Source of the DNA: Cryobacterium psychrophilum
GTDB taxonomy: Bacteria > Actinomycetota > Actinomycetes > Actinomycetales > Microbacteriaceae
Assembly (NCBI RefSeq): GCF_004365915.1
Contig: NZ_SODI01000001.1
Span: 1 to 64,000 of the forward strand
Reading direction: 5' to 3'
DNA: 64,000 nt
How positions within the stretch are numbered: position 1 is the first letter of the stretch; every line of letters begins with the position of its first letter. The position numbers and the translations under genes are program-made. Below the pieces are notes generated by a model. It was not told the DNA's origin, did no database searches, and was given only the letters and a program-made list of their open reading frames with translations. Shown here piece by piece: positions 1 through 64,000 of this stretch.

Positions 1-166
1 TGCGCAGGGCCTCCCGCACCGGCAGCCTGCTCGCGCCGAACCTCTCAGCAACGTCCTCCTGGCGGATCCGCGTGTCGGGCGGGTATTCACCGGCGAGGAT
101 GCTGGCGCGGATGCTGTCGGCGATGCGGGTGCTCGCGTTGCCGTCCCGGGTGGTTACTTTGCTCAT
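1..166 (-). CDS. GntR-family transcriptional regulator, N-terminal part (cut by window edge)
   Basis: Read on the minus strand from the ATG at 166, the sequence encodes about 55 residues of a GntR-type winged helix: a short polar N-terminus, then DSIRASILAGEYPPDTRIRQ, then VAERFGASRLPVREALR, which is the classic recognition-helix signature of the FadR/FCD branch. The gene continues beyond base 1, so the effector domain is unseen. It starts 11 bases after the VOC gene on the same strand and is probably co-transcribed with it. Its position opposite the dehydrogenase operon suggests that it controls both units from the 705-867 interval. The family call is firm; the effector is unknown. Confidence 0.85.
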   Translation of the reverse strand, partial: MSKVTTRDGNASTRIADSIRASILAGEYPPDTRIRQEDVAERFGASRLPVREALR

Positions 167-176
167 CTGCCAATTC

Positions 177-704
177 TCACTCACCGGGCCGCAGCGGGTG
201 CCACAGCAGCACCGGCGCGTCCTTCTCGTAGGCCTTGCCGTTCGGGAAGGAGACGAGCTCGAACTGCATGCCCCACGGGCTCAGGAAGTAGACCCAGCGC
301 TGGCCCTCACTGTACCGGGAGCTCGAGGTGGGCTCGCCGAGGATGCGTATGTTGTTGCTGCGCAGGTGCTCGAGTGCGGCATCCAGATCGTCGACGTAGA
401 AGCCGAGGTGGTGGCCGCCGAGGTCGCTGTTGCGGGGCTGGGGACGCTGCTCGTCGGCAGCGTCGTACTGGAAGACCTCGAAGTTGGGGCCGGTGCCGCA
501 GCGGTAGAACCGCAGCTCGCGCATGACGGTGCGCGGGTGCACATTGAGGTGGTCGGCCATCCAGGTGCCGGCGTCGTCGCGGTAAGGGCCGAGCGTATAG
601 ATGCGGTCACAGCCGATCACCCTGACGAAGAAGTCGTCCGCCTCGTCGAGGTCGGGGACGGTGAAGCCGATGTGCTCGGTGCCGCGTAGGCCCGGAATTC
701 CCAT
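177..704 (-). CDS. VOC (glyoxalase/extradiol dioxygenase fold) family protein
   Basis: This 175-residue protein has two beta-alpha-beta-beta-beta modules. The first (about 10-90) opens with TEHIGFTVPDLDEADDFF, and the second (about 95-155) with GGHHLGFYVDDLDAALEHL. Candidate metal ligands are the His near residue 11 and the His-His pair near 96 with a Glu close to the C-terminal strand (FELVSF). VOC proteins isomerise, hydrolyse or oxidise small metabolites on a divalent metal, and the sequence does not fix the substrate. It is transcribed with the downstream GntR gene and divergently from a 2-oxoacid dehydrogenase, so a role in the same acetoin- or oxoacid-like pathway is plausible but inferred. 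Confidence 0.8.
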   Translation of the reverse strand: MGIPGLRGTEHIGFTVPDLDEADDFFVRVIGCDRIYTLGPYRDDAGTWMADHLNVHPRTVMRELRFYRCGTGPNFEVFQYDAADEQRPQPRNSDLGGHHLGFYVDDLDAALEHLRSNNIRILGEPTSSSRYSEGQRWVYFLSPWGMQFELVSFPNGKAYEKDAPVLLWHPLRPGE

Positions 705-867
705 GCCAATCCTCCTTGATTGGATCCACTATAACGCCCAATGAATCGAATCGCGACATTGATTCGAGATTTGTTGTTGTGATTGGATGCAATCAAGAAG
801 TATGGTGGGTTGTGGACCCGCCCGGTGAATCACGGGCCGACCGATTTTCAATGGAGAAAGAGGAACG
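705..867. promoter_or_regulatory. Divergent promoter region with palindromic operator candidates
   Basis: The space between the VOC-gntR unit and the dehydrogenase operon holds two clear dyads. One is TCGAATC (746-752), 8 bases, GATTCGA (761-767). The other is TGATTG (780-785), 4 bases, CAATCA (790-795). A direct repeat of TGATTGGAT occurs at 717-725 and 780-788. These are natural candidate sites for the GntR protein encoded next door. A purine-rich ribosome binding site (AGAAAGAGGAA) precedes the ATG at 868. The assignment of the binding protein is inference. Confidence 0.5.
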
Positions 868-3054
868 ATGCCGAAAATGCACCGATTGGATCCAGCCGCA
901 CCGTGGGTGCAGATCACCACGACGCCCGCGGACTGGAAGGCGGCCGACCCGACGCTCCTCGCTGCAATGCTCGGTGAACTCCATCTCATCCGGGCCTTCG
1001 AGGAGACCGTGCTCGACCTCGCGGGCGAAGGCCTCGTGCACGGCCCGGCGCACTCGAGCATCGGCCAGGAGGGCGGCGCCGTCGGCTCAATCGTGGGCCT
1101 GAGGTCGACCGATGCCATCAACGGCTCCCACCGTGGCCACCACCAGTTTCTCGCCAAGGCGATCACCCACGTCTCGTCGGGCGAACTCGACCTGGCGAAC
1201 CTCGTGAGCGAGCCGATCCAGACCGTGCTGCAGCGCACCCTCGCGGAGATCCTCGGTCTCGCCCAGGGCTATTGCGCAGGTCGTGGTGGCTCCATGCATC
1301 TGCAGTGGTTCGAGGCGGGAGCCTTGGGCACCAACGCTATCGTGGGCGGCGGGGTGCCGCTTGGCGCGGGTAACGCCTGGGCGCAGAAGCACTCCGGCAC
1401 CAGCGACATCACGCTCAGTTACTTCGGCGACGGCGCCGTGAACATCGGCTCTGTGCTTGAGACGATGAACCTCGCCGCGGCGTGGAAGCTGCCGTTCGCT
1501 TTCATGATCGAGAACAACCTCTACGCTGTATCGACCTCAGTGCAGGAGGCCACTGCCGAGCCCCGGCTGTCTGGCCGCGGTCTCGGCTTCGCGATCCCGT
1601 CCTGGCGTGTCGACGGCATGGACCCGCTCGCTGTGCACCTCGCGATGCGACAGGCGGGAGAGGTCATGCGCTCGGGTGGTGGTCCCGCAGTCGTGGAGCT
1701 CGAGGTCTACCGCTTCTTCCACCAGAACGGCGCCTACCCCGGAAGCGCGTTCGGCTACCGATCGAAGGAGGAGGAGGCCTCGTGGCGCGCCCGCGATCCC
1801 CTCGAGCGCGTGGCGAAAGAGATGATCGCCCTCGGGCTCATCGACGAGGCGGGCGTCGCCTCCGTGCGGGAGCAGGCGCAGGCCGCTATGACGGATGCCG
1901 CCGCGCAGCTCACCGAGGCCGACCCGGAGTCGGCCGGCAAGCGTCGCATCCGCACCGAGCTGTGGCCCGATACCGACTTCGTCGACGTCGGCTTGCGCGG
2001 TGACACGAGTGAGCTTGCCGAGGCGCGCACCCTCGACCCGCTTCACTACGACGGGGAGCTGGAGCGCAAGAAGTTCGTGGAAGCTGTGGCCGCGGTCATG
2101 GACCGCCGCATGGACCAGGACGAGCGGATCGTCCTCATGGGCGAGGACATCCACCGGTTGGGCGGCGGCACGAACGGCGCCACGAAGGGACTGACGAAGC
2201 GCTATCCCGACCGGGTGCTCGGCACCCCGATCAGCGAGAACGCGTTCGCCGGCCTCGGCGGTGGCATGGCGCTGGACGGCCGCTTCCGCCCCGTCGTCGA
2301 GTTCATGTATCCCGACTTCCTCTGGGTCGCCGCCGATCAGGTGTTCAACCAGATCGGCAAGGCCCGCCACATGTTCGGCGGTGTGAACCCGGTGCCCCTC
2401 GTGCTGCGCACGAAGGTCGCAATGGGCTCCGGCTACGGATCGCAGCACCTCATGGACCCCGCCGGGATCTTTGCGACCAGCCCCGGCTGGCGCATCGTCG
2501 CACCGTCCACCGCGGCAGATTACATCGGCCTGATGAACGCGGCGCTCGCGCTGCAGGACCCGGTACTCGTTATCGAACACGTCGACCTTTACGGTCAGGC
2601 CGACGAGGTGCCGGCCGGCGACCTCGACTATCAACTGCCGTTCGGCAAGGCCGGAATTCGCCGCGCCGGCAACGACGTCACGGTCATCAGCTACCTCTCC
2701 ATGGTGCGCCATTCGCTGGAGGCCGTCGAGCAGACCGGCATTGACGCCGAGGTCATCGACCTGCGCTGGCTCGACGCGGCCTCGCTCGACTGGGACACCC
2801 TCGGCGAGAGCATCCGCAAGACCAACGCCGTTCTCATCGTCGAGCAGGGCGCACGCGGCACCTCGTATGGCGGCTGGCTCGCCGACGAGATCCAGCGACG
2901 TTTCTTCGACTGGCTCGACCAGCCCATCGAACGCGTCACGGGCGGCGAAGCATCGCCGAGCATCTCCCGCGTGCTCGAGCGCGCGGCGATCGCCCGCACC
3001 GAAGAGGTCGTCGCCGGCCTCGAGCGCGTTCGCGCGGGAATGGGAGAGCGCTGA
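868..3054 (+). CDS. Thiamine-dependent 2-oxoacid dehydrogenase E1, alpha and beta subunits fused
   Basis: The 728-residue protein joins an E1-alpha-like half (about 30-350) to an E1-beta-like half (about 390-728). The alpha half has the thiamine-diphosphate motif GDGAVNIGSVLETMNLA followed by MIENN, and the substrate-loop region GSHRGHHQFLAKA. The beta half has MGEDIHRLGG, GTPISENAFAGLGGGMA and a C-terminal EQGARGTSYGGWLADEI stretch. It decarboxylates a 2-oxo acid and passes the acyl group to the lipoyl arm of E2. The stop codon overlaps the ATG of the E2 gene by one base. No E3 gene follows, so dihydrolipoyl dehydrogenase must come from elsewhere. The substrate (pyruvate, acetoin or a branched oxoacid) cannot be decided from sequence; acetoin-type is a reasonable guess given the VOC neighbour. 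Confidence 0.88.
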   Translation: MPKMHRLDPAAPWVQITTTPADWKAADPTLLAAMLGELHLIRAFEETVLDLAGEGLVHGPAHSSIGQEGGAVGSIVGLRSTDAINGSHRGHHQFLAKAITHVSSGELDLANLVSEPIQTVLQRTLAEILGLAQGYCAGRGGSMHLQWFEAGALGTNAIVGGGVPLGAGNAWAQKHSGTSDITLSYFGDGAVNIGSVLETMNLAAAWKLPFAFMIENNLYAVSTSVQEATAEPRLSGRGLGFAIPSWRVDGMDPLAVHLAMRQAGEVMRSGGGPAVVELEVYRFFHQNGAYPGSAFGYRSKEEEASWRARDPLERVAKEMIALGLIDEAGVASVREQAQAAMTDAAAQLTEADPESAGKRRIRTELWPDTDFVDVGLRGDTSELAEARTLDPLHYDGELERKKFVEAVAAVMDRRMDQDERIVLMGEDIHRLGGGTNGATKGLTKRYPDRVLGTPISENAFAGLGGGMALDGRFRPVVEFMYPDFLWVAADQVFNQIGKARHMFGGVNPVPLVLRTKVAMGSGYGSQHLMDPAGIFATSPGWRIVAPSTAADYIGLMNAALALQDPVLVIEHVDLYGQADEVPAGDLDYQLPFGKAGIRRAGNDVTVISYLSMVRHSLEAVEQTGIDAEVIDLRWLDAASLDWDTLGESIRKTNAVLIVEQGARGTSYGGWLADEIQRRFFDWLDQPIERVTGGEASPSISRVLERAAIARTEEVVAGLERVRAGMGER

Positions 3055-4388
3055 TGGCCACTCTGATTCGAATGCCCGAGGTGCTCGCGGGCAGCGAGGA
3101 TGCCGCCATCCAGACCTGGCTCGTCAGCGTGGGGCAGGCGATCGCGGTCGGCGTGCCACTGGCCGAGGTCGAGACCGAGAAGGCGATCGTCGAATATGCG
3201 GCCGAGACCGAGGGCACCGTGCTGCGGTTGCTCGTCGCCGAGGGTGAGCCGGTCGCGGTCGGAACCCCGATCGCGGTCGTCGGCGCCGAGGGCGAGAACA
3301 TCGACGACATGCTGGGCGACAGCCCGGCCGCGGTGCCTGCGTCTGCCAATGCGGTACCGAGCGAGGTGGTCGCTGCGGCGGCCCCCGAGCCCGAAACCGC
3401 GCCGGAGCCGGGGGAGTCCCCGCTCGCATCCGCCCCCACCGAGCTCGACGGTAGCCACGGGCAGGGCGATCACGCGCCGGGCAACGGCGAACGCCGCTTC
3501 GCGAGCCCACTCGTTCGCCGGCTCGTCAAGGAGCGCGGGCTCGACCTGTCGGGCGTGCGCGGCACCGGCCCCGGCGGCCGAATCGTCCGGCGCGACATCG
3601 AGGGGCTCGCGACTGCCCTGGAAAATCCAGCAGCTCCAGCAGCTCCGGCCGTGGCTGCCGCCGCGGCTCCCGCACCGGCCAGCGCGGCTCAAGCCGTTCC
3701 GGCGGAATCCGGGGGAGTCGACATCCCGCACACGGCCATGCGCCGGGCGATCGCGCGCAGGCTCACCGAGAGCAAATCGACCGTTCCGCATTTCTACCTC
3801 GTGGCCGACTGCCGGGTCGACACACTCATCGCCTTGCGTGCGACCGTCAACAGCGGGGGCTCCGTCAAAGTCTCGCTCAACGACTTCGTTGTCAAGGCGG
3901 CGGCAGCGGCATTCCAGGACGTGCCCGAGGCCAATGCGACGTGGGGTGAGACGGCCATCCGTCGGCACGACTCGGTCGACATGTCGGTCGCGGTCGGCAT
4001 CGACGGGGGCCTGGTCACGCCGGTCCTCCGCGCCGTGCAGACACTGTCCCTCACCGAGATCAGCCGTTCGATCGGCGACCTCGCTGAGCGTGCCCGGGCA
4101 GGGAAACTCCGCCAGCACGAGCTCGAAGGCGGCAGCTTCGCGATCTCCAACCTCGGAATGTACGGGGTCACCGAGTTCTCGGCGATCATCAACCCGCCGC
4201 AGTCGGCGATCCTCGCGGTCGGCCTCGCCCGGCAGCTTCCCGTGGTCGTCGACGGGGCGATTCAGGTGGGAACCGTCATGACGGTGACCCTCTCGGCCGA
4301 CCACCGGGTGCTCGACGGTGTGCTCGCGGCACAGTGGCTCGCGGCGTTTGTCCGGAGGATCGAGAATCCGATCACGATCCTGATCTAG
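3054..4388 (+). CDS. Dihydrolipoamide acyltransferase (E2) of the 2-oxoacid dehydrogenase complex
   Basis: The 444-residue protein has an N-terminal lipoyl domain with the lipoylation lysine at K43 in EVETEKAIVEY. A Pro/Ala/Glu-rich linker follows, then a peripheral-subunit-binding domain (about 145-180, with ASPLVRRLVKERGLDLSGV and GTGPGGRIVRRDI). A second Ala-Pro linker leads to the catalytic domain (about 225-444), which carries the His-Asp pair of HRVLDG near 417-422. It transfers acyl groups from E1 to CoA. It is translationally coupled to the E1 gene (TGATG). A single lipoyl domain and the length are usual for the family. It depends on lipoate made by LipB/LipA, encoded at 15.4-17.0 kb. 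Confidence 0.9.
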   Translation: MATLIRMPEVLAGSEDAAIQTWLVSVGQAIAVGVPLAEVETEKAIVEYAAETEGTVLRLLVAEGEPVAVGTPIAVVGAEGENIDDMLGDSPAAVPASANAVPSEVVAAAAPEPETAPEPGESPLASAPTELDGSHGQGDHAPGNGERRFASPLVRRLVKERGLDLSGVRGTGPGGRIVRRDIEGLATALENPAAPAAPAVAAAAAPAPASAAQAVPAESGGVDIPHTAMRRAIARRLTESKSTVPHFYLVADCRVDTLIALRATVNSGGSVKVSLNDFVVKAAAAAFQDVPEANATWGETAIRRHDSVDMSVAVGIDGGLVTPVLRAVQTLSLTEISRSIGDLAERARAGKLRQHELEGGSFAISNLGMYGVTEFSAIINPPQSAILAVGLARQLPVVVDGAIQVGTVMTVTLSADHRVLDGVLAAQWLAAFVRRIENPITILI

Positions 4389-4389
4389 C

Positions 4390-4419
4390 AGACGGGAATA
4401 CCTCCCCGGTCTACTTTTT
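4390..4419 (+). terminator. Possible rho-independent terminator after E2
   Basis: An imperfect stem (AGACGGG against CCCGGTCT, with a loop of about seven bases) is followed within two bases by TTTTT, right after the E2 stop codon. The stem is not perfect, so the call is tentative. Beyond it, 4420-4634 shows no supportable gene. Confidence 0.4.
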
Positions 4420-4634
4420 CGCGAGCGTTGCTGTGTTTTCAACGAGCAGGCTTTCAACCTGCGCGTCAAAACTGAGATGACATGAATCATGGAAACGTCA
4501 CACGTGGCACAGGAACTCGGTCCAGCTGATGAGCTCCGAATCCGTGGTCTTCGACGAAGGAACTTTCGCGTTGTTTTTGGATCACTACCTTTCGTTCGAT
4601 CGTGGTTGACGCTTCCGTTCGTACCGCACGGAGA

Positions 4635-5410
4635 TTAACGGTGCTCGCCGCGCACTGTAGAAAGATGCGAGCTGGGTGCGTCCAGGTAGCGGTGTTGACG
4701 CGGGCGGGGGCCACGGTCGGAGTAGTCGATGGGGCCTGTGGCTGCGTTCTCGGGGTAGGCGGTGGCGGAGACTTTGACCGCGACCATGTCGGGGATATTC
4801 CGGTCGGTCAGCTCGCTGCGGAACGCGGTGATCTCGCCATCGCCGGCGTCGCCGTCATGATCTTCCGTCGGTAACCCCAGACGCCGAGTTCGTCGATCAT
4901 CTCCAACGCCATCGCCCATTTCGTGCGGTGCCGTTGCACGTCCGGGATCTGCGCTTTGGCCCGGCGGGCTGCGACCGTTTCGACTTGCTCGTTCGTGTCC
5001 GCGCAGGTGTCGCCCCATGCCTCTGGCACATACAACCGCCAGTCCAGCGGGCACGACGCCTTGTCGGTGGCCGCGTGGATACTGACGGCGATTTGGCAGT
5101 TGCCGATCTTCCCGAGAGCGCCCGAATACTGCCGGGACACGCTGGGCGAAGAGATGCCGTCTGTCTTGAACCCGGTGTCGTCGACCACCCACGCGTCGGG
5201 GCCGATCACTTCGACGGCTTTGCGTACCAGGACCCGGCGCACCGGCTCCACCTTCCACGGCCACGCGCACAAGAACTGCTGCAGCTGCTGATAATCGACC
5301 CCGAGCCGGCCACCCATCGGCTGCATCGATTTCCGCCGCCCGTCGAGCATCAAACCGTGTACATACAGGCAACAGGTTGCAGTCAGGATTAAAAGCCGAC
5401 ACGCCGACAT
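4635..5410 (-). pseudogene. IS701-family transposase, N-terminal two thirds, frameshifted
   Basis: Reading the minus strand from about 5410, the protein contains hallmarks of IS701 transposases: YVHGLMLDGRRKSMQPM, then AWVVDDTGFKTDG around the first catalytic Asp, then RQYSGALGKIGNCQIAVS and SCPLDWRLYVPEAWG. Near 4840-4860 the homology changes frame and continues as GEITAFRSELTDRNIPDMV and then a PYSGRGRPP-like stretch (YSDRGRPRPRQHRYLDAP), before ending at 4635. The C-terminal quarter is absent here, and the N-terminus before YVHGL looks abnormal. This is a decayed insertion sequence. A separate C-terminal fragment of the same family lies at 6650-6800. Confidence 0.8.
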
Positions 5411-5668
5411 AACCTAGGATTACTAGGGCCCCGGGCCCGATAGGCCATCGACGGACACTCACCAAACTCGGCGTGACTGCGGACTCTCACGATCAATGAA
5501 GCCAGAGATGAGGCCAATCCCGAACCGACGCCAGCCCTGAGCGCAGAGAACCAGAAGGCGGGTCCGACGGCTCGGCGTGGCCCGACTGACCCGCGCCGTC
5601 GCCCGCAAGCTACCGCGCTGGGGCGGCCAGCTTCGCGCCGAGCGGGACGCCGACTGGGCGCTCCAGCG

Positions 5669-6601
5669 TCATCGCCCGAAGACGTCGCCTGCGAGGTACT
5701 TCAGCCCAGTGTCAACCGCGACCGTGCAGACGGTCTTCCCCGGTCCGAACTCCTGGGCCACCGCGATCGCCCCGGCGATATTGCACCCACTCGACACGCC
5801 CGCGAGTAGTCCCTCCTCCCGGGCCAGGCGGCGAGTCATCTCCAGGCCGTCGGCCTCGTCGACCAGTCGCACCTCGTCGTAGCAGTCAGCGTCGAGCAGC
5901 GGCGGGATGAACCCGATGCCGATGCCTTCGACGTCGTGCGAGCCTGGCTCGCCGCCCGTGATCACGGGCGACTGCGACAGCTCGAGCAGCACCATCCGCG
6001 CGTGGCTGCCACCCTCACGCAACGCGTTCGAGACACCCATCGTCAGCCCGGCCGTCCCGACCGTCGCGCAGAACGCGTCAATCGGCACGTCGACCTGCGC
6101 GAGGAGCTCTTTGCCGACCTGGCGATAGCCGTCGAGCGCGTCGCGGTTGTTCAGCTGGTCGGTCCAGTACGTGTTGGGCTCCGCGGCGTACTCCGCGGCT
6201 TTCGCGATCATCCTCGGCACGAGGTCCGGCGTGATCTTGCCACCGACGCTCTCCACTATCGTCAGCTCCGCGCCGAACGCGACCATCGTGCGCAGCTTCT
6301 CCTCGGCCACCGCGTCGGAGCTGACTACTCGAAACCGGTATCCCTTCACCGCACAGACGTACGCGAGCGACCCGCCCGTGCTGCCACCCGTGTACTCGAC
6401 GACCGTCATGCCCGGGCGGAGGTCGCCCCGGCGTTCGGCGGCTTCGATCATCGCCAGCGCCATCCGGTCCTTGTAGGACCCGGTGGGGCTGAACCACTCC
6501 AGCTTCACCAAGACGTCCGCCGCGCCGTCGGGAACGACGCTTGACAGCCGAACCACCGGTGTGTTCCCAAGCGTGCGGAGCATGGAATCCCGAACGGCCA
6601 T
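5669..6601 (-). CDS. PLP-dependent enzyme of the cysteine synthase family
   Basis: The 310-residue protein is a fold-type II PLP enzyme. The Schiff-base lysine lies in SPTGSYKDRMA (about residue 44). A substrate-binding loop TGGSTGGSLAY follows, and the phosphate-binding loop GTVGTAGLTMG is near 190. Near the C-terminus GVSSGCNIAGAI matches the conserved Ser of the CysK/CBS group. Such enzymes do beta-replacement on O-acetylserine, O-phosphoserine or related substrates. The exact substrate cannot be read here, because the canonical TSGNTG loop is replaced. The gene is flanked by two IS701 relics and stands alone, so it may have been carried in with mobile DNA. The 5411-5668 interval behind it shows no recognisable gene. 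Confidence 0.8.
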   Translation of the reverse strand: MAVRDSMLRTLGNTPVVRLSSVVPDGAADVLVKLEWFSPTGSYKDRMALAMIEAAERRGDLRPGMTVVEYTGGSTGGSLAYVCAVKGYRFRVVSSDAVAEEKLRTMVAFGAELTIVESVGGKITPDLVPRMIAKAAEYAAEPNTYWTDQLNNRDALDGYRQVGKELLAQVDVPIDAFCATVGTAGLTMGVSNALREGGSHARMVLLELSQSPVITGGEPGSHDVEGIGIGFIPPLLDADCYDEVRLVDEADGLEMTRRLAREEGLLAGVSSGCNIAGAIAVAQEFGPGKTVCTVAVDTGLKYLAGDVFGR

Positions 6602-6649
6602 CGGACACCTCTGTCTCTGGGGCCGCAGGAGGGCAGCCTGAAATTCACT

Positions 6650-6800
6650 TTAGCCTGCCTCCACCGTATGGTCGAGTCCGAGTCCTGCTCTCAGTTCCCG
6701 GTGGTCGTGCTCGATGCGCCAGCGGATTTTCGCTATTCGGACGAGTTCCTTTAGCGGGGGTGTCTCCGGCAGGGTCGAGAGCCAGTAGTCGGTCGGTGCG
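6650..6800 (-). pseudogene. IS701-family transposase, C-terminal fragment
   Basis: On the minus strand, 6800 to 6650 encodes PTDYWLSTLPETPPLKEL, then VRIAKIRWRIEHDHRELRAG and LGLDHTVEAG, then a TAA. This is the conserved C-terminal region of IS701 transposases, around the catalytic Glu (RWRIEHD). The fragment begins abruptly at about 6800, exactly where an Abi-like reading frame starts on the plus strand. It lies upstream, in transcription sense, of the N-terminal fragment at 4635-5410, so the two are not simply one element split by an insertion. Confidence 0.8.
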
Positions 6801-7055
6801 GGCTATTATCGACTCACTGGCTATCTCTACCCGCTCCGCGAGTCGGAGCCGTACCTGGATGATCAAGGCCGCAGCAGAGCCCGCATCCTTAACCACTATC
6901 GTGCTGGCACTTCGACAGAATATGCGGTAGCCCTCATCGATTTTGATCGTCGTCTGCGGGTGCTAGTTCTTGATGGCATTGAACGAATTGAGATCTCTTT
7001 TCGCATGCAGGTCGGGTACGGCGCAGGAGTACCAGAACGTGTTCGTAACCTATGA
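6801..7055 (+). pseudogene. Abi-family (AbiD/AbiF, Abi_2) phage-resistance protein fragment
   Basis: The plus strand from 6801 encodes GYYRLTGYLYPLRES, then about 25 residues later YAVALIDFDRRLRVLVLDGI and ERIEISFRMQVGYGAG, ending at a TGA at 7053. The YYRLSGY-type opening and the DFDRxLRxLxLDAIERIE motif are diagnostic of Abi_2 (abortive infection) proteins. The N-terminal third is missing: an in-frame TAG lies at 6786, and the sequence upstream belongs to an IS701 relic. About 100 C-terminal residues are also missing. This is a dead remnant of a defence gene. Confidence 0.75.
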
Positions 7056-7089
7056 CAAGGGCGGCTCGCACGGCTTCCCGTGGTACTCA

Positions 7090-7480
7090 TTCACGAGCGC
7101 ACAGATCACCAAAGACCCCGACGTGTTCGACTTGCTCGATCTCACCAGAGACGTTGCCGAACGCGACCTGAAACAGTCCCTGGATGGACCGCATTGTCGA
7201 GAAACTCCGCGAGCTCGGTGCCGACTTCGCGTTCGTCGGCCGGCCAGTCCACTTCTTCGTGGCCGGCGATGACTTCTACGTCGACCTGTTGTTCTGTCAC
7301 GTCATGCAATTCCGCGACGTCATCGAAGAGCTCAAGACCGGGAAGTTCCAGCCCGAATACCCCGGCAAGCTCGGCTTCTACATCTCCGTCGTCGACGACA
7401 GAATCCGTCTTGCTACCCAACCCAGCCACAAGTCCGTTTCCTCCAGCCACAACGCCGCGCAGCGGCTCCACAGCTCGTAA
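7090..7480 (+). pseudogene. DUF1016/YhcG-type PDDEXK nuclease, C-terminal relic with frameshift
   Basis: From about 7105 one frame encodes ITKDPDVFDLLDLTRDVAER. The homology then jumps frame near 7185 to LRELGADFAFVGRPVHFFVA, GDDFYVDLLFCHVMQFRDVI and EELKTGKFQPEYPGKLGFYI. This is the PDDEXK-like nuclease core of DUF1016 proteins (Asp of DLLF, then ExK in EELK). Downstream the frame degenerates before the usual conclusion. These proteins accompany restriction-modification and other defence loci. The relic directly follows the Abi fragment, so a defence island once stood here. Confidence 0.75.
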
Positions 7481-7590
7481 AGCTTTAGTTTTCTGAGACA
7501 CCTCATGGGCGCAGATGTCGGGAAACCATGGCTCGCGACAGGCCTATTGCGATCGAGTGGGGATGCGGAGCTGCGAGACATGCGCGCCTG

Positions 7591-7652
7591 ACTTGCAGCG
7601 CTATGTGACCGCTTTTCAGCATCGCGAAATGGCCGTCGGGGCTTTGTCTTAC
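7591..7652 (+). repeat. 62-nt degenerate direct repeat, copy 1
   Basis: This 62-base stretch aligns without gaps to 10719-10780 with 47 of 62 identical positions (my count). It ends exactly at the 5-bp target duplication of the IS1380 element. No coding function is apparent. Around it, 7481-7590 shows no gene. Confidence 0.6.
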
Positions 7653-9312
7653 CCTCAATCCACCGACTGGCTGGGACTGGGCGTCGTTTTCTGATGTGAG
7701 TGACTGCGGCGCGCTGGGGCGTGCTTGATCGGTGAGCCTCGCTGCTCGTGGTGTTCCACTGGGGTTCCAGGTCGGGCCGGTCGGGGCGGGCGGGTCAGGT
7801 CGGTGTTGGGCTTGGGGGTGCGAAGGCGTGGTCGAAGAGGTGGGTCCAACCGGTTTCCCAGGGCCAATTCTCGGGCAGGTGAAGCGTGATCTGGCGGGCG
7901 GAGGACGCGATCCTGGCGGGGATGTTGATCAGTTTCCGGCGGATGGTCGCCGTCGTTGCCCGGGCCAGGCCGGTTCCGGCTGTCACTGTCGCGGCGCGGG
8001 TGAGGTTGAACGCGATCACGGCCAGGACCAGCCAGGCCGCGTTTGCCGCGAACACACCTGAGGGCAGGTGGGCCAGGGCGCTGCTCTTCAAATCGGAATT
8101 CACGAGTTCGATGGCCGCGTGGGCGCGGTGGGTTGTGTCGGCGGTGACCGTGTCCAGGGTGCTGGTGGTGAAGAAGGCGTGGAAGCGGTGCAACGTGAAA
8201 AGGGTGCTCTGGCCGGCGAGTTTCTGTTTGTTCAGCTCCGGAATCCGGCGCACGACGAGGCGGCCGGGGATGTGGTCTGCTTTCTTCCGTGACGTGAACG
8301 CGGTGTAGGTGATCTCGGCGACTTCAGCGTCGGAGATCCAGGTTCGGGTGCCCTCGTCATAGATCGCGTGCGTGTACTTGATCGGCGTCCACCCGGTCGC
8401 CGGGATGGCCGCGATCGCTTTCCTCACGGCGGAATCCAGGCGCGCGGTCACGGACACGGCCGCGCCGCCAGCCAGTACGGCGTGGATAGCCGCGAAGGTG
8501 TAGAACGCGGAATCGGCGCGAAACAAGACCCGGGCGGTCCCCATCCCGGGCAGGCGGCGGAGGGTGGCGAGGGCGTCCCGGATCAACCGGGTTGCGCCGT
8601 GCGGGGACGAGGCGGCGCCCCGGCGGAGGCGTTGGGCGAGGATGATCGGGGCGCCGGTGACCGTTTTCACAGTCGCGAGGATCGCATTCAAACCCCGGAC
8701 CCCGGAGTAGCCGAAGCTGGCGCCTTGTTTCTGGTGCCCGTGGACCTCGATGATGGTGTCGTCCACGTCCAGGAATACGTAGTCGCCGTCAGGTTCGAGG
8801 AGGATCAGTGGGCTCAGGGCGGCGAGCCTGATCAGGAACCGGGACGCGATCGCGTCCAGCTGACGCACATGGCCGAACGTGAACGCGCGGAGGAACGACC
8901 CGAGCGTTGACGGGGCGTAGAGGTGGGCGAAGAGTTTCCGCATCCCGCCGTGACGCAACACGGCCATGTCATCGATGGAGTCCGCGCCAGCGACCATCCC
9001 GGCAACCAGCGAGACGATCTTCAGCCCGGCGTTCGCGCCCTTGTCCGTGGGCACGCTCAACCATTTGTCGGCGAGCCGGCGCAGGCCTGCTTTCTCGGCC
9101 AGTTTCATCGCGGGTACCAACCCCGCCGACGACACGAGATTGAAATCGTCGAAGACGTGGGCTACTGCGCGTGTGGTGTGCGAAACTTGCATCTACGAGA
9201 TGCCCTTCTGAATCAGTCGAATTGTTCTGTGGTAAGTACAATTTTCCCTGATAAGACGGGCATTCTCTGTTTAGCGCGCCGCTAAAACCCGATCCCAATC
9301 GGTGGATTGAGG
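7653..9312 (-). mobile_element. Intact IS1380-family insertion sequence
   Basis: The ends are inverted copies of CCTCAATCCACCGA (7653-7666) and TCGGTGGATTGAGG (9299-9312). They enclose one full-length transposase gene, giving a 1,660-bp element of the usual IS1380 size. The outer flanks are CTTAC at 7648-7652 and CTTAC at 9313-9317, a perfect 5-bp target duplication, so the insertion is simple and recent enough to keep its signature. It landed next to one copy of the 62-nt repeat. Confidence 0.92.
7795..9192 (-). CDS. IS1380-family transposase
   Basis: The 465-residue DDE transposase shows IS1380 hallmarks. These are an N-terminal GLVPAMKLAEKAGLRRLADK region, DSIDDMAVLRHGGM, a first catalytic Asp in VFLDVDDTIIEVHG, FGYSGVRGLNAIL, a second Asp in VLFRADSAFY and the C-terminal HRAHAAIELVNSDLKSSALA segment carrying the Glu. 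No stops or frameshifts interrupt it, and both inverted repeats are present, so the element appears mobile-competent. The start is the ATG at 9192, about 107 bases inside the right end. Confidence 0.93.
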   Translation of the reverse strand: MQVSHTTRAVAHVFDDFNLVSSAGLVPAMKLAEKAGLRRLADKWLSVPTDKGANAGLKIVSLVAGMVAGADSIDDMAVLRHGGMRKLFAHLYAPSTLGSFLRAFTFGHVRQLDAIASRFLIRLAALSPLILLEPDGDYVFLDVDDTIIEVHGHQKQGASFGYSGVRGLNAILATVKTVTGAPIILAQRLRRGAASSPHGATRLIRDALATLRRLPGMGTARVLFRADSAFYTFAAIHAVLAGGAAVSVTARLDSAVRKAIAAIPATGWTPIKYTHAIYDEGTRTWISDAEVAEITYTAFTSRKKADHIPGRLVVRRIPELNKQKLAGQSTLFTLHRFHAFFTTSTLDTVTADTTHRAHAAIELVNSDLKSSALAHLPSGVFAANAAWLVLAVIAFNLTRAATVTAGTGLARATTATIRRKLINIPARIASSARQITLHLPENWPWETGWTHLFDHAFAPPSPTPT

Positions 9313-9480
9313 CTTACCGCGACCTGCGCGCACCGCGCTGTTGCCGTCGATAGGCTGGTGATGACGGTCGGGTTCATGCGGAGGCCAGCACAATGATCGT
9401 GAAATGAGTGGCCAGCCGGTGGCCTTAAAGAGTGCGCGTGCCGGTTGCATGCGCGATCACATGAGCATGTGAGAGGTATT

Positions 9481-10713
9481 GTGAGCGGTGCTGACGGGGG
9501 ATCGGCCCGGCGGAGTGAATCGTCGTGGTACTGGCCAGCTTTGGCGATGTTCGCTGTAGGGTACGGGGCGAATCAGTTCGTTCCATTGCTTATGGTGTAC
9601 CGACGCACGTTGGGTCTGTCAGATGCTGAGGCGACGGCGGTTTTCGGAGTGTATGCCCTCGGCCTGATCCCGGGCCTGATTGTGGGTGGGCAGGCCAGTG
9701 ACCGGTATGGACGACGGCGCCTCATGGTCGTCTTCGCCGCTTTGTCTGTGCTGGCGACAGCGGTCCTGATCAGCGGTCAGTGGGGCATTGAGGGGCTGTA
9801 CGCGGGGCGTTTTCTGACCGGTGTCGTTTCCGGGACGGTGTTCAGTATCGGGACAGCGTGGGTTAAAGAGCTGTCCGAGGGCGCCGCACCCGGGGCTGGG
9901 GCCCGGCGTGCGGCCCTGGCACTTACTGCCGGCTTTGCGATCGGGCCGCTGGTGGCGGGGTTCCTCGCGCAGTGGGCCCCCGCACCGCAGGTACTGTCCT
10001 ATCTGGTGCATCTGGTTTTGGCTGGTGTCGCGCTCGTGCTGTTGCCGCGTGCGCCCGAGACTCGGCTGACCGGCGTGGTGCCGGTGCGCAGGATGCGTTT
10101 GCTGACGGCGTCGGCAGCAGACCCACGTTTCCGTGGGGTCGTTGTGCCGATGGCGCCGTGGGTCTTCGGGAGCGTCACCATGGTATTCACCACGCTGCCA
10201 GCCCATGCTGTCCCGCCGGGAGGCGTCCTCGGCGTTGCATTTCCGGGGGTGTTGGCCGCTGTAGCGCTGGCTGCCGGGGCGGCCGTCCAAACGTGGGGGC
10301 GGCGCTTGCACGTCGCCGCGAAGAGGCGAGGGGGTGCCGGTGCCGCGGCTCTCGGACTGGGAGGTGTCGCTGCCGGATCTCTAGCCGCAGCGTTCGCCGC
10401 CGCACGCCCGAGCCTTCTGGCGGCCACTGTGGCCGCGTTACTGCTGGGCGTCGGCTACGGGGTGTGCCTGATCGTCGGACTAGACGAGGTTGAGCAGCTC
10501 GCCGCACCCAATGAGCTCGGTGCCGTGGTCGCGCTCTACTACAGCTTGGCGTATGCGGGCCTGGCTATTCCCTATCTGCTCGCCCTCGCGGCCCCGCACA
10601 TCGGCTATCCGAACGCCCTGCTGATCACGACCGGTGCCGCAGTTCTGACGCTGATCGTGGTACACGTCAACGGGCGAAGCCAGGCTCGCGCGCGCTCTGC
10701 GGGCAGGGAATAA
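9481..10713 (+). CDS. Major facilitator superfamily transporter
   Basis: This is a 410-residue, 12-helix membrane protein. After TM1-TM2 it has the MFS loop signature GGQASDRYGRRRLM, and further hydrophobic helices run to the C-terminus (LLITTGAAVLTLIVVHV). I prefer the GTG at 9481, preceded by GAGAGG, although the frame is open from 9445. The substrate is not evident; the closest overall style is drug/metabolite efflux. It is a single gene lying between an IS1380 copy and a GNAT relic, and inside a pair of 62-nt direct repeats (7591 and 10719), which suggests arrival as cargo. Confidence 0.82.
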   Translation: MSGADGGSARRSESSWYWPALAMFAVGYGANQFVPLLMVYRRTLGLSDAEATAVFGVYALGLIPGLIVGGQASDRYGRRRLMVVFAALSVLATAVLISGQWGIEGLYAGRFLTGVVSGTVFSIGTAWVKELSEGAAPGAGARRAALALTAGFAIGPLVAGFLAQWAPAPQVLSYLVHLVLAGVALVLLPRAPETRLTGVVPVRRMRLLTASAADPRFRGVVVPMAPWVFGSVTMVFTTLPAHAVPPGGVLGVAFPGVLAAVALAAGAAVQTWGRRLHVAAKRRGGAGAAALGLGGVAAGSLAAAFAAARPSLLAATVAALLLGVGYGVCLIVGLDEVEQLAAPNELGAVVALYYSLAYAGLAIPYLLALAAPHIGYPNALLITTGAAVLTLIVVHVNGRSQARARSAGRE

Positions 10714-10718
10714 GTGTG

Positions 10719-10780
10719 ACTTTCAGCGCTATGTCGCCGCTTTTCAACAGCGCTGAATTGTCGTCGGCGTCGTGCCGTAC
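10719..10780 (+). repeat. 62-nt degenerate direct repeat, copy 2
   Basis: This is the partner of 7591-7652 in the same orientation, starting six bases after the MFS stop codon. The identical length with no gaps argues against chance. The following 10781-10925 shows no gene. Confidence 0.6.
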
Positions 10781-10925
10781 CCGACGATTGGCTGCATGCC
10801 CTCCGGTCCATGAACGTTCGTTATTGAGTGCCCAGCACCGTACGCGTAAAAGGACTCATTCCGATAGAGCGCATCAATGCTTCCCTCAGAAACTGAACGG
10901 CTGAGCTTTCAGCACATGTGAAGCA

Positions 10926-11090
10926 AGGACTTCGATTCCTTGGTCAGCCCGCTCGGCGATCCAAACGTGATGAACTTCTACCCGTCGTCGAAGAGTCGTC
11001 GCGAAGCGGCGGCCTGGATTACGTAGAACGAGTACAACTATGAAGCGCGCGGCTGTGGGCTTTGGATGATCCGGACAAAGACCGCCTGAT
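10926..11090 (+). pseudogene. GNAT N-acetyltransferase fragment with a nonsense codon
   Basis: The frame at 10926 reads KDFDSLVSPLGDPNVMNFYP, then SSKSRREAAAWIT, then TAG, then NEYNYEARGCGLWMIR. This matches the N-terminal quarter of RimJ/RimL-type GNAT proteins (GDPxVMxFYP, AxxWI, then YGxGLWxV). The homology stops near 11090 and no start codon context is present. It is a relic. Confidence 0.65.
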
Positions 11091-11203
11091 CAAAGCGCAC
11101 CCCCATCAAGTGCCGGGCGGCGCCGTTCCGCCGACGTTGCCGACATCTGGCCTTGAGCCCGTTGAGTGAACATTCTCTTTTGTGAGGTGTCCACTCAACG
11201 GGG

Positions 11204-11626
11204 TCAAGGCCCGTGTTCTTCGATGTGTTCTTGGTTGGTGATGATGTTGCAGATGTCGGCCTCGTCGCATTCGGCGGGGTCGCGCCCGTGACTGGCATTG
11301 ATGAGTCTCTGGAGTTCCGTAGCCAGAATAGCGAGCTCGAGTTGACGGGCTTGGACGTTTTCGAGCTTGCGATCCAGCAGGCTTGATACGTGAGCGCAGG
11401 GAGTCTGACCTGCATCACGGAGGGAAAGAACACTTGTGATCTCCGCGAGGGTGAGGCCAGCCGCTTGTCCACTGTGTATGAAGTTCAACCTGCTGATCAC
11501 GGTGGGGTCATAGTCGCGGTAACCGTTCAGCTGACGATGAGGAGCGCGCAAGAGCCCCTGCTTTTCATAGAAACGAATGGTTTGACGATGAACGCCGAGG
11601 ACCGCAGCAACTTCTCCAATGAGCAT
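11204..11626 (-). CDS. MerR-family metal/redox-responsive transcriptional regulator
   Basis: The 140-residue protein has an N-terminal MerR winged helix (MLIGEVAAVLGVHRQTIRFY, then EKQGLLRAP and YRDYD). A dimerisation helix follows, then a cysteine-bearing C-terminus: PCAHV, and ECDEADICNII near residues 119-127. The three cysteines resemble soft-metal-sensing members (MerR/CadR group). It diverges from a thioredoxin-like gene and a flavin reductase, with a typical long-spacer MerR promoter between them. It most likely binds that promoter and switches it on in response to a thiophilic metal or thiol stress. The inducer is inferred, not shown. Confidence 0.85.
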   Translation of the reverse strand: MLIGEVAAVLGVHRQTIRFYEKQGLLRAPHRQLNGYRDYDPTVISRLNFIHSGQAAGLTLAEITSVLSLRDAGQTPCAHVSSLLDRKLENVQARQLELAILATELQRLINASHGRDPAECDEADICNIITNQEHIEEHGP

Positions 11627-11642
11627 GAGCCGAGCCTAACGC

Positions 11643-11674
11643 TTGACCTTGTAGTGCACTTCACGGTTTAGCGT
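11643..11674 (+). promoter_or_regulatory. MerR-type promoter with over-long spacer
   Basis: TTGACC (11643-11648) and TAGCGT (11669-11674) are 20 bases apart, the stretched geometry MerR proteins correct by twisting DNA. An imperfect dyad, ACCTTGTA and TTCACGGT around GTGCAC, fills the spacer. The next ATG (11681) lies only seven bases beyond the -10, so the transcript may be leaderless. Confidence 0.6.
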
Positions 11675-11680
11675 TGGCGC

Positions 11681-11980
11681 ATGGACATCATTGTGCAGTA
11701 CTTCAACGGCTGCCCCAATTGGAAAGTTGCCGACGAGCGGCTCGTTGCTCTCACCGAAGGAAACCCCGGGATGGTCGTCCGGCGGCACATCGTGGACACC
11801 GTGGAAGAAGCCGAACGTGTCGGATTTGGCGGTTCGCCCAGCATCCTGATCAACGGCATCGACCCCTTCGCGCGCGCAGGAAGCTCCGGCGGGCTGTCCT
11901 GCCGCCGATATCTCACGCCAGACGGATACGCGGGCGCACCAACCGTGGAGCAGCTAAAGACGGCACTACTCATCGAGTGA
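11681..11980 (+). CDS. Small thioredoxin-fold protein with CPNW motif
   Basis: This 99-residue protein opens with a beta strand and the motif YFNGCPNWK, then IVDTVEEAERVGFGGSPSIL with the cis-Pro loop, and a middle GLSCRRY. Relatives are small actinobacterial thioredoxin-like (DF-family) proteins, some of them selenoproteins with Sec at the first position of this motif. Here it is Cys (TGC). It is the first gene after the MerR promoter and 86 bases upstream of a flavin disulfide reductase. The pair may form a thiol relay in metal detoxification, by inference. The 11981-12066 spacer contains no gene. Confidence 0.78.
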   Translation: MDIIVQYFNGCPNWKVADERLVALTEGNPGMVVRRHIVDTVEEAERVGFGGSPSILINGIDPFARAGSSGGLSCRRYLTPDGYAGAPTVEQLKTALLIE

Positions 11981-12066
11981 CGCCAGGGCGACGTTGCGCG
12001 ATTGGCATCATCGATCGGCGCGACTCCCTCCGGTAAATTCTCCGATTCCTTGACAGAAAGACCACC

Positions 12067-13419
12067 ATGACTGCCAAATTTGACTTACTCGTGATCGGTG
12101 CAGGAATGGCCGGAATCGCTGCCGCCACCAAGTGCTCGTCGCAGGGATGGCACGTCGCTATCGTTGATGCGCTGCCGTATGGGGGAACCTGCGCTCTTCG
12201 TGGATGCGACCCGAAGAAGATCCTGCGCCGCGGCGCAGAAGTCGTTGATGCCGCCCGTCTGCTCAAGGGCAAAGGCATCGATGCTGACCAGCTCAGCATC
12301 AACTGGGCTGACGTGATGAACCACAAACACGGCTTCACCGACCCTGTTCCGCACAACATGGAAGAGGGTCTGCGCGCAGGCGGCGTGACCACACTCCATG
12401 GTGTGGCGGCATTCACGGACGGCACCCACGTCGACATCGATGGCAGGTCCTATGAGGCGAGCAAAATCCTCATCGCTACCGGCGCCCGGCCCCGCGAACT
12501 CGACTTCCCCGGTCACGAGCACCTCATCGACAGCACCAACTTCCTGAACCTCCCCAACCTGCCACCCCGGATCGCATTCATTGGGGGTGGCTTCGTATCT
12601 TTCGAATTCGCACACATTGCTGCACGTGCGGGAAGTTCCCCCGTAATTATCGACCGCGGCCACACACCCCTCAAGGAATTCGATCCCGACCTCGTCGAAC
12701 GTCTTCTGGAGCGCGGTGCGACCGCCGGCGTGACTGTGCGGCGCAACACAACGATCACCAGCGTGGTGAAGATCCCTCAAGGATTTCGGATCACGGTGCA
12801 ACATGCGGGGGAGCCAGCGACGATCGATACCGACCTCGTCGTCCACGGCGCCGGCCGTACTCCGGACCTCACCCGCATGAGCCTTGATTCCGGTGATGTT
12901 GCCTATGGCCCGCGGGGCATCAGTGTCGCAGGCCACCTGCAGAGCACCACGAACCCTCATGTCTATGCGGCTGGCGATTCCGCAGACACTCCCGGCATGC
13001 CGCTCACGCCGGTGGCAGTGTTCGAGGCGAAGGTCGCCGCATCCAACATGCTGAAATCGACTACGGCCATCCCGGACTACTTGGCAATACCCACTTCCGT
13101 TTTCACGATTCCGGAACTCGTCCGGGTCGGCATGCTCGAGCAGGATGCCAGAGCGCACGACCTTGACGTTGATGTGCGGTTCACCGATACGAGTGGCTGG
13201 TACTCGAACTACCGAATTGGGGAAACCGCTGGGACGACCAAGATCCTGATCGACAAGCACACGGACCGCATCATCGGTGCGCACCTCTTCGGTCACGACT
13301 ATGCCGAAGTTGCCAACACCATCAGCCTGGCCATGAAGCACGGACTGACGACGAAGCAGATCAAATCGACGACCGCCGTCTACCCCTCAATTGGATCAGA
13401 CTTAGCATCGATGCTCTGA
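12067..13419 (+). CDS. FAD-dependent pyridine nucleotide-disulfide oxidoreductase (mercuric/glutathione reductase-like)
   Basis: The 450-residue enzyme has an FAD-binding GAGMAGIAAA at the N-terminus and the redox pair in GGTCALRGCDPKK (Cys-x4-Cys). It also has ATGARP, a second dinucleotide fold at AFIGGGFVSFEFAHIAARAG, the GAGRTPD and YAAGDSAD motifs, and a C-terminal dimerisation domain. It lacks the paired cysteines that end true mercuric reductases (the tail is SDLASML). It also lacks the N-terminal metal-binding domain, so Hg(II) reduction is doubtful. A thiol-disulfide substrate is likelier. It follows the MerR-controlled thioredoxin-like gene and is probably in the same transcript. Confidence 0.82.
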   Translation: MTAKFDLLVIGAGMAGIAAATKCSSQGWHVAIVDALPYGGTCALRGCDPKKILRRGAEVVDAARLLKGKGIDADQLSINWADVMNHKHGFTDPVPHNMEEGLRAGGVTTLHGVAAFTDGTHVDIDGRSYEASKILIATGARPRELDFPGHEHLIDSTNFLNLPNLPPRIAFIGGGFVSFEFAHIAARAGSSPVIIDRGHTPLKEFDPDLVERLLERGATAGVTVRRNTTITSVVKIPQGFRITVQHAGEPATIDTDLVVHGAGRTPDLTRMSLDSGDVAYGPRGISVAGHLQSTTNPHVYAAGDSADTPGMPLTPVAVFEAKVAASNMLKSTTAIPDYLAIPTSVFTIPELVRVGMLEQDARAHDLDVDVRFTDTSGWYSNYRIGETAGTTKILIDKHTDRIIGAHLFGHDYAEVANTISLAMKHGLTTKQIKSTTAVYPSIGSDLASML

Positions 13420-13691
13420 GCCAGACCGTCTAGGAGGGCGCGCATCGTGATCGCCTGCGAAGTGTGCGGATGGGGTCGGCTAAATAATTTACCGTGAGTT
13501 TCGGAAGTTTGCTTCGCTGGAGTACTTGTTGATATTTCCTGGTGTCGGTTCTGCGATGCAGATCACAGCCTCCCGGCCTTTGGTGGGTTTATGGTGACAT
13601 CGGTTGTGATTCCCAGTGTTACGCGAGGGAGGACATTGAACGTGGCGAAGTGGCCGCGACCGGCCTCGCGTAGACGATAGGAGAAAACGAA

Positions 13692-15047
13692 ATGGTAGAG
13701 AAAGTCGATGTAGTCGTTGTAGGCATGGGCCCGGGCGGGGAGGCTGCGGCCACGGAACTCGCCAAGGCCGGTCTTTCGGTGATCGGGATTGAATACCGCC
13801 TCGTCGGTGGGGAGTGCCCATACTACGGTTGCATTCCTACAAAAATGATGGTCCGCGCCGCCAACGCCCTGGCCGAAGCCGGCCGCGTTTCCAACCTGGC
13901 CGGAGAAGTCAACATCACTACAGACTTCGCACCCGTCGCCCAACGGATCCGGGCTGAGGCCACGGACAACTGGAATGATCAGGTCGCCGTTGATCGATTC
14001 GAGCAGGCTGGTGGGCGATTCATCCGGGGTGCCGCAACGGTGACCGGGCCAAGGACTGTCCGCGTTGGTGACCGGGAGCTGGAGGCAGGCAAAGCGATAG
14101 TGCTTAACACCGGTACCGAGCCGGCGGTTCCGCCGATTCCGGGCCTGGCAGGCACCCCGTTCTGGACCAATCGTGAAGCCGTCACTGTTACGGAGGCGCC
14201 GGCTTCGCTCATCGTGCTCGGCGGCGGTCCGATCGGGCTGGAGATGGCTCAAGCCTTCGCACGTTTCGGAACCCACGTCCAAGTTCTGGAAGCGCTCGAA
14301 AGATTGATGCCGTTAGAGGAGCCCGAATCCAGCCACCTGATCGCCGATGTTCTCGCGTCCGAAGGCCTTGTCATCCACACGGGGACAATCGCACGGACGG
14401 TCAGCTACGAGTCGAATGCCTTCACTATCGGCTCAGATGACAAGACGTTCACCGCCGATCATCTCCTGGTCGCAACGGGTCGGCGCAGTGACTTCGCCAG
14501 TCTGGGTTTGGCAACTCTGGGTGTCGACACCACCCGCCGCACCCTCGATACTGACGCTCACTTGCGGATCGCTGACGGCGTCTACGCGATTGGTGATATT
14601 ACCGGCAAGGGAGCCTTCACCCACATGTCGATGTACCAGGCGCGGATCGTGGCCGCACACATCCTCGGCAGGCAGGGGCCGGTCGCGGAATACCATGCTG
14701 TCCCACGGGTTACATTCACCGATCCGGAAGTCGGCTCGGTCGGGTTGACCGAGCAGCAAGCACTCGAACAGGGCATCCCTGTCGGTATTGCGATCTCGCG
14801 TATACCCGAATCCTCGCGGGGCTGGATCCACAAGACCGGAAACGAAGGTCTGATCAAACTCGTCGCCGATACCGACCGGGGAATCCTTGTGGGTGCCACC
14901 TCTGTCGGCCCCGCCGGCGGGGAGGTCCTTTCCATGCTCACCCTTGCCGTTCACGAGCGAACCCCCGTGAATCGGTTGCGGGAGATGATCTACGCCTACC
15001 CCACTTTCCATCGGGCCATCGAGGATGCCCTGGGTCGACTCCCCTGA
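13692..15047 (+). CDS. Dihydrolipoyl dehydrogenase-like flavin disulfide oxidoreductase
   Basis: This 451-residue enzyme has FAD motif VVVGMGPGGEAAATELAKAG and active-site disulfide GGECPYYGCIPTK (Cys-x4-Cys). The NAD(P)-binding fold is VLGGGPIGLEMAQAFARFG, followed by YAIGDITGKGAFTHM and a C-terminal YAYPTFHRAIEDAL, in which the conserved His-x4-Glu active-site pair is visible (H and E of FHRAIE). That complement is typical of LPD/mercuric reductase relatives. It could supply the E3 activity missing from the 868-4388 operon, but nothing in the position proves this. An AGGAG site precedes the ATG. The 272-base gap upstream shows no gene. Confidence 0.82.
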   Translation: MVEKVDVVVVGMGPGGEAAATELAKAGLSVIGIEYRLVGGECPYYGCIPTKMMVRAANALAEAGRVSNLAGEVNITTDFAPVAQRIRAEATDNWNDQVAVDRFEQAGGRFIRGAATVTGPRTVRVGDRELEAGKAIVLNTGTEPAVPPIPGLAGTPFWTNREAVTVTEAPASLIVLGGGPIGLEMAQAFARFGTHVQVLEALERLMPLEEPESSHLIADVLASEGLVIHTGTIARTVSYESNAFTIGSDDKTFTADHLLVATGRRSDFASLGLATLGVDTTRRTLDTDAHLRIADGVYAIGDITGKGAFTHMSMYQARIVAAHILGRQGPVAEYHAVPRVTFTDPEVGSVGLTEQQALEQGIPVGIAISRIPESSRGWIHKTGNEGLIKLVADTDRGILVGATSVGPAGGEVLSMLTLAVHERTPVNRLREMIYAYPTFHRAIEDALGRLP

Positions 15048-15421
15048 AGTGGACAAAGTCATATGGAAGCCGCGTGGCCGGTGAAAACGAGATAATCCGC
15101 GACGCAGCGTGTGTGTCCGGTATTGCTGAATCAGCGCGACCATCGCCGTACCGTAATAAGGCACCGCCGAAACGGTCCGGGTTGAAGGTAACCAATACTT
15201 TCCGCCCGAATCCGTCCACCGTGAGTTCTTCACCGGCAGCCGAACCACATCGCAGTGTCCTTGGAAAGGGTCGGCCAGGTATTACACGGTGGATCATCAT
15301 TTGCGTGAAGCGGCCGTGCTTTTTGGGTGGGTTGGGAGTCTTTTCCTTGCTGCGTGCCAGTGGTGTGACACTGACCCAGTCAGCTCAGCGGTGACTGATT
15401 GTTGTGGACTCGTCGGATACA
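15048..15421. other. Intergenic stretch, no supported gene
   Basis: This 374-base stretch contains no reading frame with recognisable homology or a convincing start site. A small hairpin, CAGTCA (15377-15382) and TGACTG (15392-15397), lies near the lipA stop and might serve convergent termination. Confidence 0.5.
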
Positions 15422-16411
15422 TCACGACACGGCCTGCGCGAAACCGAGCTGGGCATCCGCGAGCGGCCGCAGCTGTTCGGGGATCTCACGGCCCGACGCG
15501 ACCATGGACTGGGCCCACAGCTGTCCGGCTCGGTATGAGGAGCGGACCAGCGGGCCGGAAAGTACGCCGAGGAAACCGATCGCTTTTGCTTCGTCACTGA
15601 GCTCGACGAATTCTTCGGGACGCACCCACCGTGCCACCGGCAGGTGCAGGGCGCTCGGACGCAGGTACTGGGTAATGGTGATGATGTCGGTGCCGGCGTC
15701 GTGCAAATCCTGCAGCGCCTGGCTGATCTCGGCGCGCTCTTCACCCATGCCGAGAATGAGGTTCGATTTGGTGATCATCCCGGCAGCGCGGCCCTGCGTG
15801 AGCACATCGAGGGAGCGACCGTAGCGAAAGGCTGGGCGGACGCGCTTGAAGATGCGCGGCACTGTCTCGACATTGTGTGCAAATACCTCCGGATTGGCCT
15901 CGAATACTTGATTCAGGTGCTCGGGGTTGCCCGAGAAGTCCGGCACGAGAATTTCAACGCCGGTGCCCGGGTTCTGCTGATGGATCTGACGGATGGTTTC
16001 CGCGTACAGCCAGGCGCCTTCGTCGCGCAGATCGTCGCGGGCGACGCCGGTCACCGTCGCGTAGCGCAGGTTCATAGAGGCGACCGACTCACCGACCCGG
16101 CGAGGCTCATCCGTATCGTAAGCGGCCGGCTTGCCGGTGCTGATCATGCAGAAATCGCAGCGCCTCGTGCACTGCTCGCCGCCGATCAGGAACGTCGCCT
16201 CGCGGTCTTCCCAGCACTCGTAGATGTTCGGGCAGCCGGCCTCCTGACAGACCGTGTGCAGGTTCTCACTCTTGACGAGGGTCTGCAGCTTCTGGTATTC
16301 GGGGCCCATCTTCGCCACCGTCTTGATCCAGGATGGTTTGCGTTCGATCGGTGTTTCGGCGTTCCGGGCTTCGAGGCGCAGCAGTTTGCGGCCTTCTGGT
16401 GCAGCGCTCAT
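15422..16411 (-). CDS. lipA: Lipoyl synthase
   Basis: This 329-residue radical-SAM enzyme inserts two sulfurs into octanoyl-protein. The auxiliary-cluster cysteines sit in [12 protein letters not shown] (Cys-x4-Cys-x5-Cys), and the SAM cluster in CTRRCDFC (Cys-x3-Cys-x2-Cys). Family motifs [15 protein letters not shown] and ILGMGEE are present. The start codon overlaps the lipB stop, so the two are translationally coupled on the minus strand. It carries two 4Fe-4S clusters, one of them sacrificed as sulfur donor, which links it to the Fe-S genes that follow. Length and motifs are normal. Confidence 0.97.
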
Positions 16412-17043
16412 GCGTTCGTCCTGACGGTGTTGAGAAATCCGGTCTTGATATGTTCGATCAGTTCGCTCGGGTGAACGATGCGGCCGAGTGCGCGTGACAT
16501 GGTCGTCACGCTGGCATCACGAATGCCGCAGGCGATGATGCGGGTGTAGGGATCCAGGGAGTTGCTGCAGTTCAGGGCGAAGCCGTGCATCGTGACACCC
16601 TGGGCGACACGTATGCCGATGGCTGCGATTTTGTCTTCGTGCCCGGCCACGCCTACCCACACGCCGGAGCGGCCAGCGACGCGGACGGCGTCGATGCCGA
16701 AGTCAACGAGTACGTCGATCAGAATGCCTTCGAGGTGGCGTACGTAGCCGACAACGTCGACGGGTTCCGCCAGATGGAGGATCGGATAGCCGACGAGCTG
16801 GCCGGGGTCGTGCCAGGTGATCTTGCCGCCTCGACCGACGTCACTGACGGGGGTGTCGTCGGTGGGGCGTTCCTCAGGGAGCGTCCGTTTGCCGGCGGTG
16901 TACACGGGTTGATGCTCGAGGAGGAGAACAGTATCCGTCCTCTCACCTGAGACGACGGATTGGTGGACTGCGCGTTGGAGCTCAAGGCCCTCAACATACG
17001 GCACGGAGTTGGCGCTTAGCCCCGCGACGACAAAGTCGAGCAT
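16408..17043 (-). CDS. lipB: Octanoyl-[acyl-carrier-protein]:protein N-octanoyltransferase
   Basis: The 211-residue LipB transfers octanoyl from ACP to lipoyl domains. Family motifs are [29 protein letters not shown], the lysine in [10 protein letters not shown] and the acyl-thioester cysteine in [11 protein letters not shown]. It is the first gene of lipB-lipA. About 140 bases upstream of its ATG lies a SufR-like operator (17181-17195), so Fe-S status may influence lipoate synthesis; this is inference. Confidence 0.96.
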
Positions 17044-17180
17044 GCAGTCAGTCTAGTTTTCTTGGCCGTCTGAGAAACTAAAAACAAATGTCTAAGTCCT
17101 GACCCCCATGGAAGCTACGCCGTGGCGCTGTATGACGAGGGTAATGCAACCCTGACTTGATAGCGGAGCCCTATTAGGTC

Positions 17181-17195
17181 ACACTCATGTTGTGT
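17181..17195. promoter_or_regulatory. SufR-type operator, second copy, between lipBA and ygfZ
   Basis: ACACT-CATGT-TGTGT matches the site at the sufR start (29985-29999) in 14 of 15 bases. The surrounding ATTAGG and TTAAT blocks are conserved too. The form ACACT-N5-TGTG is what I recall for mycobacterial SufR. It is followed by a decayed sufR 5' end. It could be a fossil or a live site acting on the flanking Fe-S-related genes. Confidence 0.6.
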
Positions 17196-17310
17196 TAATA
17201 TCTGACCGCCACCGATCCGACGTCACTGACGTGTCCAGCCAGGGAGCTCGTGGTCTTGAGGTGCGCACCCGGGATCGGGTCCGGCAGACGCTCGGCGAGG
17301 ATGTCCCGCT
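17192..17310 (+). pseudogene. Relic of a sufR 5' end
   Basis: Starting from GTG at 17192 the frame gives MLISD, then about twelve non-matching residues, then [20 protein letters not shown]. The intact SufR at 29996 begins MLITD and has [17 protein letters not shown]. The match breaks off at the winged-helix region. Promoter bases upstream match as well, so a segment with promoter and gene start was duplicated and then truncated. The rest of 17311-17531 shows no independent gene. Confidence 0.75.
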
Positions 17311-17531
17311 GCCGTCCTCGCCTCGCAACGCGACAGCCCCCACACCCGGATGCGGGATTAAACTTCACACCAGGTACCTTCGAGATGGGGTACTGGTGGC
17401 CACGTCGCCTGGCCAGCGGCAGAGACCCCGGCCCGGGGCTTCTGTCCGCAGAGTGGGTGTGCACTTTGGCGGATTCAGCGAACTCTCCATTGGCCCAGAC
17501 CGTGTCGCCTACGCGTTGGGGTGGCTCGCGC

Positions 17532-18602
17532 GTGTCGAGTGAGTCCCTGACCACGCCCGGTGCTGGTGTGGCGGTGCTCTCCGGCAATCCGTTCTCCGAA
17601 CAGCGCGCACTCGCCGCAGGATCCGCGATCGTCGACCTCTCCCACCGGTCGGTGCTCACCATCTCCGGCCCTGATCGGCTCAGCTGGATCGACTCGCTCA
17701 CCAGCCAGAGTATCGCTCGCCTGACGCCAGGCGAGTCCAGCGAGACGCTTCTACTCGATGGGAAAGGCCGGATCGAATATGCGGTTCGTCTGATCGATGA
17801 TGGTGTCGTGCTTTGGCTGCTGCTTGAGCGGGAGGAAGCGGGTGAGCTGCTTGGGTGGCTCAGCAGCATGCGGTTCATGTTGCGGGTGGAACTCGCGGAT
17901 CGTTCCGCCGATTTCGCGACGGTCGGCACCCTCGGCCGGCCTATGCTTCCGGTAGCAGCCCCTCATGGCGTACCACTCGTGTGGCGCGACCCGTGGATGA
18001 GCGTGACTCGGGGCGGTCACCAGTACGCGGTAGCCGAAAGGCACCCGGCGACGGGCTGGACCTACAGCGAGCTGTTGCTGCCCCGCACCGAACTCGCCGG
18101 GCTTGTCGCACCCGCTATTCCTCTCGCCGGACTGCTCGCTCTCGAAGCGCTGCGTATCGCAGTTTGGCGCCCGCGCTTCGCCACCGAGGTTGATGAGAAA
18201 ACGATTCCGCACGAACTCGATTGGTTGCGCACGGCCGTGCACCTCAGCAAAGGCTGCTACCGGGGCCAGGAGACTGTGGCCAAGGTTCATAACCTCGGCC
18301 ATCCACCGCGCAGACTCGTCATGCTTTACCTCGACGGTTCGGATGTCGTGCTGCCGTTGCGCGGGGATGATGTCGTTCTCGGGGAGAAGACTGTTGGTCA
18401 TGTGACCTCGGCTGCGCACCACTACGAGCTGGGCCCGGTCGCACTCGCGGTCATTAAACGCGGCACCGATCCAACCGCCGAACTTCTCGTGCGTACCGGC
18501 GGCCTCGACGTGCCAGCCACGCAGGACGTGATCGTACCGCCGGACGCTGGCTCCTCAGCCGCTATTCCGCGCCTGCCGCGGCTCGGTGCGGTGCGGCGGT
18601 AG
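17532..18602 (+). CDS. ygfZ: YgfZ/GcvT-like folate-binding protein (Fe-S cluster maintenance)
   Basis: The protein is 356 residues from the GTG at 17532. That start is chosen because homology begins a few residues later (NPFSEQRALAAGSAIVDLSH); the frame is open further upstream without homology. It has a GcvT-like fold with VDLSHRSVLTISGPDRLSW, TLLLDGKGRIEY and the diagnostic KGCYRGQETVAKVHNLG motif with the conserved Cys. YgfZ proteins use folate and support repair or assembly of certain Fe-S enzymes, radical-SAM enzymes among them. Its place beside lipA, ferredoxin and aconitase fits. A SufR-like operator relic lies about 340 bases upstream. Confidence 0.88.
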   Translation: MSSESLTTPGAGVAVLSGNPFSEQRALAAGSAIVDLSHRSVLTISGPDRLSWIDSLTSQSIARLTPGESSETLLLDGKGRIEYAVRLIDDGVVLWLLLEREEAGELLGWLSSMRFMLRVELADRSADFATVGTLGRPMLPVAAPHGVPLVWRDPWMSVTRGGHQYAVAERHPATGWTYSELLLPRTELAGLVAPAIPLAGLLALEALRIAVWRPRFATEVDEKTIPHELDWLRTAVHLSKGCYRGQETVAKVHNLGHPPRRLVMLYLDGSDVVLPLRGDDVVLGEKTVGHVTSAAHHYELGPVALAVIKRGTDPTAELLVRTGGLDVPATQDVIVPPDAGSSAAIPRLPRLGAVRR

Positions 18603-18656
18603 TTCATATCGTTGGACGGTGACGCGAACAGGGCGAGAGCGACCGGCATCTCTCCG

Positions 18657-18800
18657 GCACGGTTCAGTGTTGGTCGCCGGCCGGGGCCGCTCTCCGTTCG
18701 TGCAGCCAGGTAATAGGTCTCTCCGGGAGCCGGATGTCGATCTGCCGCTGCGAGAAATGCTGCCGTGCAGGGTTGTTCTCATTGCGAGCGCCAGTTGTGT
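18657..18800 (-). pseudogene. Relic of an aconitase 3' end
   Basis: On the minus strand this piece encodes RNENNPARQHFSQRQIDIRL followed by ITWLHERRAAPAGDQ. The intact aconitase at 19713-21692 ends RNEDYAARQNFSQRQIDMLL, then ISWLQERRAAETRD. Nucleotide similarity extends past the stop codon. Only the last 40 or so codons of the second aconitase gene survive, between ygfZ and the cupin gene. Confidence 0.8.
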
Positions 18801-18877
18801 CCATGGGAATCTCTGGAGGCGACAGTATGCTGGAAATCACATCAGCCAGCGCAGTGCAGCGCGAAGAGAGGTTCCTC

Positions 18878-19210
18878 ATGATGAAGTCGTCGTTGACTGC
18901 TCTAGTGCGTCACGAGTTGGATCACGCCCGGCAGGTCAGCAGCGGCCGTAGCGCGAAGACCGTGTACGGAGGCAATGAACGCACACTCCGTCAGACTGTG
19001 ATCGCCTTGCGTGCCGGCGCCAAGTTGGATGAGCATGAGAATCCCGGTGACGCGACTTTTTTCGTGTTGCACGGACGCGTCGTCCTCATCTCGGGTGAGA
19101 ACTCCTGGAGTGGCTCACCGGGCGATCTGCTGATCGTACCGGAGGGCCGACACGCACTCGAAGCGGTAGAAGACGCGGCGGTACTGTTCACGGTGGCAAA
19201 GACTCGGTGA
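18878..19210 (+). CDS. Small cupin-domain protein
   Basis: This 110-residue protein starts at the ATG at 18878, preceded by AGAGAGG; the frame is open upstream without homology. A single cupin barrel is recognisable from HENPGDATFFVLHGRVVLIS and SGSPGDLLIVPEGRHALEAV, with the conserved glycines and turn prolines. Candidate metal ligands are H of DEHEN and H of GRHAL. Similar one-domain cupins often act as metabolite- or redox-linked accessory proteins; no specific role can be assigned. It converges on the ferredoxin gene. Confidence 0.75.
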   Translation: MMKSSLTALVRHELDHARQVSSGRSAKTVYGGNERTLRQTVIALRAGAKLDEHENPGDATFFVLHGRVVLISGENSWSGSPGDLLIVPEGRHALEAVEDAAVLFTVAKTR

Positions 19211-19277
19211 TGAGTTCCCGAGTCGATGACCCATGGTGGTTTGATGGACGGGCCGCGCGATCGAGAAAAGGGGTGCT

Positions 19278-19601
19278 TCAGGCAACAGCCTGCGGCGGCA
19301 GTACAGCAATCACGGAGTGATCCTTGGCAAATATGCCCACCTTAGCGGCTCCCCCCGGAGAGCCGATGTCGTCGAAGAACTCGACGTTGGCCTTGTAATA
19401 GTCGGCCCATTTCTCCGGCACATCATCTTCATAAAAGATGGCCTCAACTGGGCACACGGGCTCACAAGCACTGCAGTCGACGCACTCATCCGGGTGGATG
19501 TAGAGCATCCGTTCGCCCTCATAAATGCAATCGACCGGGCATTCTTCGATGCAGGCCCGATCTTTCACGTCGACGCAGGGAAGAGCAATAACATACGTCA
19601 T
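19278..19601 (-). CDS. fdxA: 7Fe-type ferredoxin (FdxA-like), copy 1
   Basis: The 107-residue soluble electron carrier begins [17 protein letters not shown]. Its first cluster set is broken up as in 7Fe ferredoxins (C-x7-C-x3-C type N-terminus: [13 protein letters not shown]). The second motif [17 protein letters not shown] is a regular Cys-x2-Cys-x2-Cys-x3-Cys-Pro. I chose the ATG at 19601, preceded by GAAGGGAG, which gives the same length as the paralogue at 29525-29848. The two copies are nearly identical to residue 75 or so and differ mainly at the C-terminus. It lies downstream of aconitase on the same strand. Confidence 0.93.
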
Positions 19602-19712
19602 AGTGGCAAGGCTCCCTTCACGCACAGCAGACTTTCAGCTTACGACAACCGGGTGATCAAATCCAGATTACGCTGTCGGACCCGTTGGGGACGGGCATGC
19701 ACACGGCACGGT

Positions 19713-21692
19713 TCAGTCTCGATCGCGGGTCTCGGCCGCTCTCCGCTCCTGCAGCCAGGAAATGAGTCCCCCCGCGAGCAACATGTCGATCTGCCGCTGT
19801 GAGAAGTTCTGCCGGGCAGCGTAGTCCTCATTGCGAGTCTTATTGTGCACGGTGATCGCGGTTCCGGCGGCGAGGGCCTCGCGGATGCCGTCCAGCACCA
19901 GAACATCGTCACGCTGGATGCGGTCGTGATCGGTCGCATCCGCGAATTCGAGCGCGAGCACACCAAAATTGGCAAGATTCTGCCAGTGGATGCGTGCGAA
20001 CGACACGGCGAGCACCGCGCGCAAGCCCAGGAACCGCGGCGTGATGGCGGCGTGTTCGCGTGAGGAACCCTGCCCGTAATTAGCGCCGGCCACGATGATG
20101 TGTCCAGTCGACTCGCGCGTGTCCTCCGCGCGAGTCGGGTAGGATTCATCGACCTGGTCGAAGGTGAAGCGAGCCAGCTTAGGTATGTTGCTGCGGTAAG
20201 GCAGCACCCGCGCGCCAGCCGGCAGGATCTCATCCGTTGAAATGTCATCGCCCACCTTGAGAATGACCGGTGCCGCGATGCTATCGGCCAAGGGAGTGAA
20301 CATAGGCAGCGACGAAATGTTTTCGCCCTTGACCAGTGCAACCTTCAGAGCCTCTTCGATGGGCAATGGCGCCTCGAGCATCGCCAGGTTGACACTCGAC
20401 GTCGTTGGAAGTGCGAGCGTGGGATAGGTCAGGTCGAACAATTCTTCCAAGTCTCGTGGGTCGGTGATCTTTCCGGTGAGGGCGGCCGCAGCGGCTGTCT
20501 CCGGTGAACACAGGTAGACCGAGTCTTCCTTGGTGCCGGAGCGGCCGGGAAAGTTGCGCGGCATCGTGCGCAGGCTGATGCTGCCGTTCGCGGGGGCCTG
20601 ACCCATTCCAATGCAGCCCATACACCCCGACTGGTGCAGCCGCGCGCCCGCACTGATCAAATCCAGGGTGGATCCCATGTGGGTCAGATCTTGCAAAATC
20701 TGCCGGGAGCTCGGATTGACGTCGAAGGAAACTCCCGTGTGGGATTGGCGTCCCTTGACGATAGCGCCGACGATCGCGAAGTCGCGCAGCCCTGGGTTTG
20801 CCGAGGAGCCGATGACGACCTGCGCAACCGGTCGACCGGCGACTTCGCTCACCGGTACGACGTTGCCAGGGGAGCTGGGTAGCGCGATGAGTGGCACGAT
20901 CGTAGACAGATCAATCTCGTCGTTCACGTCGTATGTTGCATCCGCATCGGCGAGCAGCGGGACGAAGTCGCCCTCACGTTGTTCGGCCTTCAGGAACATT
21001 CGAACTTGGTCATCGGCCGGGAATACCGTGGTCGTAGCCCCCAGCTCGGCGCCCATGTTGGCGATCACGTGCCGGTCCATCGCGGTGAGGTTCGCCAGGC
21101 CCGGACCGTAGTACTCGACAATGCGATTCACCCCGCCCTTGACGCCGTGACGGCGCAGCATCTCGAGTATGACGTCCTTGGCGCTCGTCCACGGCGGAAG
21201 CTGGCCGGTGAGGCGCACACCCCAGATTTCGGGCATCCGAATGTACAGCGGCTCTCCGGCGATCGCGAGAGCCACCTCGATACCGCCCACCCCGATAGCC
21301 AACATGCCCAGCGAACCCGCAGCGGGGGTGTGACTGTCGGAGCCGACCATGGTCTTGCCTGGAATGCCGAAGCGCTGCATGTGCGTGGGGTGTGAGACTC
21401 CATTGCCGGCCTTGGAGAACCACAGACCGAACCGCTGGCAGGCTGAACGGAGAAAGTCGTGGTCTTCGGCGTTCTTGCTGTCGGATTGGAGCAGGTTGTG
21501 GTCGACGTACTGCACGGATACTTCGGTGCGTGCTCGATCCAGACCGAGCGCTTCGAGTTCGAGCATGACGAGGGTCCCGGTGGCGTCCTGCGTGAGAGTC
21601 TGATCGATGCGCAGGCCGATTTCGGCACCCGGTTTCATCTGGCCGCTGAGCAGATGAGAAGCGATCAGTTTTTGGGCAACGTTGTACGCCAC
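19713..21692 (-). CDS. acn: Aconitate hydratase (mitochondrial-like, short form)
   Basis: The protein is 659 residues from a GTG at 21692 preceded seven bases upstream by a perfect AGGAGG; longer starts lack a site. It interconverts citrate and isocitrate in the TCA cycle. Cluster ligands appear as QSGCMGCIGMGQAP plus a third Cys in YLCSPETAAAAALTG. Substrate-binding and catalytic motifs are VGSDSHTPAAGSLGMLAIGVGG and, in the swivel domain, VAGANYGQGSSREHAA with the catalytic Ser. The length corresponds to the compact aconitase class rather than the usual ~900-residue actinobacterial AcnA, so it may be imported. A 3' relic of a second copy lies at 18657-18800. Confidence 0.9.
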   Translation of the reverse strand: MAYNVAQKLIASHLLSGQMKPGAEIGLRIDQTLTQDATGTLVMLELEALGLDRARTEVSVQYVDHNLLQSDSKNAEDHDFLRSACQRFGLWFSKAGNGVSHPTHMQRFGIPGKTMVGSDSHTPAAGSLGMLAIGVGGIEVALAIAGEPLYIRMPEIWGVRLTGQLPPWTSAKDVILEMLRRHGVKGGVNRIVEYYGPGLANLTAMDRHVIANMGAELGATTTVFPADDQVRMFLKAEQREGDFVPLLADADATYDVNDEIDLSTIVPLIALPSSPGNVVPVSEVAGRPVAQVVIGSSANPGLRDFAIVGAIVKGRQSHTGVSFDVNPSSRQILQDLTHMGSTLDLISAGARLHQSGCMGCIGMGQAPANGSISLRTMPRNFPGRSGTKEDSVYLCSPETAAAAALTGKITDPRDLEELFDLTYPTLALPTTSSVNLAMLEAPLPIEEALKVALVKGENISSLPMFTPLADSIAAPVILKVGDDISTDEILPAGARVLPYRSNIPKLARFTFDQVDESYPTRAEDTRESTGHIIVAGANYGQGSSREHAAITPRFLGLRAVLAVSFARIHWQNLANFGVLALEFADATDHDRIQRDDVLVLDGIREALAAGTAITVHNKTRNEDYAARQNFSQRQIDMLLAGGLISWLQERRAAETRDRD

Positions 21693-21773
21693 AGGGGATC
21701 CTCCTGGTTCGAGCGCCGCCGAGAGTATCTCGTTGGCGACCATCCTGCGAAGAGTTCCGCAGCACTTCCAAAT

Positions 21774-22692
21774 CTAGGCCAGTGCCCCCTGAATGGCTAG
21801 CAGTCCTGCCATAACCAATGGTGCGACTAGTCCGGCAGAGATTGTCCGCGCAGTTCCGGTAGCCCCAGAGCGGCGCCGGCGGCCACCACGAAAACGACAC
21901 CAAAGACGGCGAATAGCAGGATCGGCCCGCCCGCTTCTAGGACGCTGCTGAACCAGCAGGGGCGCCGCGATCGAGGCGATCCGGCCAACGGCGGCAGCCG
22001 AGCCAGTCCCGGATCCGCGCAGCCGTGTGGTGTACAGCTCCGGCGTGATGGCGTACAGGGCGCCCCACGCACCCAGGTTGAAGAAGGAGAGCAGCATGCC
22101 GAAGATGATGATTTGGGTTTCGCTCCCGTTGACCGCGCCGAAACCAAAGGCAGCTGCTGCCCCCGCTGAACCGATCAGAAACGTGGACAGGGTCACCCGT
22201 CGGCCCCACTTCTCGACCAGATATGCCGACGCCGCGTACCCGGACAGCTGGGCGAGGGTGATGATAAGGGTGAATCCAAATGACTTGACGAGCGGAAACC
22301 CGCTGGCCATGAGGAGCGTCGGTAGCCAGATGAAGGCGCTGTAGTAAGAGAAGTTGACCAGAGCCCAGACCAGCCAGATCCGGATGCTGCGACGCCGCAC
22401 TTCGATCGAGAACAAGTCGGCCAATCGACCGCGTCGTGCCGGTGCCGATCCCGATCGCGGCTATGACGGCCATGCCGGCGAACCCGACCGACGCGACCCA
22501 CGAGAGGGCAGTCGTGCCGACATCCCAGGTCAGGGAGAGTTGCTCGATGACGAACGAAATGAGCCCGACATCGAAGGCATCGAGTGCCCAGCCGACTCCC
22601 GATCCGGCCAGAAGGCCCGCGTGGCGTCGGGTGAACGGCAAACGGTCGAGGCGTTCGTTGAGGGATTCGCCGGACGTGCTGATTTCGGACAT
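21774..22692 (-). pseudogene. MFS transporter pseudogene with internal deletion and frameshifts
   Basis: The N-terminal part (from 22692) reads LDRLPFTRRHAGLLAG, then GWALDAFDVGLISFVIEQLS, TM1 of a sugar-porter-like MFS protein. After about 100 residues the frame changes. A second frame (about 22424 to 21800) encodes WLVWALVNFSYYSAFIWLPT, EKWGRRVTLSTFLIG and a later ALYAITPELYTTRLRGSG. Roughly 130 residues between these parts (TM3-TM6) are missing, and the C-terminus runs out of frame. A paralogous N-terminal fragment lies on the other side of the mevalonate-suf block at 35504. Confidence 0.8.
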
Positions 22693-22860
22693 GAACTCTT
22701 CAAATGTCTGCCGAGACGCGAACGGGACTGCGCTCCGGCATCCGGCGCTTCAACTATTTTAGGTGACTGGCGGCAGTCGCGGCGCCTCAGGGCGGGTTGT
22801 TGTAATCTGGCAAGTGTTCAAGGCAGGACACGTATTTACTTGAGGAAGCCGAGGTACCGG

Positions 22861-23382
22861 GTGCAGTTAGTCGAACTCGTCGATGAGAACGGCCGTCACC
22901 AGGGCAGCCTGGAAAAAATCGCAGCCCATGAGGCGCCCGGCCGCCTGCACCGTGCCTTCTCTGTTTTTCTAGTAGACGATTTCGGGCGAATTCTGCTGCA
23001 GAAACGGGCCGCAACCAAGTACCACTGGCCGAACACGTGGTCGAACTCCTGCTGCGGGCATCCTTCAAGAGCGGAAACGGTGGTTGAGGATGCCGTGCGT
23101 CGCGTCTATGAAGAACTTCGAATTCAGGCAGACTCGGCCAGGCAGGTAGGACTGGTCAGCTATCGTTTCGAAGACCACCAGACCGGCTTGGTTGAGCACG
23201 AATACAACCACGTGATTGTTGCGCACTACACGCAGCCCGCGGAATGGAACCCGGACGAAGTGGCCGCCATTCAGGCGGTGGAGCCGAGCGAACTCGCAGC
23301 GTGGCTCGAAGACAAGAACGTCACCGGGTGGTTCTGGGATGTCTTTCGCGTCTTTGCCGACCACATTTCTCACCAAAAGTAA
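22861..23382 (+). CDS. idi: Isopentenyl-diphosphate delta-isomerase, type 1
   Basis: This 173-residue Nudix-fold enzyme starts at the GTG at 22861. It isomerises IPP to DMAPP, the last step served by the neighbouring mevalonate genes. Visible motifs are LHRAFSVFLVDDFGRILLQK, the catalytic Cys in TWSNSCCGHP, the modified Nudix box (VEDAVRRVYEELRI) and the metal/catalytic Glu in EHEYNHVIVAH. The frame is open upstream into the MFS relic, but homology starts only here. It converges on the fused HMG-CoA reductase-mevalonate kinase gene, 28 bases apart. Confidence 0.93.
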   Translation: MQLVELVDENGRHQGSLEKIAAHEAPGRLHRAFSVFLVDDFGRILLQKRAATKYHWPNTWSNSCCGHPSRAETVVEDAVRRVYEELRIQADSARQVGLVSYRFEDHQTGLVEHEYNHVIVAHYTQPAEWNPDEVAAIQAVEPSELAAWLEDKNVTGWFWDVFRVFADHISHQK

Positions 23383-23410
23383 CCAAAGCGTTAGCCGCCG
23401 GTCACGGACC

Positions 23411-25744
23411 CTACACGGTCGAGTCCGTGGCCGGCGGCTCGGTTGCTGCACGGATCTCGGTCAGATGGGTCGTGTATCCGGCCAGCTGCATGGCGCCCGC
23501 GACCGCAACGGTGCGGTCGGGTTCGGCAATCGCGATCATGGCTCCGCCCCCTCCGCCGCCGGTCAGTTTCGCACCGAGCGCGCCAGATCGCCGGGCGATC
23601 GCGACGAGAGTTTCAAGCTCGGGGCTCGACACCTGCAGCGCGTTGAGCAGCCCGTGATTGATATTCATCAGATCGCCGAGCTCGGCAATGTCGCCGCGCT
23701 CCAGGGCGCCTACCCCGGCCAGCGCCAACCCGTCGATCTGCTCGAAGATCCCGTCGTAGCGGGACGGGCTTTTGGCCCAGGCGGTACGCACCAGGCTGAC
23801 GGTGCGTGCCGTGAGGGATCGCACGCCGGTCAGGCCGATGATGACCGGGATCGGATGTGGGACAGTGACGGCCGAGAAGTTGGCGCTCCGTGCCCCATTC
23901 GCCTTGCGAAACAGAATCGGTCGGCCAAAAGTGGCGACCGTGTTGTCGATCCCGGACGGGGTGCCGTGCACTATTTGTTCGCACTCGAAGGCGAGCGCGT
24001 TCACCTCGTTGTCGGTGAGCCGGATGTTGAAACAGTTCGCCATTCCGCGGATGATGGCTACCGCGAGGGCAGCGGATGCCCCCAGCCCACTTGCCCGGGG
24101 AAGGCTCGGGAAGACCTCAATGCGCATGCCAGACGCGCTGATGCCCAGCCGCTCGATGATCAAGGCGGCGATGCGCACCGGGAGATCCGAGTCGGCTGAT
24201 TCGGCTGATTCGGCTGATTCGGCGGAATGGGCATTGCCAGATGTTACCAGGCCGGGAATGACGAGCTCTGTCCCGGATTCCTGGCGGGTCACCTGCGCCC
24301 GAATGGACAGTGCAATCGGGGCGGCGATGGCGTGATAGCCGTAGACAACGGAGTGCTCGCCGAACAGAATGATTTTACCGAAACCAGCCGTTCGGCCCAG
24401 ATCGGGCACCTCGTGCAGAATACGGGTGGCGGCTGTGGCGGCTGCAGCGGGTGCGGCGGGGTCGGTCATCGATTCGAGAATGTGGCGCGCCTTCCACACC
24501 TTGATGTTGCCGCTGGCGACCAGACTGTCGACCACATCGTTGAACCGTTCGCCCGAAGCGCCGGCCGCCACCGCCACGCTGCGGGCGTGCAATCGCATAT
24601 GTCCCTGTTGAATTCCCTCTGTCGACAGCGCCCGGAGCGCGGCGAAATTCTGCGCCAGGCCAACGGCAGCCATCACCTGCGCCAGCTCCGCCGCGGAATC
24701 GACTCCAAGAATGTCGAGGGCAATTCGCACCAGGGCATTTGATTCCACCTGTCCGCCGACAATGCCGACCTTCAGCGGAAGCTCCAGTTCGCCCACGAGG
24801 TCGCCGTTATCATTTTTTGACCAGACGGTCAGCGGGGAATATCGGCCGCTGCGGGCGGCATAAGCGTGCGCCGCAGCCTCGATGGCCCGCCAGTCGTTGC
24901 CGGTGGCGATGGCGACAGCGTCGATGCCGTTCATGACGCCCTTGTTGTGCGTGGTCGCCCGGTAGACATCCATCAACGCAAATTCGTGGGCCACGATGAT
25001 GCCATCTCGAACTTGTTCGCCCGAGAAAGTTTCCGACTTGAGCTGATCGACCGCAATGACGGCGCGGGCGCGCACGAGCGCGTGGTCGGTGAAATTTGAG
25101 AGGATGCGCAGAAACACACGCCCGCCGCTGATTTCTTCGATGAGCGGAGCGACCGCCTCGCACATCGTATTGACCAGATTGGCGCCCATGGCATCACGGC
25201 TGTCCACAATGAGATGGACCACGAGCAGCTCGCCGTGTTCGGCCGTTGAGCCACGTAGAAACACCTGGATGTCACTGGCCCCGCCACCACGAGCCACCAT
25301 ATTCGGATGCTGCTCGTTGGCCAGATCCACAATCTCACCCTTGCGTCGGAGCAGCTCGGCCCGGGCCACGTGGGGGTCAGGGAGATCGAGCACCTGCACC
25401 TGACCGAGCAGCAGTGGCGTGTCGGCGATGCTGGTGAATCCGCCGGAGCGCCCAATCCGGCTGGCGGCTGCGCTGACGGCGGCAATGATCGAGGGTTCTT
25501 CAACCACCATGGGGATGAGGTAGTCCCGCTGATTGATCTGAAAATTCAACCCGAGGCCCATCGGCATCGAAAACACGCCGATCACGTTTTCGGTAAGCCG
25601 ATCGGCCGTTGCGGCGTCGAGACGATAGCTGCCCGTGCGGAGGGCGGCGAAGTTGTCCTGGTTGAGGATGCCGCGCTCGTATAGAAGCTCGAGCCGTTCG
25701 GTCACGGTGAGCTTGTAAAACTTGGAGAGATGGGCATTTTTCAC
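23411..25744 (-). CDS. Fused class II HMG-CoA reductase - mevalonate kinase
   Basis: This single 777-residue frame runs from a GTG at 25744 whose GTGA overlaps the stop of the phosphomevalonate kinase gene. Residues 1-425 are a class II HMG-CoA reductase: ENVIGVFSMPMG, catalytic Glu in VEEPS, DAMGANLVNTMCEAV, Lys of NKGVMNGID, Asp of GNDWRA and the C-terminal His of GHMRLHAR. A 25-residue Ala/Pro-rich linker follows. Residues ~450-777 are a mevalonate kinase: GFGKIILFGEHSVVYG, PRASGLGASAALAVA, HGTPSGIDNT and GGGGGGAMIA. It would therefore make mevalonate and phosphorylate it. No stop or frameshift separates the domains, and both keep all key residues. I know of HMGR fused to thiolase in enterococci but not to mevalonate kinase. 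Confidence 0.93.
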   Translation of the reverse strand: MKNAHLSKFYKLTVTERLELLYERGILNQDNFAALRTGSYRLDAATADRLTENVIGVFSMPMGLGLNFQINQRDYLIPMVVEEPSIIAAVSAAASRIGRSGGFTSIADTPLLLGQVQVLDLPDPHVARAELLRRKGEIVDLANEQHPNMVARGGGASDIQVFLRGSTAEHGELLVVHLIVDSRDAMGANLVNTMCEAVAPLIEEISGGRVFLRILSNFTDHALVRARAVIAVDQLKSETFSGEQVRDGIIVAHEFALMDVYRATTHNKGVMNGIDAVAIATGNDWRAIEAAAHAYAARSGRYSPLTVWSKNDNGDLVGELELPLKVGIVGGQVESNALVRIALDILGVDSAAELAQVMAAVGLAQNFAALRALSTEGIQQGHMRLHARSVAVAAGASGERFNDVVDSLVASGNIKVWKARHILESMTDPAAPAAAATAATRILHEVPDLGRTAGFGKIILFGEHSVVYGYHAIAAPIALSIRAQVTRQESGTELVIPGLVTSGNAHSAESAESAESADSDLPVRIAALIIERLGISASGMRIEVFPSLPRASGLGASAALAVAIIRGMANCFNIRLTDNEVNALAFECEQIVHGTPSGIDNTVATFGRPILFRKANGARSANFSAVTVPHPIPVIIGLTGVRSLTARTVSLVRTAWAKSPSRYDGIFEQIDGLALAGVGALERGDIAELGDLMNINHGLLNALQVSSPELETLVAIARRSGALGAKLTGGGGGGAMIAIAEPDRTVAVAGAMQLAGYTTHLTEIRAATEPPATDSTV
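24193..24219 (-). repeat. Three 9-bp tandem repeats inside the mevalonate kinase domain
   Basis: CGGCTGATT occurs three times without a gap and is flanked by partial units. On the coding (minus) strand it yields an SAE-type tripeptide run (SAESAESAESADSD) between two strands of the GHMP N-domain. The 9-bp unit preserves frame, so length variants would remain translatable. Confidence 0.85.
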
Positions 25745-26856
25745 AGGGAGTCCTTCTTCGTGCACGCTGAATCGAAGCCGGCAGCAGTGCCAGTGCCAGA
25801 GGTGTCGATCCCGCCGGCACAGACAGTGAGCGGCACGATCTGTGCCTCGGCGCGGGTGAGTGCCGCAGCCAGTCGACGCGCCGGGGCCCCGCTGCGCGCA
25901 AACGCCAGCCCAACATCACCGCCGCCCGCCCCAGACGACTTGAACACGCCGCCGAGACGAGCCGCCAGGGCGTGCAGCTGCCGGTGCCGGTCGCTGATGA
26001 TGCCCGCTTGCGCGTGGGCGTCGAGGGTGACCAGTGCGTCAAAATACTGCGCCGCAAGAGGTAGAAAGGTGTCAGCCGTGGCGAGCGCGGGCACGGCCTG
26101 TTCGGCCAGCTCGGCCAGCCTGGCCAGATCGCTGCGGTAGGTGCTGGCGTCCCTCCGAGCGAAGTCGGCGACACGACCGACCAACTCGGGGGTACTGCTG
26201 CCCGCCCCGGTGACGACCACCATCATGCTGAGGTCGCTCGGCCAGCGAAGTGAAGCCACGGAGACCGCCGGGCCGAGATGAGTTCCCGGCGCATAGCTGA
26301 TGAGACCACCGGCCACCGCCGCGGCCACGTCGCCTCCGCTGCCGAGTGCACCCTGGGCCTGGCGGTGAGCCGTCAGGGCTGCCGCGAAGAGTGCAGCGTT
26401 GTCGAGGTCACGGGCGCGAGCGCGAGCCAGGCTAGCGGTTAGGGCGACCGCGACCGCCGCGCTCCCGCCCAGGCCCAACTTGTGGCCATCCATCGAGAGC
26501 TCGCTGCTGTCGATGGTGATCGACAGCGCCTGATCAGGGCGCGCTCGACAAGGTCTGCGGGACCCATCATCGCCGCCGGCAGCTTCGGCCACAGTCCGCC
26601 GCACAGCGTCATAGAGGCGGAGCTTCTCGCGGGTCGGCCCGTCGAGGGAGGCGGGCACGGCACCGTCGGGTTCCAGGGTGAGGCTCTCTACACCCAGACC
26701 GGGGGCGTCGAGGAGCCAGCGGTCGGCATCCGTCGTCGCAATTCTCACTCGAACGCGACGATCGACCGCCGTGAGTAGCGCCGGGGCGCCCTCGAGCACG
26801 GCATACTCGCCGAGCAGAAAGAGTTTCCCGGGCGCGGAGGCGTGGAACGTGGGCAC
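25741..26856 (-). CDS. Phosphomevalonate kinase (GHMP family)
   Basis: This 371-residue GHMP kinase starts at a GTG that shares its first base with the stop of the decarboxylase gene. Motifs are ASAPGKLFLLGEYAVLEG at the N-terminus, KLGLGGSAAVAVALTASL as the ATP loop, ALGSGGDVAAAVAGGL and SGAGGGDVGLAFARSG at the C-terminal glycine motif. It converts mevalonate 5-phosphate to the diphosphate. The assignment to phosphomevalonate kinase rests on the GEYAVLEG signature and on its place between MvaD and the mevalonate kinase domain. Translational coupling on both sides indicates one mvaD-pmk-mvaA/mvk transcript. Confidence 0.9.
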   Translation of the reverse strand: MPTFHASAPGKLFLLGEYAVLEGAPALLTAVDRRVRVRIATTDADRWLLDAPGLGVESLTLEPDGAVPASLDGPTREKLRLYDAVRRTVAEAAGGDDGSRRPCRARPDQALSITIDSSELSMDGHKLGLGGSAAVAVALTASLARARARDLDNAALFAAALTAHRQAQGALGSGGDVAAAVAGGLISYAPGTHLGPAVSVASLRWPSDLSMMVVVTGAGSSTPELVGRVADFARRDASTYRSDLARLAELAEQAVPALATADTFLPLAAQYFDALVTLDAHAQAGIISDRHRQLHALAARLGGVFKSSGAGGGDVGLAFARSGAPARRLAAALTRAEAQIVPLTVCAGGIDTSGTGTAAGFDSACTKKDSL

Positions 26857-27860
26857 TACGCCGCCACGAGGTGCGCACCTCGGCCGAGAGCGCTCATCCG
26901 GGTCTGGAGTACTCCCGGCGTTGCGGCGAGGGCGTGCGCGACCAGGGCGGCATCCGCGGGGGCGCAGAGCGCCTTGACCTGCGGGCCGGCGTCGATGGTG
27001 AAATATACGGCGACTCCTTGTGCACGCAGCTCGCGTACGGTACCCATCGCAGCGATCGTGCCGGCGTTCCAGTAGATCAGAGCCGGTCGGCTGGTGAGCA
27101 TCAGGGCGTGGAGTTTTAGGCAGCTGTACTCGGTCAGCTCGCCGAGCTGGGCCAGATCGTGCCCGGCGATGGCGGCTCGCATCTCGGCGAGGTTTTGCTC
27201 GCTCGTGTCGACCCAGGCCGGGAAGAACGGCGACGTTGCCCGGCTGCCCGCCATTCCATGAGTGGACGAGATCGCCTTGGGGCCGGCCGCGGTGATAGCC
27301 ACGACAACAGAGAGTGGCCAGTGGTCGGGCGAGAGAATCGGTTCGGCGTAGGCATCCGCGCCATCGTCACGACTTCCGGCGTGCATCTCAACGTAACCGC
27401 CGAAGATGGATCGCGCCGCCGAGCCCGACCCCCGGCGCGCGAGAATCGACAGCTCCCGTGCGTTCAGGGCCAGCCCGGCCGCCGTGCTGGCAGCGAGGGC
27501 GAGGGCGGCGAAACCGGAGGCCGACGAGGCCAGCCCGGCCCCGGTCAAGAAATCATTGCTCGAGGTGACGACGGCACCCTGGGTAGTGCCGGCGCGCTCT
27601 CGCACCAGATCGAGCAGGCCGAGCACTCGGGGTGACTGGGTGAGTGCACCGTTGAGCCAGAATTCGTCAGTCTGGCGCGCCCCAAGGTTTGGACGGAACT
27701 CGACGTGGGTATCGGTGGCAAGGGCATCCAGGGTTATTGAGATCGACCCGACGGCGGGAATATTGAGAGTGTCGTCGCGTTTTCCCCAATATTTGATCAG
27801 GGCGATATTGCTGTGCGCGCGCGCCGTGGCACTGTGTCGACCATCGATGGGTCTGTTCAC
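26856..27860 (-). CDS. mvaD: Diphosphomevalonate decarboxylase
   Basis: The protein is 334 residues from the GTG at 27860, with GGAG seven bases upstream; an ATG 27 bases further up is possible. It is a GHMP-fold enzyme with AHSNIALIKYWGKRDDTLNIP (the KYWGKRD signature), SSNDFLTGAGLASSASGFAAL as the ATP/phosphate loop, a RGSGSAARSIFGGYVEM stretch and the catalytic Asp in FTIDAGP. It decarboxylates mevalonate diphosphate to IPP. It is the first gene of the minus-strand mevalonate operon and is divergent from the HMG-CoA synthase, with a short shared promoter region at 27861-27972. Confidence 0.93.
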   Translation of the reverse strand: MNRPIDGRHSATARAHSNIALIKYWGKRDDTLNIPAVGSISITLDALATDTHVEFRPNLGARQTDEFWLNGALTQSPRVLGLLDLVRERAGTTQGAVVTSSNDFLTGAGLASSASGFAALALAASTAAGLALNARELSILARRGSGSAARSIFGGYVEMHAGSRDDGADAYAEPILSPDHWPLSVVVAITAAGPKAISSTHGMAGSRATSPFFPAWVDTSEQNLAEMRAAIAGHDLAQLGELTEYSCLKLHALMLTSRPALIYWNAGTIAAMGTVRELRAQGVAVYFTIDAGPQVKALCAPADAALVAHALAATPGVLQTRMSALGRGAHLVAA

Positions 27861-27972
27861 AGGAGTGCTCCGATCGGGTCTGAGCAAATTCTACCCTGCG
27901 TGGGGCAGCCCGACCGGTCTCAGACTGGCCCCGCAGCGAGCGAAGTCTGCATAAAATTGTGTAGCGGCGGTA

Positions 27973-29502
27973 ATGCCGCACTCGACGCACCTCGGCGCAT
28001 TGAAATGGGCACTGTTGTTGAAATCGGCACTGTTGGCACCTGGAATCAGCGGACTGTCCCTGTACTTGCCGCCCTATCGCGTGCAGTTGGACGAATGGTG
28101 CCAGTGGAATGACGAATCGTGGACCAAAATTCGCGCTGTCGTCGGGCGTTCGTTTCGCATGCGAGGGCCCCAGCACAATGTTTACACCCTCGCCGCCAGT
28201 GCGGCCCTGCGCTTGATCCGAGACTATGACATCAACCCGGCCCAGGTCGGGTTTCTCGCGCTTGGCACTGAATCGTCGAGCGATAATTCGGCCGGAGCCG
28301 TCATCGTCAAGGGCATGATCAATGACGGCCTGCGTGCGAACGGCCAGAGCCAGCTGGCGCGGGACTGCGAGGTGCCGGAGTTCAAACAGGCGTGCCTCGG
28401 CGGCGTGTACGGGCTCAAAGCGGCTCTGCGCTATCTGGCGACGGATGGCGTCGGCCGGCAGGCCATCGTGATCTGCGCCGATGTTGCCGAGTATGCGATC
28501 GGCTCCACCGGTGAACCGACGCAGGGTGCCGGCGCGGTGGCCCTGCTCGTCAACGGTGACGCCGACCTTCTTGAGGTGGATCTCGCCGCGGTCGGCAGCG
28601 ACTCGCAGTACCGCATCGCTGACTTTCGCAAACCGTTCACTCGCTTTCGCCAGTCTGAGCGCGAGGACGGCCAGATGCAGGACCTCCCCGTGTTCAACGG
28701 GCGGTATTCCACGAACTGCTACATCGACGCCACCCGTCACGCGATGGCCGCCATGCTTGCCAAACGCCCAGGTCCCAGCATCGACTACTTCGATGACGTG
28801 GACGCGGTCTTCATCCATCGTCCATACCACCGCATGCCGGCGACCGGATGGGTCATGTCTTACTTATTCGCCCTCGCGGCCGACGGCCCGGCCGGCCAGG
28901 CCCAACTGCGCACATACTGCCGGGCTGCCGGGCTCGATGCGGATATGGTGCTGGCTGAATTACTGACCGAGGATCCGTTCGAGGGGCGAGAAATGGGTGA
29001 CGGCGAGGCCTACCCCTGGTCGCGAAAACTACGTGGGCACCTGTTGCACACCGAGGTCTGGGATCGCATAATTGGCACGAAATTATGGCTGGGCGCCGAG
29101 GCGATGAAGGACTTGGGCAACCTTTACACCGCAGCGCTCCCGGCCTGGCTGGCCGCCGGCCTCGCCCACGCGCACCGGGATGGCATCGAGTTGGCCGGGC
29201 AGGAATGGCTTGCCCTAGGGTACGGCAGCGGCGACGCTGCCGAGGCCATCCCGATGCGTGTCGCTGTGGGATGGAAGGCGGCTGCGGCCAAAATCAACTT
29301 CGAGGCCGCACTGCTGGGCCCGATTGACCTCAGCCAGCAAAACTATGTGGCGCTGCACGAGGGTCAACCCGACGACCTGCCGCCGCTCGTGCCGAACGAC
29401 GAATTCGTCATCGATCGGGTCGGCACAAACAACGGCCCCAACTTCTACGACCTCGGCATCGAGTACTACCGCCACGTCGTCCGGGCGCAGCCTGCTGGCT
29501 GA
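27973..29502 (+). CDS. Hydroxymethylglutaryl-CoA synthase (long form)
   Basis: This thiolase-fold enzyme condenses acetyl-CoA and acetoacetyl-CoA, the first committed mevalonate step. The catalytic triad is visible: Glu in LGTESSSDNSAGA, nucleophilic Cys in FKQACLGGVYGLKAALRYL and His in FIHRPYHRMP. Homology starts at GISGLSLYLPPYRVQLDEW, so the true start may be the TTG at 28033 rather than the ATG at 27973; the leader between them is not family-like. At about 490 residues it is longer than the ~390-residue enzymes of streptomycete mevalonate clusters, which suggests a different bacterial lineage. It diverges from mvaD. Confidence 0.9.
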   Translation: MPHSTHLGALKWALLLKSALLAPGISGLSLYLPPYRVQLDEWCQWNDESWTKIRAVVGRSFRMRGPQHNVYTLAASAALRLIRDYDINPAQVGFLALGTESSSDNSAGAVIVKGMINDGLRANGQSQLARDCEVPEFKQACLGGVYGLKAALRYLATDGVGRQAIVICADVAEYAIGSTGEPTQGAGAVALLVNGDADLLEVDLAAVGSDSQYRIADFRKPFTRFRQSEREDGQMQDLPVFNGRYSTNCYIDATRHAMAAMLAKRPGPSIDYFDDVDAVFIHRPYHRMPATGWVMSYLFALAADGPAGQAQLRTYCRAAGLDADMVLAELLTEDPFEGREMGDGEAYPWSRKLRGHLLHTEVWDRIIGTKLWLGAEAMKDLGNLYTAALPAWLAAGLAHAHRDGIELAGQEWLALGYGSGDAAEAIPMRVAVGWKAAAAKINFEAALLGPIDLSQQNYVALHEGQPDDLPPLVPNDEFVIDRVGTNNGPNFYDLGIEYYRHVVRAQPAG

Positions 29503-29524
29503 ATCATTGACCCGGCCAGGCCAC

Positions 29525-29848
29525 TCAGATCATCGTCTGTGGCGGTAGTGCTGTGACCAGAGGGTGGTCCATGGCATAGGGCTCGACCTTGGCTGCGCCT
29601 CCGGGGGAGCCGATTTCCTGGAAGAATTCAACGTTGGCCGTGTAATAGTCCGCCCATTTATCGGGCACGTCATCTTCGTAGAAGATTGCCTCTACCGGGC
29701 ACACGGGCTCACAGGCGCCGCAATCGATGCACTCATCGGGGTGGATGTAGAGCATTCGTTCGCCCTCGTAGATGCAATCAACCGGGCATTCGTCGATGCA
29801 GGCCCGGTCTTTAACGTCGACACAGGGCAGAGCAATAACATACGTCAT
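29525..29848 (-). CDS. fdxA: 7Fe-type ferredoxin (FdxA-like), copy 2
   Basis: This 107-residue paralogue of the ferredoxin at 19278-19601 has the same cysteine pattern ([13 protein letters not shown], then [17 protein letters not shown]). Differences cluster after residue 75. It is divergent from sufR, with the SufR-type operator 137 bases upstream, and so is probably co-regulated with Fe-S assembly. It converges on the HMG-CoA synthase gene. Confidence 0.93.
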   Translation of the reverse strand: MTYVIALPCVDVKDRACIDECPVDCIYEGERMLYIHPDECIDCGACEPVCPVEAIFYEDDVPDKWADYYTANVEFFQEIGSPGGAAKVEPYAMDHPLVTALPPQTMI

Positions 29849-29943
29849 AGGGCTCCCTTCAATGTGGTCTATTCAGGGTGGGGTCTTCAAAACCCACCCG
29901 ACCGTCGAGCGAACATTCACCGGACCTAACGGGCAACGAAACG

Positions 29944-29962
29944 GGTAAGGCAAGCCTCACTG
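29944..29962. promoter_or_regulatory. Weak DtxR/IdeR-like iron-box candidate
   Basis: TAAGGCAAGCCTCAC with its flanks resembles the iron-box pattern TTAGGTTAGGCTAACCTAA at roughly 12 of 19 positions, between fdxA and sufR. Iron control of an Fe-S locus makes sense, but the match is loose. Confidence 0.25.
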
Positions 29963-29984
29963 GACTACGGTCATTAATTAGGAC

Positions 29985-29999
29985 ACACTTATGTTGTGT
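29985..29999. promoter_or_regulatory. SufR-type operator overlapping the sufR start codon
   Basis: ACACT-TATGT-TGTGT is an inverted repeat with a 5-base centre. The GTG start of sufR (29996) lies inside the right arm. The near-identical copy at 17181 and the ACACT-N5-TGTG form known to me for mycobacterial SufR support the call. The position implies autorepression. Confidence 0.65.
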
Positions 30000-30760
30000 T
30001 AATAACTGATGCGAAGCAAACTGATGCAGACCGGTCTGATACTGCGACCGCGACGCGGGACCGCGTGCGGCAGACGCTCGCCCAGGATGGTCCGGTCACC
30101 GCGGCCGACCTCGCCGCCGGCTTGGGCCTGACGCCAGCCGCGGTGCGACGCCACCTTGACGCACTCGCCGAGCAGGATGCCATCGAGGAATATGACCCGG
30201 CAGTCGCTGACGCCGACAGTCGCGGTCGGGGGCGCCCCGCTCGTTCATACGTACTCACCGAGACCGGCCATGCCGGCCTGGAGCACCACTACGACGATCT
30301 GGCCGCCGCCGCACTTCGCTTTCTCGCCGAGCATTCCGGGGCGGATGCCGTGGCCACGTTCGCCCGCGAACGCGGAGAAGCGCTGGTGGGCCGATATGCC
30401 GCGCGAGTCGCCGCAGCAGGTGACTCTGTCACAGCGCGCACCAAGGCACTAGCTGCGGCCCTGACCGAGGACGGGTTCGCCGCCTCTGTTCGGCCCGTCG
30501 ATGCGGGGCTTCCAACACCAGCACCGTCGGCGACAATCACGCAGTTGCCCGCGACGGGCTTGCCGGCACCCGGCCTTCAGCTGTGTCAGGGACACTGCCC
30601 GGTGAGGCACGTTGCCAGCGAATTCCCCGCCGTGTGCGAGGCAGAGGCAGAGGCCTTTTCGCAGCTGCTTGGCGTGCGCGTTGACCGTCAGGCGACAATG
30701 GCTGGCGGGGAGCACCTCTGCCGAACGCTCGTTCCCGAGATCGATAAACCAACGACCTAA
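29996..30760 (+). CDS. sufR: Fe-S cluster-sensing repressor SufR (ArsR-like winged helix)
   Basis: The 254-residue regulator has an N-terminal winged helix ([34 protein letters not shown], then a wing with [14 protein letters not shown]). Its C-terminal domain carries the cluster cysteines [20 protein letters not shown], and a last Cys in [11 protein letters not shown]. Holo-SufR represses suf genes; loss of its cluster derepresses them. The GTG start lies inside the operator and lacks a ribosome binding site, so leaderless translation is likely. A truncated copy of this gene start exists at 17192. The 113-base gap to sufB contains a GC-rich hairpin. Confidence 0.93.
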
Positions 30761-30873
30761 CGCCCCTGCGGCCCGTCACCCGGCTTTGCCCGGGGGTCCT
30801 TCTGGCGCGCGCTAAAACACAGTGGCAGCGCGCGTATTCAGGTTTTCCAACAGCACGTGAGAAGGAGACGAAA

Positions 30874-32337
30874 ATGAGTGCACCTACGACCACGGTCGGT
30901 ATTTCCGATGAGGTTCGTGAGCTCGCCAATCAGGATTACAAGTACGGGTTCACCACGGATCTCAAAACCGAAGTTGCCCCCAAAGGACTGAGTGAAGACA
31001 TCATTCGGCTGATTTCAGGCAAAAAGAACGAGCCAGACTGGCTCCTAGAATGGCGGCTGAAGGCGTATCGGCATTGGACCACGCTCACACCGCCCACCTG
31101 GCAGCACGTCTCGTACGGTCCCGTTGACTATCAGGACATCATCTACTACGCCGACCCTCGGCCGAAGAAGCAGATCACGAGCATGGATGAGGTGGACCCT
31201 GAAATCCGGGAGATGTTTGACAAACTCGGCATCTCTCTCGGTGAACAAGAACGACTCAGCGGTGTCGCAGTGGACGCCATCGTCGATTCGGTGTCGGTAG
31301 CGACAACGTTCAAAGACAAGCTGGCCGAAGTCGGCGTCATCTTCTGCTCCTTCTCCGAGGCCGTGCAGGAGCACCCAGACCTGGTACGGAAATACCTCGG
31401 GTCGGTCGTTCCATACAACGACAACTTCTTCGCTTGCCTGAACTCTGCGGTCTTTACCGACGGGTCGTTCTGCTACATCCCCAAGGGCGTGCACTGCCCG
31501 ATGGAACTATCGACCTACTTTCGAATCAATGCCGCCGACACCGGGCAGTTCGAGCGCACTCTGATCATCGCCGAGGATGCCGCGTATGTGAGTTACCTCG
31601 AGGGGTGTACGGCTCCGGTTCGGGACACGAACCAGTTACACGCTGCAGTCGTCGAACTCGTGGCTCTTGATGATGCGCAGATCAAGTATTCGACCGTTCA
31701 GAACTGGTACCCCGGCGACGCGGATGGCAATGGTGGCGTCTACAACTTCGTCACCAAGCGCGGCATGGCCTCCGGGAAGAACTCGAAGATTTCCTGGACT
31801 CAGGTTGAGACCGGCTCTGCGATCACCTGGAAGTATCCCGGCGTCGTCCTGAAGGGCGATAACTCGGTCGGTGAGTTCTACTCGGTGGCCCTGACCGCCA
31901 GACGCCAGCAGGCTGATACCGGCAGCAAGATGGTGCACATCGGGAAGAACACCAAGAGCACGATTATTTCCAAGGCGATCTCGGCCGGTCACGGTCAAAA
32001 TACCTACCGGGGTCTGGTGGACATTCGTCATTCCGCTGTCGGGGCCCGCAACTTCACCCAGTGCGACTCCCTGCTGATCGGTAAGGACAGCGGCGCTCAC
32101 ACCCTGCCTTATATCGACGTGAAGAATCAGACCGGACAGGTCGAGCACGAAGCCTCAACATCGAAGATCGGCGAGGAACAACTCTTGTATTGCCGTCAGC
32201 GCGGCATTCCGGAGGAAGAAGCCGTTTCGATGATTGTGAACGGGTTCTGCCGTGAGGTATTCAAGATGCTGCCGATGGAATTCGCCGTCGAAGCCCAAAA
32301 ATTGTTGACCGTGAGTCTAGAAGGAAGTGTCGGCTAA
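30874..32337 (+). CDS. sufB: Fe-S cluster scaffold subunit SufB
   Basis: The 487-residue scaffold has [13 protein letters not shown] N-terminal [19 protein letters not shown], a long insert [15 protein letters not shown], then [29 protein letters not shown], and [11 protein letters not shown]. It also has [20 protein letters not shown] with the conserved Glu and Cys. With SufC and SufD it builds Fe-S clusters. The region 80-180 ([32 protein letters not shown]) has the character of the proteobacterial/cyanobacterial long SufB rather than the usual actinobacterial one. A GAAGGAG site precedes the ATG. Confidence 0.96.
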
Positions 32338-33101
32338 TGCTACACATCAAGGAATTGCACGCCAGTATCGACAGCAAAGAAATTCTGCGCGGGGTGAATC
32401 TTGACTTGAAGCCGGGCGAGGTGCACGCCATCATGGGCCCGAATGGGTCGGGCAAGTCCACGCTGGCCAGCGTGCTGATCGGCCGCGACGGTTACGACGT
32501 CTCCGGCAGCGTCACCTACGAAGGCCAGGATCTGCTGGCCCTCTCGCCCGAGGAACGAGCCGCGGCCGGCGTATTTCTGGCCTTCCAGCATCCGGTTGAA
32601 ATTCCCGGCGTCGGCAACATGTACTTCATGCGTACTGCACTGAATTCCCTGCGGCGCCAGCGTGGCCAGGAAGAACTCGACGCAGTGGACTTTCTGGCCC
32701 TCGCCCAGGAGCGCATGAAACTCGTCGAGATGGACCAGACCTTCATGAGCCGCTCGGTGAATGAAGGATTCTCCGGTGGCGAGAAGAAGCGCAACGAGAT
32801 CCTACAAATGGCGATTTTGGAACCCAAACTCGCCATTCTCGATGAGACCGACTCCGGCCTCGATATCGACGCTCTGCGCGTCGTGGCCAGCGGAGTGAAC
32901 GCCCTGCGCAGTGAAGGCCGCACCATGCTCGTCATCACCCACCACCAACGCCTGCTCGACTACATCGTGCCGGATTTCGTGCACGTCATGGCGGCCGGTC
33001 AGATCGTGCATTCCGGCGACAAGGACCTCGCCCTCGAGCTCGAAGCCAATGGCTACGCGGGACTGACGCCCCGCTCGGCGCAGGTCGGGGCAACAGTATG
33101 A
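32337..33101 (+). CDS. sufC: SufC ATPase of the SufBCD complex
   Basis: This 254-residue ABC-type ATPase has Walker A GPNGSGKST, Q-loop FLAFQHPVEIPGV, signature SGGEKKRNEI, Walker B LAILDETDSGLD and a switch His in VITHHQRLLDYI. The start codon shares a base with the sufB stop (TAATG). The FMRTALNSLRRQRGQEEL segment is again typical of proteobacterial SufC. It energises cluster assembly on SufB-SufD. Confidence 0.96.
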   Translation: MLHIKELHASIDSKEILRGVNLDLKPGEVHAIMGPNGSGKSTLASVLIGRDGYDVSGSVTYEGQDLLALSPEERAAAGVFLAFQHPVEIPGVGNMYFMRTALNSLRRQRGQEELDAVDFLALAQERMKLVEMDQTFMSRSVNEGFSGGEKKRNEILQMAILEPKLAILDETDSGLDIDALRVVASGVNALRSEGRTMLVITHHQRLLDYIVPDFVHVMAAGQIVHSGDKDLALELEANGYAGLTPRSAQVGATV

Positions 33102-34435
33102 CCGTGGTGAAGGTTCCAGTGCGGGCGGCGGGGGGTGTGCTCTCAGAGCTGTCGTCGGGGCGTGATGGCCGCGATCTGGGCTGGCTCGCTGAGGCGCGTT
33201 TGAACGCCCTCGAATGGGTCGGCAAGAATGGTTTCCCGTCTCGGAAAGACGAGGACTGGAAGTACACTGCGCTCGACGGGATCCTGGCGGTGCCATTCGT
33301 GGCTGCCGTGGCGGGGACTGGCCCCAGGGTCACATTAGACCTCATCAACAAGGCCGCGATCGATCTCGGCGGCCCCCGCCTGGTCTTCGTCAATGGCCAC
33401 TTTTCGCCTGAGTTCTCGCGGCTAACCGGCTTGCCCAGCGGCGCAGTCGTCACGACGCTGGCAGCCGTTCTGGCGGCGAGCCCGGACCGGCTCAAACCGT
33501 TCCTCGGGCACACTCCGGGAGAACACCACGAGTTCGCGGCGTTCAACGACGTCTTCGCCGAGGACGGAGCATTCATCCACCTGACCGCGGACACAATCGT
33601 TGATGAAGCGATCCAGTTGGTCTTTTTCTCCGACACCGAGGGTGTGCCCCTGCTGGAGAGCCCGCGGTCGGTGATCATTGCCGATCCCGGCAGTCGCGCA
33701 ACGATCGTTGAGACCTATGCCGGCATCGACAACGATGTGTACTGCACCAATGTCGTCACCGAGGTCGTCCTGGCCGAGAATGCCCAGATCGATCATTACA
33801 AGGTTCAAAACGAGCCCACCACCGCCTTCCATCTGGCGTTGCTTGATGTTCGCCAGGCTCGTGGCAGCCGGTTCAATTCCCGCTCGGTGATGCTCGGGTC
33901 GAATGTCGCTCGCCACGAAATACGGGTGCTTCTTGAGGGCGTCGAGGCGGAGGTCAGCCTGGACGGCATTTACCTTCCCCAGGGTGAGCAGGTTCACGAC
34001 AACACGATTTTCGTCGATCACGTTGCAACCAACTGCACCAGCCATCAGCTCTATAAGGGCGTACTGGACGATCGTGGGCACGGCGTTTTCAATGGGCAGA
34101 TCATGGTTCGTCATGGTGCCGATGGGGCCGATGCCAACCAGAAGAATAAGAACCTTCTGCTCAATGATCGCGCCCAAGTGGATACTCGGCCGAGACTCGA
34201 AATTTACACCGACGATGTGAAGTGCACGCACGGTGCTGCCGTGGGCCAAATGGATGATGAGGCGTTGCTCTACCTGCGTACACGTGGTCTACCGCTGGAG
34301 AGCGCTCGGGGCCTGCTGGTGTATGCCTTTGTGCAGGAGATGGTGGATCGAATCGAATTGGAGCCGCTCCGTGCGTCGCTTGCGGCGCTCGTGTCCACTC
34401 GGTTCGGAAGCGGTGCCCATCGAGCCCAGCCATGA
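33098..34435 (+). CDS. sufD: Fe-S cluster assembly subunit SufD
   Basis: This 445-residue beta-helix protein overlaps sufC by four bases (ATGA). It has FPSRKDEDWKYTALDG near residue 45. The C-terminal half carries the SufBD core: THQLYKGVLDDRGHGVFNGQ in slightly altered form (TSHQLYKGVLD, GVFNGQIMV), DTRPRLEIYTDDVKCTHGAA with the conserved Cys-x-His, and LRTRGLPLESARGLLVYAF. It pairs with SufB in the SufBC2D scaffold. Confidence 0.95.
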   Translation: MTVVKVPVRAAGGVLSELSSGRDGRDLGWLAEARLNALEWVGKNGFPSRKDEDWKYTALDGILAVPFVAAVAGTGPRVTLDLINKAAIDLGGPRLVFVNGHFSPEFSRLTGLPSGAVVTTLAAVLAASPDRLKPFLGHTPGEHHEFAAFNDVFAEDGAFIHLTADTIVDEAIQLVFFSDTEGVPLLESPRSVIIADPGSRATIVETYAGIDNDVYCTNVVTEVVLAENAQIDHYKVQNEPTTAFHLALLDVRQARGSRFNSRSVMLGSNVARHEIRVLLEGVEAEVSLDGIYLPQGEQVHDNTIFVDHVATNCTSHQLYKGVLDDRGHGVFNGQIMVRHGADGADANQKNKNLLLNDRAQVDTRPRLEIYTDDVKCTHGAAVGQMDDEALLYLRTRGLPLESARGLLVYAFVQEMVDRIELEPLRASLAALVSTRFGSGAHRAQP

Positions 34436-34920
34436 GTACCGACGTGGCAACGAGCACGCCCATGGCGGGTCTCTACCAGGAGATGATCATCGAACACGCC
34501 CATAGCCCGCGGAACCTTCGCCACATCGACGGCGCCCATCAGACCATTGAGGCGGTGAACCCTTTGTGCGGTGACCATCTGACTCTCTATGTGCAGCGCG
34601 ACGGTGACCACATCGCCGATATCGCGTTCGAGGGCGACGGATGCGCCATTTCGAAGGCATCCGCTTCGCTCATGACGAGTGCCGTGAAGGGGCTGCAGAG
34701 CGACGAGGCCCTCGCCCTCTTCCGTCGTGTACACAGCATGCTCACCACGAAGCCGGTGGGCGAGGGCCCACCGGCTGGTGTGGGCAAGCTCGCGGTGCTG
34801 TCGGGCATCTGGCAATACCCGGCACGGGTCAAATGTGCAACATTGTCCTGGCAGGCTCTGCACAGTGCCCTTAAAGAGAGCGCACTTTTAACAGGTGCCC
34901 TCCGGAACGGAACGGAGTAA
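34432..34920 (+). CDS. sufU: SufU-type sulfur-transfer/scaffold protein
   Basis: The 162-residue IscU-fold protein has LYQEMIIEHAHSPRNLRHI, the zinc-ligand cysteines in NPLCGD, GDGCAISKASASLM and RVKCATLSWQAL, and the Gram-positive insertion between the second and third ligand. SufU accepts sulfur from the desulfurase SufS. It overlaps sufD by four bases, so there is no space for sufS, which normally sits between them. The partner desulfurase must be encoded elsewhere. Confidence 0.94.
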   Translation: MSTDVATSTPMAGLYQEMIIEHAHSPRNLRHIDGAHQTIEAVNPLCGDHLTLYVQRDGDHIADIAFEGDGCAISKASASLMTSAVKGLQSDEALALFRRVHSMLTTKPVGEGPPAGVGKLAVLSGIWQYPARVKCATLSWQALHSALKESALLTGALRNGTE

Positions 34921-34925
34921 GCAGC

Positions 34926-35477
34926 ATGGACTCAGGCAGATATAAAATATTTGAACTCACGCAGAGCTGCCAGGCCACGGTGATTCCTGGTGGGCAGCCG
35001 ATGCTCCTGCAGGAGGGGGAGGAGGTCGTCGTCACGCAGACTCTGGGGGGAAGTGCGACAGTGCAAACCTCAATGGGGTACCTCGTGCGAATCAGCGCCG
35101 CGGATTCTGCAGCGCTCGGCCTGACGGAGCCGGTGGCCGAAACCGTGCTTGTGGACGGGGCACCCTTTGACATGGAGCAGGTCATGGGGCAGCTCAAGAA
35201 CGTTTTCGATCCCGAAATTCCCATTAATGTTGTGGATCTGGGGCTGATCTACGGGTGTGAAGCGCAGCCGCTCGAGGATGGTACTTACCGAATCGACATT
35301 AAAATGTCAATGACGGCCCCGGGCTGCGGCATGGGAGACGTACTCAAAAATGACGCGCAAGCCCAGGTCAAGCTGGTCTCCGGTGTGAGCGACGTCGACG
35401 TTGAGTTGGTGTGGGAGCCGCCGTGGGGTCAGGACCGGATGTCGGACGCCGCCCGGCTTCAGCTCGGAATGTTCTAA
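34926..35477 (+). CDS. sufT: SufT, long DUF59/MIP18-family Fe-S maturation protein
   Basis: This 183-residue protein has an N-terminal extension (about 1-80, ELTQSCQATVIPGGQPMLLQ) followed by the MIP18 domain: VFDPEIPINVVDLGLIYG, SMTAPGCGMGDVL with the conserved Cys, and VSDVDVELVWEPPWGQDRMS. Such proteins help deliver clusters to target enzymes. Common actinobacterial DUF59 proteins at this position are about 110 residues; the long form is one I associate with proteobacterial-type suf operons. It is the last gene of the operon. Confidence 0.88.
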   Translation: MDSGRYKIFELTQSCQATVIPGGQPMLLQEGEEVVVTQTLGGSATVQTSMGYLVRISAADSAALGLTEPVAETVLVDGAPFDMEQVMGQLKNVFDPEIPINVVDLGLIYGCEAQPLEDGTYRIDIKMSMTAPGCGMGDVLKNDAQAQVKLVSGVSDVDVELVWEPPWGQDRMSDAARLQLGMF

Positions 35478-35503
35478 CCGGACGCAACTTTTTGGAAAAG
35501 CCC

Positions 35504-35713
35504 ATGTCTAACATCCTCAACAGTCCGCCGCGCGAATCGCTCACGGAGCGTCTGGAGCGTCTGGACCGTTTGCCGTTCACGCGTCGCCACGGCTCACTGT
35601 TGGCCGGTTTGGGGATTGGCTGGGCTCTTGATGCCTTTGATGTCGGACTGATTTCGTTTGTCATAGCGCAGCTTTCCGTGATCTGGAAGGCGGATGCCGC
35701 GGCCCTGTCCTAG
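35504..35713 (+). pseudogene. MFS transporter N-terminal fragment
   Basis: The frame encodes about 68 residues, LDRLPFTRRHGSLLAGLGIG then WALDAFDVGLISFVIAQLS, and ends at a TAG. It is clearly paralogous to the start of the MFS pseudogene at 22692. Only the leader and TM1 remain. It sits 26 bases after sufT, so a transporter gene was probably once the tail of this operon. Confidence 0.8.
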
Positions 35714-35766
35714 CCGCCGGGGCCCGTCACGTTGTTGGCAATAAGAACTGCCTTCGGTAACACCGG

Positions 35767-36186
35767 TTACACAACTCGGGTGAGGGTAACCGCGATGTTG
35801 CCGCGGGTTGCGTTCGAATAGGCGCAGGTCTGGTCGGTGGCTTCGATCAGTTCATCAAAGCGGTCGGCGGGCACGTTGGGCGCATAGATGACCAGTTCAA
35901 CGGCGAGACCGAAACCTCCGGAGGCGACAGCGCCGATTCCGACGCTCGACGAAATTTCAGCATCCGCCGTGTTGAGGCCCAGCCCCTTCCCGGACCGGTG
36001 CAGTGAGCCGAGGAAACACGTCGCGTAGCCCATGCCGAACAGCTGTTCTGGGTTCGTTCCCTCGCCGGATCCGCCCATTTCTTTGGGCGTGCGAGTTTCA
36101 AGATTGAATCGGTCGTCGTCGCTATGGACGTGGCCATTGCGGCCGCCGCCGGACGCATGGGCAGTTGCGGTGTATTGAATTTCCAT
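35767..36186 (-). CDS. ohr: Ohr-type organic hydroperoxide reductase (OsmC family)
   Basis: The protein is 139 residues from the ATG at 36186, where homology begins (MEIQYTATAHASGGGRNGHV). The peroxidatic Cys is in YATCFLGSL and the second Cys in TCAYSNATRGN. A catalytic Arg/Glu environment is seen in GGSGEGTNPEQLF. It reduces organic hydroperoxides with lipoyl or other dithiols, which links it loosely to lipoate metabolism in this window. Single gene, convergent with the suf side. Confidence 0.92.
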   Translation of the reverse strand: MEIQYTATAHASGGGRNGHVHSDDDRFNLETRTPKEMGGSGEGTNPEQLFGMGYATCFLGSLHRSGKGLGLNTADAEISSSVGIGAVASGGFGLAVELVIYAPNVPADRFDELIEATDQTCAYSNATRGNIAVTLTRVV

Positions 36187-36258
36187 TCTTATGCCTACCA
36201 CACTGGGCTGCACGCTACTTCCTCGAGGAACAGGTCGTCCACAACAACAGCCCTTGAA

Positions 36259-36672
36259 TCAGTTCCCTCGCATATCCGGGAAGAATCCCTCGGGGGCCGG
36301 GGTGTAGGGTAGCGGTTCGCAGGGTTTGTTCGTGTCCTCGGATTTGGCGAAGGGACCTTCCGTGCTGAGCAGGATGGGCATGTGATGCTCGGCATGCTCG
36401 ATCCACCAGGTGTTTGACCCGGTGGCTCCGTCGAGCCTGAGATGCTCCCATCATGCACGTCATAAGGCGTCAATGCGGGCGAGGGCTTCTGGGTTATGCC
36501 ACCACGTCGCCGACCACCGGAAACTGGCGTTACCGGGTCCGAAGCGGCGGGAGTCCATGTGTCGCAGCCGGTCGCGCACGAACTCGTCGGACGAGCCGTA
36601 GAACAACTGCGGTGTCTCAGTTTCTTCCGCTTCCTCGTTGTCATCTTCGCGTAGGTCGTCGAATTCGCTCAC
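36259..36672 (-). pseudogene. DUF4913 protein of a conjugative element, frameshifted
   Basis: From a GTG at 36672 the minus strand encodes VSEFDDLREDDNEEAEETET and FRWSATWWHNPEALARI. Near 36450 the homology changes frame and goes on as RLDGATGSNTWWIEHAEHHM, LSTEGPFAKSED and TPAPEGFFPDMRGN. This is the DUF4913 family, a regular companion of actinobacterial TraG/VirD4 genes. The start overlaps the end of the TraG relic (GTGA), so the pair was once an operon. Confidence 0.78.
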
Positions 36673-37480
36673 AGCTCGCCCTTCCTTCGTGGTGCGGCGT
36701 TCAACCACGCTTGGGCTCCGCCAACCGGTGAGACTTCGGCCGGGGCATTCGGTACGGGCGTCGCAGCCGGCGTGCTGGCCGGGTCGTGCGCTGCGATGGA
36801 CACACGTACGGCGTCGGCGTTGGGTCCGCGCATCCACGGAATTGTTTCGATCAGGGTGGCGGGAGCTCCGGAGGCAAACACGACGGCGCGGCCGCGGGGC
36901 AGCGCGCCGAGGTCGGGGACGTCCAGGATGCGCTCGCGTTGCACTTGGTGAGAGGTGGACCGGTTGCCCCGACCCACGTTGGTGGAGGTGGTGTGTTTGT
37001 CGTAGTCGCCGACCATCTGGGACAGTTCGCCCAGGAACTCTGGTTCTTTGACACCGCCGCCGTACACAGCGATATTGGACGCGGACCAGAGCTTGCGCAT
37101 CCCGTCGCGGCCCCACACGTCAACGCCCTGTGACCAGGACTGCAGGATGGTCATGAGCACGATTCTTCGTGACCCCTAGTGCGAGAAGAGGCTGGGGAGT
37201 CCGTGCCAGCGGCACACGTTCGCGGCTTCGTCGAGAACACCCAGCAGTGGAACGGCCAGGCGCCCGCCGGGCTGCGTGGTGGCTAAGTCTTCGGCCGCTT
37301 CGACGGTCGCCGCGGTAAGCGCGGTAACCAGGGGCCCCCGCAGTTCCCTTCCCTTCCTTGGAGAGGCTGTAGATCGTGTCGGTGCTACGCACAAACGCGT
37401 GCGGGTCGAACTGGGGACGGGAATCGCCCTGGGCATTGCCGCCGAGCGGCGTCACCCACTGTCCAATCGCGCGCACCTTC
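36669..37480 (-). pseudogene. TraG/VirD4-type conjugative coupling protein relic
   Basis: Successive minus-strand frames carry pieces of one protein. These are FDPHAFVRSTDTIYSLSKEG (about 37430-37350), then PLVTALTAATVEAAEDLATT and LLGVLDEAANVCRWHGLP, then ILQSWSQGVDVWGRDGMRKL, ASNIAVYGGGVKEPEFL and DLGALPRGRAVVFASGAPAT. The order is right, with at least two frameshifts. The LDEAAN box is the Walker B region of coupling ATPases. It marks a decayed integrative conjugative element; the N-terminal half is missing. Confidence 0.78.
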
Positions 37481-37742
37481 AAACAGGACACCCCTGTGCG
37501 GCGGTGCCGTACAGGGGCGTGAGTCGTCGTCGTCGTCGCCAATAGTCCTCTGGATTTTTATTCCTTGCCCGTCTCCGGGCGTGGACAAATTGAACCGAAT
37601 AGAGCAGAGTACCAATGCCTCCGATGATCGCGATGACGTAGCCGTAGCGGATGCTTCCAGCGTCCGATGATGTGATGCCGATAAATAGGCCCAAGAGTGA
37701 CATGGCCGCAGACGCCGCGACGGACAAGATCTTCCAAGTCAT
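37479..37742 (-). CDS. Hypothetical two-helix membrane protein
   Basis: This 87-residue frame has two hydrophobic segments (about 7-23 and 33-52: IRYGYVIAIIGGIGTLLYSV) followed by a very basic tail (RRRARNKNPEDYWRRRRRL). It resembles small inner-membrane proteins of conjugative elements in composition only; I recognise no family. It directly precedes the TraG relic on the same strand. Whether it is expressed is unclear. The stretch 37743-38008 beyond it holds no other supported gene. Confidence 0.35.
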   Translation of the reverse strand: MTWKILSVAASAAMSLLGLFIGITSSDAGSIRYGYVIAIIGGIGTLLYSVQFVHARRRARNKNPEDYWRRRRRLTPLYGTAAQGCPV

Positions 37743-38008
37743 CCTCAGCCGCCTTCATAGTTTGTGTTGTGGGCAGGCTGGCCGCCAACTGAGTAGGTGG
37801 CGGTTCGATAGTATTCGGATTAGTCACCGCGGCTACTGGAGTTGCCGGGTCCGTCAACGCGGTGGCCGGGGTGCTCGTGACAGCACCACCTCAGAAACCC
37901 CGCATTTACCCCGCAGATTGAAATCGGCCGTGGGTGATCATTGTGATCACGAGTCCAGTGTTTCACTGGGATCGACGAGTGAACGAAGGCTCAGTGAGCG
38001 GGGTGAGA

Positions 38009-38060
38009 TGTAGTTCAAGATAACGTGGTGTCGCGGGTTCAATTCCCGCTCCTGCTGCAC
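38009..38060 (+). pseudogene. tRNA remnant (T-arm and acceptor end, anticodon arm lost)
   Basis: GCGGG-TTCAATT-CCCGC forms a perfect T-arm, followed by a TCCTGCT acceptor 3' strand and GCA. Upstream, GTAGTTCAAGATAAC looks like a D-arm, but the anticodon arm is missing. A strong terminator follows 15 bases later, as after a normal tRNA gene. It lies beside conjugation relics, so it probably was the attachment site. Confidence 0.6.
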
Positions 38061-38075
38061 AGTATTCATTGGAAT

Positions 38076-38109
38076 CGCCCGGACTTCTGCCAAAGTCCGG
38101 GGCGTTTTT
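38076..38109 (+). terminator. Rho-independent terminator
   Basis: CGCCCGGACTT and AAGTCCGGGGCG form an 11-bp stem over a 6-base loop, followed by TTTTT. It directly trails the tRNA remnant. Confidence 0.85.
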
Positions 38110-38166
38110 CCGTTTTGAGTCGAGACCCGGCAACGGAATAGTGCCGAGAGAGGCATTCGCAACCCG

Positions 38167-39396
38167 CTATATGTCTGCGCGCGGGCGGCGCGGTTTGCCA
38201 CCGAGCGCCAGAGGAAGCGTAGCGAGGCAGATGCCGGCCGCGACGAGCAGTGCCGTGGAAAATGACAGCCCGGCAGCGAGTGTGCCGATCAGCACTGAGC
38301 CCACCGCTGTGCCCAAATCGAATCCTATGTTCCACACAGCGCTGGCGGTGCCGTACTGCTCCCGTTTCACCGCGGCGAGGGACAGCAGCAGAGTCAGGTT
38401 CTGGAGTCCACCGAAAGCGATGCCGACCAGGGTCAGCCCGGCAAGGAAGAGCAGGATGCTCGTGGCGTCAGGGTTCTCGACCGCAGTGGCGGTAAGAATG
38501 AGCCCGATGACTGATATCAGCACCAGCGGCCACAAAAAGCGCTGGGCGCCATACCCATCAGCTAGCCCCCCAACACCCCACCGAGTCACTGCCGCGCTGA
38601 ACGTGAGCAGGGCGAGGCCACCGGCCGTCGCGGCTGGCGCGGAACTCATCTGTGGCGCGAAGGTGATGAGCGCGCCGCCGGCCAGCGTGACGCCGCCAAG
38701 GAGGAGCATGGGGCCAAGGAGGCTGCCCACCAGAAGTCGCCGGCCAGACCCCGTGGTGTTCACCGTTGTAGTGGCGTCGGTCGGCGGCTGAAGAGCGCGC
38801 TGGGCGGTCTGTTCGCGCAGAACACGGGCCAGTCGTGGCGCAGAACTGATGCCCAGAATCGGCAGGGTGCCGATTGCGAAAATTGCCCAGAATCCTACGG
38901 ACTCGGACATCCATGGCCCAAGGGGGATAAGAATTACTTGCGGCACTGCGATTGCCGCGCCGTAGGCTCCGATGGCTGCACCGTGCTGGGCGCGAGGTAC
39001 GAGATTGGCCACCACGGTCGATCCGGCCACGGTGAGCACACCGAAACCTATGCCGCGCACTATGGAGAGGAGCAAAATCCAACTCAGGTGGTCAGAGAAA
39101 AGAAAGAGCAACGGCGGAACCCCCAGAAGCGCCAGGCCAGCGGCCAACACGCGACCGGTTCCTAGTCGACTGAGAAGTCGGGGAACGAACGGCTGCGTCA
39201 TAACCGTTGCCAGCAGCAACACTCCATTGACGAGACCGGCACCGGCCTCATTCGCACCGCCGTTTACCGCCCATAGGGGTACGACGGGCAGGAGGGCAGA
39301 AAAACCGGCGAATCCAGCGGCCGTGAGACCAAGGAGCGCGGGCATTCCGTGTGCGCGCCACACCGGTGGTGGGATTGGTGCAGGATTGGGGCTCAC
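38167..39396 (-). CDS. Major facilitator superfamily transporter
   Basis: About 409 residues from the GTG at 39396 give a standard 12-helix MFS protein: GLVNGVLLLATVMTQPFVPR, RLGTGRVLAAGLALLG, IVRGIGFGVLTVAGSTVVAN and a C-terminal LVAAGICLATLPLAL. The frame stays open to 39615, but that part (a run of GLGLGLG and polar residues) is unlike MFS N-termini, so I prefer the shorter start. The TMH2-3 loop (RLLSRLGTGRVL) and VVANLVPRAQHG suggest an efflux role. The substrate is unknown. Confidence 0.8.
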   Translation of the reverse strand: MSPNPAPIPPPVWRAHGMPALLGLTAAGFAGFSALLPVVPLWAVNGGANEAGAGLVNGVLLLATVMTQPFVPRLLSRLGTGRVLAAGLALLGVPPLLFLFSDHLSWILLLSIVRGIGFGVLTVAGSTVVANLVPRAQHGAAIGAYGAAIAVPQVILIPLGPWMSESVGFWAIFAIGTLPILGISSAPRLARVLREQTAQRALQPPTDATTTVNTTGSGRRLLVGSLLGPMLLLGGVTLAGGALITFAPQMSSAPAATAGGLALLTFSAAVTRWGVGGLADGYGAQRFLWPLVLISVIGLILTATAVENPDATSILLFLAGLTLVGIAFGGLQNLTLLLSLAAVKREQYGTASAVWNIGFDLGTAVGSVLIGTLAAGLSFSTALLVAAGICLATLPLALGGKPRRPRADI

Positions 39397-39621
39397 GTTG
39401 GTCAACCCTAAGCCCAACCCCAACCCGAACTCCTCAGTGCCAGGGGCGGTGTTGCGATCAGCGGCTGGGCCAGCTATTTCTCGCCGCGCGGTCGACCTGA
39501 CCGCCGCCATGGCAACGCTGAGCCGACAACCTGCGCACCAGGCGATTTCCGTGCCGTCGCGCCGGAAAGATTTCACCGGCATCCACTGCCAGCGCGGGCC
39601 ACTATTCCTTTTCACCTACGC

Positions 39622-39697
39622 CTGAAGGGAATAAGACCCTCAGATGCCTTGACGGTGATAAACCCGTCAACTAGTCTGAAGGTAATAAGGCCTTCGG
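39622..39697 (+). promoter_or_regulatory. Three phased operators of the hipBA promoter
   Basis: Three 22-bp palindrome-like boxes start at 39622, 39649 and 39676, exactly 27 bp apart. Each follows the pattern yTGAmGGknATAArnCCnTC. The last ends one base before a possible ATG at 39698. They are the obvious sites for HipB autorepression. Confidence 0.75.
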
Positions 39698-39709
39698 ATG
39701 GAGATAGTC

Positions 39710-39979
39710 ATGGCAGCGCGTGGAGAAGTAAAAGGCCCCGAGGGTCTGGGGCGAATGCTGCAGCAGGGACGGCTGGTCAGCGGGCTGACGCAGCGTGACC
39801 TTGCCGAGAGGCTGGAGACGGACCAGAAATATATTTGGGGGTTGGAGTCTGGCAGGAACACGATCGTGCTCGAGCGCATTTTTGCGATTATGCGGGAGAC
39901 CGGAGTTCACATGTATATGGAGGTCGACACGGGGGCCGGTGAGCCAGTTCAAAACGGTGAGGACGAGCCTCGTGGGTGA
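39710..39979 (+). CDS. hipB: HipB-like helix-turn-helix antitoxin
   Basis: The protein is 89 residues from the ATG at 39710, with GGAG six bases upstream. A Cro/C1-type HTH spans about 12-65: LGRMLQQGRLVSGLTQRDLA, then LETDQKYIWGLESGRNTIVL. It should bind the phased operators just upstream and neutralise HipA by complex formation. It overlaps hipA by eight bases. Confidence 0.9.
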   Translation: MAARGEVKGPEGLGRMLQQGRLVSGLTQRDLAERLETDQKYIWGLESGRNTIVLERIFAIMRETGVHMYMEVDTGAGEPVQNGEDEPRG

Positions 39980-41210
39980 CTTGCGGGTTGAACTCTACGG
40001 CGAGCTGGTGGGTCACCTGGTCGGCACGGACCGACGCAACTTTGACTTCGTCGCGACCAAGACTGCCATTGAGCGGTTTGGGCTCGGCAGTACGATCCTC
40101 TCGGAGTCAGTGCCCTTTGACCTCATCAGCAACCGCAGCAGGGCCGCCCGGCGGCGCAATTTCTTCGCCGAGCTCCTGCCCGAGGGCACCGCTCTCGACA
40201 ATCTTGCCGCCGAGATCAGAGTGTCCACCGACGACGTCATCGCGCTGCTGGCCCAGTTCGGCCGCGACGTCGCTGGTGCCATTCAGGTTTACGATCCGGA
40301 GGCGCCGGGGGAGCCGCGCACGCCTGCCCTCTCCCCCGTCGACGCGGCCGCGGTCGGCCAGATGCTCACCAATACCCAAGCCGCCCCTTTGGGCAACCGG
40401 CCGAAGTCCGGCCGCACCTCTCTGGCCGGCGTGCAGGACAAGATCGTGCTCGCTCGACAGAATGATCACTGGTTCCAGGTTCTCGAAGGGTATCCGTCGA
40501 CCCACATCGTGAAGCCGTCGTCCGTGCGCTACCCGACCATCACGTTCGACGAGGAGTATGGCTTCCGTGCGGCGAAAGCTGCGGGCCTGACCACACTCGA
40601 CGCGTGGATCGAAGACTTCGGCGGAATGCCCGGCCTCGTGATCGAGCGGTATGACCGTTCGCCGAACGCACCCCAGGGGCGTATCCACCAGGAAGACATG
40701 AACCAGGCCCTGGGCGCATCGAAAAACGAGAAGTATCAGGAATTCGGAGGGAAGGTGTCGCTCAAGCGAATAGCGGATGCTCTGGGGCGCGACGGCGACC
40801 GGGCCTCCGTCGAGCAGCTCCTGCGACTCCTGACCGTCTCGCAGGCCGTGGGTAACCTCGACATGCACGGAAAAAACATCAGCATGCTCCACCTGCCCGA
40901 CGGCAGCACGAGAATCACCCCGGCCTATGATGTCGTTCCGCAAACTCACCTCGATAGTGACGGGAAGATGGCGCTGGCCATCAACCGAAACTATGTGCAC
41001 GCCGCAATCACCATCGACGATCTCATCGCAGAGGGTGAGTCGTGGAACGTGCGCATGCCCCGCGCGATCATCACATCAGCACTCGAGGCAGTGAACCTGT
41101 TCGTCGGCTCCGAGAACCCCGTCGGGAACGCCTATGCGGGACTCCAGGACGACATCGTGAGGTTCACCAGAAATCTGCTCGATGGTCGCCCGACGGGCAG
41201 CATGCGCTAG
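39972..41210 (+). CDS. hipA: HipA-like serine/threonine kinase toxin
   Basis: This 412-residue kinase starts from the GTG at 39972 (GAGG upstream); a GTG at 39957 is possible. It has the HipA N-terminal domain (LRVELYGELVGHLVGTD), the Gly/Ser loop GRTSLAGVQDKIVLA, HIVKPSSVRYPTITFDEEYG, the catalytic NLDMHGKNIS (Asp-x-His-x-Lys-Asn) and metal-binding TPAYDVVPQ. HipA kinases phosphorylate aminoacyl-tRNA synthetases (GltX in E. coli) and cause dormancy. All key residues are present, so the toxin should be active. Confidence 0.92.
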   Translation: MGDLRVELYGELVGHLVGTDRRNFDFVATKTAIERFGLGSTILSESVPFDLISNRSRAARRRNFFAELLPEGTALDNLAAEIRVSTDDVIALLAQFGRDVAGAIQVYDPEAPGEPRTPALSPVDAAAVGQMLTNTQAAPLGNRPKSGRTSLAGVQDKIVLARQNDHWFQVLEGYPSTHIVKPSSVRYPTITFDEEYGFRAAKAAGLTTLDAWIEDFGGMPGLVIERYDRSPNAPQGRIHQEDMNQALGASKNEKYQEFGGKVSLKRIADALGRDGDRASVEQLLRLLTVSQAVGNLDMHGKNISMLHLPDGSTRITPAYDVVPQTHLDSDGKMALAINRNYVHAAITIDDLIAEGESWNVRMPRAIITSALEAVNLFVGSENPVGNAYAGLQDDIVRFTRNLLDGRPTGSMR

Positions 41211-41342
41211 ATGGAATCCCGCCCCGGTCAACAATCGGGTGGCGCTCTGCGCTGTCTACTCGAAGGCGCTCATGCTGGCTGCCAAAATTCTGGCTCAGCG
41301 TCAACTCACCCTGACGTAGGGGGGGCGCGCGGTGTGCCGAGG

Positions 41343-42290
41343 CTAACTCGCCGCGATCGCACGCCCGAGTGCGTCACCGGACGCCCACGCCGTCGCCACC
41401 GAAGACCGGTCACCCCACGCATCCCCGCACACGCCGATCCGGTCGGACAGCAAAAACGGCTCGGGATGCTGCGCGGCGGGCCGCGCGAACGTCCAGCGGT
41501 GCGCGAACGACCGGGCGGGTGCATCCGTCAGCGACAACATGCGGCGCACCGCATCGGTGACCACGGTGATCGCTCCATCGGGGTCAACGAGATGCTGCCG
41601 GGCAAGTGCCGCTGTCGTGTGGGCGACGAGCACCGGGGCACCGTCGCCGCGTCGATCGCCATCGTCAGCAAGCGACGTGATCTCCGCCACGTCGTTGACG
41701 AACGCGGTGTGGAACGACTGCCAGTCGCGCGCCGCCCACTCCAGCACGACGGCGATGCTTGGCTCCCAGCCAAAGCCGTCGTTCAACGCGTCATGCAGCG
41801 AGGATCCGACGTCGAGTAGGCGCCGGGCTTGCGGGTCAGGCATCGCGAGCACGACCGTGTCGTAACGCTTGCTGTCCACCTCGCCCGCCGCCACGTGTTC
41901 AATCGTGACGCCCTGGTGGATGTCGAGGCCACGCGCAAGGTCCATGACGAGCTCCCGCAGGCCGGCAGGGGCTGCGTACCGCATCGGACCGGTGCTGAGA
42001 CGCTGGATGCCCTCGGCCCCTGCGACCGCGACCATGTCAGTCCATTCTCGAGCGAGTCCCCGATCCAGCCAGCCTGCAACGACGTCACTGAACCGGGTGC
42101 CGGGCTCCGCGGTGAAGTATGACGCGCCGAGGTCGACCGTTCGTCCGTTGATCGTGCGGCTCGCCATCCTGCCACCGGGCTTCCGTCCGCGATCCACGAC
42201 ACGGGCAGCGATTCCGGCGCTGAGCAGCGCCTGAGCACAGGCGATTCCCGCGATGCCCGCGCCGATGATGAGAACGTGAGGTTGCTGCAC
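41343..42290 (-). CDS. FAD-dependent amine oxidase/renalase-like protein
   Basis: The protein is 315 residues from the GTG at 42290, immediately before QQPHVLIIGAGIAGIACAQA. The FAD motif GAGIAGIACAQALLSAGI is followed by GGRMASRTINGRTVDLGASY, the renalase-type RMxTR..DhGAqyf block. The C-terminal FAD contact is in GVCGDAWGDRSSVATAWASG. Bacterial renalase-like enzymes oxidise aberrant dihydronicotinamide isomers; other substrates remain possible. Stand-alone gene next to hipBA. Confidence 0.82.
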   Translation of the reverse strand: MQQPHVLIIGAGIAGIACAQALLSAGIAARVVDRGRKPGGRMASRTINGRTVDLGASYFTAEPGTRFSDVVAGWLDRGLAREWTDMVAVAGAEGIQRLSTGPMRYAAPAGLRELVMDLARGLDIHQGVTIEHVAAGEVDSKRYDTVVLAMPDPQARRLLDVGSSLHDALNDGFGWEPSIAVVLEWAARDWQSFHTAFVNDVAEITSLADDGDRRGDGAPVLVAHTTAALARQHLVDPDGAITVVTDAVRRMLSLTDAPARSFAHRWTFARPAAQHPEPFLLSDRIGVCGDAWGDRSSVATAWASGDALGRAIAAS

Positions 42291-43086
42291 CCAATCATCA
42301 TGCCAGATGGCGCGGACGGTCTTGTAGCCGAGGCTGAAGGGCGCCCCCGAGCAAATTCCATGGCCTGTGCGCGGTGCCTGGTGCGCGCCCGTGGGTGTTC
42401 GACTCCTCGGAACTGTCGAGCGCATGGTCCACGCGGCAGCCGGTGCATTGGCTGGGGGCCCGGGATGCTGACGAACCCGGTATACCGGCCGCAGCCGACG
42501 CCGACGGACACGCCTCATCGACGACGACACAGGCCTGCTGCGAGCCACTGGCCACGTAAAGCCTGAGCTTGCGGCTGCCTTGCACCTGGCCCTGTCTTCG
42601 CGCGGTGTTTCTGGCCTGACGTGCTGGACGGGGGCTGGCGGGAAAGATGCCGTGATGACTGCACTTGAAGGTGCGACGGCGGAGACGAAAACTGAACCCA
42701 ATCGTGACGCGGCGCAAACCGTCGGTCCTGGGTTCAAGTCCCGGCCGCCCGACTCGAAAACTCTTCCTGATCAGGATGTTCTATTCTCAATAATGGGTCG
42801 GGATGTGATGATCCGCCATTAGGGCTTGGGCTCAAAGCCCGTTTACCGGCACTGAAACATAGTTTGATCAGGGAATCTTATCTTCGCAAGATGAGGGAGA
42901 TTGTGCTGCACTCACCGTTTATTGCGAGCCGGGCGTCTGCTGCGGTTGCCCCACTGAACCGCTGCGGCCGACACGAATGACAGGGGAGATTTTGCACTTC
43001 CACGGCGTTGGGCCCCGGTAGTCGGGGTACTTCGCGAGGCTCTCGAAGGCCACGTCGTAGTTGACGATGTCGTCTAGGGTGGTCGA
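42291..43086. other. Gene-poor stretch with tRNA 3'-end-like sequence
   Basis: No intact gene is supported here. At 42727-42753 CTGGG-TTCAAGT-CCCGG forms a T-arm and is followed by CCGCCCGA, like the 3' end of a tRNA with no body upstream; it may be an attachment-site relic. Minus-strand pieces around 42350-42600 (for example RKLRLYVASGS) faintly recall the N-terminus of tyrosine integrases, but I could not confirm this. A 57-nt block at 42637-42693 resembles 49488-49544. Confidence 0.4.
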
Positions 43087-43851
43087 ATGGACGCCGACAT
43101 CAACTTCTACTTCGACCCGGTCTGTCCCTTCGCCTGGATGACCAGCAAATGGGTGCGGCAGGTGCAGGCGCAACGCGATTACACCGTGGACTGGCGGTTC
43201 ATCTCGTTGCGTCTGGTCAACGCCGAGGTCGACTACGACGCCCATTTTCCGCCCGAGTACGAGGCCGGACACACCGCCGGGCTCCGGCTCCTGCGGGTGG
43301 CGGCCCGGGCACGCGCGGAGCATGGCCGCGAGTCGATGGCTCAGCTGTACGCGGCGTTCGGGGCGCATATCTTCGATGCTGCCCCAGACCCGGGCAACAA
43401 CAGCACCGAGAGCAACCTGCGTGAGCGCCGCGGAACGCGTGAGTTCGTGGAGCCGATCCTCGCCGAGGCTGGCCTGCCACTCGCGCTGGCGGAGGCTCTC
43501 GACGACGAGTCCTGGGACCTTGAGATCCAGCAGGAGACGGACGAGGCGCTTGCGCTGACGGGTAAGGACGTGGGCACACCCATTATCCACTTCGAGCCAC
43601 CGGCCGGTGTGGCCTTCTTCGGGCCGGTGATCAGTCGGCTGCCAAGCGCAGACTTGGCCGTCGAACTGTGGGACCACGTGGTCGGGCTGGCACGCTTCCC
43701 TGGTTTCGCCGAGCTCAAGCGAAGCCTGCGCGAGCAGCCACAGCTCGCCGCGTTCGGATTCGACGCCGATACTGTCGGTCAGCAGGAGGACTGGCATGGC
43801 GGCAGCCGGCGGCAGAAAAATGACCGGTCTGTGAGCCAGAACGATGAGTGA
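43087..43851 (+). CDS. DsbA-family protein of the Rv2466c (mycothiol-dependent nitroreductase) type
   Basis: This 254-residue thioredoxin-fold protein with a helical insert opens INFYFDPVCPFAWMTSKWV. In mycobacterial Rv2466c that site reads CPWC; here it is CPFA, so the second cysteine is absent. The cis-Pro loop appears as VGTPIIHFEPP. The mycothiol-dependent family fits an actinobacterium. Loss of the resolving Cys implies a monothiol mechanism. It overlaps the SRPBCC gene by eight bases, so they share a transcript. Confidence 0.82.
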   Translation: MDADINFYFDPVCPFAWMTSKWVRQVQAQRDYTVDWRFISLRLVNAEVDYDAHFPPEYEAGHTAGLRLLRVAARARAEHGRESMAQLYAAFGAHIFDAAPDPGNNSTESNLRERRGTREFVEPILAEAGLPLALAEALDDESWDLEIQQETDEALALTGKDVGTPIIHFEPPAGVAFFGPVISRLPSADLAVELWDHVVGLARFPGFAELKRSLREQPQLAAFGFDADTVGQQEDWHGGSRRQKNDRSVSQNDE

Positions 43852-44344
43852 GACGAGCATCCGCCGTCACCAGGAATCTGTGAGGGTTGAGACGTCAGCC
43901 GAAACGCTCTACGACATGGTCTCGGACATCACCCGCACCGGCGAGTGGAGCCCAGTATGTAAGTCGTGCTGGTGGGATGACGAAGCCAGTGCCGGTCAGG
44001 TCGGGGCCTGGTTCACCGGGCGCAATGAGCTCCCGCATCGAACCTGGGAGACCCGGTCGCAGGTGGAGGCGGCTGAGCGCGGTCGCGAGTTCGCCTGGGT
44101 GGTGGGTGGCAGCTTCGTCCGTTGGGGCTTCACCCTCACCCCAGCGGGCACGGGGACGATCCTCAGCGAGTTCTGGGAATTCCTGCCGGGCGGTATCGCC
44201 ATGTTCGAGGAGAAGTTCGGTGACCAGGCAGACCTTCAGATCACTGACCGCACCGAGCAGGCGTTCGACGGCATCCCGAAAACGCTCGCCGCGATCAAGC
44301 GGATCGCCGAGTCCATCGCTGCCGGTGAGGAGGCCCGGGCCTGA
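43844..44344 (+). CDS. SRPBCC (START/Bet v1-like) family protein
   Basis: The 166-residue protein has the SRPBCC opening ESVRVETSAETLYDMVSDIT and the family motif RTGEWSPVCKSCWW. A central hydrophobic-ligand cavity segment WVVGGSFVRWGFTLTPAGTG and a long C-terminal helix follow. Members bind or modify small hydrophobic compounds; no substrate can be named. Coupled to the upstream DsbA-like gene. Confidence 0.8.
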   Translation: MSETSIRRHQESVRVETSAETLYDMVSDITRTGEWSPVCKSCWWDDEASAGQVGAWFTGRNELPHRTWETRSQVEAAERGREFAWVVGGSFVRWGFTLTPAGTGTILSEFWEFLPGGIAMFEEKFGDQADLQITDRTEQAFDGIPKTLAAIKRIAESIAAGEEARA

Positions 44345-44513
44345 CCGGCTTGCTCGGGGCGCCCGGCTGCCGCTGCAGAGCCCGCAGGGGAGGGACCGAG
44401 GTGCCTCCCGCTTTCAATCACATGCTGGCACAGTGCGTAACAAGAGCGGCCAGTTGTTAGTGCCGGGCTGCTTGTAATCGGCGGGAATCTGCCGTCCGCT
44501 GCGGCAGGTGTCG

Positions 44514-45140
44514 TCAGTAGTACACCGGCCAGCTGGATGCTGAGCGTTCAAGTGAGTTGAGCACGTAGCCGGCCTTTTCTTTCTTCAACTCGATGGGGAC
44601 GAGACCGCTGCCCTCTGCGAACTTCACCACCGCCGCGTAGACTTCCGGATCGGTGTCGACGGTTCCCATGATTTCGGCTGTGTTGTGGCGCCACACGTGG
44701 TTGGCGTAGTGGAGTGCCAGGAATCGGTCGGGCCGCCCGGTGAAATCCTTGATGTCGCTCGGCAGGAGAGTGGACGAGTTTGTCGCGAAAATTGCTTTGG
44801 CGGGAGCCAGGTTCGCCAGCTTCGTATAGATGTCACGCTTGATGTCGAGAGACTCGGGTGCCGCCTCAATCACGAGGTCGGCATCGGCAACTGCGTCGCC
44901 AAGGTCCGAGGTGAGTGTCAGGTGCGCGAGTGCGGCGGTTTCTTTTTCGGGTGTCGCAGCGATAATTTCGTCCGACTGGCAGACCGTGGCGAGACCCGCG
45001 AATCGTTCCCTGGCCTTCTCAACGATCTCGTCGCTGATGTCGTAGGCAGTGACGTCGTAGCCGAAATAGGCCGCCTGGAACGCGATCTGGGAACCCAGGA
45101 CGCCGGTGCCGAGTACGGTCACCTTGGTGATTGCTGGCAT
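44514..45140 (-). pseudogene. 3-hydroxyacyl-CoA dehydrogenase, truncated
   Basis: From the ATG at 45140 the protein has a complete NAD-binding domain: VTVLGTGVLGSQIAFQAAYF, DLVIEAAPESLDIKRDIY, FATNSSTLLPSDI and the catalytic His in FLALHYANHVW. It stops after 208 residues in EKAGYVLNSLERSASSWPVY, where relatives continue for about 110 residues of helical dimerisation and substrate domain. The last eleven residues are foreign, so a deletion has removed the C-terminus. It follows the TetR gene on the same strand. Confidence 0.8.
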
Positions 45141-45156
45141 GTTCTTGTCTCTTGCG

Positions 45157-45837
45157 TTAATTGTCGATGACGGCTGTGGAGTATGCGCGCGGCAGCTCCG
45201 CCGTTGACGTTGTTGCCTCGGGGGGCGCCCCGTAGATACTGAGCGTCCAAATGCTCGCGAGCACGTCGACCACGGACGACGGGCTGATCGCCGGTTGCTC
45301 CCCGGCGGAGGATGCTGACAGGACACGTTCGTTCATGAGATTGAGCGCGACCGCCAGGTCACGCGCAGGTATTCCGTCGGGTGCTGCTCCCCGTTTTCGC
45401 TCAGAGGTAATGGCTCTAGCTGAGTAGTCAACCCACGACTCCATAGCAGCGGCCCACAAGGCCTGGATCTCGGGGCTATGAAGCCGCGCCGCCATCGCCG
45501 TCGCGGCGACTGCTTCGTGTTTCGTGAACACGTCCACGAAGACGCTGATGGAGCTTCTCCACGGGTCGCCCGCCGCGGAGGCCGGTTCAGCCGGCAGCGT
45601 TGAGAGGGCCTGCTCGACTTCGTCGATGACGCGGGTCAGGAGCGCGATCACCACTTCCTGTTTCGAAGAGAAATAGGAGTAGAAGCTGGGTCGCGAAATT
45701 CCGGCCCCGCGGGCAAGGTCCTCGATGGAGATATCGCCGAGGGAACGATGCGCCAGAAGGGATTCAGCCGTAGCGAGGATAGCGTCCTGGCGCTCGTCTC
45801 CTGAAGGGCGAGCGCTCCCGCGTTCACGTCTTGCCAT
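45157..45837 (-). CDS. TetR-family transcriptional regulator
   Basis: This 226-residue regulator has a TetR DNA-binding domain at residues 12-60 (ILATAESLLAHRSLGDISIE, then GISRPSFYSYFSSKQEVVIA). The ligand-binding part is all-helical with no family-specific motif I can name. It diverges from the BVMO-hydrolase gene with only 66 bases between. That gap holds a 10-bp palindrome within a repeat, so it probably represses both directions. Confidence 0.9.
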   Translation of the reverse strand: MARRERGSARPSGDERQDAILATAESLLAHRSLGDISIEDLARGAGISRPSFYSYFSSKQEVVIALLTRVIDEVEQALSTLPAEPASAAGDPWRSSISVFVDVFTKHEAVAATAMAARLHSPEIQALWAAAMESWVDYSARAITSERKRGAAPDGIPARDLAVALNLMNERVLSASSAGEQPAISPSSVVDVLASIWTLSIYGAPPEATTSTAELPRAYSTAVIDN

Positions 45838-45856
45838 GTCTCTATCCTATGCGATT

Positions 45857-45890
45857 TCGACAGGGTGTTGTATGTGTCGACACGGTGTTG
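45857..45890. promoter_or_regulatory. Probable TetR operator between tetR and the BVMO gene
   Basis: TCGACAGGGTGTTG (45857-45870) and TCGACACGGTGTTG (45877-45890) are direct repeats exactly 20 bp apart with one mismatch. A perfect palindrome, GTGTCGACAC, spans 45874-45883. Two helical turns of spacing suit a dimer pair on one DNA face. Confidence 0.65.
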
Positions 45891-45903
45891 ATAGAGTCCG
45901 GTC

Positions 45904-48297
45904 ATGCACAAACACGTAGACGTGTTGATCGTCGGGGCTGGCCTCAGCGGCATCGGCGCTGCAGCACACGTGAAGAGAGACACCCCCGGGAAGACCTTCG
46001 TGGTCCTTGAGTCGCGTCCCTCGATCGGTGGAACGTGGGATTTGTTCCGGTATCCGGGGGTTCGATCGGACTCGGACATGTTCACCCTCGGGTATTCCTT
46101 CCGCCCGTGGACGGATGCGAAAGCAATCGCTCCCGGGGCATCGATTCGGGACTATATTCAGGCGACGATCGAGGACGAACAGCTGGGCGAGCACATCCGC
46201 CTCCAGCACCGCGTGATTGCGGCATCCTGGTGCAGCGAGTCCGCCCTGTGGACGGTCATCGCCGCGCGCACGAGTCCGGATGAATTTCGCCCCGGTCAAC
46301 CGGTCGACGAGCAGGTCGTCTTCACCTGCTCCTTCCTGGTCGTCTGTTCCGGGTACTACCGCTACGACGAGGGCTTCACTCCGGTGTTCCCTGGCGCCGA
46401 GAGTTTCTCGGGCGAGCTGGTGCATCCGCAGCAGTGGCCGGCCGACCTGGACTATGAAGGAAAGCACGTCGTCGTCGTGGGAAGCGGCGCTACGGCCATC
46501 ACCCTCGTGCCGTCCATGGCGGCGGAGGCCGCTCATGTGACGATGCTTCAGCGGTCGCCGACGTACATTGCGTCGATCACGTCAGAAGACCGAATGGCGG
46601 ACATTCTTCGCAAATATCTTCCGGCCCAGCTGGCCTACGGCCTGACTCGGGCCAAGAACATCGGCTATTCGATTTTTACCTATCAGCTGAGTCGCCGACG
46701 TCCGGAGAAAATGAAGTCGATCCTGCGGAATGCCGCGATCCGCATGTTGCCCGAGGGCTTCGACGTCGACACGCACCTGTCGCCGAGCTACAACCCGTGG
46801 GATGAACGACTGTGCATGACGCCGGATGCTGATCTCTACCAGGCGATCAGGCGCGGCACGGCCGACATCGTCACGGACCGCATCGACCGGATCACCCCGA
46901 CGGGAATCGAGCTTGCCTCCGGCAGGACCCTCGATGCCGACATTATTGTCAGCGCCACGGGACTCAACGTCCTGGCCATCGGTGGAATGACACTCACGGT
47001 AGACGGGGCACCCATCACCCTGGCGGACACCCTCACCTATAAGGGTATGATGCTCGACGGTGTGCCGAACTTCGCTATGACGATCGGCTACACGAACGCA
47101 TCCTGGACGCTGAAAGCCGACCTCGTGGCACGCTATATCGGTCGCACGCTCAAATACATGGACCGCCACCACCTCGACACCGTCACTCCCCAGGCCGCGG
47201 AATCTGTCAAGACAGGCAACCTGGTCTCACTGATTGACTTGCAGTCCGGGTATGTCTTGAGAAGCGTCAACGCCCTGCCGCGGCAGGGCGAGAAGACTCC
47301 GTGGCGGCTGCACCAGAACTACCTGCGGGACTTTCGACTGCTTCGGCTCGGGCGGGTGACGGATGATGTGAGGTTTGGTCGCCGGGGCGCGGTTGCTGCG
47401 GCCGCGAGGATTCCTCTCGATCTGCCGGGTACCGGAGTGATCGACATCGACGGCGCCCGCGTTCGTTACCGCATTACCGGGCAGGGCAGTCCCATTCTGC
47501 TGCTGCACGGGATCGGGCAGAGCCTGGAAGACTGGAACGAGCAACACGACCGTCTTTCCAACGCCCACACTGTCTACAGCGTCGACCTGCCCGGTTTCGC
47601 ATACTCCGATCGGTTACCGGGCCGGGCATCCCTGGCTGGGCTCGCGGGCATGCTGCCGGCATTTCTCGACCGATTCGGACTCACCGAGCCCCTGCCCGTG
47701 ATCGGGAATTCCCTCGGGGGTGCCGTCGCCATGACCTTCGCTGCGGCGCACCCCGAACGGCTTTCCTCGCTTGTTCTCGTGGACAGCGCAGGATTCGGAA
47801 AAGAGGTGACGATAGCTCTGCGGCTCCTCGCGATCAGACCGGTCGGCATTGTGCTGATGCGCCCGAGCCGGAAGAATTCCATCCGAACGATCGACGGCAT
47901 CTTTTACGACAAGAAGCACGTCACCACAGACCGGATCGACCACAAGTTGGCCCTGACGAACCGTCCGGCTCATCGGTCTACGCTGCTGGACCTCGCTCAG
48001 GAACTCGGCACCTTCCGAGGCATCCGGCAGCCCTGGCGTACCCGGCTGCTCGCCGAGGTCGCGAGCCTCCCCATTCCGGTGCTGATCATGTGGGGCGACC
48101 ACGATCACGTGCTTCCATTCACGCACCTGGATGCAGCGACGCGAGCGCTTCCGCACGCCCAGACCCACACGTTCCTCAACGCGGGCCATATGCCCCAGAT
48201 CGAGCACGCCGACGAATTCGCCGAGGTGCTTCGCGGCTTTATCGCTCAGCAGGAACTCGCCCCGAGCTGCACGACCACAGGCGGGGTCGCATCATGA
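45904..48297 (+). CDS. Baeyer-Villiger monooxygenase fused to an alpha/beta-hydrolase
   Basis: The protein is 797 residues. Residues 1-495 are a class B flavin monooxygenase: FAD motif GAGLSGIGAA, the BVMO fingerprint FSGELVHPQQWP (169-180) and NADP motif VVVGSGATAITL. The EthA-like GGTWDLFRYPGVRSDSDMF block is also present. Residues ~510-797 are an alpha/beta-hydrolase: LLLHGIGQS oxyanion region, nucleophile in GNSLGG (~602), acid in WGDHDHVLP and His in AGHMPQIE. The monooxygenase would turn a ketone into an ester or lactone and the attached hydrolase would cleave it. Controlled by the divergent TetR gene. The substrate is unknown; a cyclic or aryl ketone is plausible. Confidence 0.92.
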   Translation: MHKHVDVLIVGAGLSGIGAAAHVKRDTPGKTFVVLESRPSIGGTWDLFRYPGVRSDSDMFTLGYSFRPWTDAKAIAPGASIRDYIQATIEDEQLGEHIRLQHRVIAASWCSESALWTVIAARTSPDEFRPGQPVDEQVVFTCSFLVVCSGYYRYDEGFTPVFPGAESFSGELVHPQQWPADLDYEGKHVVVVGSGATAITLVPSMAAEAAHVTMLQRSPTYIASITSEDRMADILRKYLPAQLAYGLTRAKNIGYSIFTYQLSRRRPEKMKSILRNAAIRMLPEGFDVDTHLSPSYNPWDERLCMTPDADLYQAIRRGTADIVTDRIDRITPTGIELASGRTLDADIIVSATGLNVLAIGGMTLTVDGAPITLADTLTYKGMMLDGVPNFAMTIGYTNASWTLKADLVARYIGRTLKYMDRHHLDTVTPQAAESVKTGNLVSLIDLQSGYVLRSVNALPRQGEKTPWRLHQNYLRDFRLLRLGRVTDDVRFGRRGAVAAAARIPLDLPGTGVIDIDGARVRYRITGQGSPILLLHGIGQSLEDWNEQHDRLSNAHTVYSVDLPGFAYSDRLPGRASLAGLAGMLPAFLDRFGLTEPLPVIGNSLGGAVAMTFAAAHPERLSSLVLVDSAGFGKEVTIALRLLAIRPVGIVLMRPSRKNSIRTIDGIFYDKKHVTTDRIDHKLALTNRPAHRSTLLDLAQELGTFRGIRQPWRTRLLAEVASLPIPVLIMWGDHDHVLPFTHLDAATRALPHAQTHTFLNAGHMPQIEHADEFAEVLRGFIAQQELAPSCTTTGGVAS

Positions 48298-48360
48298 AGA
48301 ATTACGAATTCGCGCCTGGCACATCGATCGTCGCCGGTGCCGCAAGTGGCATCGTCGAGG
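48294..48360 (+). pseudogene. Start of a short-chain dehydrogenase gene, truncated
   Basis: Overlapping the BVMO stop (ATGA), the frame begins MKNYEFAPGTSIVAGAASGI, the opening strand and glycine motif of an SDR enzyme. Homology then ends abruptly at about 48356 and runs into an inverted esterase fragment. A ketone/alcohol dehydrogenase partner of the BVMO was probably lost by deletion. Confidence 0.7.
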
Positions 48361-48744
48361 TTAGGCGCCGAGCTCGTCGTGAAGCCAGGCGTGAGCTCGC
48401 GCCTTGTAGTCGGTCGCGAGATGGGTTTTTGCGGCGAGCGATTCGAAGGCGTGCGGAGCGCCGGGAACGATGTCGAGCGTTGTCTTGACACCGGCCTCCG
48501 TCAGGGCCTGCGAGTATGCTCGGCTTTCGTTGAAGAAGAGTTCGATGTCGCCCACTCCGATCCAGGTTGGCGGTAGCCCGCTCAGGTCTGTTCGCCGTGC
48601 GGCCGCAGCGTATTCGGGCAGTTCGGCCGCGCCGGGCTCGTGGCCGAGGTAGGACTTCCACCCGGCGAGGTTTGACCTGTTATCCCAGAGCCGGTTCTTG
48701 ACAACGTCGAGTTCACGTCGGGCAGCGGTTCGGTCATCGAGCAC
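48361..48744 (-). pseudogene. Alpha/beta-hydrolase (HSL-type esterase) C-terminal fragment
   Basis: The minus strand encodes LDDRTAARRELDVVKNRLWD, then LSGLPPTWIGVGDIELFFNE with the catalytic Asp and VPGAPHAFESLA with the catalytic His, typical of hormone-sensitive-lipase-type esterases. The nucleophile domain is absent; the fragment begins where a hairpin now stands (48743). Inverted relative to the SDR fragment with which it forms a junction. Confidence 0.75.
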
Positions 48745-48790
48745 AGGGGTGAGGGCCTGCGACGGTCAGTACGCAGGCGCTCACCCCTGT
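48743..48790 (-). terminator. Long hairpin downstream of the exported-protein gene
   Basis: Arms ACAGGGGTGAGGGCCTGCG (48743-48761) and CGCAGGCGCTCACCCCTGT (48772-48790) pair over 19 bp with one mismatch and a 10-base loop. No T-run follows on either strand. It lies 10 bases after the stop of the minus-strand gene at 48801 and is a likely terminator or transcript-stabilising stem. Confidence 0.65.
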
Positions 48791-48800
48791 ATTGGTCTCG

Positions 48801-49373
48801 TCAGCGTCGGCCGTGACCTCCGTCACGGGTGGGGATGATGTGGGCATCCATTGCCTTCTGCACGGCGTCCGACTCGGTCTGGGTCAGGGTGCCGTGGGTG
48901 ACGGCCTCGTCAAGGTTGGCCTTGCTCTCGGCGGCCCCTTCGGCCTCCTTCTCGGTCTGGACGTCGGTCAGGGCGGTGGTCACCGTGGCTTCGTCGATGT
49001 TCAACTCGGCGGCCAGTGCCTGGGCAAGCTTGGTCTGGCGGGCATCCTGGGCGACCTCTCTGTCGGCCTGGGTGGCATCCGGGGAGAGGCGGGTGGCGGA
49101 TTCGGTTTGATCACGCACTGCGGTCAGGGCTTCGGAGACGGTGGACTCGGGTAGTCCCAGCGTGGTGGCCAGTGCTGCGGCGTCGATTCCTTTGCCGCCG
49201 CGGCCGTGGCCGTCGTGGCGGCCGGTGGGGTCGGTGGTGTCGCCAGGCATTGCAGATGCGCTGGCACTGGCCGTAGGGGTGGGGGTTTCAGCCTGGGCGG
49301 TCTGGGCCAGGCCCAGACCGAGACCCGAGACCAACGCCACGCCCGCTGCTCCGGCGATCAGTTTCCTCTTCAT
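48801..49373 (-). CDS. Exported protein with two repeated helical domains
   Basis: The 190-residue protein has a clear signal peptide (basic MKRK, hydrophobic LIAGAAGVALVSGLGLGLAQ, AQA cleavage site near 28). A Thr/Ser/Ala-Pro-rich linker with a His/Gly stretch follows. The mature part has two related helical units, ALATTLGLPESTVSEALTAV and ALAAELNIDEATVTTALTDV, each shaped like a small helix-turn-helix. An acidic C-terminal helix and a GGHGRR tail follow. No family function is known to me. It ends just before the long hairpin at 48743. Confidence 0.75.
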   Translation of the reverse strand: MKRKLIAGAAGVALVSGLGLGLAQTAQAETPTPTASASASAMPGDTTDPTGRHDGHGRGGKGIDAAALATTLGLPESTVSEALTAVRDQTESATRLSPDATQADREVAQDARQTKLAQALAAELNIDEATVTTALTDVQTEKEAEGAAESKANLDEAVTHGTLTQTESDAVQKAMDAHIIPTRDGGHGRR

Positions 49374-49856
49374 GGTGGTTCCTTCCGTCTTGTCCGGAAT
49401 CTCCGGTGTATGACATGAAGCCTGCGGACCGCGCCTATCAGGACACTATGGTGAGGCTGAGAGTGAAGGGTGAGGAACCGTCTCTCGACGGGAGATGTGT
49501 TGTGATGACGACATTTGATGCTGTGATGAAGAAGACGAAAACTAGCCCACCCGAGAGGCGGTGGCCGCGAAGAAAAGGGTGCACCTGGCCAAGGAGCAGA
49601 GTCTGGCCCCGGACCGCCGGGTGGACACCGGGCCGCCACATGGAGACGTGATGCACGCACGTCTATTCACCGTCTATTCCGCAGTATTCGGCTTGGATGG
49701 GTGTACAAAACGAAGGTGCACGACCCGGTTTGATTGACCCCGATAACGCTGGCAAGTTGGTAGCCCACCTGGCTCAGCTGGACGACACGTCAGGCGGATC
49801 AGTTGCCTCGCCAACGAGGGAGCACGTGCCAGGTGCATCGCCAATGTCGAGACGAG
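49374..49856. other. Gene-poor stretch
   Basis: No supported gene lies in these 483 bases. The 49488-49544 block matches 42637-42693 without gaps at about 72 percent identity (my count). Confidence 0.4.
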
Positions 49857-50408
49857 TCAGTCGTCAATGAAGGTGGGTGGAACAAGCTCGCCTCCGATGA
49901 CATCAGCCAGCAGCCTCGGGTCGATTGTCTCGCCGCGACGCAGCACGCTGATCTGCCCCGTTGGCTCAAGGATCACGCAGGCCACTTCTGCAAGCGATCG
50001 GATGCCGGCCAGTCGGAGCTGGGAATACACCTCACTATCAATGATGTGCGCTCGGGCGAGGTTGTCGTCGAGCAGACGCGACCCGGCCATCAGTAGTACG
50101 GCGGGACTGCTGACCACCCGTGCCACCTTGGCGCTGCGCCGAAGTTGACCGGTGGCCACCTGCAGGCTCAGGAGCGTCGCAAGCCCCAGCAGCCCGGCAA
50201 AAAGGGTGGGGGTGTCGCCGAGGATAGCGCGGCCAATGACCGCTCCGAGCGCGATGATCGCTGCGAGATCGAAACTCGACAGGGTGGCCAGGGTTCGTTG
50301 GCCGAGGAAACGCACGAGCAACAGCACCGCGACGTAGAAGAAGATCGACGATGCCACCACTCTCGCCGCATCGACCCAGTCGAGTCCGAATTCCGTCCAC
50401 ATATGCAC
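49857..50408 (-). CDS. DUF421/YetF-type membrane protein
   Basis: The 183-residue protein has an N-terminal membrane part of three helices (FFYVAVLLLVRFLGQRTLAT, SSFDLAAIIALGAVIGRAIL and a third up to about 85) with the signature RFLGQRTLATLSSFDLA. The cytoplasmic C-terminal domain has LRLAGIRSLAEVACVILEPT and GQISVLRR. This is the DUF421/YetF architecture; its biochemical role is not established. It stands alone on the minus strand. Confidence 0.9.
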   Translation of the reverse strand: MHMWTEFGLDWVDAARVVASSIFFYVAVLLLVRFLGQRTLATLSSFDLAAIIALGAVIGRAILGDTPTLFAGLLGLATLLSLQVATGQLRRSAKVARVVSSPAVLLMAGSRLLDDNLARAHIIDSEVYSQLRLAGIRSLAEVACVILEPTGQISVLRRGETIDPRLLADVIGGELVPPTFIDD

Positions 50409-50502
50409 TCCCCATCCTGCCCGCGCGCCCGAAGGCGTTCAGGCATGCGTACAGCTCCCATTATTGTCGCCGGTGCCGACGCTGGCTCAGAGACGCTGAC
50501 GG

Positions 50503-51291
50503 TTACGCGCCGGCCAGAACAGCGAAATATCCCGGAACCTGCTGCGATAGACCGAGGCGGCCCATCGAGACCACTTCGATATTTACCGGCCCGTCCGTGA
50601 CCAGCTGCCAGTCCGCATCCGGAAATGTGCTGTTTCGTTCCTGAGCTCCAAAACGCCCGGGGCGGGGCAGGTTTTCCAGAGCACTCTGCAACTGCGGGGG
50701 CATGCTTCGCCGGGTGGCACCCAGCTGCTGCAGATAGGCGAGGCTGTTCCCGGGAAAGTTGGTTTCGGTGAGGAACACCCGGCCGCTGCTCCTGATGACG
50801 GTTCGTAGGTTGGCAGCCATGCTGGCCTGCTTGTTGGGTTTCAGAACGTGGAATACTCCGCGGACAAAAATGTTGGCCGGCCCCATCCGCTCCAACAGAC
50901 GCTCTCCGGCACCTGCTTCCGCAGCATCCAGAACCATGAAATCGGTGTTCTGAAGGCCTTCAGCTTCTCTCTTCGCCAACTCGACCGCTCCGCTGGAAAC
51001 GTCGAGGCCAAGCACGCTCGGAAAAAGTCCAGCAAGCCAGCGGGTGTACGTTCCGTTGCCACACCCGACATCAATCACCGGAAGAGTCGGATCAAAGTGG
51101 GCTACGACGGCGTCGGCGTACTGCTCAGACTCGGTCCGGGAACCAGAATCCCACAGCACGTCTCCCGAATGACCCGTGGTGTGGATTCCGCGCCAGTACC
51201 CTTCCCACCCGGCTGCCGGGTCCTTCGGTGCGCGGGAAGCGAGGCGTACTACTGATGGAACAAGCAGCATGCGTTCCCAAAGCTTTGACAT
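50503..51291 (-). CDS. Class I SAM-dependent methyltransferase
   Basis: This 262-residue protein has the Rossmann SAM motif PVIDVGCGNGTYTRWLAGLF at about 70-90, the acidic ribose contact in VLGLDVSSGAVELA and a motif-II-like DFMVLDAAEA. The N-terminus (AAGWEGYWRGIH) and C-terminus are family-variable, and no substrate can be assigned. It starts three bases after the diguanylate cyclase gene and is likely co-transcribed. Confidence 0.85.
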   Translation of the reverse strand: MSKLWERMLLVPSVVRLASRAPKDPAAGWEGYWRGIHTTGHSGDVLWDSGSRTESEQYADAVVAHFDPTLPVIDVGCGNGTYTRWLAGLFPSVLGLDVSSGAVELAKREAEGLQNTDFMVLDAAEAGAGERLLERMGPANIFVRGVFHVLKPNKQASMAANLRTVIRSSGRVFLTETNFPGNSLAYLQQLGATRRSMPPQLQSALENLPRPGRFGAQERNSTFPDADWQLVTDGPVNIEVVSMGRLGLSQQVPGYFAVLAGA

Positions 51292-51294
51292 GTC

Positions 51295-52755
51295 CTAATC
51301 GTACTGACACTGCGCGAGATGCCGGGGATTCGTTCCGGTACCTTCCACAATCGCTTTCAGTCCCGCAGAGGAAATCAGCTGAAGAATGGCCGCAACGAAT
51401 TTCTGCTGTTGCGGGTCCGAACCGATGTCAAGAATGAGGGAATGGTCGACCTGCACCGTGTCTGTGGGAAGTGCCCGTAGATAGCTGATGGGCGAATAGC
51501 CGGTACCGAAGTCATCAATTTGCAGCCCCACGCCCAGGTCGCGCAGCCCGCCCAGAACCTGTTCTTCCGCCGTTCCCCTGGACATCAACACGGTCTCGGT
51601 GATCTCCAAAACCAAACGCCACGGAGCCACCTGATGCCTGTCCAGCGTATCCCGGACATCTTGTAGCAGATCGCTGCGAAGCAGTTCGGCGGCGGAAAGA
51701 TTGATGTGAAAACGAAACTCGGTCAGGTCAGGTGCGGTTTCGTTCCATCGCCTTATTTGGGCGACTCCTTCATGCAGCACCCACCGTCCCAGCTCCAGGA
51801 TCAGGCCGGTTTCCTCGGCGATGCGGATGAAGCTGTCCGGCATAATAATTCCGCGTACGGGATGCTGCCAGCGAAGAAGCGCTTCGATGCCTATGGCCCT
51901 GCCCGAGGCCAATTCGACCACCGGCTGGTAGTGCAGTGCCAGTTGGCCTCCGGCAATAGCCGTGCGCAGTTCGGCGGTGATACGTGAGCGCTCCCGAATG
52001 GCGACGAGCATATCGGGGTGGAAGAGTTGCACGTTGTTGCGACCCTGCGCCTTCGCCTGATCCATGGCGATGTCAGCATCGCGCATCAGCGCCTCTGCCG
52101 GATACCCCGGCGTGCCGATGCACACCCCGATGCTGGCCATCGCCCAGACCGTTTCGGTTCCGACACGCACGCTGCCCTGCAGCTGTTCCGATACCCGGTG
52201 CGCAATCTGCAGGATCTCCTCTTCCGTGGCCTCGGCGATGACGACGGCAAATTCATCCCCGCCCAGTCGGGCCACGGTGTCAGCGGCCCGGACGGCGGAC
52301 CGGATACGCTTGGCAACCTCGACCAGTACAACGTCACCGGCACCATGGCCCAGAGTGTCATTGATGGGCTTGAAAGAATCCAGATCCAGCACCAGCACGG
52401 CAGGGGCTCTTCCGCTGTTCGCACTGGCCAGGATTGCCTCCTCGATGCGTTCATGGAGCAGAGTCCTATTTGCAAGGCCGGTTAGGTCATCCGTCTTGGC
52501 CATCTGTTCCAGCTCAGCCTGCGTTCGACGCAACATGGCGGTGCGGTCGGCAACCCGCTGTTCCAGATCCGAGCAAATATACTCAAGTTCCTCCGCGAGC
52601 AGGTTGACGCCTGTGATGACAGCATCGATGTCATCTCGACGTTCCGACGGTGTCATGCGTGTGTTCAGCTCGCCGGCAGCCAACCGGACAATACCCTCTA
52701 CCAACTGCTGCAGGCGTGGGTCCTTAACGTCATTTTCCGAACTCACATCATCCAC
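51295..52755 (-). CDS. GGDEF-EAL bifunctional c-di-GMP protein with degenerate EAL end
   Basis: The 486-residue cytoplasmic protein has an N-terminal HAMP-like/coiled-coil segment (ELEYICSDLEQRVADRTAML) leading to GGDEF (about 90-245, intact RLGGDEFAVVI active site) and EAL (about 260-486, IGIEALLRWQHP). EAL metal residues are seen in NLSAAELL, EITETVL and IDDFGTGYSPISY. The catalytic KxD site reads VQVDHS instead of LKIDRS. The usual VVAEGVET is replaced by AIVEGTGTNPRHLAQCQ, with about 25 C-terminal residues missing. It is therefore probably a cyclase with an impaired phosphodiesterase domain. No membrane segment is seen. Confidence 0.9.
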   Translation of the reverse strand: MDDVSSENDVKDPRLQQLVEGIVRLAAGELNTRMTPSERRDDIDAVITGVNLLAEELEYICSDLEQRVADRTAMLRRTQAELEQMAKTDDLTGLANRTLLHERIEEAILASANSGRAPAVLVLDLDSFKPINDTLGHGAGDVVLVEVAKRIRSAVRAADTVARLGGDEFAVVIAEATEEEILQIAHRVSEQLQGSVRVGTETVWAMASIGVCIGTPGYPAEALMRDADIAMDQAKAQGRNNVQLFHPDMLVAIRERSRITAELRTAIAGGQLALHYQPVVELASGRAIGIEALLRWQHPVRGIIMPDSFIRIAEETGLILELGRWVLHEGVAQIRRWNETAPDLTEFRFHINLSAAELLRSDLLQDVRDTLDRHQVAPWRLVLEITETVLMSRGTAEEQVLGGLRDLGVGLQIDDFGTGYSPISYLRALPTDTVQVDHSLILDIGSDPQQQKFVAAILQLISSAGLKAIVEGTGTNPRHLAQCQYD

Positions 52756-52814
52756 CGGTGCAATACACAGCGTGATGTCCGGCCCATATCGAGGCCGGCA
52801 GCGTTGCTCGTCAC

Positions 52815-53222
52815 TCAGGCACCGGCGCCAAGCCAGTCAATGGCCTCGCTGCGCGATGTGAAAAAACGAGTTGGACAAGGCGGCACGTGTACACCGAGAA
52901 AAAATTTCGCCAGGACCCGGTCTACGGGAGATTTGCCCAACAGTGCAATGCGTGAGGCGCTGCAGGGAATGGGCCACACGGCCCTGGCTTCGCGGCTGAC
53001 CGAACCAACTGCTGCCATATCCACGAGCATGGCATGCTGTTCCTGCTGGCAGACCTCGTTGACTTGCGCCATGGCGGCGCGGGCGTCCTCGACCTGAATG
53101 TGCACCCCGAGCCGCCAACGCAGAAGAAGAAGCCCACCATCGCTCAGTCCAATACTGAGCTTTGCCGCGTCCGCAGCGACAGGATCCACCAGCACGTGTC
53201 CTCCCCCTGAGCACGCCGCCAA
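52815..53222 (-). CDS. STAS/SpoIIAA-like small protein
   Basis: This 135-residue protein contains a STAS-like alternation (LLLLRWRLGVHIQVEDARAA, MLVDMAAVGSVSREARAVW). The family C-terminus is VLAKFFLGVHVPPCPTRFFT, known to me from small actinobacterial proteins next to GGDEF genes. A GTG 27 bases downstream could be the true start. It lies 59 bases upstream of the GGDEF-EAL gene on the same strand, so a regulatory role in that pathway is plausible but inferred. Confidence 0.7.
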   Translation of the reverse strand: MAACSGGGHVLVDPVAADAAKLSIGLSDGGLLLLRWRLGVHIQVEDARAAMAQVNEVCQQEQHAMLVDMAAVGSVSREARAVWPIPCSASRIALLGKSPVDRVLAKFFLGVHVPPCPTRFFTSRSEAIDWLGAGA

Positions 53223-53317
53223 ACCATTCAGCCGCTGCTCAAAGATACTCGTGTTGATCGGCTTCTCAAACTCTCAGCCGGCAAGGTGTCACGGCGAATC
53301 GGGATGCTGGTGGCCGG

Positions 53318-54949
53318 TCAGCTGGCCGCCACCTTTTCACGCAATCCGGCCCGTGCGGCCGCGATGATAAGATCGGCGGCTTTCTCGCCGATCACGATGG
53401 CGGGAGCGTTAGTGTGCCCTCGGATGATCTGCGGCATGACCGACGCATCCGCGACGCGGAGCCCCTGCACCCCGCGCACACGGAGTTCACCATCGACCGG
53501 CGCGGACGCATCCGACCCCATTCGTACCGTGCTCGTCGGGTGATACAGCGTGTGCGACAGGGAGTTGAGTGCAGCCGCTGCGCGCGCCGTCGAGTCAAGT
53601 TGCTCGCCCTTCATCGGGCGCAGGTGCTTCCCGTTCGAGACCGCCTTCATCGCCGGTCTCATCAGGATCCGCTCGGCGATAGCCAGCCCACGCATCATCA
53701 CCGCGCGGTCCTCTCCGCCGGGATCCGAGAGGTAGCGCGGATCGATGATCGGCTTGTCCAACGGATTGGCCGATGCCAGGGTGACGGTGCCGGTGCTCTT
53801 CGGCTGGATCAAGATCGGGCCGAGGCTGATGCCGTGCCTGGGGATGCCAGCGAGACCCTCATCGACATACGCTGCGGGCGCGAAGATGATCTCCAGGTCG
53901 GGCAACGACACGTCGTCGCTGGATCGCACAAAGCCGTAAGCCTCCGCGACGTTGGACGTCAGCATGCCGCGTCGACGTAGGAGGTAAGTGCCCACCTCTC
54001 CGAGTGCCGTCGCCGTGAGCAGGGTGCCGCCCGGGGTCTCGACGGCGAAGAACGAGACGAGGTGATCCCGCAGGTTTGCACCGACCTCGGGGGAGTCGAC
54101 GAGCACCGGGATGCCGACCGCCGTCAATTGGGCCGGGTCGCCGATTCCGGAGAGCATAAGGAGCTGAGGCGTGTTCACGGCACCGCCGCAGAGAATGACC
54201 TCGCGGCGAGCGGCGACCCGATGCAGTTCGCCGGCCACCGAGTACTCCACGCCGACGGCGCGGGTCCCTTCGAAAAGCACGCGTGTCGCCTCCGTTCCGG
54301 TGCGGACGACGAGATTTTTGCGTGCCTTGACCGGCGTCAGGTAGCCGTCGACCGTGCTGTGACGTGAGCCCTTCTTCTGGCTGAGCATCGTTTGGCTGAA
54401 CCCCTCGGGCTGCCGGGAGTTCGGCGGCACGACGGCGTATCCGGCTTCGGTGACAGCGTGGAGGAATGTCCCGGTGAGGTCCCGCGGACTCCGCTGGTGT
54501 TCGACGCTGATCGCGCCGTCGTTGCCGTGCTCGGGATCGATTGCGCTTTGTACCCGCTCCACCCGTTTGAAGATGGGCAGCAGGGATTCATACGACCAGC
54601 CGGGGCCGGCGAGGTCGGCCCAGCGATCGTAGTCGGCCGCGAACCCGCGCACCCACATCATCGCGTTAAGCGAAGACGAACCGCCGAGAACCTTCCCGCG
54701 GGGCCCGTAGACGGTACGACCGCGCAGGCCCGGCTGTGGGGTGGTCTCGTAGTTCCAATCGAGATCGGTCTTGAAGAGCCCCGAGAACGCAGCGGGGATG
54801 TGCACGTTTGGGTTCTTGTCGTTCCCGCCGGCCTCAAGCAGCACGACCGAATTCGACGGATCCGCGCTGAGGCGGTTGGCCAGCGCAGCACCGGCCGAGC
54901 CTGCGCCGACCACTACGTAGTCGAACGAACCATCCTCGCGGGCGGTCAT
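53318..54949 (-). CDS. GMC-family FAD-dependent alcohol oxidase/dehydrogenase
   Basis: This 543-residue enzyme has an N-terminal FAD site FDYVVVGAGSAGAALANRLS, the GMC signature 1 YGPRGKVLGGSSSLNAMMWV, signature 2 CGGAVNTPQLLMLSGIG and the catalytic His pair at HTLYHPTSTVRMG and IRGHTNAPAIVIGEKAADLI. It oxidises a primary alcohol to the aldehyde or beyond. It overlaps by four bases with an acyl-CoA ligase relic and stands near an aldehyde dehydrogenase pseudogene, pointing to a former alcohol-to-acyl-CoA pathway. Confidence 0.92.
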   Translation of the reverse strand: MTAREDGSFDYVVVGAGSAGAALANRLSADPSNSVVLLEAGGNDKNPNVHIPAAFSGLFKTDLDWNYETTPQPGLRGRTVYGPRGKVLGGSSSLNAMMWVRGFAADYDRWADLAGPGWSYESLLPIFKRVERVQSAIDPEHGNDGAISVEHQRSPRDLTGTFLHAVTEAGYAVVPPNSRQPEGFSQTMLSQKKGSRHSTVDGYLTPVKARKNLVVRTGTEATRVLFEGTRAVGVEYSVAGELHRVAARREVILCGGAVNTPQLLMLSGIGDPAQLTAVGIPVLVDSPEVGANLRDHLVSFFAVETPGGTLLTATALGEVGTYLLRRRGMLTSNVAEAYGFVRSSDDVSLPDLEIIFAPAAYVDEGLAGIPRHGISLGPILIQPKSTGTVTLASANPLDKPIIDPRYLSDPGGEDRAVMMRGLAIAERILMRPAMKAVSNGKHLRPMKGEQLDSTARAAAALNSLSHTLYHPTSTVRMGSDASAPVDGELRVRGVQGLRVADASVMPQIIRGHTNAPAIVIGEKAADLIIAAARAGLREKVAAS

Positions 54950-55131
54950 GAGTGCGCTGCCGGAACTCGCAGATCTTTGCGCATGAGTTTGCCGGGGGAT
55001 GACTGTGGAACTGTCTCGATCATTTTGACCTGTCTCACCTTTTTATGGGGGGCCACACGTTCAGCGATGACGTCGGCTCCGCTCAGTTCAGCTGAGGGCT
55101 GCAGTACGACGAATGCGTGGGGGACGTCTTC
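54946..55131 (-). pseudogene. Acyl-CoA (4-coumarate-type) ligase C-terminal fragment
   Basis: About 60 codons encode VPHAFVVLQPSAELSGADVI, ERVAPHKKVRQVKMIETVPQ and SSPGKLMRKDLRVPAA. The last piece carries the PxxxxGKxxRKxL motif with the adenylation lysine. The whole N-terminal domain is missing. The stop overlaps the GMC start, so it was once an operon partner. Confidence 0.78.
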
Positions 55132-55147
55132 TCCTTCCGCGTCGCGG

Positions 55148-56880
55148 TTACGCCCGGAAAGCGGAAATGAAGATCCCGGGCATCTTCGCCCACGAAGGCT
55201 TGGCCGCGAATGCCGCCAGCAGAGCGCCCGCCTTCTGCGCACTCCGCGCAGTGACGAACCACGGAGGCTTCGGGAAGAGCGCAAACTCGCCGTGCGCGAA
55301 CGACCGCGGGAACGGACGGAACGGACCGGTGACCACCGTGCGCTCCGCCGAGTCGATCAGGAGCGCGTTATGCACCACGCCGATCCCTGACTGTACGTTG
55401 TCGATGGTATGACCAGGGAACGCTCCCCAGAACGCCGTCGCGGTAAGAAAGCCGAGGCCAGTCCAGGAGTTGATGGCGATCGTCCCGTATTCCAGCCTCG
55501 CCATGGCGTTGCGGAACCCCGCTCCGAGTTTCTTAATGACGGACGGCTCGGCGATCACGTTGGCGCCGAGCGTTCCGAGGAAGTTCCGGTTGACGGTCGC
55601 CACGGACGTGTCGAGGAATCCCTGACCGGATCCCGGCAGCTCAATCACGCCGAGCACCGGCGAGAAGGTCTCGGTCTTCTGGATGTCGGTGGCATCCTCG
55701 TCGGCCTTGATGTCGACCAGCAGCCGAGTGCCCGCCGCGAACCTCTGCGCATTCGGATATCACGCCGCGGCGTCGGAGATCCGGCCGTCGCTGCCGGGGT
55801 ACCGCGCCTTGCGAGCGGGTGTGCGCTCGAGTGCCGACCCCAGCTCGGCGAGGAACTCGGCCTTCTGAGGCCAGTCGGCGCTGAGCACCACGATCTGACC
55901 GGCGATGCAGTTGTAACCACCGTTGTGAAGTCGCATCGTGGCGACGTGCTCCGCCTGGTAGCGGAGGTCGCGCTTCGTCCATCTGCTGGGCAGAATGATG
56001 ATCGGTGCCACACCGCCGAGCTCGCTGGTGATGGGCTTCTTGAGAAGCGGCGTTCCCGCCGTCTTGCGCGTGACGACGTCGGCTGCGGGCCCCCACACGA
56101 CCACGTCGTGGGTCGTCGAACTGCCCGTGATGTGGACGTGGTCGACCAGCGCGTGGTGCGCAAGATAACTGCCTTCGGCGGCCCCTCCCTGAACGATGCG
56201 AAGCATTTTCGCGGCGACCAGCGGCTCGAGCGCCGCCAGGTACACGCTCATCATCCCGGCCATGCTCGGGTTGAGCTTGAGGATTACGGCACGATTGTTT
56301 GCCACGATTTCGTACAGTACGTCGAGCGGCGGGATCGACGTGATGTTGCCGGCGCCGAGCACGAGGCCGACTCCGCCGGACGTCGTGGGGTTCAGCTCGC
56401 CGAGCCCGGCGTTCCTGACGGCTTCGGCTGCTGTGACCCCGGGTTTGAGCCACACCTCGGCGCGGAAGCCATGCAGAAGCACGGCCTCGTGTGCGGTGTG
56501 CGGACGGACCGGGATCGTCACCCGATTACGGGGAGCAGTCCCCATCTTGATGCCGGCAAGCGGCGACGTGCCCGCGGCTAACTTGGCGACAGAGTGGGCC
56601 AGGGTGCCGACTCCGGCGAGCGCGGCATACGGCCCGGAGATCCATTCCTCACCGACCAGCTGTGTGCGCCATCCAAACCTTTGATGTCGCGGGCCCGTGT
56701 CACCCAGCGCTGCGCCTGCGCTGCCATGGCGGAGTGGGTCGCGGCGAGCAACGTAGCGCGCTGTGCGAGCGGCATCGCCGCCCACTGTGCGGCACTCTCG
56801 ACGAGTTCGGCAAGAGCCGCGTCCAACGCACCCCGCGTGGCACCTGATACCGACGAGGCGTGCGGTGACGCGGTGGACAC
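55148..56880 (-). pseudogene. NAD-dependent aldehyde dehydrogenase-like gene, broken by a frameshift and a nonsense codon
   Basis: The N-terminal piece (from 56880) reads ESAAQWAAMPLAQRATLLAA. Near 56660-56700 the frame shifts to QLVGEEWISGPYAALAGVGT, and the rest follows in one frame: GLVLGAGNITSIPPLDVLYE, HITGSSTTHDVVVWG, TSELGGVAPIIILPSRWTKR and NGGYNCIAGQIV, which holds the catalytic Cys. A TGA at 55762-55760 interrupts that same frame. Homology then continues as YPNAQRFAAGTRLLVDIKAD and ends with ALFPKPPWFVTARSA. The family is a ~570-residue ALDH type. Confidence 0.82.
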
Positions 56881-57050
56881 GTTGACGGCCTGAGGGGATT
56901 GATCTGCGATAGATCATGGATCTCCTTTGATCTTGTGTGCAATTATCGACCGCTTCGCCCTCGCCTCCGATGGGTGGTTGTCCCAACATAGGCCCCCGGC
57001 ATTGTGTGGCTGCACAACCATTCGATGGGCAAGGAGGCTACAGTTCCTGC

Positions 57051-58247
57051 ATGCACACCTCGAACATCGCCATTCCTAACGGAATCGACGCGGATGCGCG
57101 GGCGCTTTTCGCGGAGATGCTCGATTCCGTCCCTGCCCTCGCCGCCCGCGTCGTGGACCAGGTTCTCCACGGGGAACATTCGTACGCGGAAAGCACTCTC
57201 GAGCTGGCCGTTCTCGAGTCCGTGGTGATCGAAAACATCGAAGCACTTCTTCTCGGACTGTCCGGAAACAATCAATCGCTGGAGGCGCCGCGTCGGGCCG
57301 GGCGCGTCAAGGCGGCATCCAACATCCCGATGGCCGGACTCCTTCACGCCTATCGCCTTGCCGGTTTGCTGCTGTGGGACGAGATGATGTCCAGATCTCT
57401 CGCCTCCTCTCCGCGCTCCGAAGCCCTCCTCCGCGTCTCCTCCTCGGTGTGGGGGATCATCGACGAGTATTCCCACGCGGCGGCCGAAGCGTATCGCGTG
57501 GTCATTGATGACCTCGACCGGAAGGACCAGCAAGCAAAAAACGTGAAGTTGCTGAGTCTGCTTGAGGGTGACACCGTGACGAGTGAAATCCCGCGCATGC
57601 TGCGCGCGCTCGGCCTGCCCGAGCACGCTACCTATCTTGTCGTGGTGGCGGAGCTGAGCGGAACGGGCGACGACCCGATGCCGGGGGTCGCGTCCCGACT
57701 TCGCGCGGCTGGCATCTACTCGGCGTGGGCGACCTGGAAAGGGGAATTTGTCGGCCTCCTCGCGTGCCTGCTCGATACGGAAACGGCGAGCGCGATTCAC
57801 GTTGTTGCCGAACTTGCAGCATCACGAATCGGTGTCAGCCGAAGCTTTCCCAGTCTGAGCGTTGCCCGCGACGCGGTTACGCAAGCGCGGCTCTCCATGC
57901 AGTGCATCCCGAACGGGAGCGTGGGGGCCCATCGCTACGGGGCGGCACCTCTTGACCTGCTGATCGTCAGCGACCCGGCGTCTACGGCGGAGGTCCACGC
58001 AACCGTTCTCGGCCCATTGAGCGCGATCGATCATCGAGATTCAGGGTTGCTGCTCGACACCCTCGAAGCCTGGTTCGCCGCTAACGGGTCCACCAGCGAG
58101 GCAGCGCAACTGATTCACTGTCATCGCAATACGGTGCTGCATCGACTGGCAAAACTCTCCGAGCTCACCGGGCGATCGGTCACGCGACCGTTGGATGCCG
58201 CAGAACTCTACGTCGCGCTGCGTGCCGCCCGCCTCGCCCGAGGCTGA
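57051..58247 (+). CDS. PucR/CdaR-type transcriptional regulator
   Basis: The protein is 398 residues from the ATG at 57051 (AAGGAGG 13 bases upstream; the open frame before it lacks homology). An N-terminal RsbT-like helical sensor ([20 protein letters not shown]) leads to a GGDEF-like middle domain. The C-terminal PucR helix-turn-helix reads [20 protein letters not shown]. Members often control catabolism of amines, alcohols and aromatic compounds. It is divergent from the broken aldehyde dehydrogenase, its probable target. Confidence 0.88.
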
Positions 58248-58649
58248 CGGTTAGTCCAGCCGCCTGCTCGTGGCGGTCGTGGTATTGACGCCGGTGCCAA
58301 GCCTGGTGACCGGTGTCGCCCATTCGTTGTTTGGAGCTGGCTCGCCGGCACGGCACCCAAAAGGGTGAAATCATGACTCTGGATCTGTTGCCGTGCTCGA
58401 CGACCCTCATGGTCGACGTTTATTCCTTGAGTTCGCTCGCTCAACGTGAGACAGGGAGACCACGGATGCTGATGAGCTTCGGCAGGGAGGTACATGGGGT
58501 TCCAGACCACGGCTGAGCGGGCAGCGCCACCGGCGGCCCGTGCCGGCAGCACGCGGGTCCGGGTTCACCTGACTTTGGTCGTCGCCCATTGGCGGCGGGC
58601 GCGGTAGACGCTACATTGTGATCACGTCCCTCGGTATCGAAAGGCGGCA
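58248..58649. other. Intergenic stretch with one unassigned short frame
   Basis: A 47-codon frame at 58373-58516 begins with ATG after AAAGGGTGAAATC, but its sequence (MTLDLLPCSTTLMV...) resembles nothing I know. No other gene or site is evident in these 402 bases. Confidence 0.3.
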
Positions 58650-59300
58650 GTGGTGATCTTCCGGAATCGAAGTGAGGCAGGTCGGCTGCTTGCCGAACGC
58701 GTGGCGGAGCTTGAGCTGTTTGATCCGATCGTTTATGCGCTGCCGCGCGGCGGCGTTCCCGTGGCTGTCGAAGTGGCGCGAACGCTCGCGGCCCCCCTCG
58801 ACCTGCTGATCGTACGCAAGATCGGAGCCCCCGGTTTTCCCGAAGTGGCGCTCGGTGCCGTCGTCGGAGGCGTGACCCCTCAACTCGTTCTCAACGACGA
58901 CATTTACGCCGCCACCGGTCGTGATGCCGCGAACCTCGAACGAGCGCGCCGGAGTGAGCTTGACGAAGTCGCGCGTCGTCGTCGTCGATATCTGGGGGAC
59001 CGACCCGTACAAGACCCCGCGGGCCGGGTTACCATCGTCGTCGATGACGGAATCGCCACCGGAGCCACTGCCAGGGTTGCGTTGGCGGCGCTACGAGCGC
59101 AGGGAGCGGCGACGATCGTTCTGGCGGTACCCGTTGCACCCGCGAGTTCCGTGGAGGATCTCAAGTCCGAGGCGGACATAGTCGTCGTGCTCCACGCGCC
59201 GGAGGAGTTCTGGGCGATCGGTCAGTTCTACCGCGACTTCCATCAACTGAGCGACGAGGAGACGATCAGCTATCTGCGAGCTGCGTGGGACTCGGAGTGA
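58650..59300 (+). CDS. Phosphoribosyltransferase-fold protein
   Basis: This 216-residue type I PRTase starts at tandem GTG codons. Motifs are [40 protein letters not shown] and the PRPP loop VTIVVDDGIATGATARVAL. This clade, often called predicted phosphoribosyltransferases, is usually single-domain and of unknown substrate. The C-terminus (EEFWAIGQFYRDFHQLSDEE) is characteristic of it. It lies 35 bases upstream of the DNA polymerase gene. Confidence 0.88.
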   Translation: MVIFRNRSEAGRLLAERVAELELFDPIVYALPRGGVPVAVEVARTLAAPLDLLIVRKIGAPGFPEVALGAVVGGVTPQLVLNDDIYAATGRDAANLERARRSELDEVARRRRRYLGDRPVQDPAGRVTIVVDDGIATGATARVALAALRAQGAATIVLAVPVAPASSVEDLKSEADIVVVLHAPEEFWAIGQFYRDFHQLSDEETISYLRAAWDSE

Positions 59301-59335
59301 ACCAATCAGGGCCCGAACAACGGCAGAATTGATAT

Positions 59336-61033
59336 GTGTATGAAGTGGTCAGTCAATCCGGCGGTGGTGGCTTTGTCGTCGCTACCTGTGACCGGTCGGG
59401 TCATCAATCCCAGCCGTCCAGGTCGTTGTCGACGGCCGAGTTTCTCGAATATGTCGCACGCGTGGAACCGGCAGGACCACGATGGGTTTGGGCCGACACA
59501 TCTGCCCTGTATCCGCTGCTCCTGGAGCACGGAATCCGGGTACGGCGCTGCCATGACCTGCGCCTGTGTCACGTCATTCTGCGCAATTCCACACTGACGC
59601 TCGACAGCGACCTGGCCCGCCAGGCACCGAACCGATGGGACAGCGCGCACCGGCGTGACGCCGACCATAGAGCCCCTGGAGCGACGGCAACCCTATTTGA
59701 CCTCGACGAGACGGGGTCTGCAGGCGTTTCGATTCAGAATGATGACGTTGGCGAATTCGTCAGCCAGCTGACCGCCATGGCCGGGTCGTGTGACCCCGCT
59801 CGCCTTCGGCTGCTCCTCGCCGCCGAGTCCGTGGGCGCCCTGATCGCCGCGGAAATGACCCGAGCAGGGCTGCCATGGCGAACGGAAGTCCACGATCGAC
59901 TACTGACCGCCGAGCTTGGACCCCGGGTCGCCTACGGCGTGCGTCCGGAACGACTCGAAGAGCTGGCCGTCGCGATCCGCACCCATCTCGAGGATCCGCA
60001 CCTCAACCCCGACTCGCCGAGCGATCTGCTCAGGGCGCTCCAGCGCGGGGGACTCGCCGTCACCTCGACCAGGGCCTGGACGCTGCAGGAACTGGATCAC
60101 CCCGTGATCGAGCCGCTCCTGCGCTACAAGAAGCTCTACCGACTCCTGAGCGCCAATGGCTGGTCGTGGATGGACACCTGGATCGTGAACGGGCGATTCC
60201 ACCCGGAGTATGTTCCCGGCGGCGTCGTCACCGGGCGATGGGCGGCACGTGGCGGCGGTGCCCTCCAGCTCCCCAAACAGATTCGTGGTGCTGTCGTCGC
60301 GGACGAGGGCTGGACCTTCGTCGTGGCTGATGCCGCCCAACTGGAACCGAGGATTCTCGCGGCGCTCTCCGGTGACCTCGTGATGGCGGGAGCGGGCAGG
60401 GGCACGGACCTCTACGCCGGCATTGTTGCCAACGGAGTTGTCGACACCCGCGCCCACGCGAAGGTCGCCATGCTCGGTGCCATGTACGGGGCGACGACGG
60501 GAGAGAGCGGACGACTGCTCCCGCGACTGGCCAGGGCGTATCCGCGCGCGATCGGCCTCACCGAGTCCGCAGCTCGCGCAGGGGAACGCGGGGAGGTTGT
60601 CACGACCCGATTGGGTCGGTCATCACCGACGCCCGGGCAGCCGTGGCATGACGCCCAGGCCCAGGCGTATGATCCGGGGGCGACGAGTTCCGATGAGAAG
60701 CGGGCACGAAGCCAGGCGCGGGACTGGGGACGCTTTACGCGCAATTTTATCGTGCAGGGAAGCGCGGCAGAGTGGGCGCTCTGCTGGATGGCTGAGGTAC
60801 GCAAGCAACTCTGGTTGCTCTGCGAAACCGACGCAGGGTTCGATACCGCGCCGCACCTGGTGTTCTTCCTCCACGACGAGATCATTGTGCACACGCCAAT
60901 TGCTCTCTCAGCCCGGGTCGCCATCGTGGTCAACGAGGCGGCAGCGACCGCGGGACGACTGCTCTTTGGTGACTTTCCCGTTGACTTCATGTTGACTGTA
61001 GCGACGGTCGATACCTACGCCGAGGCCAAATAG
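59336..61033 (+). CDS. Actinobacterial bifunctional 3'-5' exonuclease/DNA polymerase (family A)
   Basis: The 565-residue protein starts with GTG at 59336. An N-terminal exonuclease-like region (PRWVWADTSALYPLLLEHGI, RVRRCHDLRLCHVIL) is followed by a family-A polymerase core. Motif A is FVVADAAQLEPRILAALSGD, motif B KVAMLGAMYGATTGESGRLL (Lys and Tyr), and motif C FFLHDEIIVHTP (His-Asp-Glu). The exonuclease acidic residues are partly unclear. No 5'-nuclease domain is present, unlike PolA. This short type is common in actinobacteria besides PolA. Confidence 0.9.
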   Translation: MYEVVSQSGGGGFVVATCDRSGHQSQPSRSLSTAEFLEYVARVEPAGPRWVWADTSALYPLLLEHGIRVRRCHDLRLCHVILRNSTLTLDSDLARQAPNRWDSAHRRDADHRAPGATATLFDLDETGSAGVSIQNDDVGEFVSQLTAMAGSCDPARLRLLLAAESVGALIAAEMTRAGLPWRTEVHDRLLTAELGPRVAYGVRPERLEELAVAIRTHLEDPHLNPDSPSDLLRALQRGGLAVTSTRAWTLQELDHPVIEPLLRYKKLYRLLSANGWSWMDTWIVNGRFHPEYVPGGVVTGRWAARGGGALQLPKQIRGAVVADEGWTFVVADAAQLEPRILAALSGDLVMAGAGRGTDLYAGIVANGVVDTRAHAKVAMLGAMYGATTGESGRLLPRLARAYPRAIGLTESAARAGERGEVVTTRLGRSSPTPGQPWHDAQAQAYDPGATSSDEKRARSQARDWGRFTRNFIVQGSAAEWALCWMAEVRKQLWLLCETDAGFDTAPHLVFFLHDEIIVHTPIALSARVAIVVNEAAATAGRLLFGDFPVDFMLTVATVDTYAEAK

Positions 61034-61407
61034 CGCTCGAATTCTTTCGACGGATCGAAGCCGGCCGAGGGTCTTGGCGCAAAAAAACTCACTCCGTTGA
61101 CTTCGCAAGGGCAGACCGTGTGCATTTAGTGACAGTTCGCGGCGATGGCACGAAACTTCTACGCGCCGCACAACGCCCTCGTGGACCTTCATACGGGGTG
61201 ATTCCCAGGCCGGAAGCCGCGGGAACTGGCTCACGCTGGTGCGATCAGTCCCCGCGGTCGGCCCCGCTGCCGAGGCGGGGTTCACCCCGGCCTCGGCCTT
61301 GTGGTTTCTCACGTCGGTGGGGCATAATTCACCTAACGGCAGCAGTGTCGTGAATTCCGTTCAGAGGTCGTTGGGGAAGACGCACCTCACAGGAACGGAG
61401 AGAAAAG
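61034..61407. other. Intergenic stretch with a GC-rich hairpin
   Basis: No gene is supported in these 374 bases. The inverted repeat CCGAGGCGGGG (61270-61280) and CCCCGGCCTCGG (61285-61296) forms a strong stem over TTCA and could terminate polymerase transcription; no T-run follows. The DUF3145 promoter should lie in 61300-61400. A GGAACGGAGAGAAAAG site precedes the ATG at 61408. Confidence 0.55.
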
Positions 61408-61929
61408 ATGACTGCTACACAAACCCGTCGGGCAACCGCCGCGCGGGGTGTGCTTTACGTACACTCCTCACCCCGCGCACTGTGCCCACATGTCGAATGG
61501 GCCGCGGGTCGAGCCCTTGGAGAGGCTGTGAACTTTGACTGGGCCGACCAGCCCGTTCTCAAGGGTGCCCAGCGCGCCGAATTCTACTGGGAGGGCGAAC
61601 GTGGCACCGGGGCGGCCCTCGCCTCTGCCCTTCGAGGTTGGGAGCATCTCCGATTCGAGGTCACCGAAGATGCCGGTCTCGGGACCGATGGCGGTCGCTG
61701 GCTGAATACGCCGGACCTTGGCATCTTTTACGCCCAGACGGACACCGTCGGCAACCTGGTAATCCCCGAGGACCGCATTCGGTATGCCATGGAAGCGGCG
61801 GGACCCAACGTCCTTGAACTGCATCGGGAACTGCGGTTAGCACTGGGGCAGGCTTGGGACGATGAGCTTGAACCCTTCCGACACGCAAGCGACGCGAATT
61901 CCGTCGTCTGGCTGCACAAGGTTGGCTGA
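61408..61929 (+). CDS. DUF3145 family protein
   Basis: This 173-residue conserved actinobacterial protein has ARGVLYVHSSPRALCPHVEW, FDWADQPVLKGAQRAEFYWE and GWEHLRFEVTEDAGLGTDGG, with a regular end (NSVVWLHKVG). Function is unknown. It is a typical neighbour of the fatty acid synthesis genes acpP and fabF in this order, as found here, convergent with fabF. Confidence 0.93.
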   Translation: MTATQTRRATAARGVLYVHSSPRALCPHVEWAAGRALGEAVNFDWADQPVLKGAQRAEFYWEGERGTGAALASALRGWEHLRFEVTEDAGLGTDGGRWLNTPDLGIFYAQTDTVGNLVIPEDRIRYAMEAAGPNVLELHRELRLALGQAWDDELEPFRHASDANSVVWLHKVG

Positions 61930-61959
61930 TCGGGGGATAGGCCCGGCTACCCTTGATGC

Positions 61960-62373
61960 ATGACTAAAGAACAGCTGCCCGCTCTGCCCGACGACGTCCT
62001 CGCTTTCGCCGAGACCGTCTTCGACCTGGCCCGTGAAGGCAACGCCGGCCAACTCGTCGCGCTCATTTCGCAAGGAGTCCCCGTCGACCTCACCAATGCC
62101 CGGGGCGACAGCCTGCTTATCCTGGCGGCATACCACCAGCACATCGAAGCAGTGAATGCGCTGGTTCGCCTCGGTGCCGATACCGCACGGGTGAACGACA
62201 ACGGCCAGACCGCTCTCGTCGCGGCCGTGTTCCGTAACAACACGACCATAACCCTAGCCCTGCTCGCTGCGGGTGCAGACCCGGAACTGGGCGCGCATCC
62301 GGCCCTCGCTGTTGCGTGCCAGTTCGGCCTGGCCGATATGGAACAGCTGCTCAGTTCAGCGTCGAAACCCTAA
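61960..62373 (+). CDS. Ankyrin-repeat protein
   Basis: The 137-residue protein has about three ankyrin repeats: GNAGQLVALISQGVPVDLTN, RGDSLLILAAYHQHIEAVNA and VRLGADTARVNDNGQTALVA, then a partial fourth. No signal peptide or other domain is present, so it should be a cytoplasmic protein-binding module of unknown partner. It overlaps the fabF end by four bases, convergently. Confidence 0.9.
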   Translation: MTKEQLPALPDDVLAFAETVFDLAREGNAGQLVALISQGVPVDLTNARGDSLLILAAYHQHIEAVNALVRLGADTARVNDNGQTALVAAVFRNNTTITLALLAAGADPELGAHPALAVACQFGLADMEQLLSSASKP

Positions 62374-63605
62374 ACGGAACGGAAGGCTACGACGGCGTTA
62401 TGGCCACCGAACCCAAAGGAGTTGCTCAGAGCAAGCAGGTCTCCGGCCGGCAGCGCTCGCGGCTTGGTCACGACGTCGAGTGGGATCGCCGGGTCCTGGT
62501 CCACGAGGTTGATCGTGGGGGGAGCGGTGCGCTCCGACAACGCCTTTACGGTGAAGAATGCTTCGAGTGCGCCGGCCCCGCCCAAAAGATGTCCGGTGGA
62601 TGCCTTTGTCGCGGAGACGGGAATGCCGTCGAGCAAGTCGCCGAAGACACGACGGAGCGCCTTGTACTCGGCTATATCACCGACGGGAGTGCTGGTGGCG
62701 TGTGCATTGATGTGCGCCACGTCCGACAGCTGCGCACCGGCCCGCTCCACCGTTGAAATCATCGCTCGAGCGGCAGCGGAGCCTTCCGGATCCGGTGCCG
62801 TGATGTGGTACGCGTCGCTGTTCACTGCGCCCCCGACGAGCTCGGCGTAAATGTGAGCGCCGCGCGCCTTGGCGTGCGCCTCGGTCTCGACGACCAGGGC
62901 CGCAGCACCCTCCCCGAGGACGAAGCCGTCTCGGGACACGTCATACGGGCGGCTCGCTATGGCCGGGGCATCATTACGGGTGGAGAGCGCGTGCATTGCG
63001 GCAAACGCGGCAATCGGCAACGGATGGATGGCGGCTTCCGAGCCGCCGGCGATGACGACGTCGGCGAGGCCGGCCTGCAGCCGGTTGTAGGCGTTGACGA
63101 GAGCTTCGGTGCTCGACGCGCAGGCCGATACCACCGTGGTGATTCCGGCACGGGCGTGCAGGTCCATGCCCACGGCAGCTCCGGGACCGTTCGGCATGAG
63201 CATCGGCACGGTCATGGGCAGCACGCGCCGAGGACCGCGTTCACGCAGGGTGTCCCAGGCATCGAGCAGGGTCCAGACCCCGCCGATTCCTGTCGCCCAG
63301 TCGACGGCGACGCGATCGGGCTCGACGTCGGGGGAGCCCGCGTCTGCCCACGCCTCGCGGCCTGCGATGAGCGCGAACTGACTCGACGGGTCGAGTCGTT
63401 TGACTTCGAAGCGCTCAAGAACCGTGCTCGAGTGCACTTTGGCCTGCGCCGCAAAGGTCACGGGAATCTGCGTTTCGGCGACCCATCCGTGTTCGAGAGG
63501 GGTGGCGCCTGATTCTCCGGCGAGCAGTGCAGTCCAGGTGTCCGGCGCGTTGCCGCCAAGCGGCGTGGTCGCACCGATTCCGGTGATAACGATTTTCTTG
63601 GTCAT
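62370..63605 (-). CDS. fabF: Beta-ketoacyl-[acyl-carrier-protein] synthase II
   Basis: This 411-residue thiolase-fold enzyme has the catalytic Cys in TTVVSACASSTEALVNAYNR, the two His in INAHATSTPVGDIAEYKA and STGHLLGGAGALEAFF, and Lys in SATKASTGH. The start MTKKIVITGIGATTPLGG is standard. It elongates acyl chains on ACP (type II fatty acid synthesis). It lies 146 bases downstream of acpP with a hairpin between them. The actinobacterial operon fabD-fabH-acpP-fabF probably continues upstream beyond the window. Confidence 0.96.
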   Translation of the reverse strand: MTKKIVITGIGATTPLGGNAPDTWTALLAGESGATPLEHGWVAETQIPVTFAAQAKVHSSTVLERFEVKRLDPSSQFALIAGREAWADAGSPDVEPDRVAVDWATGIGGVWTLLDAWDTLRERGPRRVLPMTVPMLMPNGPGAAVGMDLHARAGITTVVSACASSTEALVNAYNRLQAGLADVVIAGGSEAAIHPLPIAAFAAMHALSTRNDAPAIASRPYDVSRDGFVLGEGAAALVVETEAHAKARGAHIYAELVGGAVNSDAYHITAPDPEGSAAARAMISTVERAGAQLSDVAHINAHATSTPVGDIAEYKALRRVFGDLLDGIPVSATKASTGHLLGGAGALEAFFTVKALSERTAPPTINLVDQDPAIPLDVVTKPRALPAGDLLALSNSFGFGGHNAVVAFRSV

Positions 63606-63705
63606 AAGTCAACTCTCCATGAACGACAAACTTGAGGGCCGGAGGCAATTCACGGGCGCACGAGCACCAGCGATCACGACGGGTCCATTGTCACAACCCA
63701 GTGAG

Positions 63706-63735
63706 CAGGCCGGCCGATGCGGTTCGGCCGGCCTG
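63706..63735 (-). terminator. Hairpin between acpP and fabF
   Basis: CAGGCCGGCCG and CGGCCGGCCTG form a perfect 11-bp stem over eight bases, 16 bases past the acpP stop. Partial termination or mRNA protection would allow much more ACP than FabF. Confidence 0.7.
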
Positions 63736-63751
63736 TTCGCAGGCTGGTGTT

Positions 63752-64000
63752 CTAGTCCTGGGCCTTCACAATGAAGTCGACGGCGTCGCCAACGGACTTG
63801 AGGTTCTTGACCTCTTCGTCGGGGATCTTCACATCGAATTTCTCTTCTGCGTTGACGACGATGGTCATCATCGAGATCGAGTCGATGTCGAGGTCATCGG
63901 TGAATGACTTGCCGAGCTCAACCGTGTCGGTTGCGATTCCGGTCTCGTCGTTGATGAGCTCGGCCAGGCCGGCAAGAACTTCTTCGGTAGACAATGCCAT
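63752..64000 (-). CDS. acpP: Acyl carrier protein
   Basis: This 82-residue acidic four-helix protein has the phosphopantetheine serine in DDLDIDSISMMTIV (a DS-I variant of DSL, usual in this group). Helix I is EEVLAGLAELINDETGIATD. The start ATG coincides with the last base of the window; the upstream promoter or genes are outside. It carries acyl chains for FabF and supplies octanoyl groups to LipB. Confidence 0.96.
   Translation of the reverse strand: MALSTEEVLAGLAELINDETGIATDTVELGKSFTDDLDIDSISMMTIVVNAEEKFDVKIPDEEVKNLKSVGDAVDFIVKAQD

What the first reader, a model, noticed from the sequence alone, without database searches (positions are those of the whole stretch)
23411..25744. HMG-CoA reductase and mevalonate kinase encoded as one polypeptide
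One uninterrupted 777-residue frame contains a complete class II HMG-CoA reductase and a complete mevalonate kinase with a short Ala/Pro linker. All catalytic residues I can check are present in both. The fusion joins two non-consecutive chemistries (reduction, then phosphorylation of the product) and would allow direct hand-over of mevalonate. The only HMGR fusion I know is with acetoacetyl-CoA thiolase in enterococci.
Basis: partly seen in the sequence, partly recalled or inferred. Interest (0 to 1): 0.85.

Follow-up and report, generated by a model that had tools for sequence, protein, structure and literature searches.

The report
HMG-CoA reductase–mevalonate kinase fusion enzyme
A Cryobacterium genome encodes two consecutive enzymes of the mevalonate (isoprenoid) pathway as one protein; the joined form is real and occurs in several bacterial phyla, but database names show only its first half and our literature searches turned up no description of it.

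Summary
Window 23411-25744, MINUS strand, is one open frame of 777 aa holding a complete class II HMG-CoA reductase (residues ~1-425), a low-complexity linker and a complete mevalonate kinase (~454-765). It is not an assembly error: 9 of 9 same-genus loci with the gene, and 39 of 80 genome-contig loci (plus one cut by its contig end), carry both domains in one frame. The 40 fused loci fall in five named phyla (37 of 40 are metagenome bins), and with either half the fused forms lie on one side of a single supported branch, so one fusion event plus horizontal transfer is the simplest history in this sample. Ten loci of Bacilli and Myxococcota have the two genes separate but adjacent. The fusion lies in a mevalonate operon of a genome that also has MEP-pathway genes. 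Its reductase lacks the NADH motif and has two of three NADPH-motif positions, so the name 'degradative' is probably misleading. Best reading: a biosynthetic bifunctional enzyme, an irreversible kinase tethered to a reversible reductase. Activities and channelling are untested.

The parts
23411..25744 (-). Fused HMG-CoA reductase / mevalonate kinase gene, 777 aa, GTG start, stop included
24470..25744 (-). Class II HMG-CoA reductase half (residues 1-425), catalytic E83, K268, D284, H382; ends after the three-helix C-terminal domain
   Evidence: residue roles recalled from P. mevalonii HMGR
24386..24469 (-). Linker, residues 426-453 (28 aa here; 10-79 aa in 46 aligned fused proteins), pLDDT under 50 at 430-448
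23414..24385 (-). Mevalonate kinase half (residues 454-777), GHMP fold, K457, S557, E589, D600
   Evidence: residue roles recalled from human mevalonate kinase
24192..24223 (.). 9-bp tandem repeat (3.6 copies, 100% matches) inside the kinase half, about residues 507-518, at a low-confidence loop
25741..26856 (-). Phosphomevalonate kinase-like GHMP kinase; its stop overlaps the fusion's start
   Evidence: (TIGR01220 125.2 bits, below cut-off 165.7)
26856..27887 (-). Diphosphomevalonate decarboxylase; its stop overlaps the next start by one base
   Evidence: (TIGR01240 273 bits, cut-off 171.35)
27973..29502 (+). Divergent HMG-CoA synthase-like gene
   Evidence: both Pfam domains over cut-off; every NCBIfam synthase model below its cut-off
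22726..23382 (+). Type I isopentenyl-diphosphate isomerase, convergent (frame open from 22348; start chosen by me)

Best explanation
It is a genuine bifunctional enzyme of a biosynthetic mevalonate pathway. The N-terminal class II reductase turns HMG-CoA into mevalonate; the C-terminal GHMP kinase, tethered by a flexible linker to the end of the reductase's C-terminal three-helix domain, phosphorylates that mevalonate with ATP. Coupling a reversible reductase to an effectively irreversible kinase at fixed 1:1 stoichiometry would pull flux forward and limit loss of free mevalonate. In the sampled sequences the fused gene arose once and spread between phyla with its operon neighbours. Shown: fusion, domain completeness, conserved catalytic residues, operon context, distribution, one-branch trees. 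Inferred: both activities, NADPH preference, forward drive, horizontal transfer. Untested: physical channelling.
For: Both halves exceed NCBIfam equivalog cut-offs. Catalytic positions E83, K268, D284, H382, K457, S557, E589, D600 are invariant in 46 of 46 aligned fused proteins, which include 34 of the 40 fused loci. Both halves fold confidently and match P. mevalonii HMGR (target TM 0.91) and L. major mevalonate kinase (0.84). MVD-PMK-fusion order in 35 of 40 fused loci. The fused kinase is the only TIGR00549 match over cut-off in the genome and the only HMGR match found with this query, so a working pathway would need both halves. Cofactor helix is HxNxxxR: H146 in 45 of 46, R152 in 46 of 46; 0 of 3 NADH-motif and 2 of 3 NADPH-motif positions as given in PMC13370337 (passages). 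Fused forms on one side of a branch: HMGR tree SH-aLRT 99, kinase tree 97/90, 96% of 200 bootstrap trees.
Against: No activity data for either half. Position 148 is Ser in 0 of 46, where the NADPH motif asks for Ser. Linker length and sequence vary widely. The phosphomevalonate kinase and HMG-CoA synthase fall below NCBIfam cut-offs, so the pathway's completeness leans on context, and a further GHMP kinase below the TIGR00549 cut-off (83.6 bits, C1:1327776-1328738) was not identified. The unfused adjacent pairs have another gene order and are not shown to be the fused clade's sister.
Confidence: 0.85

Rival explanations
1. The fusion gives true substrate channelling: mevalonate passes from reductase to kinase without mixing with the bulk.
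For: Consecutive steps in one chain, kept in one lineage across five named phyla.
Against: Linker varies from 10 to 79 residues with little conserved sequence; no confident inter-domain arrangement. Fusion can be kept for co-expression alone.
Confidence: 0.15
2. The frame is one by assembly or sequencing error joining two separate adjacent genes.
For: Adjacent separate HMGR and kinase genes do exist (10 of 80 loci).
Against: One frame in 9 of 9 same-genus loci with the gene and 39 of 80 genome-contig loci; 120 of 120 listed proteins carry both.
Confidence: 0.01
3. The reductase half is degradative (mevalonate to HMG-CoA), as the database product name says.
For: TIGR00532 is named 'degradative' and many database entries carry the name.
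Against: The gene stands with diphosphomevalonate decarboxylase, PMK-like, isomerase and synthase-like genes; NADH motif absent.
Confidence: 0.04

Closest known systems
Enterococcal MvaE (acetoacetyl-CoA thiolase / HMG-CoA reductase; seen as a reference entry and a table line)
   Same: A class II HMGR fused to a neighbouring enzyme of the same pathway in bacteria.
   Different: Partner is the upstream thiolase; here it is the downstream kinase, at the C terminus.
Stand-alone class II HMGR (P. mevalonii, 1qax)
   Same: About 50% identity, same fold and catalytic residues.
   Different: No kinase domain; D146 where the window protein has H146.
Adjacent HMGR and MVK genes of Virgibacillus, Oceanobacillus, Lentibacillus, Paucisalibacillus and Myxococcota
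   Same: Same two genes, same order, in a mevalonate cluster.
   Different: Two separate frames; MVD follows rather than precedes. A possible model of the precursor state, not shown to be it.
IspDF fusion of the MEP pathway (named in PMC13001223, passages)
   Same: Bifunctional isoprenoid-precursor enzyme.
   Different: IspD and IspF catalyse non-consecutive steps; HMGR and MVK are consecutive.

Membership tests
Class II HMG-CoA reductase | Curated model match over cut-off | tested here: met
   TIGR00532 405.6 bits, cut-off 259.95
Class II HMG-CoA reductase | Catalytic Glu, Lys, Asp, His | tested here: met
   E83, K268, D284, H382 in 46 of 46; roles recalled
Class II HMG-CoA reductase | C-terminal three-helix domain present | tested here: met
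   Aligns to 1qax through its residue 421; helices 378-393, 398-411, 416-426 in the model
NADH-type HMGR | Cofactor helix Dx(V/L)xxxL | tested here: not met
   HPNMVAR at 146-152; motif from PMC13370337 passages
NADPH-type HMGR | Cofactor helix (H/Y)xSxxxR | tested here: inconclusive
   H and R present, Ser replaced by Asn
Mevalonate kinase | Curated model match over cut-off | tested here: met
   TIGR00549 241.5 bits, cut-off 163.05
Mevalonate kinase | Catalytic Lys, Ser, Glu, Asp of the GHMP fold | tested here: met
   K457, S557, E589, D600 in 46 of 46; roles recalled from the human enzyme
Mevalonate kinase | ATP-dependent 5-phosphorylation of mevalonate | not testable with these tools
   needs an assay
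MvaE-type thiolase-HMGR fusion | Thiolase domain on the same chain | tested here: not met
   No thiolase domain in the Pfam scan

The most novel reading that the evidence does not exclude
A once-born, multi-phylum family of HMGR-mevalonate kinase enzymes in which the kinase pulls the reductase forward by true channelling, used in some Cryobacterium as an iron-sulfur-free isoprenoid route beside the MEP pathway (whose IspG and IspH need 4Fe-4S clusters, recalled); in the window the operon lies between an accessory sufR-sufBCD locus and ygfZ, aconitase and ferredoxin genes.
Probability: 0.1. Interest if true: 0.7.

Novelty: new variant of a known kind. Interest (0 to 1): 0.42.

Why it matters
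HMGR is given as the rate-limiting step of the mevalonate pathway in PMC13001223 (passages). A natural single-chain HMGR-mevalonate kinase would be a ready part for isoprenoid engineering and a clean system for asking whether fusing consecutive enzymes brings channelling or only fixed stoichiometry. The names given by sources mention only the reductase, so surveys by product name could score such genomes as lacking mevalonate kinase (inference, not tested).

Tried and rejected
Assembly artefact: rejected, see rivals. Degradative reductase: disfavoured by operon and cofactor motif. SufR control of the mevalonate operon: the palindrome ACACT-N5-TGTG (recalled as a mycobacterial SufR site, no call) has two exact hits in the window, at the start of sufR and before ygfZ, none in the MVD-HMGS gap; with one mismatch allowed there are 6 hits against a shuffle mean of 8.3, so no link is claimed. 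Horizontal origin by base composition: fusion GC 0.634 against window 0.632; neighbours scatter from 0.58 (isomerase) to 0.698 (PMK), no clear signal. Co-occurrence with the accessory aconitase: in 6 of 9 same-genus relatives with the fusion and 5 of 27 without, relatedness not corrected, left as a lead. The same count for the accessory SufB was not obtained. Inter-domain geometry from the model: not used, pTM 0.61. Internal initiation inside the linker was not tested.

Papers: ten searches, of which searches returned no paper at all and others listed only part of their matches (20 of 109, 10 of 14). Nothing listed names an HMGR-mevalonate kinase fusion, but I opened passages of three papers only: PMC13001223, PMC13370337 and PMC3847144. 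The library is open-licence PMC; a description elsewhere is possible. I recall no such paper.

Full report
Observation. The frame is real and on the minus strand: 25744 down to 23411, GTG start, 777 aa. The GTG overlaps the TGA of the upstream phosphomevalonate kinase-like gene, and AAGGA lies six bases before it. Pfam finds HMG-CoA_red at 14-387 and the two GHMP kinase domains at 521-606 and 680-752. NCBIfam finds TIGR00532 (class II reductase) and TIGR00549 (mevalonate kinase), both over their cut-offs.

Not an artefact. In the genus, 9 of 36 relatives have the gene; the other 27 show no match to the reductase part at E 1e-3. The nine loci (L003-L011) each hold both domains in one open frame (eight of them also). 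Stops flagged fall at the 3' end of the matched range, where the match runs past the gene's own stop. One of the nine, G034, is identical over 5319 bases to Cryobacterium levicorallinum, which places the window in Cryobacterium. None of the 23 same-order relatives outside the genus has the fusion; two of them (G039, G049) have a separate mevalonate kinase-like gene at 34-35% identity.

Distribution. Of the 80, 39 hold both domains in one frame, one more (L070) is fused but cut by its contig end, 10 have separate adjacent genes, and 30 have a reductase with no kinase found in the DNA held. By the lineages printed, the 40 fused loci are 26 Pseudomonadota, 5 Actinomycetota, 4 Calditrichota, 3 Acidobacteriota, 1 Planctomycetota and 1 unnamed. 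Record titles of the 40 metagenome bins; the three isolates are Cryobacterium strains (L034, L035, L047). Single odd placements (Nakamurella L041, Planctomycetota L060) need care. The 120 listed protein hits all carry the three domains; named ones include Cryobacterium, Leifsonia, Rhodoglobus, Rathayibacter and Salinisphaera entries.

Evolution. In the reductase tree (quick, 81 rows) the 41 fused rows lie on one side of one branch, SH-aLRT 99. In the kinase tree (careful, 52 rows; L070 left out as cut) the 40 fused rows do the same, 97/90, in 96% of 200 bootstrap trees, with a long-branch warning. In one search the five Cryobacterium rows group with Salinisphaera L033, a gammaproteobacterium (96); a starred set of six fused rows (100/100) holds the window, whose five nearest rows are the same ones, though that call did not print the set's names. 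Salinisphaera entries are 63-64% identical to the window protein. Horizontal transfer is the simple reading. The order MVD-PMK-fusion holds in 35 of 40 fused loci (for L036 and L055 the script sorted long overlapping frames the other way, and the domain positions put MVD first). The other five are L042, L046, L051, L059 and L061. The 10 unfused adjacent pairs run HMGR-MVK-MVD, six with PMK after; they fall in two groups in the reductase tree and are not shown to be sister to the fused clade. As the loci were chosen by likeness to fused proteins, the single origin is supported, not proven.

Anatomy. E83, K268, D284, H382 and K457, S557, E589, D600 are invariant in 46 aligned fused proteins (12 database proteins, the window's included, and 34 of the 40 fused loci; L032-L035, L047 and L070 were left out); their roles are recalled from P. 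mevalonii reductase and human mevalonate kinase. The stretch from residue 426 to 453 is 10 to 79 residues long in the 46, with Ala, Ser, Gly, Thr and Pro commonest. AlphaFold2 gives mean pLDDT 87.5, pTM 0.61, with 430-448, 500-516 and 769-777 under 50; Foldseek matches P. mevalonii HMGR (target TM 0.91) and L. major mevalonate kinase (0.84). The linker follows directly on the reductase's C-terminal three-helix domain, which in class II enzymes is mobile (recalled); whether the kinase affects its motion is open.

Cofactor. PMC13370337 (passages) gives Dx(V/L)xxxL for NADH and (H/Y)xSxxxR for NADPH enzymes and describes others that deviate from both and use either. The window has HPNMVAR at 146-152. 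Of 46 fused proteins H146 is kept in 45, R152 in 46, and position 148 is Ser in none. NADPH or mixed use is the likelier prediction.

Genome context. The genome also has Dxr, IspH and IspG over cut-off (Dxs, IspD, IspE and IspF not tested), so it probably has both pathways. The fused kinase is its only TIGR00549 match over cut-off and the fused reductase the only HMGR match. PMK and HMG-CoA synthase score below NCBIfam cut-offs and are named by Pfam and context. The acetoacetyl-CoA thiolase was not looked for.

Verdict. A real two-domain protein, very likely a bifunctional enzyme, widespread and once-born as far as sampled, named in databases by its first half only, and not found in ten searches of open literature. 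Interest moderate: a new pairing within a known kind (bifunctional isoprenoid enzymes), with a clear test of channelling attached.

Noticed in passing
window 19278-19625 and 29525-29848 (-): Two ferredoxin genes (the second over the FdxA_Actino cut-off), 260 of 310 aligned bases identical, flank the aconitase-mevalonate block.
   Followed up: partly
window 17139-17308 and 29943-30094: DNA around the start of sufR appears again before and at the start of ygfZ (76% over 67 bases, 81% over 42), each copy with the palindrome ACACT-N5-TGTG; suggests an old duplication.
   Followed up: partly
window 29996-34363: SufR-like regulator (below the cyanobacterial model's cut-off) with SufB, SufC and SufD; this SufB is 94-95% identical in two of seven relatives tested, the other five having only a 42% paralogue, so it is accessory.
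   Followed up: partly
window 19713-21743 (-): Accessory aconitase, in 11 of 36 same-genus relatives; a second copy (91%) lies at C1:506286-508262 of the genome.
   Followed up: partly
window 18641-18788 and 19690-19837: 148-base direct repeat (79%); the first copy overlaps a remnant of an aconitase 3' end.
   Followed up: no
window 24192-24223: 9-bp microsatellite within the kinase coding sequence; the protein of the nearest listed relative (P0003) has fewer units.
   Followed up: partly
window 27973-29502 (+): HMG-CoA synthase-like protein of about 508 aa, below every NCBIfam synthase cut-off; relatives stand in 14 of 40 fused loci.
   Followed up: no
window 21774-22692 (-): MFS transporter in pieces: 21777-22424 matches only the C-terminal part of MFS models and the overlapping frame to 22692 has no Pfam match; looks like a broken gene.
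   Followed up: no
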